IMG/VR virus record: IMGVR_UViG_3300005468_000066 | Coordinates: 1 to 20,062 of that record | Reading direction: 5' to 3' (one strand) | Origin: a virus | DNA: 20,062 nucleotides | Part shown: piece by piece, positions 1 to 20,062 of the stretch | Layout of the letters: each line of letters opens with the position of its first letter | How positions within the stretch are numbered: position 1 is the stretch's first letter | Made by a program: the position numbers and the translations under genes | The notes under the pieces: generated by a model | What the model was told of the DNA's origin: nothing | Database searches by the model: none | What the model saw: only the letters and a program-made list of their open reading frames with translations

Positions 1-51
1 CCGCGACTGTTCCAAACCGACCCCGAGTTTCCCTACCAAGCCCCGGCCTAG
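1..51 (+). CDS. Possible 3' end of a plus-strand gene (partial)
   Basis: Frame 1 of the plus strand is open from the window edge to a TAG at 49-51 and gives PRLFQTDPEFPYQAPA. The composition looks like an ordinary protein C-terminus. A strong hairpin with a short T-run follows 18 bases downstream on the same strand, as expected after a gene end. It would converge on the phage operon. Only 16 residues are visible, so no family can be named and chance remains possible. Confidence 0.35.
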   Translation, partial: PRLFQTDPEFPYQAPA

Positions 52-69
52 CCCGCCTCGCCGCTCCAT

Positions 70-121
70 CGCCCGCCTCGACTTCGCGCTGAAACGACGC
101 GCGGATCGGGGCGGGCGTTTG
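70..121 (+). terminator. Rho-independent terminator-like hairpin, plus strand
   Basis: The arm at 70-81 (CGCCCGCCTCGA) pairs with 106-117 (TCGGGGCGGGCG was read at 106-117) with one G-T wobble. After a bulged C82, an inner arm at 83-89 pairs with 99-105, leaving a 9-base loop. That makes about 19 pairs, almost all G-C. TTTGTG follows on the plus strand. The minus strand shows no T-run after the hairpin, so it should serve the gene ending at 51. The weak T-run is the main doubt. Confidence 0.55.
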
Positions 122-140
122 TGTGCTCACCGCAGGAGAT

Positions 141-172
141 GGGAGTCGGGAGTTGGGGGTTGGGGGTTGGGG
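141..172 (+). repeat. G-rich short repeat, potential G-quadruplex
   Basis: Five G-runs of three to five bases follow one another, separated by AGTC, AGTT, TT and TT. This fits the canonical intramolecular G-quadruplex pattern on the plus strand. The minus strand, which would carry the 3' end of the tail-operon transcript, is C-rich. From memory, short repeats of this GGGTTGGGGG kind occur between genes in Chloroflexota genomes; that is a recollection, not a search result. Confidence 0.6.
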
Positions 173-247
173 CAGCCCCATCCTCTCGCTCGATCTGGCG
201 ATACACGCCGCGGCCTGCCGCGCCAGGAATAGCGATGCTGGCCACGC

Positions 248-688
248 CTACGCGCGGAGCACCGGGAAGAACAGATTATAGCCGTGCCACGCCGTAGGCG
301 GAGCGACAACCGGCTGCACGCGAATGGTAATCGTCTTCGTCTCGCCAGTCGGCCACACATGCACCGTGAAGGTGTGCAATCCTTTGGGCGTCGTCTCCAG
401 TACCTGGTAATGAAAGTGAAACGGCGTTGATGATTTTGGGAATATCGCCGGCGGCTTGTCGTAGCGCGGGGGCAGCCGTAGGAACGTGCCGTCGTCCTCG
501 ATCAGTACGCTGGCGACGATGGCTTGATCGCCGTCGTTGAACAGGCGCGCCGCAATCGTGAAGCGCTCACCTGCCAGAAACTCAGATCGAACAGTCCACG
601 CCGAGAGGTGCAGTTCGGGCGCAGCGTGGCTAGGGACGATGGACACGGAGAATAGGAGGAGGAGTAAAAGCAGTCGCACGCGCATCAT
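248..688 (-). CDS. Secreted protein of unknown function at the end of the tail operon
   Basis: 146 residues. The N-terminus is a classic signal peptide: MMRVR, a run of seven leucines, then FSVSIVPSHA-A with a likely cleavage near residue 22 or 23. The rest is beta-rich and resembles an Ig-like or CARDB-type accessory domain (FTIAARLFNDGD, then HTFTVHVWPTGETKTITIRV). The last residues are YNLFFPVLRA, like the aromatic-Leu-Pro-Val-Arg endings common on exported Chloroflexota proteins. Its start overlaps the hub stop by four bases (ATGA); a second ATG one codon later is equally possible. An exported product is unusual in a tail operon. It may act on the host envelope, but no function is shown by the sequence. 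Confidence 0.8.
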   Translation of the reverse strand: MMRVRLLLLLLLFSVSIVPSHAAPELHLSAWTVRSEFLAGERFTIAARLFNDGDQAIVASVLIEDDGTFLRLPPRYDKPPAIFPKSSTPFHFHYQVLETTPKGLHTFTVHVWPTGETKTITIRVQPVVAPPTAWHGYNLFFPVLRA

Positions 689-2439
689 CGTGGTAATGTC
701 CCCAGCGCCAAACGCGCGAGCAAACTATCGAGCGTGGCGCGTGGCGTTTCTGGCTCGATGTCGAGTGTGTCATCATCGAAATGATAGTCGGCGCGGGTCA
801 GCCGAAAGACGCGGATGCGGTCAATCGCGGTGGAAAGCGTCGGCGGTAAGTTGCGGATCACAATCGTGTCGCCCGCCTGCACACTCCACAGCGGCCAGCG
901 CGCGCCGCCAGCGTCGAACACCTGCGTCAAGGTCAGCCCCGATCGCGGCCTGGGATCGTTCGTGTCAGATAGGCTGGCGCTTGCTTCCACCCCCGCCAGG
1001 GTCGCGCTCGTGGTCTGCGCGCTGATAGCCTGTCGCCTGGTCACGCCGTAACGTGCGATGCTGGTGCTATCTGCTGTGGGGGATGTGCGGAGTGAACGCC
1101 CACTCGCATCGCTGTAGACCGCGTACACGCTGTTATAGAGCTGATCGAGCGTGCGCGTGACATCGAGACTCGACACGTCGGTGTACCAGGTGCGGCTGGC
1201 GCTGCTCTGCGGCCGGAAGGAGAGCAGCTGCTGCCCAAACACGCCCCACTCCCAGGCGCGACTTTGTGTGTCCCCCAGGCCCGTGAGATAATCCAAAACA
1301 TCACTCGGCGATCTGTCCTCATACACCTCGTCGGTCAGATCGATAGCCGGCGACTGCACGAGCGCCGTGCTACTTTCGAGTTGCGCGCTGTTCAAGGCCG
1401 TGATAGTGCCGATGAGATCGCGCGCGATCTCATCGGCGTAGATCACATGCGCGTTGACCGTGCTCGTGGTGACGTGCGCGAACGCGAACACGGCGGTGAA
1501 GGTGGTGCTCGTAATCGCCGTGACGGTCACACTCTCGCCCACCGTTGCGCTACCCTGGTCGATTTGCAAACTCTGCCCAACGTAGATATTGGTCATACTG
1601 CCGGGCGTGACCGTGCGCGTGCCGGCCGCGATGTTCGTGCCCAGCGTCGTATTCACGCGGTTGGTGGTGGCGGTGACGATGCGCAGATTGGTGATCTTGA
1701 GATAAATATCCCCGGTCTCAGCGCCAGAAACCGCCGCCGCCGCGTTGTAATACAGGCTAAATTCCAGCCGCGCGCGCGCGGTGCCGGGGAGGCTCAATTT
1801 CGTGCCCGTCTGCGTTGGGCCGGCGCTGGCGAGCGTCCATTCGGCCGCCCGCGATCCAAACGTTTCCGTCTGGCTGATCAGTTGTGCTGTCCAGTTCGCT
1901 GGCGCAACAAGCGTGTAATCAAACGAGATGCCACTTATCAGGCGACTCGATCCATAGGGGACGGCGAACGTCAGTGCGCCCACGATTGGCGTGTTGCCCT
2001 GCGTGCTGTTCTTTTGCGGCGTGATGAAGAGGCGATTGTTGGTGTCGAACTGAAAGCGGGACGGAAACATGCCCGCTACCTCGGTATCAAGCACGGGTCG
2101 CCATCCGCTTACGCTCGTATCGCTCCACAGCGCCGTGTAGGGCGTGTCCCCCAGGCTGCGGCTATAGCCCAGCGCGGTTATTTGCACGCCGCCATCCACA
2201 ATTGCCACGTCTTCTAAGCGGCCCTCGTAGACCGCACCCGAGGAACTATCGCTGACGCGCACATGCGGCAGGCCGGGTCGGTCGTAGAGCAAAAACGCCT
2301 CGGCCAGACCCATCGGCACAAAGCCACTGCACTCGGCATAGCCGCGATCATTCGTCGCGACCGACAGACCCTGCACGCGCGTGCTGTAGTCGGCGATGAG
2401 ACTGCCGCCGTATGCTGTATAGATGGCGAATTGAATCAT
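685..2439 (-). CDS. Tail hub / tail-associated protein (baseplate-like)
   Basis: 584 residues, following the distal tail protein as expected for the hub or tail-associated (Tal) protein of siphovirus tail tips. The first 100 residues (VQGLSVATNDRGYAECSG, then RVSDSSSGAVYEGRLEDV) and the C-terminal 70 (AGDTIVIRNLPP, then DYHFDDDTLDIEPE) look like gp27-type hub modules. Residues about 261-335 form a Thr/Val-rich beta insertion (NIYVGQSLQID, ESVTVTAITSTTFTAVF) that interrupts the hub frame. No peptidase or lysozyme motif was seen. The start overlaps the preceding gene by four bases (ATGA), and the stop is coupled to the secreted protein gene. The family is inferred from position and domain style, not a firm motif. 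Confidence 0.75.
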   Translation of the reverse strand: MIQFAIYTAYGGSLIADYSTRVQGLSVATNDRGYAECSGFVPMGLAEAFLLYDRPGLPHVRVSDSSSGAVYEGRLEDVAIVDGGVQITALGYSRSLGDTPYTALWSDTSVSGWRPVLDTEVAGMFPSRFQFDTNNRLFITPQKNSTQGNTPIVGALTFAVPYGSSRLISGISFDYTLVAPANWTAQLISQTETFGSRAAEWTLASAGPTQTGTKLSLPGTARARLEFSLYYNAAAAVSGAETGDIYLKITNLRIVTATTNRVNTTLGTNIAAGTRTVTPGSMTNIYVGQSLQIDQGSATVGESVTVTAITSTTFTAVFAFAHVTTSTVNAHVIYADEIARDLIGTITALNSAQLESSTALVQSPAIDLTDEVYEDRSPSDVLDYLTGLGDTQSRAWEWGVFGQQLLSFRPQSSASRTWYTDVSSLDVTRTLDQLYNSVYAVYSDASGRSLRTSPTADSTSIARYGVTRRQAISAQTTSATLAGVEASASLSDTNDPRPRSGLTLTQVFDAGGARWPLWSVQAGDTIVIRNLPPTLSTAIDRIRVFRLTRADYHFDDDTLDIEPETPRATLDSLLARLALGTLPR

Positions 2440-3833
2440 TGTGGGCTCAGATAGCTACGGTAGCGCGTGGCCTGGAGAGTTACGTTGACGATAGCATTGC
2501 TCACATTGGTGAAGCGCCAGTAGTTGCTGTTGGTCGCTGTCCAAAGGCAATAGAGCGTGTCACCCGTGGTGAGTAGCGGCAGTGCGCCGCGATAGGCGGC
2601 ATAGAAGATCGGGCCGCCGCTCGACACCAGCCGGAGTGACGGGTACTGATCGGTCACAGGGTTGAAGAGTGCCTGAATCGTACACGTCGCCGCCGGAAAT
2701 CCGGTTGTGGGCATTGCGTCATGCGCGATCACGGCGACGGTCTCATTGCGCAGATTGACGACGATCAGATAGTCAATATCCAGTGTGCCACTGGCCGCAC
2801 TCGCCTGCACTTGCAAACTGATCGAGGCCGCACTGATCGCATTCGTCGTACCGAGCAACACCAGGCGCGGGTTGACCGTTGAGGTGTCGATCAGCACAGG
2901 CGGTGTCGTCACCGTATTGCCAAAGCCCACCAGCACGGCCGCAACCTGAAACGCTGTTGTTGCGCTGTTATTGCGCACTGCTGCATAGACGGCGATCTGG
3001 CCGTTGAGTGTCGCGACAAGCGACGCCGATCCCGATGTGATCACCGCTGCCGTGCCAGTCGGAGTGTAACGCAGCACCGACCCGCCGCGCGCAAGGTTGG
3101 CGGCGTCGGCGACCGTCGTGTACGGCGCAACCGCGCCGATGGCCTCAGCCTCAACAATAGAGATATCGTTAAAGGCGCTACCGACCATCAAAAGACCTGG
3201 CTGAATCGTCGGCGTCGTCGCGGGGGTAAAGCCGCCGATCACCACGTCGATGGGGCTGTTGATCGGGTGCGTCGTGAACGTGCGCGTGAACACGGTCGCG
3301 CTCGCCGCGCTGCCGCTCGTTGCGCTCGCATCACTCACACCCGTCCACGCGCCGCGCCTGAGGCACTTGACCTTGACTCCGTAAATCTCAAACAGCATGC
3401 CGGCGTCGTTGACATTGCTGGGCAGATCGACGCCGTTCAATTCATCCTCACCGGCGCGGCCCAGCACAATCGCCTGCATTGGTGTGGCGTTACTATGGAT
3501 GGTCGATCCCTGAGCAGCGTATTTGAGCAACACTGGGCTGATATTTTCATTCCTGAGCCACCAGCGCTCGGCCTTATCCAGCAGGCGCGCGAGCGTGTCC
3601 AGGCGTGACCAACACAGCGCCGCCGTCGTGTCGCGGATATTGCAACTCAGATCCTCCTGCACATCCGCATACGGCCCGCGCCCACCGAGCTGGCTTTGGC
3701 GCACGCCGGCGATATTCGGCCCCCACTGGCCGCGCACGGGCGGGTAGTTCGTGACGGTATTCGTACCGGCGGCAAAGACCACGCTGTCCGTGCCGTCCGT
3801 CATCTCAAGATACGGATAGGTTTGAACGGCCAT
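2436..3833 (-). CDS. Distal tail protein (Dit-like), extended
   Basis: 465 residues, encoded immediately after the tape measure, the usual place for the distal tail protein that caps the tube. Residues 1-165 carry the Dit-like part: MAVQTYPYLEMTDGTDSVVF, a GGRGPYADVQEDL segment and an IYGVKVKCLRRGAW strand. Residues about 170-465 are a long Thr/Ser/Val-rich beta region that may be one or two carbohydrate-binding or receptor-contacting domains; classical Dit proteins are shorter. The SD (GGAGGA) lies in the last codons and stop of the tape measure gene, and the ATG follows that stop directly, so translation is coupled. Confidence 0.75.
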   Translation of the reverse strand: MAVQTYPYLEMTDGTDSVVFAAGTNTVTNYPPVRGQWGPNIAGVRQSQLGGRGPYADVQEDLSCNIRDTTAALCWSRLDTLARLLDKAERWWLRNENISPVLLKYAAQGSTIHSNATPMQAIVLGRAGEDELNGVDLPSNVNDAGMLFEIYGVKVKCLRRGAWTGVSDASATSGSAASATVFTRTFTTHPINSPIDVVIGGFTPATTPTIQPGLLMVGSAFNDISIVEAEAIGAVAPYTTVADAANLARGGSVLRYTPTGTAAVITSGSASLVATLNGQIAVYAAVRNNSATTAFQVAAVLVGFGNTVTTPPVLIDTSTVNPRLVLLGTTNAISAASISLQVQASAASGTLDIDYLIVVNLRNETVAVIAHDAMPTTGFPAATCTIQALFNPVTDQYPSLRLVSSGGPIFYAAYRGALPLLTTGDTLYCLWTATNSNYWRFTNVSNAIVNVTLQATRYRSYLSPQ

Positions 3834-5756
3834 CTATCCTCCCAGGCGAATGCGCGAAAGCGTGCGTGCGCCGCTTGACGCCAGCACGCCATTGATCTCC
3901 ACGCGAATGAGTTTGCGCAGTAGTTCCGACCCAGCATCGTCAAACGAGATCACCACCCGCTGCACGCCGCTGCTGCCAAGCGCGCCGGGTGTGGCTGTGC
4001 GAAAGCCACTCGTCGTCGTGCGCGTCAGCGACTGCCCGGTTGGCGGCGGCGCGCTCTCGCCACCACCACCCCCGCCCCCATCCCCGCCAGCCCAGCTGGG
4101 GATGTGGATGCTCTTGATTTTCGCGGCCAGCTCCTCAAGCCACTGCACCACGCCCTGCACGTTATCCATCAGGTCGCTAAAGAAGCCGACGACCGGCTTG
4201 ATCAGGGTACCGAGCGCGCTGATGGCCGGCCCGGCAATCGTGGAGATCACATCGCCGATCTTGCGTAAGATCGGCAGCACGTTCTTATCGATATAGTCCC
4301 ACAGCTTCACGAACGCGGGAACAAGTGTCGTGGTGATAAACCCAGCAATCAGCTTGAAGGCCACCACCAGCACCGCGTTAATCACCTCGCCGATGGCGTT
4401 GAGGATCGGCAGCACCTTCGTGCTGATGAATGACCAGACGGCAGACAAGGCCGGCAGCAGCACATTATTCCACAGATCGGCCAGGAAGCGGATCGCCGGC
4501 GGCAAATTGTCTTTCAGCCAGACGATGAGCCTGGCCAGGATCGGGATGACAAAGGCATCAAGAAACGCCCAGACCTTTTGCAGCGCCGGCCAGAGGACGT
4601 TGACCCACAGCGCCGCAAGAATCTTGATGTCTTCCTTGAGAATGGCGAATGCGACCCCCACCAGGGTATCGATGATCGGGATCACATTCTCATCGATAAA
4701 GGCCCAGACCATCTGCAAGGCCGGCTGAAGTGTCTGTGTCCAGTAGTCACTGAGTTGCTGAATTGCTGGCGGCAGCGTCTGTGAGAGCCAGGCATTCAGA
4801 TCGGAAACGATAGGGATGAGCCGGCCTGCGAGAAAGCCGCTAATCGTGCTGATGGCCGGCATGAGGGTGCTACTAAAGAAGTCGCTCGCGGTCGCGACTG
4901 CGCCGGGAAGATTATTACCCAGCCAGGTGGCTACCGTCTCGATGGCCGGCGCGAGATAGTCGTTCAGCAGCTTCCCGGCCTGGTCAAGGATTGGGAGAAA
5001 GGCCGTCGCGACCGTTTCCGCTGCCTCACCCATCCGCGCCTTGAACTGCACCGTGCCGCCGGCAGCGCCCGCCGCCGCTGCCGCGCTGCCCTTGTAGGTT
5101 GAGTTCAGCTGCTCGATCAGAAACGCCTGCGCGCCGGCAGTGTCGCCGGTCTTCTTGAACGCGTCTAAGGTTGCCTTCTGGGAATCGTTCAGCACGATCC
5201 CTTCTTTGGCGAGTTTCGCCGCCGCGTCGAACGGTTTTTGCAGCGCCCGACCCAAGAACTCAGCCGCAGCGGCCGGGTCTTTGCCCAGGCTCTGCGCCAT
5301 ATCGACGGCCAGCGTCGTCACGCCGGGGATGATGCCTTTGAGCTCTTTGTATTTGAGCAGGACATTCTCGGCACCCTGGATCTGATCATCGCCGAATAAA
5401 GATTGCCCCGCCGCGTCACTAAGACTGGCCGCCAGATCGGCCACCTGCTGCGCGCTCATCCCCGCCGCGCCGCCGGTGTTCTTGATGATCGTCTCCGTCT
5501 GCGCCATGAGCTGCTGCGTGCCGCGCGCGTCTTCCATCGCGCTCGATGCCAGATCGCCCAACTGGCTGCCAATTGCGCCGACGACGTTGGCGAGCAGGAA
5601 GCCAGAGGCAGCCTGGAGCATGCCCGAAAAAAAGCCGCTGCCTTTCGGACTGGCCTTGTCGGCGCTCTCGCCCACGTCCTTGATGTCGCTGGCGACTTGC
5701 TTGGACGCCGCGCCAATCTCGTCCTGGCCTTTGAAGATAATTGCGAGGGTCGCCAT
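3834..5756 (-). CDS. Tail tape measure protein
   Basis: 640 residues. It sets tail length and probably helps DNA entry. The first 240 residues are Ala-rich with a small hydrophobic stretch (SGFLLANVVGAIG, about 51-63) and a TMP-like segment (GKDPAAAAEFLGRALQKP). Residues about 261-530 are hydrophobic helical repeats of exactly 45 residues, followed by a Gly-rich linker (about 557-567) and a beta-like C-terminus. At roughly 1.5 A per residue, 640 residues would predict a tail near 95 nm. The ATG shares one base with the stop of the frameshifted chaperone (TAATG), with GAGG about ten bases upstream. No lytic transglycosylase or peptidase motif was noticed. Confidence 0.92.
   Translation of the reverse strand: MATLAIIFKGQDEIGAASKQVASDIKDVGESADKASPKGSGFFSGMLQAASGFLLANVVGAIGSQLGDLASSAMEDARGTQQLMAQTETIIKNTGGAAGMSAQQVADLAASLSDAAGQSLFGDDQIQGAENVLLKYKELKGIIPGVTTLAVDMAQSLGKDPAAAAEFLGRALQKPFDAAAKLAKEGIVLNDSQKATLDAFKKTGDTAGAQAFLIEQLNSTYKGSAAAAAGAAGGTVQFKARMGEAAETVATAFLPILDQAGKLLNDYLAPAIETVATWLGNNLPGAVATASDFFSSTLMPAISTISGFLAGRLIPIVSDLNAWLSQTLPPAIQQLSDYWTQTLQPALQMVWAFIDENVIPIIDTLVGVAFAILKEDIKILAALWVNVLWPALQKVWAFLDAFVIPILARLIVWLKDNLPPAIRFLADLWNNVLLPALSAVWSFISTKVLPILNAIGEVINAVLVVAFKLIAGFITTTLVPAFVKLWDYIDKNVLPILRKIGDVISTIAGPAISALGTLIKPVVGFFSDLMDNVQGVVQWLEELAAKIKSIHIPSWAGGDGGGGGGGESAPPPTGQSLTRTTTSGFRTATPGALGSSGVQRVVISFDDAGSELLRKLIRVEINGVLASSGARTLSRIRLGG
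4167..4976 (-). repeat. Six 45-residue (135-bp) repeats in the tape measure gene
   Basis: Equivalent positions fall at residues 261, 306, 351, 396, 441 and 486, always 45 apart. The best four units read WAFIDENVIPI, WAFLDAFVIPI, WSFISTKVLPI and WDYIDKNVLPI. A second landmark, xLxPA, falls at prolines 300, 345, 390, 435 and 480, also 45 apart. The units are diverged, so these are old protein-level repeats rather than recent DNA copies. Confidence 0.85.
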
Positions 5757-6249
5757 TAGTCGTCGTCCTCAAAATCGAGGCTGTTCAGGCGCGTATAGTA
5801 GGACTCGTAGGAGTCAAACAGCTGCTGGCGCAGCACCCAGAGCGCCGGCTCTTCGTCCGCTTCAGAGGGGCGGCAGCGCCAGCGCTTTGCGAGGAGGATG
5901 GTCACGCTCCAGTCCGGCGCCGCCCGCGCGTCGTTCGACCCGAAGGCGGCAGCGAGCTGGAGCTTTTCCCGTTTGGGATTGCGGCCTGCTCGCGTCTGTC
6001 CATCTGCTCGATCACCAGCAGCATCTCATCCAGGGTCAATTCGTTGACCTCAGCTTCCGACCATCCATCCAGCGCACCAGCTAAGGCCAGCGCCATATCA
6101 TCCATATCCGCATCCCTACCGGCGTTCTTGACCCGCTGGAAGGCGCGCAGGTGCTTGAGCTTCATTTTGCCTATCGGGCGCACCGTCAGTTTTTTGGAGG
6201 CCAAGATCGACTCGTCGGGCACGTCGATCAGCAGTACTTCATCGGCCAT
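5756..6249 (-). CDS. Tail assembly chaperone, long form made by -1 frameshift (GT-like)
   Basis: The 0 frame is read from the ATG at 6249 to the slippery heptamer C CCA AAC at 5977-5971. A -1 slip gives a 164-residue product: the first 93 residues end in AAIPN, then REKLQLAAAFGSNDARAAP continues without a stop to LNSLDFEDDD. The -1 frame ends in a TAA that shares one base with the tape measure ATG. Long siphoviruses normally make G and GT chaperones this way, and they bind the tape measure and recruit tube subunits. The heptamer is in the correct phase (X XXY YYZ) and the extended frame has good protein character (WSVTILLAKRW, LFDSYESYYTRL). Frameshift efficiency cannot be judged. Confidence 0.85.
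5902..6249 (-). CDS. Tail assembly chaperone, short form (G-like)
   Basis: 115 residues if no frameshift occurs. The N-terminal part (VLLIDVPDESILASKKLTV, then LKHLRAFQRV and a WSEAEVNELTLDEMLLVIEQ helix) is typical of siphovirus tail chaperones encoded between tube and tape measure. The last 22 residues, after the slip site, are a low-information Ser/Arg-rich tail (GRTTRGRRRTGA), as often seen when the 0 frame is read past a frameshift. Its start is 32 bases from the oppositely directed gene at 6282. Only a weak GTGAG lies upstream as an SD. Confidence 0.85.
   Translation of the reverse strand: MADEVLLIDVPDESILASKKLTVRPIGKMKLKHLRAFQRVKNAGRDADMDDMALALAGALDGWSEAEVNELTLDEMLLVIEQMDRREQAAIPNGKSSSSLPPSGRTTRGRRRTGA
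5971..5977 (-). promoter_or_regulatory. -1 programmed ribosomal frameshift site CCCAAAC
   Basis: Read in the 0 frame as ATC CCA AAC, so C CCA AAC satisfies X XXY YYZ. A G/A-rich run (GGGAAAAG) follows, but GGGAAAA is not in slippery phase. GC-rich sequence downstream could fold, though no clear stem was traced. Confidence 0.8.
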
Positions 6250-6250
6250 A

Positions 6251-6259
6251 TGGTATACT
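6251..6259 (+). promoter_or_regulatory. Extended -10 promoter for the plus-strand gene
   Basis: TGGTATACT matches the extended -10 form TG-N-TATAAT with one mismatch. No TTGACA-like -35 is present 16-18 bases upstream, which an extended -10 can tolerate. Transcription would start near 6266, a few bases before the SD of the 82-aa gene. Sigma preference of the host is unknown. Confidence 0.5.
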
Positions 6260-6281
6260 CACTTTCAAAAAGGAGGAAGCA

Positions 6282-6530
6282 ATGCATATCAAGGTACAGC
6301 TATCAGACCTAACCGAGATTCCGGCATTCGAGACAATCAGAGAACGGGCAGCTCGACAAGCGTATGAGCACAATGCCCGTAATCTTGAAGCGCGCTATAG
6401 TCTGACTATCCTTGCGATCATTGAACGCCATGTGTCCGATCCTGTGCTTGTTGCTGCACTCCACCACGACATCATGTATTCACTGACCCATACCGAAGTG
6501 AATCACCCGCCGATTGTTACGAACGATTAA
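6282..6530 (+). CDS. Moron-like plus-strand gene, unknown function
   Basis: 82 residues, starting MHIKVQLSDLTEIPAFETI and looking mostly helical, with His near the C-terminus (LHHDIMYSLTHTEVNHPP). No family is recognised. It has a perfect SD, AAGGAGG, five bases before the ATG and an extended -10 just upstream. It is the only supported gene on this strand within the tail operon. Its GC is low: 122 of 249 bases by hand count, against 36 of 60 in the next line of sequence. The stop overlaps the convergent tail tube stop by four bases in a shared TTAA. This is the pattern of a moron, an independently expressed cargo gene. Superinfection exclusion, anti-defence or host modulation are possible roles, none supported by a motif. 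Confidence 0.75.
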   Translation: MHIKVQLSDLTEIPAFETIRERAARQAYEHNARNLEARYSLTILAIIERHVSDPVLVAALHHDIMYSLTHTEVNHPPIVTND

Positions 6531-7546
6531 GGCAGCGGCGTAATGTCCAGCACGTTCGTGATCTTGCCTGCGTTCGCCGCGGTGGTGTTGTAGCGCGACC
6601 TGAATTTGAATACCCGAATATCATTCCCGTTGTCGTCGCCGAGTGGCCCTGGATTGAGCAACTTCACAGGCAGATCGATCAGGCACTTGCGCGTGCTGTA
6701 GGTCGTACCGGGCGTGGTGACGGCGCCGCCGGTCAAATCGATCCGCATGAGCTTCGGCGTCTGCGCACGAAAGTCCACGAGCGCGCCAGTGTTGCCATCG
6801 GCCGGCGTATCGTTCAGATAGGTGATCTGTCCGCTGATCTTCTGTCCGGTGTAGGATGGATAGGCAAAGTACAGGTTGCCGTCCATTGTAAAGACCGGCT
6901 GCCAATGGAACTCAATATCGACCTGCCAGGCGATGAGGGTCGTCGATACCTGTGTCGCGCCATACGTGCCGCCGATCGCGTCCATGTAGAGCTTGCCTGA
7001 TTGCGTCGGGAACTCGCCAATCGCGGGGATCGTCGCCGCGGCAAACCCGCCGCCCAGTCGTGCGACTTGCCGTCCCAAGAGCGTGCCGCCCATTTTACAG
7101 GTTTGGCCCATCGCGCCTTTGAGGGTGATCTTTGTGCAGACGGTGTACTCCATCTGTTCAACCTCAAAGTCATCGCCCGCCTGGATCGTGTAGGGCGTGG
7201 TGGTGGGCTTCGCGGTGGTGGGGAAGTTCGTCACATAGATTTTGTCACTGCCGGCCCCGTCCGCCGATCCGGTGGTTGGCCCGCCCGCGCCCATGACCAA
7301 TAGGTATTGGAGCTGATCGCTGGTCAGCGGCGTATCGGCCAGCGTGATCATGCCGAGCAGTTGCACGACGGCGGTTCTGTCCGCGCCGTCGATAATGCCC
7401 ATCAGCTCCTCGATCTCTTCGATCTTGCGCTGGTCGTCCAGCATCGTGCCCGCGCCGCGCCAGCGCGTGGTGGCGGCCACGGCCGTGCCAGCGACACTTT
7501 CCTTGCCAAACTGGATTCGCTGGAGTCGTTTAATGCCGGCAGCCAT
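6527..7546 (-). CDS. Major tail (tube) protein
   Basis: 339 residues, at the expected place after the head-tail connector genes and before the chaperone. It opens MAAGIKRLQRIQFGKESVAG, the N-terminal style of siphovirus tube proteins, with Gly/Thr-rich beta strands throughout (LYMDAIGGTYGATQVS, ITYLNDTPADGNTGALVDF) and a final FKFRSRYNTTAANAG segment. An AGGAG lies eight bases or so before the ATG. Its stop is tail-to-tail with the plus-strand moron-like gene. Tube assignment rests on order and fold style rather than a signature motif. Confidence 0.8.
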   Translation of the reverse strand: MAAGIKRLQRIQFGKESVAGTAVAATTRWRGAGTMLDDQRKIEEIEELMGIIDGADRTAVVQLLGMITLADTPLTSDQLQYLLVMGAGGPTTGSADGAGSDKIYVTNFPTTAKPTTTPYTIQAGDDFEVEQMEYTVCTKITLKGAMGQTCKMGGTLLGRQVARLGGGFAAATIPAIGEFPTQSGKLYMDAIGGTYGATQVSTTLIAWQVDIEFHWQPVFTMDGNLYFAYPSYTGQKISGQITYLNDTPADGNTGALVDFRAQTPKLMRIDLTGGAVTTPGTTYSTRKCLIDLPVKLLNPGPLGDDNGNDIRVFKFRSRYNTTAANAGKITNVLDITPLP

Positions 7547-7552
7547 AGCGTA

Positions 7553-7786
7553 TTACTCCTGGTACAGGCCGCTTTCAATGAGCGCCTTGATCAGACTCGC
7601 GCGGCCCTTGTTGCCTGTGATCTGCGGCCCCACCGTGCTGGCGAGATCGTCCATTTCATCGACCATCAGATCGCGCGCGGGCACATCGGGCAGCGCCGCG
7701 CCATTGCCGACGTAGACAAGCGCCGGCTTAAGTGCGGGCGTTTCGTCAGTCTTTGGTTGCGTTTCCGCTTTCGATTTGTCGCTCAT
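7553..7786 (-). CDS. Small connector-region protein, unknown function
   Basis: 77 residues from the ATG at 7786. An upstream GTG at 7819 is open but lies inside the preceding gene. The chosen ATG overlaps the preceding stop in ATGA and has GAGGGTGAG and AAGG before it. The N-terminus is charged (MSDKSKAETQPKTDETP), followed by VYVGNGAALPDVPARDL and a final helix (LIKALIESGLYQE). This GxGAALPxVPARDL pattern recurs, from memory, in small proteins of phage connector regions, but no function is known to me. Confidence 0.75.
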   Translation of the reverse strand: MSDKSKAETQPKTDETPALKPALVYVGNGAALPDVPARDLMVDEMDDLASTVGPQITGNKGRASLIKALIESGLYQE

Positions 7787-7941
7787 CCTTCGCTCACCCT
7801 CTCTGGCATCTGTACCCACTCACAGCGCCGACAGACCCGATACCCGATGTGATAACCGTTTGGCCCCATGCCGTATTCCCACTCACCGTAGGCGTGTCCG
7901 GCGTGGCGAATCCAGCAGAGAATGGCGCGAATGAAGTGCAT
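7783..7941 (-). CDS. Small zinc-binding-like phage protein (DUF1660-like)
   Basis: 52 residues from the ATG at 7941, whose A is shared with the preceding TGA stop (TGATG). A longer reading begins inside the upstream gene and is not preferred. Cys9, His13 or His16, and Cys37-x2-Cys40 (VCRRCEW) make a probable zinc site. The arrangement, a short hydrophobic start, GHAYGEWEYG, then CxRC, resembles the tiny DUF1660 prophage proteins. Role unknown. It is coupled on both sides by overlapping stops and starts. Confidence 0.7.
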   Translation of the reverse strand: MHFIRAILCWIRHAGHAYGEWEYGMGPNGYHIGYRVCRRCEWVQMPERVSEG

Positions 7942-8414
7942 CAGTTCATCGCCACTACTGGCTTTTCGATCACTGGCAGCAGCACCTTGACCCCCCAAAA
8001 GTCTTGACCGGCCCATTCTAAGGGGCCGATCTGATAAGTAAAGAACTCAGGACTGTCGCCGCGTCCAAGCTGAATCACCGCGCCCGACAACGTGATGTTC
8101 GCCACCAGCGCGCGAAAGACCGCCTCACTCCAGGGGATCGTGCGACTGTGCAGCTCCGGCAGCGGTGTCGCGCGTGCGCCCAGAAAGACCCAGATCGCCA
8201 CCGTGTAATCGTGCTCGGCTAACCCCGATCCCCCGCCGGCTGCTTCCGTCCCCCAGGAGTGCGACAGGCCCGGCGCGAGTGAGAGCACGATGCTGGGGAA
8301 CTCGCCTAAGCTGGTCGCTTCCTTCGGATCGGCGTAGACCTTTTTCGGCGTCTGCGGCGATGTGATGGTCATGAGCTGCGTGCGCAGCGCGGTTAGTGTG
8401 TTGGCGACGGTCAC
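7941..8414 (-). CDS. Probable tail terminator / tail completion protein
   Basis: 157 residues. The Pro-bounded alpha-beta pattern (FPSIVLSLAPGL, YTVAIWVFLGAR, then LEWAGQDFWGVKVLLPVIE) resembles siphovirus tail-terminator proteins that stop tube growth and join tail to head. It follows the connector protein and precedes the tail tube, as expected. The start overlaps the connector stop by four bases (ATGA). Confidence 0.65.
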   Translation of the reverse strand: MTVANTLTALRTQLMTITSPQTPKKVYADPKEATSLGEFPSIVLSLAPGLSHSWGTEAAGGGSGLAEHDYTVAIWVFLGARATPLPELHSRTIPWSEAVFRALVANITLSGAVIQLGRGDSPEFFTYQIGPLEWAGQDFWGVKVLLPVIEKPVVAMN

Positions 8415-9022
8415 ATCACCACCTGTCGCACATAGCTGCGGAACAGTCCCTTGATATGCGGTGGCCAGTTGCCCGGAATGATCAGCACGCCAAGATCAGG
8501 GATCGCCGTCTGGTCACTGGGGGCTGACCGCTTCTGATAGGCCCACCAGCAGAGCGCGTCCATCGCCAGCTCGAAATCATCAGGCACGGCCGCAAGGTTC
8601 GCCCATCCGCCCGTGTAACTGAGTCGCATCTGCGCCCGCGCGCCCCGGTAGCCCAGATAGCTCACGTTCAGATTGCGCAGCACGCAGCCAAAGCTATGTT
8701 CTTCGATGTCCAGGTTGCTCGGTGTAAGCGCGGCCCAGTTGCTCTGCCTACCGAGTCGCCAGTCGGCAGCGGTCGGCGCGCTCATCGTTGGCACTGCTGG
8801 GTAGCAGGTCAAAATACCATCGGCGTCAATGAGAGATGGCAGCACAGCCAGGCTGTACGTCGCAAGGCTAAATGCCTGATTACAGTATGTGTCGATCGCA
8901 CGGCTCATGCCCGTAACAATGCGTGCCATTTCGGTCGCTTCGTTGACGGGATCGGTAGCTGTCCCCGCCGACGATCCCCAGTTAAAGACATTCGTCGGCG
9001 TGGTGTAGTCGAAGGATGTCAC
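8411..9022 (-). CDS. Head-tail connector protein (gp6-like)
   Basis: 203 residues. It begins with an acidic helix region (VNEATEMARIVTGMSRAIDTYCNQAF) and ends with an alpha-helical part (DDFELAMDALCWWAYQKRSAP), the general plan of HK97 gp6-like adaptor proteins that bind the portal. An aromatic-rich middle (WGSSAGTATDP; YLGYRGARAQMRLSYTGGWANL) fits the membrane-free beta insertion of this family. It lies between the capsid-proximal genes and the tail terminator. Confidence 0.7.
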   Translation of the reverse strand: MTSFDYTTPTNVFNWGSSAGTATDPVNEATEMARIVTGMSRAIDTYCNQAFSLATYSLAVLPSLIDADGILTCYPAVPTMSAPTAADWRLGRQSNWAALTPSNLDIEEHSFGCVLRNLNVSYLGYRGARAQMRLSYTGGWANLAAVPDDFELAMDALCWWAYQKRSAPSDQTAIPDLGVLIIPGNWPPHIKGLFRSYVRQVVM

Positions 9023-9026
9023 GAGC

Positions 9027-9224
9027 CTACGTCACCCGCCGAAAGCCGGCTGTCTCCGCCGCTTCCACCAGGCGTAGCGGAAACGACGCGGTGCCATCTA
9101 GCGCCACATCGAACCACTCGTCACCAATCGCCATGCGATGCACATAGTGGTAGGTCTCGTGCTGCATCGTGACTATTGGCTCGGTCTGCTTGGCCTTTCC
9201 CTCGTCTTTTGGCTTATCGCTCAT
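9027..9224 (-). CDS. Small protein, unknown function
   Basis: 65 residues, between the capsid-associated protein and the connector. A lysine-rich leader (MSDKPKDEGKAKQTEP) precedes a compact body (HYVHRMAIGDEWFDVALDG, then LVEAAETAGFRRVT). GAGGGG, overlapping the previous stop, is its likely SD. No family recognised; a small head-joining or decoration protein is only a guess from position. Confidence 0.7.
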   Translation of the reverse strand: MSDKPKDEGKAKQTEPIVTMQHETYHYVHRMAIGDEWFDVALDGTASFPLRLVEAAETAGFRRVT

Positions 9225-9230
9225 GCTCGT

Positions 9231-9869
9231 CTACCCCTCGTAGCCGGCCGCGCGTGCGGCGTCGGCGTCCCACGGCGCGACCTCGACGACTCCGCCGGTG
9301 ACTTGATACCTGGCATGCCCGATCTCCAGCACGCCATTGAACGCGACCGGGCTACGCAGCGTTATTAGCGCAATCGACACCTTGGCCGGCGCTGCGCCTT
9401 CGCGCTCATCGTGCGGCATGGTTGCTTTGGCTTTCGCTTCGGCGTTCTCATCGATCAGCTCCCATCCGTTGCCCAGTCCACTGCGCCGCTTGACCCCTAC
9501 AAGCGTGATCGGCTGGCCGGTGTTCCAGATGTCGGCCGACAGATCGAAGGTGTCATCCTCGTTGTTCTTGACGATCGCCGCCTCGGCGCTGTGGCCGTCC
9601 TCCCATACCCGAATGCGCGGCGCGGCGTTGGGAATGTCCTCGGCCATGATGGTCTTGACGCCAGGAACGTCCTTTGGCGCTTTCGGCTCAGGCGCTTCGG
9701 TCTTTTTCCCCGGCTCGATCCCTAGCTTTTCCTCCAGCGAGCGCGCGGGGACGGGTGCCTCAGCAGCAGGCGGATGGGGCGCATCCTGTGGCGCGGGCGG
9801 TACGGCGTTCTGGGTCTCGACCGTGTGCGCGGGCGGGTTTGGGGACAGTGGTTTTGATCGTTCGCTCAT
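9231..9869 (-). CDS. Capsid-associated protein with Pro/Ala-rich N-terminus, unknown function
   Basis: 212 residues. Residues 1-75 are Pro/Ala/Glu-rich and probably disordered (MSERSKPLSPNPPAHTVE, VPPAPQDAPHPPAAEAP). From about 80 a compact beta-rich part follows (RIRVWEDGHSAEAAIV, LSADIWNTGQPITLVGVK, and a final VTGGVVEVAPWDADAARAAG). It lies directly after the capsid gene, where decoration or head-completion proteins are common, but no motif fixes the role. AGGAAGGA precedes the ATG. Confidence 0.7.
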   Translation of the reverse strand: MSERSKPLSPNPPAHTVETQNAVPPAPQDAPHPPAAEAPVPARSLEEKLGIEPGKKTEAPEPKAPKDVPGVKTIMAEDIPNAAPRIRVWEDGHSAEAAIVKNNEDDTFDLSADIWNTGQPITLVGVKRRSGLGNGWELIDENAEAKAKATMPHDEREGAAPAKVSIALITLRSPVAFNGVLEIGHARYQVTGGVVEVAPWDADAARAAGYEG

Positions 9870-9910
9870 CAGTAGAATCCTTCCTCTGTGATCGCGTTAC
9901 ACGGTTGCGA

Positions 9911-11464
9911 TTAGCCCGGCGCGATATTAGAAATTGTGCCCAGCGCGAACGGCGCGTACACCTTCAGCACTTCTTCGCTGTACACCCCGGTGACGTTGGC
10001 GCGGGTCACAATCGGCCAGGGGATCTGGTAGTAATCCCTGCGGCACTGCACTTGCGCGACCTGGGGCACATTCGCACTCTGGTAGAACGCCGGCAGATTG
10101 TTGCACCAGAACAAGATCGTGCCGGCAGGTATCGTCGGATGTAGCTTGATTGGGATGACGTTGCCGCCGTCCAAGCTGTAGGGGTTCATATAGAACCCGA
10201 CCACCGCGCCGGCGGTAAACGACACATTATTCGATCCCGCGTCGATATTGAAGCGCACCATCGGGTTGCTGCCGCTGACGAAACACTTGTTGAAAATGTC
10301 GGTCAGCTGCTGCCCGCTGACATAGATCACCTCTGGGCTGACGCGGTAGTTGTCCCAGAAGGACTTTAGCGCGGTGTCGATTTCGGTGACGGTGCCACGT
10401 CCGCTGGCGGTCAGCACCGTGCCGGTGCCGGCGGTGCCGGTAGCAAGCGCCACATAGTACGCCGTCGAACTATTCCACGCCGCGTAGAGCAGGCCGTCAA
10501 ACCCGGTGGCGTTCAAACTGTAGTCGGTCGATGGACTGCTGGCGCTGGCGTAGGTCGCGCCGGTGCCAAGCAGACTGGTCAGTTTCACGCTATTGATCGT
10601 CGTGATGGCTTCCAGCTTCTCACTGCCCGAAACGCCGACATACCACGCATACGCCACCGCGCCCTTGATTGCGGTCGTACTGAGTGATAGCGTGGATGTC
10701 GCGCCACTCGTGGCCTGGCTGGCGCTGGCGCTGCTGATAGACGAGCCGCCATTCACCGTGTAGGTCAGGCCGTCCATGCCGGTAACGGTCAGCAGCCGCT
10801 TCACGCCGCCGGCCACCGTCGCTAGCTGATAGCCCATGTAGGTCAGCGCGAACACATAGCACACATAGGTGGCCGCCGCGATCGTGCCGCCGGTGGTGGC
10901 CGTCGCGGTGGTGGGGGTGGCGGGCGTGCCGAGCGCAACGCTCAGATTACCACCCAGGATCGCGTGCTCCTCCATGATCATCGTCTGGTTGAGCAGCCGC
11001 GCGCCGGCTGTGCTCATGACATCCTCAAAGCCCATGCCGGCCGACTGCGCCTCGAACGTCACGTCCGACTCCAGGCCGATGGTTTTGTAACTGGCGGACT
11101 TCTGCGAGGTCGTGATCGACATGCGCCCGGCCCGCTGACCCTCCGGCACCCACGGCAGCACACCAGCCACGCTGTTACCCGCGATCGCGTCTACTTGCAC
11201 CCAGTTGGCGGCCGTGCCCGCGCCTGAACCTCTGGTCACACGCGGGATGGAGTTACGGATCGGGGTCAGCACCGGGTAGAGGTTCTTGGCCGGCGCTTCC
11301 AGGTCATAGGCAACCAGGTTCTGCGCCACCGTGATCGTGCCGGTCGCTTTCGCCAGATCGTCGGCGTTCCCACTCGCGCCGATCCCGGTGCCTGACACGA
11401 TCTTGTTGATTCCCAGGATGGTCTCAGCGGTCACGTCACGGCCGCTCTGGTCGATGATGGTCAT
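9911..11464 (-). CDS. Major capsid protein, HK97 fold with an inserted domain
   Basis: 517 residues. Residues 40-175 hold the N-arm, E-loop and first half of the P-domain (YPVLTPIRNSIPRVTRG, VPEGQRAGRMSITTSQK, YKTIGLESDVTFEAQSAG). Residues about 330-517 hold the rest of the P-domain and the A-domain (SGQQLTDIFNKCFVSG, GFYMNPYSLDGGNVIPI, VLKVYAPFALGTISNIAPG). Between them residues about 181-318 are a Thr/Ser/Gly-rich beta insertion (ATYVCYVFALTYMGYQLATV; GAVAYAWYVGVSGSEKLEAI), like FnIII- or Ig-type capsid insertions. An AAGGAG lies eight bases before the ATG. Preceded by the protease/scaffold gene. Confidence 0.9.
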   Translation of the reverse strand: MTIIDQSGRDVTAETILGINKIVSGTGIGASGNADDLAKATGTITVAQNLVAYDLEAPAKNLYPVLTPIRNSIPRVTRGSGAGTAANWVQVDAIAGNSVAGVLPWVPEGQRAGRMSITTSQKSASYKTIGLESDVTFEAQSAGMGFEDVMSTAGARLLNQTMIMEEHAILGGNLSVALGTPATPTTATATTGGTIAAATYVCYVFALTYMGYQLATVAGGVKRLLTVTGMDGLTYTVNGGSSISSASASQATSGATSTLSLSTTAIKGAVAYAWYVGVSGSEKLEAITTINSVKLTSLLGTGATYASASSPSTDYSLNATGFDGLLYAAWNSSTAYYVALATGTAGTGTVLTASGRGTVTEIDTALKSFWDNYRVSPEVIYVSGQQLTDIFNKCFVSGSNPMVRFNIDAGSNNVSFTAGAVVGFYMNPYSLDGGNVIPIKLHPTIPAGTILFWCNNLPAFYQSANVPQVAQVQCRRDYYQIPWPIVTRANVTGVYSEEVLKVYAPFALGTISNIAPG

Positions 11465-11489
11465 ACCATGTGCTCCTTTCGAGCGGTCG

Positions 11490-12284
11490 TTACTCGCTGT
11501 ACTGCGCCTTGATCAGCGCGAACTGATCGTCGTAGAGTTTCGCCATATGGGTGTTGGTGGCCGTGCGTGCCTTGCGCTGTAGATCGTTCAGCTGCTCGCG
11601 CACCAGCACGCTCATGGCCGGCTTGGTGTCGGCGGCCTCTTTCTGGCCGGCAATCTGCTTGGGAGTCGTCTGACGAATGACGGGGCCGCCGGGCATGGGC
11701 TGCGCCTCGATCTTCTGGAGGCGGTCGTTCAGATTCAGCACCGCGCCGGCCAGCGGGTTGACCGCTTTGGTGAACTCTGCGCCGATGGCCTGGGCCATGC
11801 TCATCTCGTCGCCATCGGCCATCGCGGTAATCGCCTTTTGCGCTTTGACCGATCCGGCACCGGCCATCATTTGCAAAAGCGTTTTCACGGTCTGCTCTAA
11901 GGCCGCCATGCGTGCGCCAGAAACTGGCCGGCCGGCCTTCTTGAGATTGCCGGGCCTGGCCGACTGCATGACCGGCGGCACGTCGCCTTCGGCCTGGGCT
12001 TCAGCCGGCGACTCGCTGGCTTCTTCCTGGGGCGTGCCCTCCGCCTCGCCAGCGGCCTGCTGCACGAGCGCGATCGCTTGCGTGTAGAGCGCCGCGCCTT
12101 CCATGTCGCCGGCTAATTCCAGCTCGTTGCGCGCCGCCTGGATACTAGCGACAATCTTGGCGGGATCGGCCGCAGCTTTGGCGAGCGGCGGCTGCTGTGT
12201 GCCGGCCAGCTTCTTGATAGCCGCGATCGTGTCGGCGTCCAATGCCGGCGGCGCGGTGGGGGTGTCGAGAGGTTCATCTGCCAT
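11490..12284 (-). CDS. Probable nested scaffold protein (internal in-frame start)
   Basis: Inside the protease gene, Met157 (12284) is preceded by GGAGG at 12290-12294, five bases away, a stronger SD than the main start has. It would give a 264-residue product starting MADEPLDTPTAPPALDAD, the whole scaffold-like part without the protease domain. Nested scaffolds are known for lambda C/Nu3 and similar genes. The SD falls within the MEA codons, so chance is not excluded. Confidence 0.5.
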   Translation of the reverse strand: MADEPLDTPTAPPALDADTIAAIKKLAGTQQPPLAKAAADPAKIVASIQAARNELELAGDMEGAALYTQAIALVQQAAGEAEGTPQEEASESPAEAQAEGDVPPVMQSARPGNLKKAGRPVSGARMAALEQTVKTLLQMMAGAGSVKAQKAITAMADGDEMSMAQAIGAEFTKAVNPLAGAVLNLNDRLQKIEAQPMPGGPVIRQTTPKQIAGQKEAADTKPAMSVLVREQLNDLQRKARTATNTHMAKLYDDQFALIKAQYSE

Positions 12285-12752
12285 CGGTGCCTCCATTTTG
12301 AACAGGAGTATGCGCGCGTCCGGGTTCGCCGGCCGGTCAACGAGTGAGATTTCGGTTAAGACCAATTCCAGAATGCGCCGAATGTAGCGGCCATCGGGCA
12401 GCTTTTCGAGTACCGCCTTGACGATGCGTCCGCCGATCGAGAAGCCCTTGTAGACGCCGGCCTTGACCTTTTGCCATGCGCCGTCGTCCACAACCTTGAC
12501 CGACAGCCAGAGCTGGTTGTCTCTCAGCTCGGCCTTGATCGCGGTGCCAACGGCGCTATTCGCGTGCATCTCGCGCACATTGGCGTATTCGAGATAGTCG
12601 GCCAGCGCGCCTTTGATGGCAGCCGGATCGATCACGTCGCCGATGTAGGGCGTGCCGTCCATAACGCCGGGCTGCCCATCCATCGTGTCGGTGGAGGCGA
12701 TGCCGCTGGCGATGCGCTGTTCAGCTTTCTGAATGTCGAGATAGAGCTGCAT
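11490..12752 (-). CDS. Prohead protease, XkdF-like (Peptidase_S78_2), fused to a scaffold-like region
   Basis: 420 residues from the ATG at 12752; a TTG at 12782 extends the frame but lies inside a hairpin and has no SD. Residues 1-150 match the XkdF-like protease plan: YIGDVIDPAAIKGAL, REMH with candidate catalytic His63, KVKAGVYKGFSIGG with Ser105, and TEISLVDRPANPDARI. Residues 157-420 are Ala/Glu/Gln-rich, probably coiled-coil, and suit an internal scaffold domain. Processing of the scaffold and perhaps the capsid arm during head maturation is the expected role. No clear SD precedes this start; a terminator-like hairpin ends only 13 bases before it. Confidence 0.85.
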   Translation of the reverse strand: MQLYLDIQKAEQRIASGIASTDTMDGQPGVMDGTPYIGDVIDPAAIKGALADYLEYANVREMHANSAVGTAIKAELRDNQLWLSVKVVDDGAWQKVKAGVYKGFSIGGRIVKAVLEKLPDGRYIRRILELVLTEISLVDRPANPDARILLFKMEAPMADEPLDTPTAPPALDADTIAAIKKLAGTQQPPLAKAAADPAKIVASIQAARNELELAGDMEGAALYTQAIALVQQAAGEAEGTPQEEASESPAEAQAEGDVPPVMQSARPGNLKKAGRPVSGARMAALEQTVKTLLQMMAGAGSVKAQKAITAMADGDEMSMAQAIGAEFTKAVNPLAGAVLNLNDRLQKIEAQPMPGGPVIRQTTPKQIAGQKEAADTKPAMSVLVREQLNDLQRKARTATNTHMAKLYDDQFALIKAQYSE

Positions 12753-12795
12753 AGACAACAAAAACGGCGCTCCATCCCCCAAGGGACGAAGCGCC
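12753..12795 (-). terminator. Terminator-like hairpin just upstream of the protease start
   Basis: On the minus strand GGCGCT TCGTCCC pairs with GGGATGG AGCGCC across a TTGG loop: 13 pairs with two G-T wobbles. GTTTTTGTTGT follows directly. Hairpin 12766-12795, T-run down to 12755. The shape fits a rho-independent terminator or attenuator ending the upstream fibre-cassette transcript. Confidence 0.65.
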
Positions 12796-12798
12796 GTG

Positions 12799-12814
12799 CT
12801 ATTCGATCGAATAG
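12799..12814. repeat. Perfect 16-bp palindrome CTATTCGATCGAATAG
   Basis: The sequence equals its own reverse complement. It sits three bases upstream (transcription sense) of the terminator-like hairpin, in the 84-base gap between the 63-aa gene and the protease. It could be an operator for a dimeric regulator or a second small stem. Confidence 0.75.
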
Positions 12815-12836
12815 AGTGGCGATATGTGCGAGACGA

Positions 12837-13028
12837 CTAGATGTGATCTACCTCAGCGCGTAACTGATAGAGTGTGTCGATAACCGCAAGCACCGCTGGT
12901 GGCGCTTCAGGATCGCGCCGTGCCTCGTCGCGCAGCTTTGCAAGCTGATCTGCCGATGTGTGATCGGCAAATGCATGGAGTAATGGCGTGAGTATTTCCT
13001 GCCAGAACTGTTGTGATTCGTCGGTCAT
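12837..13028 (-). CDS. Small protein 3 of the pre-protease cluster, unknown function
   Basis: 63 residues, starting MTDESQQFWQEILTPLLHAF and ending LYQLRAEVDHI. It is helical, acidic at the start, and has a DEARRDPEAPPAVLAVIDTL middle. The start overlaps the previous gene's stop by four bases (ATGA). Its first residues resemble those of the preceding 69-aa gene (MTDEQLQRFQE). It is the last gene before the palindrome and hairpin. No family recognised. Confidence 0.7.
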   Translation of the reverse strand: MTDESQQFWQEILTPLLHAFADHTSADQLAKLRDEARRDPEAPPAVLAVIDTLYQLRAEVDHI

Positions 13029-13234
13029 TGGTTCATCCGCGCGTAGCGCCGGATCTTACGCCGCATGATCGTCGGCGGATGCGGCACTATCGCGCGCCAG
13101 AAACTGCGCGGGGGCGACCGCCACCAGCGGATGATTCCCTGGACAGTTTCGCGCGCGATCTGAACAATGGCATCCCACGCCGCGCGTACTGCGTCAAATA
13201 CTTCCTGGAATCGTTGTAGCTGCTCGTCTGTCAT
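13025..13234 (-). CDS. Small basic protein 2 of the pre-protease cluster, unknown function
   Basis: 69 residues. An amphipathic N-terminal helix (MTDEQLQRFQEVFDAVRAAW) is followed by a Trp-rich stretch (GIIRWWRSPPRSFWRAIV) and a very basic tail (MRRKIRRYARMNQ). The start overlaps the 50-aa gene's stop in ATGA, and its own stop overlaps the next start in ATGA. The Trp-Arg-rich region could contact membrane or nucleic acid, which is an inference only. Confidence 0.65.
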   Translation of the reverse strand: MTDEQLQRFQEVFDAVRAAWDAIVQIARETVQGIIRWWRSPPRSFWRAIVPHPPTIMRRKIRRYARMNQ

Positions 13235-13383
13235 GCGTCTAGTATAGCCGATTTGTCAATCTCTCGCCTACTACGACCACGCGGCGTCCAGCCGTAGCCT
13301 TCAAGCGCAGCGGCCTCGATCGCGGCCACGAGCGCGAGCGCGGCCTGCCGCAGAAGTAAAAGCGTGTTGAGTGAGAGGCGCAT
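13231..13383 (-). CDS. Small protein 1 of the pre-protease cluster, unknown function
   Basis: 50 residues: MRLSLNTLLLLRQAALALV, then AAIEAAALEGYGWTP and RGRSRREIDKSAILDA. The frame is open further upstream, but this ATG lies two bases after the preceding stop with an AGGA about ten bases before it. The stop is coupled to the next gene by ATGA. The Leu/Ala-rich first 30 residues form an amphipathic or weakly hydrophobic helix. A holin-like role is possible but not supported by a clear membrane segment. Confidence 0.55.
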   Translation of the reverse strand: MRLSLNTLLLLRQAALALVAAIEAAALEGYGWTPRGRSRREIDKSAILDA

Positions 13384-13385
13384 AG

Positions 13386-13664
13386 CTACTGTGTCCTGAT
13401 GGGCAGAATGAGCGTCTGATAGAGCGCGCGCCCCAAACTGGTGGTGATGCCGTAGCGGATACTGGCGTCCGCGCCCAGCGTGCCGCCGGAAAGACGCGCC
13501 GTCGATCTCGTACCACTTGACGAGGTGTCCAGCACCGTCACGTCCGATGATGCGGCGGTTTGGCCACTTATCGTCTCGCCACTCGCGAGGAAGTTGACCC
13601 AATCGATACTAAAATCATCGGTGTCGCTTGGGTCTTTTCCCTCGCTATCGCTGACCCTGATCAT
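13386..13664 (-). CDS. Probable fiber-tail adaptor-like protein
   Basis: 92 residues. The pattern DDFSIDWVNFLASGETISG, later ARLSGGTLGADASIRYGI and TTSLGRALYQTLILPIR, matches the small beta proteins annotated as phage fiber-tail adaptors (short DWxxxLxxGDTIS start, GGxxG middle, TTxxGR end). The start overlaps the repeat protein's stop by four bases (ATGA). Its presence beside a repeat-rich fibre-like protein supports the adaptor reading. Its place between portal and protease is unusual for such a gene. Confidence 0.65.
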   Translation of the reverse strand: MIRVSDSEGKDPSDTDDFSIDWVNFLASGETISGQTAASSDVTVLDTSSSGTRSTARLSGGTLGADASIRYGITTSLGRALYQTLILPIRTQ

Positions 13665-15109
13665 GGCGTGCTCTCCGCATAGGTGCGTTGCCGCGTCGGG
13701 ACTCCCCAGAGCCGCTGCCGAGCAGGCGCGAGCGTGCGCGCGCGCGACCTGGCCGCTTGTACATGCCCCGGCCCGATACTACTGCCAGTGTAGGCGGCGT
13801 CGGCTCCGCTCGCCAGATCGGCCACCGTGATCTGAATGAGGCCGCTCGTCAGATCGGCGCCGCTTCCTGCCTCTGCGCCACTCGCTTGCGCCTGGCTCGT
13901 CAGCGCATCCGCGCCACTCCCGCTGTCGCTGAGACTGGCTGCCAACACGCCAGCTGGGCTATCAGCCCCTGTGGCGCTCTCTGTGAGTGTTGCTGCGTAG
14001 CCGCCACTGCTCGCATCCGCGCCACCGCCGCTGTCGCCAACCGATGCCGTGTCCTGCCCGTCGGCGCTGGCCGCGTCGGCTCCGCTGCCGGTCTCGCTGA
14101 TACTCGCCTGGGCCTGACTGCTTTCTGCGTCCGCGCCCGATCCACTGTCGGCGATGCTGAACTGATAGGCGACGGCGGGTGTGTCGCTGCCCGCGCCACT
14201 ATCGCCAATGAGCGCCTGAATCTGTCCAGTACTCGCATCCGCGCCCGCGCCCGTATCGGCCTGACTGCTCGCAAGCGCGCCACCTGGCGTATCGACGCCA
14301 CTCCCACTCTCGGCAATCGTCGCAAGCCTGACCGCACTACTGATGGCATCCGCGCCCGATCCGGTGTCTGCGATGGCCGCTTGGGTCTGTGCGACTGCCG
14401 CGTCACTCCCGCTGCCACTCTCCGCGATCGTCGTCTGGGTCTGCGGACTTGCGCTATCAGCCCCCGCGCCCGTATCGGTAACGGTCTGCGTGGGATTGAA
14501 GCTGCCCGCCGGTGTCAGCGCCAGGCTAATGCCGACGTTCTGACTTGCCACCGAAAGGCTAAAGACCTTCGTGCCCGTCGCGCCCGGCGATGCGATGATC
14601 AGATCGGCAATCCCAAGATCGCCGTCCTGTGTGATGCGGCCATTCATCCCGCTGGGGTAGCCCGTCGCAAACGACCCGTCAAAATTCGCCGCGCCGCACG
14701 CCAGCATGGCGTTCGCCGTCGCCGTGGTGATTGACGGGCAGGTGTCACTGCTGCTGCTGCCGTTCGCCTGCGTCGTCGGCGTCGCGTCCATCGGACTGCC
14801 GGATGTCACGCATCCTGAGTAGGCTTCGAGCCCGTAGTTGCGCCATGCACTGCCAGTCCAGCTCGCCGTGTACGTGCCACTCTCCGATGCCGCGCGTTTC
14901 CATGCGACGTAGAGCTTAAACGAACTATTGGACGCGGCGATGGATCCGACCTCGCTAAACCCACTCGGCCATGTGATCGCCGCCGTGTTCTCCTTGTAGA
15001 CCCAATAGATCAGGATGTCGTCATTCGCGAGGCCAGCCGGGGCGCTGGCGACGGTGGATGTTCCAGCCGCGCCGCCGCCCTGATCTTTGCTGCGAAAGGC
15101 AACGGCCAT
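13661..15109 (-). CDS. Fibre-like structural protein with 13 tandem DxGSGAD repeats
   Basis: 482 residues. Residues 1-203 form a beta-rich head (LANDDILIYWVYKE, then TASWTGSAWRNYGLEAYSG) like the jelly-roll-type domains of phage and surface proteins. Residues 212-445 are 13 repeats built on [DE]xGxGxD, mostly 18 residues apart. The last 36 are Arg-rich (QAARSRARTLAPARQRLWGV). An AGGAA precedes the ATG and the stop is coupled to the fiber-adaptor gene. A tail fibre or head fibre is likely. The repeated Asp/Gly turns might bind calcium, which is inference. Confidence 0.8.
   Translation of the reverse strand: MAVAFRSKDQGGGAAGTSTVASAPAGLANDDILIYWVYKENTAAITWPSGFSEVGSIAASNSSFKLYVAWKRAASESGTYTASWTGSAWRNYGLEAYSGCVTSGSPMDATPTTQANGSSSSDTCPSITTATANAMLACGAANFDGSFATGYPSGMNGRITQDGDLGIADLIIASPGATGTKVFSLSVASQNVGISLALTPAGSFNPTQTVTDTGAGADSASPQTQTTIAESGSGSDAAVAQTQAAIADTGSGADAISSAVRLATIAESGSGVDTPGGALASSQADTGAGADASTGQIQALIGDSGAGSDTPAVAYQFSIADSGSGADAESSQAQASISETGSGADAASADGQDTASVGDSGGGADASSGGYAATLTESATGADSPAGVLAASLSDSGSGADALTSQAQASGAEAGSGADLTSGLIQITVADLASGADAAYTGSSIGPGHVQAARSRARTLAPARQRLWGVPTRQRTYAESTP
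13793..14476 (-). repeat. Tandem array of 13 units, mostly 54 bp, in the fibre-like gene
   Basis: Unit starts fall at residues 212, 230, 248, 267, 285, 303, 321, 339, 359, 377, 395, 413 and 431. Eleven spacings of 18 or so residues, with one of 19 and one of 20, show a period near 54 bases. Cores include DTGAGAD, ESGSGSD, DSGSGAD and DLASGAD. Copies are diverged but similar enough at DNA level to allow recombination. Confidence 0.9.
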
Positions 15110-15117
15110 GTCAGTTC

Positions 15118-15672
15118 CTAGCTAATCGTCACTGTCATGGTGAGTTGCAAGGTGCTGGCGCTGGTTTTGGTTCCAAGGTCAGTGACTTTCCTATTGAGCA
15201 TCGTGCCGGCCGTCGAGGCGTTGAACGTGCCCTGCTCCTGAATAGAGAAATTCCCCTCGCTCGTCAAGAATGTGGATCGAAAGGTGAGCGTCTGCCCTGA
15301 GCGGCTCGGGAAGGTCGCGTCCATCGCGTGGCGCACCTTGTTCGTGGCCGCCTGCAAATCGGTCTGCCCAGCCGCCGCCGCCGTCGTGCTATCACCGATG
15401 CCCAGATAGGCGTTGGCGTTACTGTAGACCGTCCCGCCCGCGCCGATCAGCAGATCGAGCATGAGTGCGATCCCGCTGTTGACCAGGAGATTCCCATCCG
15501 CCTCACGCACGTCCGCAGCTTCCCCTGCCAGGCCAGCATCGATCTGTTCTGCTGTCCAATCGCCTGTGTAGTAGGCCGCCTTCCAATGCACGGCCCAATG
15601 CAGCGGCTCATTCAGGCTCGCACCAAACGCGCCGCTCGGCTGGTCATTACTCGCCGCCTGCTCGGTGATCAT
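15118..15672 (-). CDS. Phage structural protein, unknown role (fibre or minor protein)
   Basis: 184 residues from the ATG at 15672. An ATG two codons earlier (15678) overlaps the previous stop but lies one base from AAGGAG, too close; the chosen ATG is seven bases away. The protein has a NLLVNSGIALMLDLLIGAG helix, then YLGIGDSTTAAAAGQTDLQA and a beta-rich end (TFLTSEGNFSIQEQGTFNAS; MLNRKVTDLGTKTSASTL). This pattern (LGIGDSTTA, LNRK, LGTK) recurs in many phage virion proteins without a firm function. Confidence 0.75.
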   Translation of the reverse strand: MITEQAASNDQPSGAFGASLNEPLHWAVHWKAAYYTGDWTAEQIDAGLAGEAADVREADGNLLVNSGIALMLDLLIGAGGTVYSNANAYLGIGDSTTAAAAGQTDLQAATNKVRHAMDATFPSRSGQTLTFRSTFLTSEGNFSIQEQGTFNASTAGTMLNRKVTDLGTKTSASTLQLTMTVTIS

Positions 15673-15674
15673 CC

Positions 15675-16106
15675 TCATGCTCCTTGTGTGTGCGCGTCGA
15701 TCGCATCCGCAATGTCCTGTAACGCCCTATCGTAGATCGCCTCGGTTTCGAGATTGTGCTTATCAACGATCTGCTGATCGGTTTGCCAGCGGTTGTGGTG
15801 GATTTTCGCCTGGGTCAGATGGCCCTGCACGTCCGGCCCGTAGGGAGTAGGATTATCGATACTGCCCTCAAAGCCGCTGGGGATCGCCGCCCACTGCGGC
15901 TGCGCATCCTTCCATTCCTCGCCCAGATCGTTTGTCCTGATGTATTTCTGGCCGGGCAGCTCAGGCGGATAGTGCGCCAGATCAGGGATGAGCCCCATCA
16001 GCGCCTGGTCGGTCGCGCGGTGGATGATCGGCTCGGCAAGCGCGGGGTAGCGCGCCAGGGCGTCAAGCAGCGGTTCGATATTCGGAATAGTTATTGAGAA
16101 CGACAT
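15675..16106 (-). CDS. HK97 gp10-like head-tail protein
   Basis: 143 residues from the ATG at 16106, which has GGTGAG four bases or so upstream; the frame is open further up but without support. The motif YPPELPGQKYIRTNDLGEEW (residues 46-65) is characteristic of the HK97 gp10-like family (PF04883), and the remainder is helical (QQIVDKHNLETEAIYDRALQ). The start overlaps the preceding gene by 16 bases. gp10-like proteins usually lie after the connector gene, so a place directly after the portal is unusual. Confidence 0.75.
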   Translation of the reverse strand: MSFSITIPNIEPLLDALARYPALAEPIIHRATDQALMGLIPDLAHYPPELPGQKYIRTNDLGEEWKDAQPQWAAIPSGFEGSIDNPTPYGPDVQGHLTQAKIHHNRWQTDQQIVDKHNLETEAIYDRALQDIADAIDAHTQGA

Positions 16107-16342
16107 TTTCTCACCCCCGCGCGAAAGCGCCCATCCGCGATCTGCACCCAGATCACGCGGTAGAGCACGCCCTGGAACATGAGCTTGAGATTCTTCCGCT
16201 GGCACGCGCGCACCGCCGCGTAATCCTGCGTGCCATATTTCCCCGTGATCACCTGCTCGCCCTGGGCGGGCTGGCGCTCCTGAGCTTTCTTGACCACCGC
16301 GCGATCGAGCGCTTGTAGCAGCGCATCGTCGGGTACGTTCAT
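16091..16342 (-). CDS. Small protein after the portal, unknown function
   Basis: 83 residues. N-terminal helix (DALLQALDRAVVKKAQERQP), then a basic beta-rich part (YGTQDYAAVRACQRKNLKLM, GVLYRVIWVQIADGRFRAG). Starts in an ATGA overlap with the portal stop. No family recognised; it may assist head assembly given its position. Confidence 0.65.
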   Translation of the reverse strand: MNVPDDALLQALDRAVVKKAQERQPAQGEQVITGKYGTQDYAAVRACQRKNLKLMFQGVLYRVIWVQIADGRFRAGVRKCRSQ

Positions 16343-17766
16343 ACATCCTCCGGTGGCACTGGCTCGGCCGCGCTCGCCACATCCGGTGGTGATGGAGCAC
16401 CGAACGCTGGCGGCGCAGCCATCACGCCCGGCGCCGGGCCGTCGAGATCGGGGTAGCGCAGTCGCCGCAGTTCGTCACTACTGACTGCGCCGGCGTCGAA
16501 GTACACCTTGTCGGTCTCGGCGTCGACTTTCCGATCCTCACTCTCGCCAAAGTCCCAGCGCCATTCGAGCTGGGGCTGATTCAGATATTGCGGTGACTGG
16601 ATCGCCGGGTCGAACACCGTGCGCTTCAGCCAGGTGGTGAGCGGCCCCAGTCCCCTGCGGTAGGTGATATTCTCCTGACCGCTTGACGTGGCCTTGTTCA
16701 CATCGTCGGTAAAGCCGATCTCCGAGGGTGGCACGCCAAAGGCGGCGCACGTAATTTTCAGCATCCACTCATCGAGGGACGACTCGTAGCGCCCGCCCTC
16801 ACTGAGTTGATTCATCGGCGTCAGCGTGCCTTTCCAGGGCAGAAACACAATCCGCTGCCTGGCCAGCTCGTCACCCTGGAGCTTGGCATTCCACCACTGC
16901 TCGAAGGCGGCCACCTGCTCAGGCTGCATCAGGCCATCGGGCGGGGAGAGGATGGCCGCCGGGATGTTACTGTCGGTGAAATGGCCCAGATCGAAGGTCT
17001 GCTTGCGGAGTGCGGTGTTGACGCGGATGATGATCCACTCGGTGGGCGGGAAGCCGTAGGGGGTGAACGAACGTGTCCAGCGCGGGCGGTAGATTAGTTC
17101 TTCAGGGGAGAACGACGCAAAGTCATCATCGTCCGCGTCCGGGGCGCTGCGCTCGTAGTTTGACCAGGGCGTGCCGTACAGGATCTGCTGGTACGCCGCC
17201 GTTTGGCCGCGCGCGTCGAGCAGCGGCTTGATGCTCGAGCCGTCGATGACTTCTAACCCCCAGAGCCCGCCGCCGCGATCCATCTTGGGAAAGAGGGTCA
17301 AGGCGTCGATCGAGAACAGCTCATAGAGCAGCATGCCCAGCCAGGCGCTAAAGTCCTGCACGCGATCGGGCTTGTCCCACCAGGTCATAAGACTGTCGCA
17401 CGTCCCTTGCTCGGCGGCCTGCTGCTTCTTGTTGCGTGCCACGATCTGGAAGGGCAGTCCTTGCAGTTCCTCAATGCGCGTGGCGATGCAGAGCGCCGCC
17501 ACGTCGAACATGGCCGCGAGACTCCGCAGCTGCTCGAAGGGGGTGAGGCCGCCGTATTCGCGCCGGGGACTCAGCTGCGTATTCCAGGAGACCGGGTACT
17601 GAAACTGGCGCGGCTGCAATTGGTCAATGGTGGGCACGGTGGGGGTTAGGGGGATGCCCGGCCCAAAGGCGCGGGATTGCAGCTTCGTGCCGAGGAAGCG
17701 GTCGGCGAGGCGCGCGACCGTGTAGCTGAGATCGATGGCTTGGACGCCAGGCGGCGGATTAGGCAT
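16339..17766 (-). CDS. Portal protein (HK97-type, Phage_portal family)
   Basis: 475 residues from the ATG at 17766, with AGAGGA six bases upstream and an eight-base overlap with the TerL stop; a longer frame from 17814 lacks such an SD. Portal hallmarks are visible: AALCIATRIEELQGLPFQIV, GLEVIDGSSIKPLLD, the crown-side GHFTDSNIPAAILSPPDGL, and MLKITCAAFGVPPSEIGFT. The C-terminus is Pro-rich (PPAFGAPSPPDVASAAEP). The protein forms the dodecameric vertex through which DNA is packaged and the tail is attached. Confidence 0.9.
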   Translation of the reverse strand: MPNPPPGVQAIDLSYTVARLADRFLGTKLQSRAFGPGIPLTPTVPTIDQLQPRQFQYPVSWNTQLSPRREYGGLTPFEQLRSLAAMFDVAALCIATRIEELQGLPFQIVARNKKQQAAEQGTCDSLMTWWDKPDRVQDFSAWLGMLLYELFSIDALTLFPKMDRGGGLWGLEVIDGSSIKPLLDARGQTAAYQQILYGTPWSNYERSAPDADDDDFASFSPEELIYRPRWTRSFTPYGFPPTEWIIIRVNTALRKQTFDLGHFTDSNIPAAILSPPDGLMQPEQVAAFEQWWNAKLQGDELARQRIVFLPWKGTLTPMNQLSEGGRYESSLDEWMLKITCAAFGVPPSEIGFTDDVNKATSSGQENITYRRGLGPLTTWLKRTVFDPAIQSPQYLNQPQLEWRWDFGESEDRKVDAETDKVYFDAGAVSSDELRRLRYPDLDGPAPGVMAAPPAFGAPSPPDVASAAEPVPPEDV

Positions 17767-19057
17767 GCACGTCCTCTTTCGCGCCGGCAGCGGCGTAGCG
17801 CCGTAGCCATTCATCGGCGTTGAGCGAGCCTACCAGTAGCTCGGTTACTGTCCAAACCAGCGCATCCAGCCGGTTCGGACTGGCCATGCCCGTCAGCCAG
17901 GAGCACAGCTCATCTTCGAGCTTCTGAAAAGTGCCGACGTGATGCACCTTATGCTGCTCGTAGAGCGTCGAGACCGGCTCGGCGCGCGTCACCTTGCCCC
18001 GGCTGGCGTGAATCCGCTTGACAGGCGGCGCGTTGGGCACGGTGGAAATCGTGACCTCCACCATCTCGCCGCCGTTGTTATCCTCAGCGACCAGCAGATC
18101 GCCGTCGAATTTGTGATACGAGGCGACGCCGGCGGCGGCCCATGCACGCGGGCTGCCCTGCACACTCGCATCATCCAGCACAAAGGCGTGCAACTCAATA
18201 CTACCACCCGTCGCCACCTTGCAATCGCACATCCCCACGCCGGCGGTGATAACTCCAGCCTCGTCACCGCCACTCGTAGCGCTCGGATCGATCCCAGTGA
18301 CGATACGCGAGAGTGGCGGCGCTTTCGTCACGCGATCGGCCTCGATCTGGCTGCGCTGCCACAGCGCGCCCGGCACGTTCTTAATATCCTCGGCCATGAT
18401 CTCCTGACGATAGGCCAGGTTGCTCATGTCGCCAGTAATCTCAGCAAGCGCATCAACCGAGATATGTGGATTGTCGTGCGATGAAAAGTGAAACGCGGCC
18501 CAGCGTCCACTCGTGTCGCGGCTGGCGCGTGCGTAGAGCTTGGCTGCGTGGTACGGATCGGTCGCACGGCTATGCTGCATCGTGCGCAGACTGGGCGGCG
18601 TATAGATAAACACGGCGTCTCCATCGTTGTCGAGTAACATCGGCGCGCCGACAACCCCCCAGGTATCCTCGTGCATCAGCTGAAACTCATCCAAGATCAG
18701 AATGTCGGCGTAGTCGCCGCGCAAACTATCGGCGTCCCATGCGGTCTTGGCCCTGATGCGCTGCTCTGTGCCGAGTAACTCAATCACATGGCGCGTCTCG
18801 TTTTTGTAGAACACATCCGCATCGATTGGCGCACGCAATGCCCGCTTGCACTCCTCCCAAAAGCGGTCGATCTGCTCCTGGGTTGGTGTGGCATAGAGAA
18901 TGCGCCGGCCCAAGAGAAAGTTTTCAACCGCATAGATCGCCACCCCCACCGTTTTGCCGCCGCGCCGCCCGGCTCGTACCACCTTGCGCTTGGCCGCACT
19001 GTCGATAAAGCGCAGCTGCTGTGCGTGGGGCCGTCTAAGTCGAACGGTCAGCTCCAT
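17759..19057 (-). CDS. Terminase large subunit (COG5323-like)
   Basis: 432 residues. Walker A at 28-36 (RAGRRGGKT), Walker B at 119-124 (ILILDE), coupling motif near 151 (IYTPP). The RNase H-like nuclease shows Asp257 (TGIDPSA), Glu325 (VAEDNNGG) and Asp398 (NRLDALVW). The KVTRAEPVSTLYEQHKVHHV segment is typical of COG5323 terminases, as in RcGTA. It powers packaging and cuts concatemers with TerS. The start overlaps TerS by 23 bases. Confidence 0.95.
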   Translation of the reverse strand: MELTVRLRRPHAQQLRFIDSAAKRKVVRAGRRGGKTVGVAIYAVENFLLGRRILYATPTQEQIDRFWEECKRALRAPIDADVFYKNETRHVIELLGTEQRIRAKTAWDADSLRGDYADILILDEFQLMHEDTWGVVGAPMLLDNDGDAVFIYTPPSLRTMQHSRATDPYHAAKLYARASRDTSGRWAAFHFSSHDNPHISVDALAEITGDMSNLAYRQEIMAEDIKNVPGALWQRSQIEADRVTKAPPLSRIVTGIDPSATSGGDEAGVITAGVGMCDCKVATGGSIELHAFVLDDASVQGSPRAWAAAGVASYHKFDGDLLVAEDNNGGEMVEVTISTVPNAPPVKRIHASRGKVTRAEPVSTLYEQHKVHHVGTFQKLEDELCSWLTGMASPNRLDALVWTVTELLVGSLNADEWLRRYAAAGAKEDVHA

Positions 19058-19712
19058 ACTCGACCTTGATTGTCACTGCGCCCGAATACTCGGTTTTCTC
19101 GACAAATAGTTGGTGCGCCTTGCCGAGCAGCTGCTGCGCCGCCTGTGCGTCGTATAGCTCGATGGTCACCTTGCCCTTGTCATCCAGTCCGTACTTCTTG
19201 ACTAGGCCCAAGAGTCCGCGCCGGCCAGCTTCTAGTAGATCTAGCCGCGCTATTGGGCGCTTGATGGTGGCGGTGTGGAGCACGCGATCGGTGGGCTTCA
19301 CGTTCTCCATCGCCGCAAGCTGCATCACCGCGCCGGCGATATCAGCCTCACCATCCTTCGTCTCCGGCACGCTGAGGAGCGACCATGTGAGCGTAATTTC
19401 CTCATCGTCAATGCGCAAAAAGTCAGCCATCGATCCGCGCGCTTGCTGAGAGAGCCGCGCTAAGACCTCATCAGCCGGCATCGCATAGAGTGCGAGCCCA
19501 GCGTTGACCGCTTGCCTCACCTTAAGTTTTCTTAAGATCTGCGAGGCTTGCACATCGGCGGTGTGCGCGCTGTAGCCGGCGCGGATCGCCGCGTTTCGCT
19601 GGTGTAAGTCACGCAGGTACTCAACCACCAGCTTGCGCTCTTTGCCCTTCAGCTCGGCCAGCGCCGCGTCAAATGCCGCCTGTAATGTCGCCTGGTCGCT
19701 GTACTCTGCCAT
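19035..19712 (-). CDS. Terminase small subunit (Terminase_2-like)
   Basis: 225 residues. The N-terminal helix-turn-helix (LKGKERKLVVEYLRDLHQRN, AAIRAGYSAHTADVQASQIL, RKLKVRQAV) is typical of Terminase_2 proteins that recognise the packaging site. It is upstream of and overlapping TerL. An AAGG lies seven bases before the ATG. The C-terminal half is unassigned helices and strands. Confidence 0.9.
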   Translation of the reverse strand: MAEYSDQATLQAAFDAALAELKGKERKLVVEYLRDLHQRNAAIRAGYSAHTADVQASQILRKLKVRQAVNAGLALYAMPADEVLARLSQQARGSMADFLRIDDEEITLTWSLLSVPETKDGEADIAGAVMQLAAMENVKPTDRVLHTATIKRPIARLDLLEAGRRGLLGLVKKYGLDDKGKVTIELYDAQAAQQLLGKAHQLFVEKTEYSGAVTIKVEYGADRST

Positions 19713-19713
19713 G

Positions 19714-19890
19714 CTAGACCTTGATCACGCCAAACAAAATGATATAGCAGAAGCACATATACACCCACGCGCGCGCGAGCCACTGGCGCACGGGGAAGGG
19801 CGAGTTGCCGGCGATGAGCAGCTCAACGCCCGCCACGACCAGGCCGAAAACCAGCGCAATGATCACGGGCACAATCAGAGTGATTTGCAT
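19714..19890 (-). CDS. Small two-helix membrane protein, holin-like
   Basis: 58 residues. Two hydrophobic segments, about 4-28 (LIVPVIIALVFGLVVAGVEL) and 41-57 (AWVYMCFCYIILFGVI), are separated by a short NSPFPVRQWLAR loop. AAAGGAG lies eight bases before the ATG. The stop is one base before the TerS start. Two membrane segments and small size fit a class II holin, but lysis genes are not normally upstream of TerS and no endolysin is in the window. A host-membrane protein is equally possible. Confidence 0.6.
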   Translation of the reverse strand: MQITLIVPVIIALVFGLVVAGVELLIAGNSPFPVRQWLARAWVYMCFCYIILFGVIKV

Positions 19891-19891
19891 C

Positions 19892-20062
19892 TCACTTGCT
19901 CCTTTGACAATCCTTCACCCGCTGCGCTAACCCCGACTCCGCGCCATCCTTCGCGGGCGCACTCGCGGGCGCGTGTCCAGGGCAGTAGGCAATCGCCAGG
20001 CCACATTCGGTACAATACGTTGTCCCGTAGCGCGTGACCGTCTGCACTTTCGGGCGCGCGAT
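19892..20062 (-). CDS. Zinc-knuckle-like protein (partial, N-terminus beyond the window)
   Basis: The frame is open from the window edge to a TGA at 19894-19892 and gives 56 residues. Cys-x2-Cys (YCTECG, residues 17 and 20 of the visible part) and YCPGH (Cys27, His30) make a probable C2-C/H zinc site. The remainder (ASAPAKDGAESGLAQRV) looks disordered. It ends one base before the next ATG. A DNA-binding or packaging accessory role is a guess. Confidence 0.65.
   Translation of the reverse strand: MARPKVQTVTRYGTTYCTECGLAIAYCPGHAPASAPAKDGAESGLAQRVKDCQRSK

What the first reader, a model, noticed from the sequence alone, without database searches (positions are those of the whole stretch)
6251..6530. 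Independent plus-strand gene inside the minus-strand tail operon (moron candidate)
An 82-aa gene points against the operon between tail tube and chaperone. It has TGGTATACT, AAGGAGG five bases from ATG and about 49% GC by hand count. I recognise no family. Morons often carry superinfection exclusion, anti-defence or host-modulating genes, so this is the window's strongest candidate for an undescribed function.
Basis: partly seen in the sequence, partly recalled or inferred. Interest (0 to 1): 0.7.

Follow-up and report, generated by a model that had tools for sequence, protein, structure and literature searches.

The report
Small accessory gene in tail operon
A phage of unknown host carries a tiny extra gene, pointing the wrong way, wedged cleanly between two tail genes that lie side by side in most of its relatives; it looks like a cargo gene picked up recently, and what its protein does is not known.

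Summary
An 82-aa ORF (6282-6530, +) lies between the tail tube (6527-7546, -) and tail-chaperone (5902-6249, -) genes, with AAGGAGG five bases before its ATG and TGGTATACT upstream. GC is 49% against 62% for the genome; 0.4% of 277-bp windows are as low. Codon-position GC supports coding (p = 0.0005). In this phage the gap is 277 bp and holds almost only this gene; in a tenth relative the same gap holds a different opposite-strand gene, an HNH nuclease. So it is a single-gene insertion at a recurrent site in a phage with an integrase: moron-like. Two moron features are weak or missing: no -35 box and no terminator (its stop overlaps the tail-tube stop). No homologue was found in Pfam, PHROGs, PADLOC, PDB, phages, plasmids, IMG/VR or GTDB genomes; the pattern-based scans miss distant kin. 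The lone-sequence model is a helical hairpin without a membrane segment, against HK97-gp15-type membrane exclusion; a soluble counter-defence or host-modulating protein is the likeliest role, but unproven. New member of a known kind, modest interest.

The parts
6250..6526 (.). 277-bp inserted segment between the tail-tube stop and the chaperone start; GC 48.4%
   Evidence: Gap is 1-28 bp in nine relatives, 762 bp (HNH gene) in one; composition
6251..6259 (+). TGGTATACT, candidate extended -10 promoter element; no -35 hexamer upstream
6270..6276 (+). AAGGAGG, Shine-Dalgarno sequence 5 bases before the ATG, only copy in the window
6282..6530 (+). 82-aa protein-coding gene of unknown family (pI 5.9, 9.4 kDa, predicted helical hairpin)
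6527..7546 (-). Tail-tube-like gene (339 aa); its stop overlaps the stop of the 82-aa gene (TTAA). The tail-tube name rests on gene order, no family profile matched
5902..6249 (-). Tail assembly chaperone, short (G-like) frame; weak Phage_TAC_7 match
   Evidence: E = 0.004, below cut-off
5971..5977 (-). CCCAAAC slippery heptamer, in frame, probable -1 frameshift to a GT-like long form
   Evidence: in frame in all 11 loci
3834..5756 (-). Tape measure protein gene
   Evidence: phrog_27166, E = 6e-16

Best explanation
The 82-aa ORF is a real protein-coding gene acquired as a compact single-gene insertion (277 bp: extended -10, ribosome site, ORF) into the gap between tail tube and tail chaperone of a probably temperate phage (it encodes a tyrosine recombinase). 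Shown: the ORF, the clean occupied and empty sites, the foreign composition, the coding signal. Inferred: because it points against the late operon it is not made from the late transcript but from its own weak promoter, probably in the lysogen or early in infection. It would give a small soluble helical protein that acts by binding a host or competitor-phage protein, most likely as counter-defence or host modulation. It would persist because this gap tolerates insertions without breaking either tail gene.
For: Nine empty sites (gaps 1-28 bp) and one site holding another opposite-strand gene, an HNH nuclease. Absent from the records of four relatives. GC 48.4% against 62.1%; 0.4% of genome windows are as low, all of them here or in one other stretch. 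Single AAGGAGG in the window, correctly placed. Codon-position GC contrast p = 0.0005. Integrase and ParA genes in the same genome. No transmembrane-scale hydrophobic stretch (best 19-residue Kyte-Doolittle mean 1.32). Helical hairpin model, pLDDT 75 from a lone sequence.
Against: No -35 box, although switch-region promoters in this genome and a relative are near-perfect sigma-70 sites. No terminator, so its transcript would run antisense into the tail tube gene. No homologue anywhere, so no conservation or selection test is possible; the only second copy is the identical phage. The host is unknown. The step from 'small soluble protein' to 'counter-defence' is inference only.
Confidence: 0.6

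Rival explanations
1. The insert works mainly as DNA or RNA: transcription from 6251-6259 runs against the late operon and, lacking a terminator, makes RNA antisense to the tail tube. It would damp tail-gene read-through in the lysogen, and the ORF would be incidental or secondary.
For: No terminator; the gene ends inside the tail-tube stop; opposed orientation.
Against: A perfectly spaced AAGGAGG and coding-type GC by codon position would not be needed. No Rfam match at 5700-7600. Other relatives manage without it.
Confidence: 0.12
2. A decaying remnant of a mobile insertion, such as a homing endonuclease gene or a fragment of an HD-domain enzyme, without present function.
For: The same gap holds an HNH nuclease gene in IMGVR_UViG_3300025922_000024. 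Residues 54-71 weakly resemble the HD motif of TIGR00277 (E = 0.039, 13.8 bits against a cut-off of 27.6).
Against: No sequence similarity between the insert and the HNH gene or any fetched locus. The ORF fills the insert from ribosome site to tail-tube stop, with no broken frame. The HD match covers only 18 residues and the protein ends 11 residues later.
Confidence: 0.15
3. A superinfection-exclusion or tail-interference protein aimed at tail proteins of competing phages, linked to the tail genes it acts on, as HK97 gp15 is tied to tail tube and tape measure (PMC10883804) or Tai to tail assembly (PMC11364771).
For: Position between tail tube and tail chaperone; moron-like features.
Against: No membrane segment, unlike HK97 gp15 and SieA; no PADLOC match. 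Position in the tail operon alone is weak evidence of a tail target.
Confidence: 0.1

Closest known systems
Morons of lambdoid and Mu-like phages
   Same: Single accessory gene between two genes that are adjacent in relatives; base composition unlike its neighbours (definition in PMC4378225)
   Different: No terminator and no complete promoter found; points against the operon; expression unknown
HK97 gp15 superinfection-exclusion moron
   Same: Small accessory gene of a temperate siphophage; [quoted passage not shown]
   Different: gp15 is a predicted inner-membrane protein; this one has no membrane segment. No sequence comparison with gp15 was made
Free-standing HNH homing endonuclease genes in phage tail operons (PMC10448857)
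   Same: Insertion into the same tail-tube/chaperone gap, same opposed orientation, in a relative
   Different: The 82-aa protein has no nuclease motif, and no DNA similarity to the HNH insert

Membership tests
Moron | Present in one phage, absent at a clean junction in relatives | tested here: met
   Nine empty junctions with gaps of 1-28 bp against 277 bp here
Moron | Base composition different from adjacent genes | tested here: met
   48.4% against 62.1% GC
Moron | Own promoter | tested here: inconclusive
   TGGTATACT extended -10 at 6251-6259 but no -35 hexamer
Moron | Own terminator (original strict definition) | tested here: not met
   No + strand terminator near 6530; first candidates are weak and inside the tail tube at 7114 and 7215. 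The looser present use of the word does not require it (PMC6316719), and only in that looser sense is it called a moron here
Moron | Expressed from the repressed prophage | not testable with these tools
   No RNA data
HK97 gp15 / SieA-like membrane exclusion protein | Membrane segment or signal | tested here: not met
   Best 19-residue Kyte-Doolittle mean 1.32; GRAVY -0.20
HNH or GIY-YIG homing endonuclease | Nuclease domain | tested here: not met
   No match in Pfam or PHROGs, none of this kind in NCBIfam
HD-domain phosphohydrolase (TIGR00277) | Whole HD domain over the curated cut-off | tested here: not met
   13.8 bits against 27.6, 18 residues only
Known or candidate phage-defence protein (PADLOC) | Match to a family model | tested here: not met
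   0 families at E <= 10

The most novel reading that the evidence does not exclude
The 82-aa protein is the first member of an unseen family of soluble counter-defence or phage-exclusion proteins, carried at a recurrent opposite-strand cargo site between tail tube and tail chaperone in a phage group for which no cultured member was found here.
Probability: 0.12. Interest if true: 0.6.

Novelty: new member of a known kind. Interest (0 to 1): 0.3.

Why it matters
If expressed, it marks the tail-tube/chaperone gap as a cargo site in an uncultured group of phages and adds an orphan small protein to test for counter-defence or exclusion. The main result is the documented insertion site: nine empty, two filled by unrelated opposite-strand genes, which gives a place to look for further cargo.

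Tried and rejected
Homology: Pfam, PHROGs, NCBIfam, PADLOC, phages and plasmids by tblastn at E <= 10, IMG/VR with three sets of peptide patterns, GTDB genomes, six-frame phmmer over all fetched loci: only the phage itself. The pattern-based scans need an exact 8-residue stretch, so distant relatives may be missed. PDB by sequence: one match, E = 1.3, not meaningful. Foldseek in PDB and BFVD: best E 3.7 and 0.58, generic helical hairpins; VIA-align: only helical-bundle matches, Z up to 6.7 at rmsd 7.6 over 70 residues, below the level the tool calls informative. Encapsulated ferritin came up repeatedly in Foldseek (E 4-10) and was set aside as a common two-helix shape. HD domain: rejected, see membership test. 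Host: capsid, terminase and ParA matches point to many unrelated hosts, and relatives cannot be drawn for a virus record. Tail-tube relatives were not found in the phage collection or in GTDB genomes. Other short ORFs overlapping the insert in the ORF listing were not considered genes.

Full report
Observation. The 82-aa ORF runs 6282-6530 on +, while the structural genes around it run on -. AAGGAGG at 6270-6276 is the only copy in the 20-kb window; TGGTATACT at 6251-6259 is the only exact extended -10 match, but no -35 hexamer goes with it. The gene ends in TTAA, sharing bases with the tail-tube stop, and no terminator follows.

Is it coding? The insert of 277 bp has 48.4% GC against 62.1% for the genome; only 0.4% of 277-bp windows are as low, in this place and in one other stretch near a helix-turn-helix gene. 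GC by codon position is 63/35/49%, the usual coding pattern for a gene of such composition; position 1 against position 2 gives Fisher p = 0.0005. An ORF of this length alone is not strong (p about 0.04 in simulated sequence); the ribosome site adds p about 0.003. Together a real gene is likely. No orthologue exists to test selection.

Where it lies. The window is a virus record of 20,062 bases. IMGVR_UViG_3300025922_000007 (40,169 bp) holds the same sequence: the 13 kb around the insert compare without a mismatch, and the window maps across the two ends of that record, which share about 127 bp, so the record is probably a complete circular assembly (the zero-difference count printed there covers only the part before the record's end, and the rest is matched by 100-base probes). 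It codes for a tyrosine recombinase and a ParA protein, so the phage is probably temperate.

Presence and absence. The tail-tube protein was used to find relatives in IMG/VR at 48-76% identity. In nine of them (L004, L005, L006, L014, L018, L019, L020, L021, L022) the next gene begins 1-28 bp after the tail-tube stop. In this phage the gap is 277 bp. In L007 it is 762 bp and holds an opposite-strand gene with an HNH nuclease domain (Pfam PF01844 E = 4e-9; endonuclease VII family phrog_1035 E = 4e-34). L018, whose chaperone resembles that of L007, has the empty form. Thus two unrelated opposite-strand genes have entered the same gap. The chaperone role of the downstream gene is weak by profile (Phage_TAC_7 E = 0.004, below cut-off) but all eleven loci keep an in-frame CCCAAAC or CCCAAAA slippery heptamer, as expected for a tail chaperone with a -1 frameshift. 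The 82-aa gene was not found in the records that hold L004-L007 (these records may be incomplete) or in any fetched locus.

What the protein may be. No family matched in Pfam, PHROGs or PADLOC; the only NCBIfam line is a sub-threshold 18-residue HD-motif match. AlphaFold2 on the lone sequence gives two main helices, 14-50 and 54-70, pLDDT 74.7, pTM 0.42; structure searches return only generic helical shapes. It is slightly acidic (pI 5.9) with no membrane-length hydrophobic stretch. This lowers the chance of a membrane exclusion protein such as HK97 gp15 or SieA (PMC10883804). A soluble partner-binding role, counter-defence or host modulation, is the most likely class by elimination and by what small phage proteins commonly do (PMC11323111, abstract); nothing here shows it.

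Against known kinds. The description of morons in PMC4378225 has three parts: insertion between adjacent genes (met), different composition (met), flanking promoter and terminator (promoter uncertain, terminator not found). [quoted passage not shown] in that sense this is a moron, in the original strict sense it is not shown to be one. Nuclease genes at such sites in tail operons are known (PMC10448857), and the HNH gene of L007 fits that.

Consequence for the operon. In several relatives the chaperone's GGAG-type ribosome site lies in the short gap. In this phage the bases before the chaperone ATG are TTTGAAAGTGAGTATACCAT, without GGAG; the insertion may have changed how strongly the chaperone is translated. 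L004 also lacks GGAG, so this is a remark, not a finding.

Verdict. Real, cleanly inserted, probably a protein-coding accessory gene; function unknown with a stated best guess. New member of a known kind.

Noticed in passing
window 5971-5977 (-), and L003-L007, L014, L018-L022: In-frame C CCA AAC or C CCA AAA slippery heptamer in the tail chaperone gene of all eleven loci, pointing to a conserved -1 frameshift into 5756-5977 (-).
   Followed up: partly
L007 7018-7767 (-); record IMGVR_UViG_3300025922_000024: HNH / endonuclease VII-like gene in the same tail-tube/chaperone gap, opposite strand.
   Followed up: yes
L030 about 7400-11200 (same record): Between chaperone and tape measure: opposite-strand HTH_26 regulator and GIY-YIG-like gene, then a Dam methylase and a 157-aa gene, with divergent near-consensus sigma-70 promoters. 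Could be a cargo cassette or an immunity region.
   Followed up: partly
IMGVR_UViG_3300025922_000007, ends of the record (L010, L011): The ends share about 127 bp and the window spans them, so the 40-kb record is probably circular and complete.
   Followed up: partly
L011 about 11970-12480: The only other low-GC stretch of this genome: an HTH_17 gene and a perfect TTGACA-17-TATAAT promoter, likely a regulatory region.
   Followed up: no
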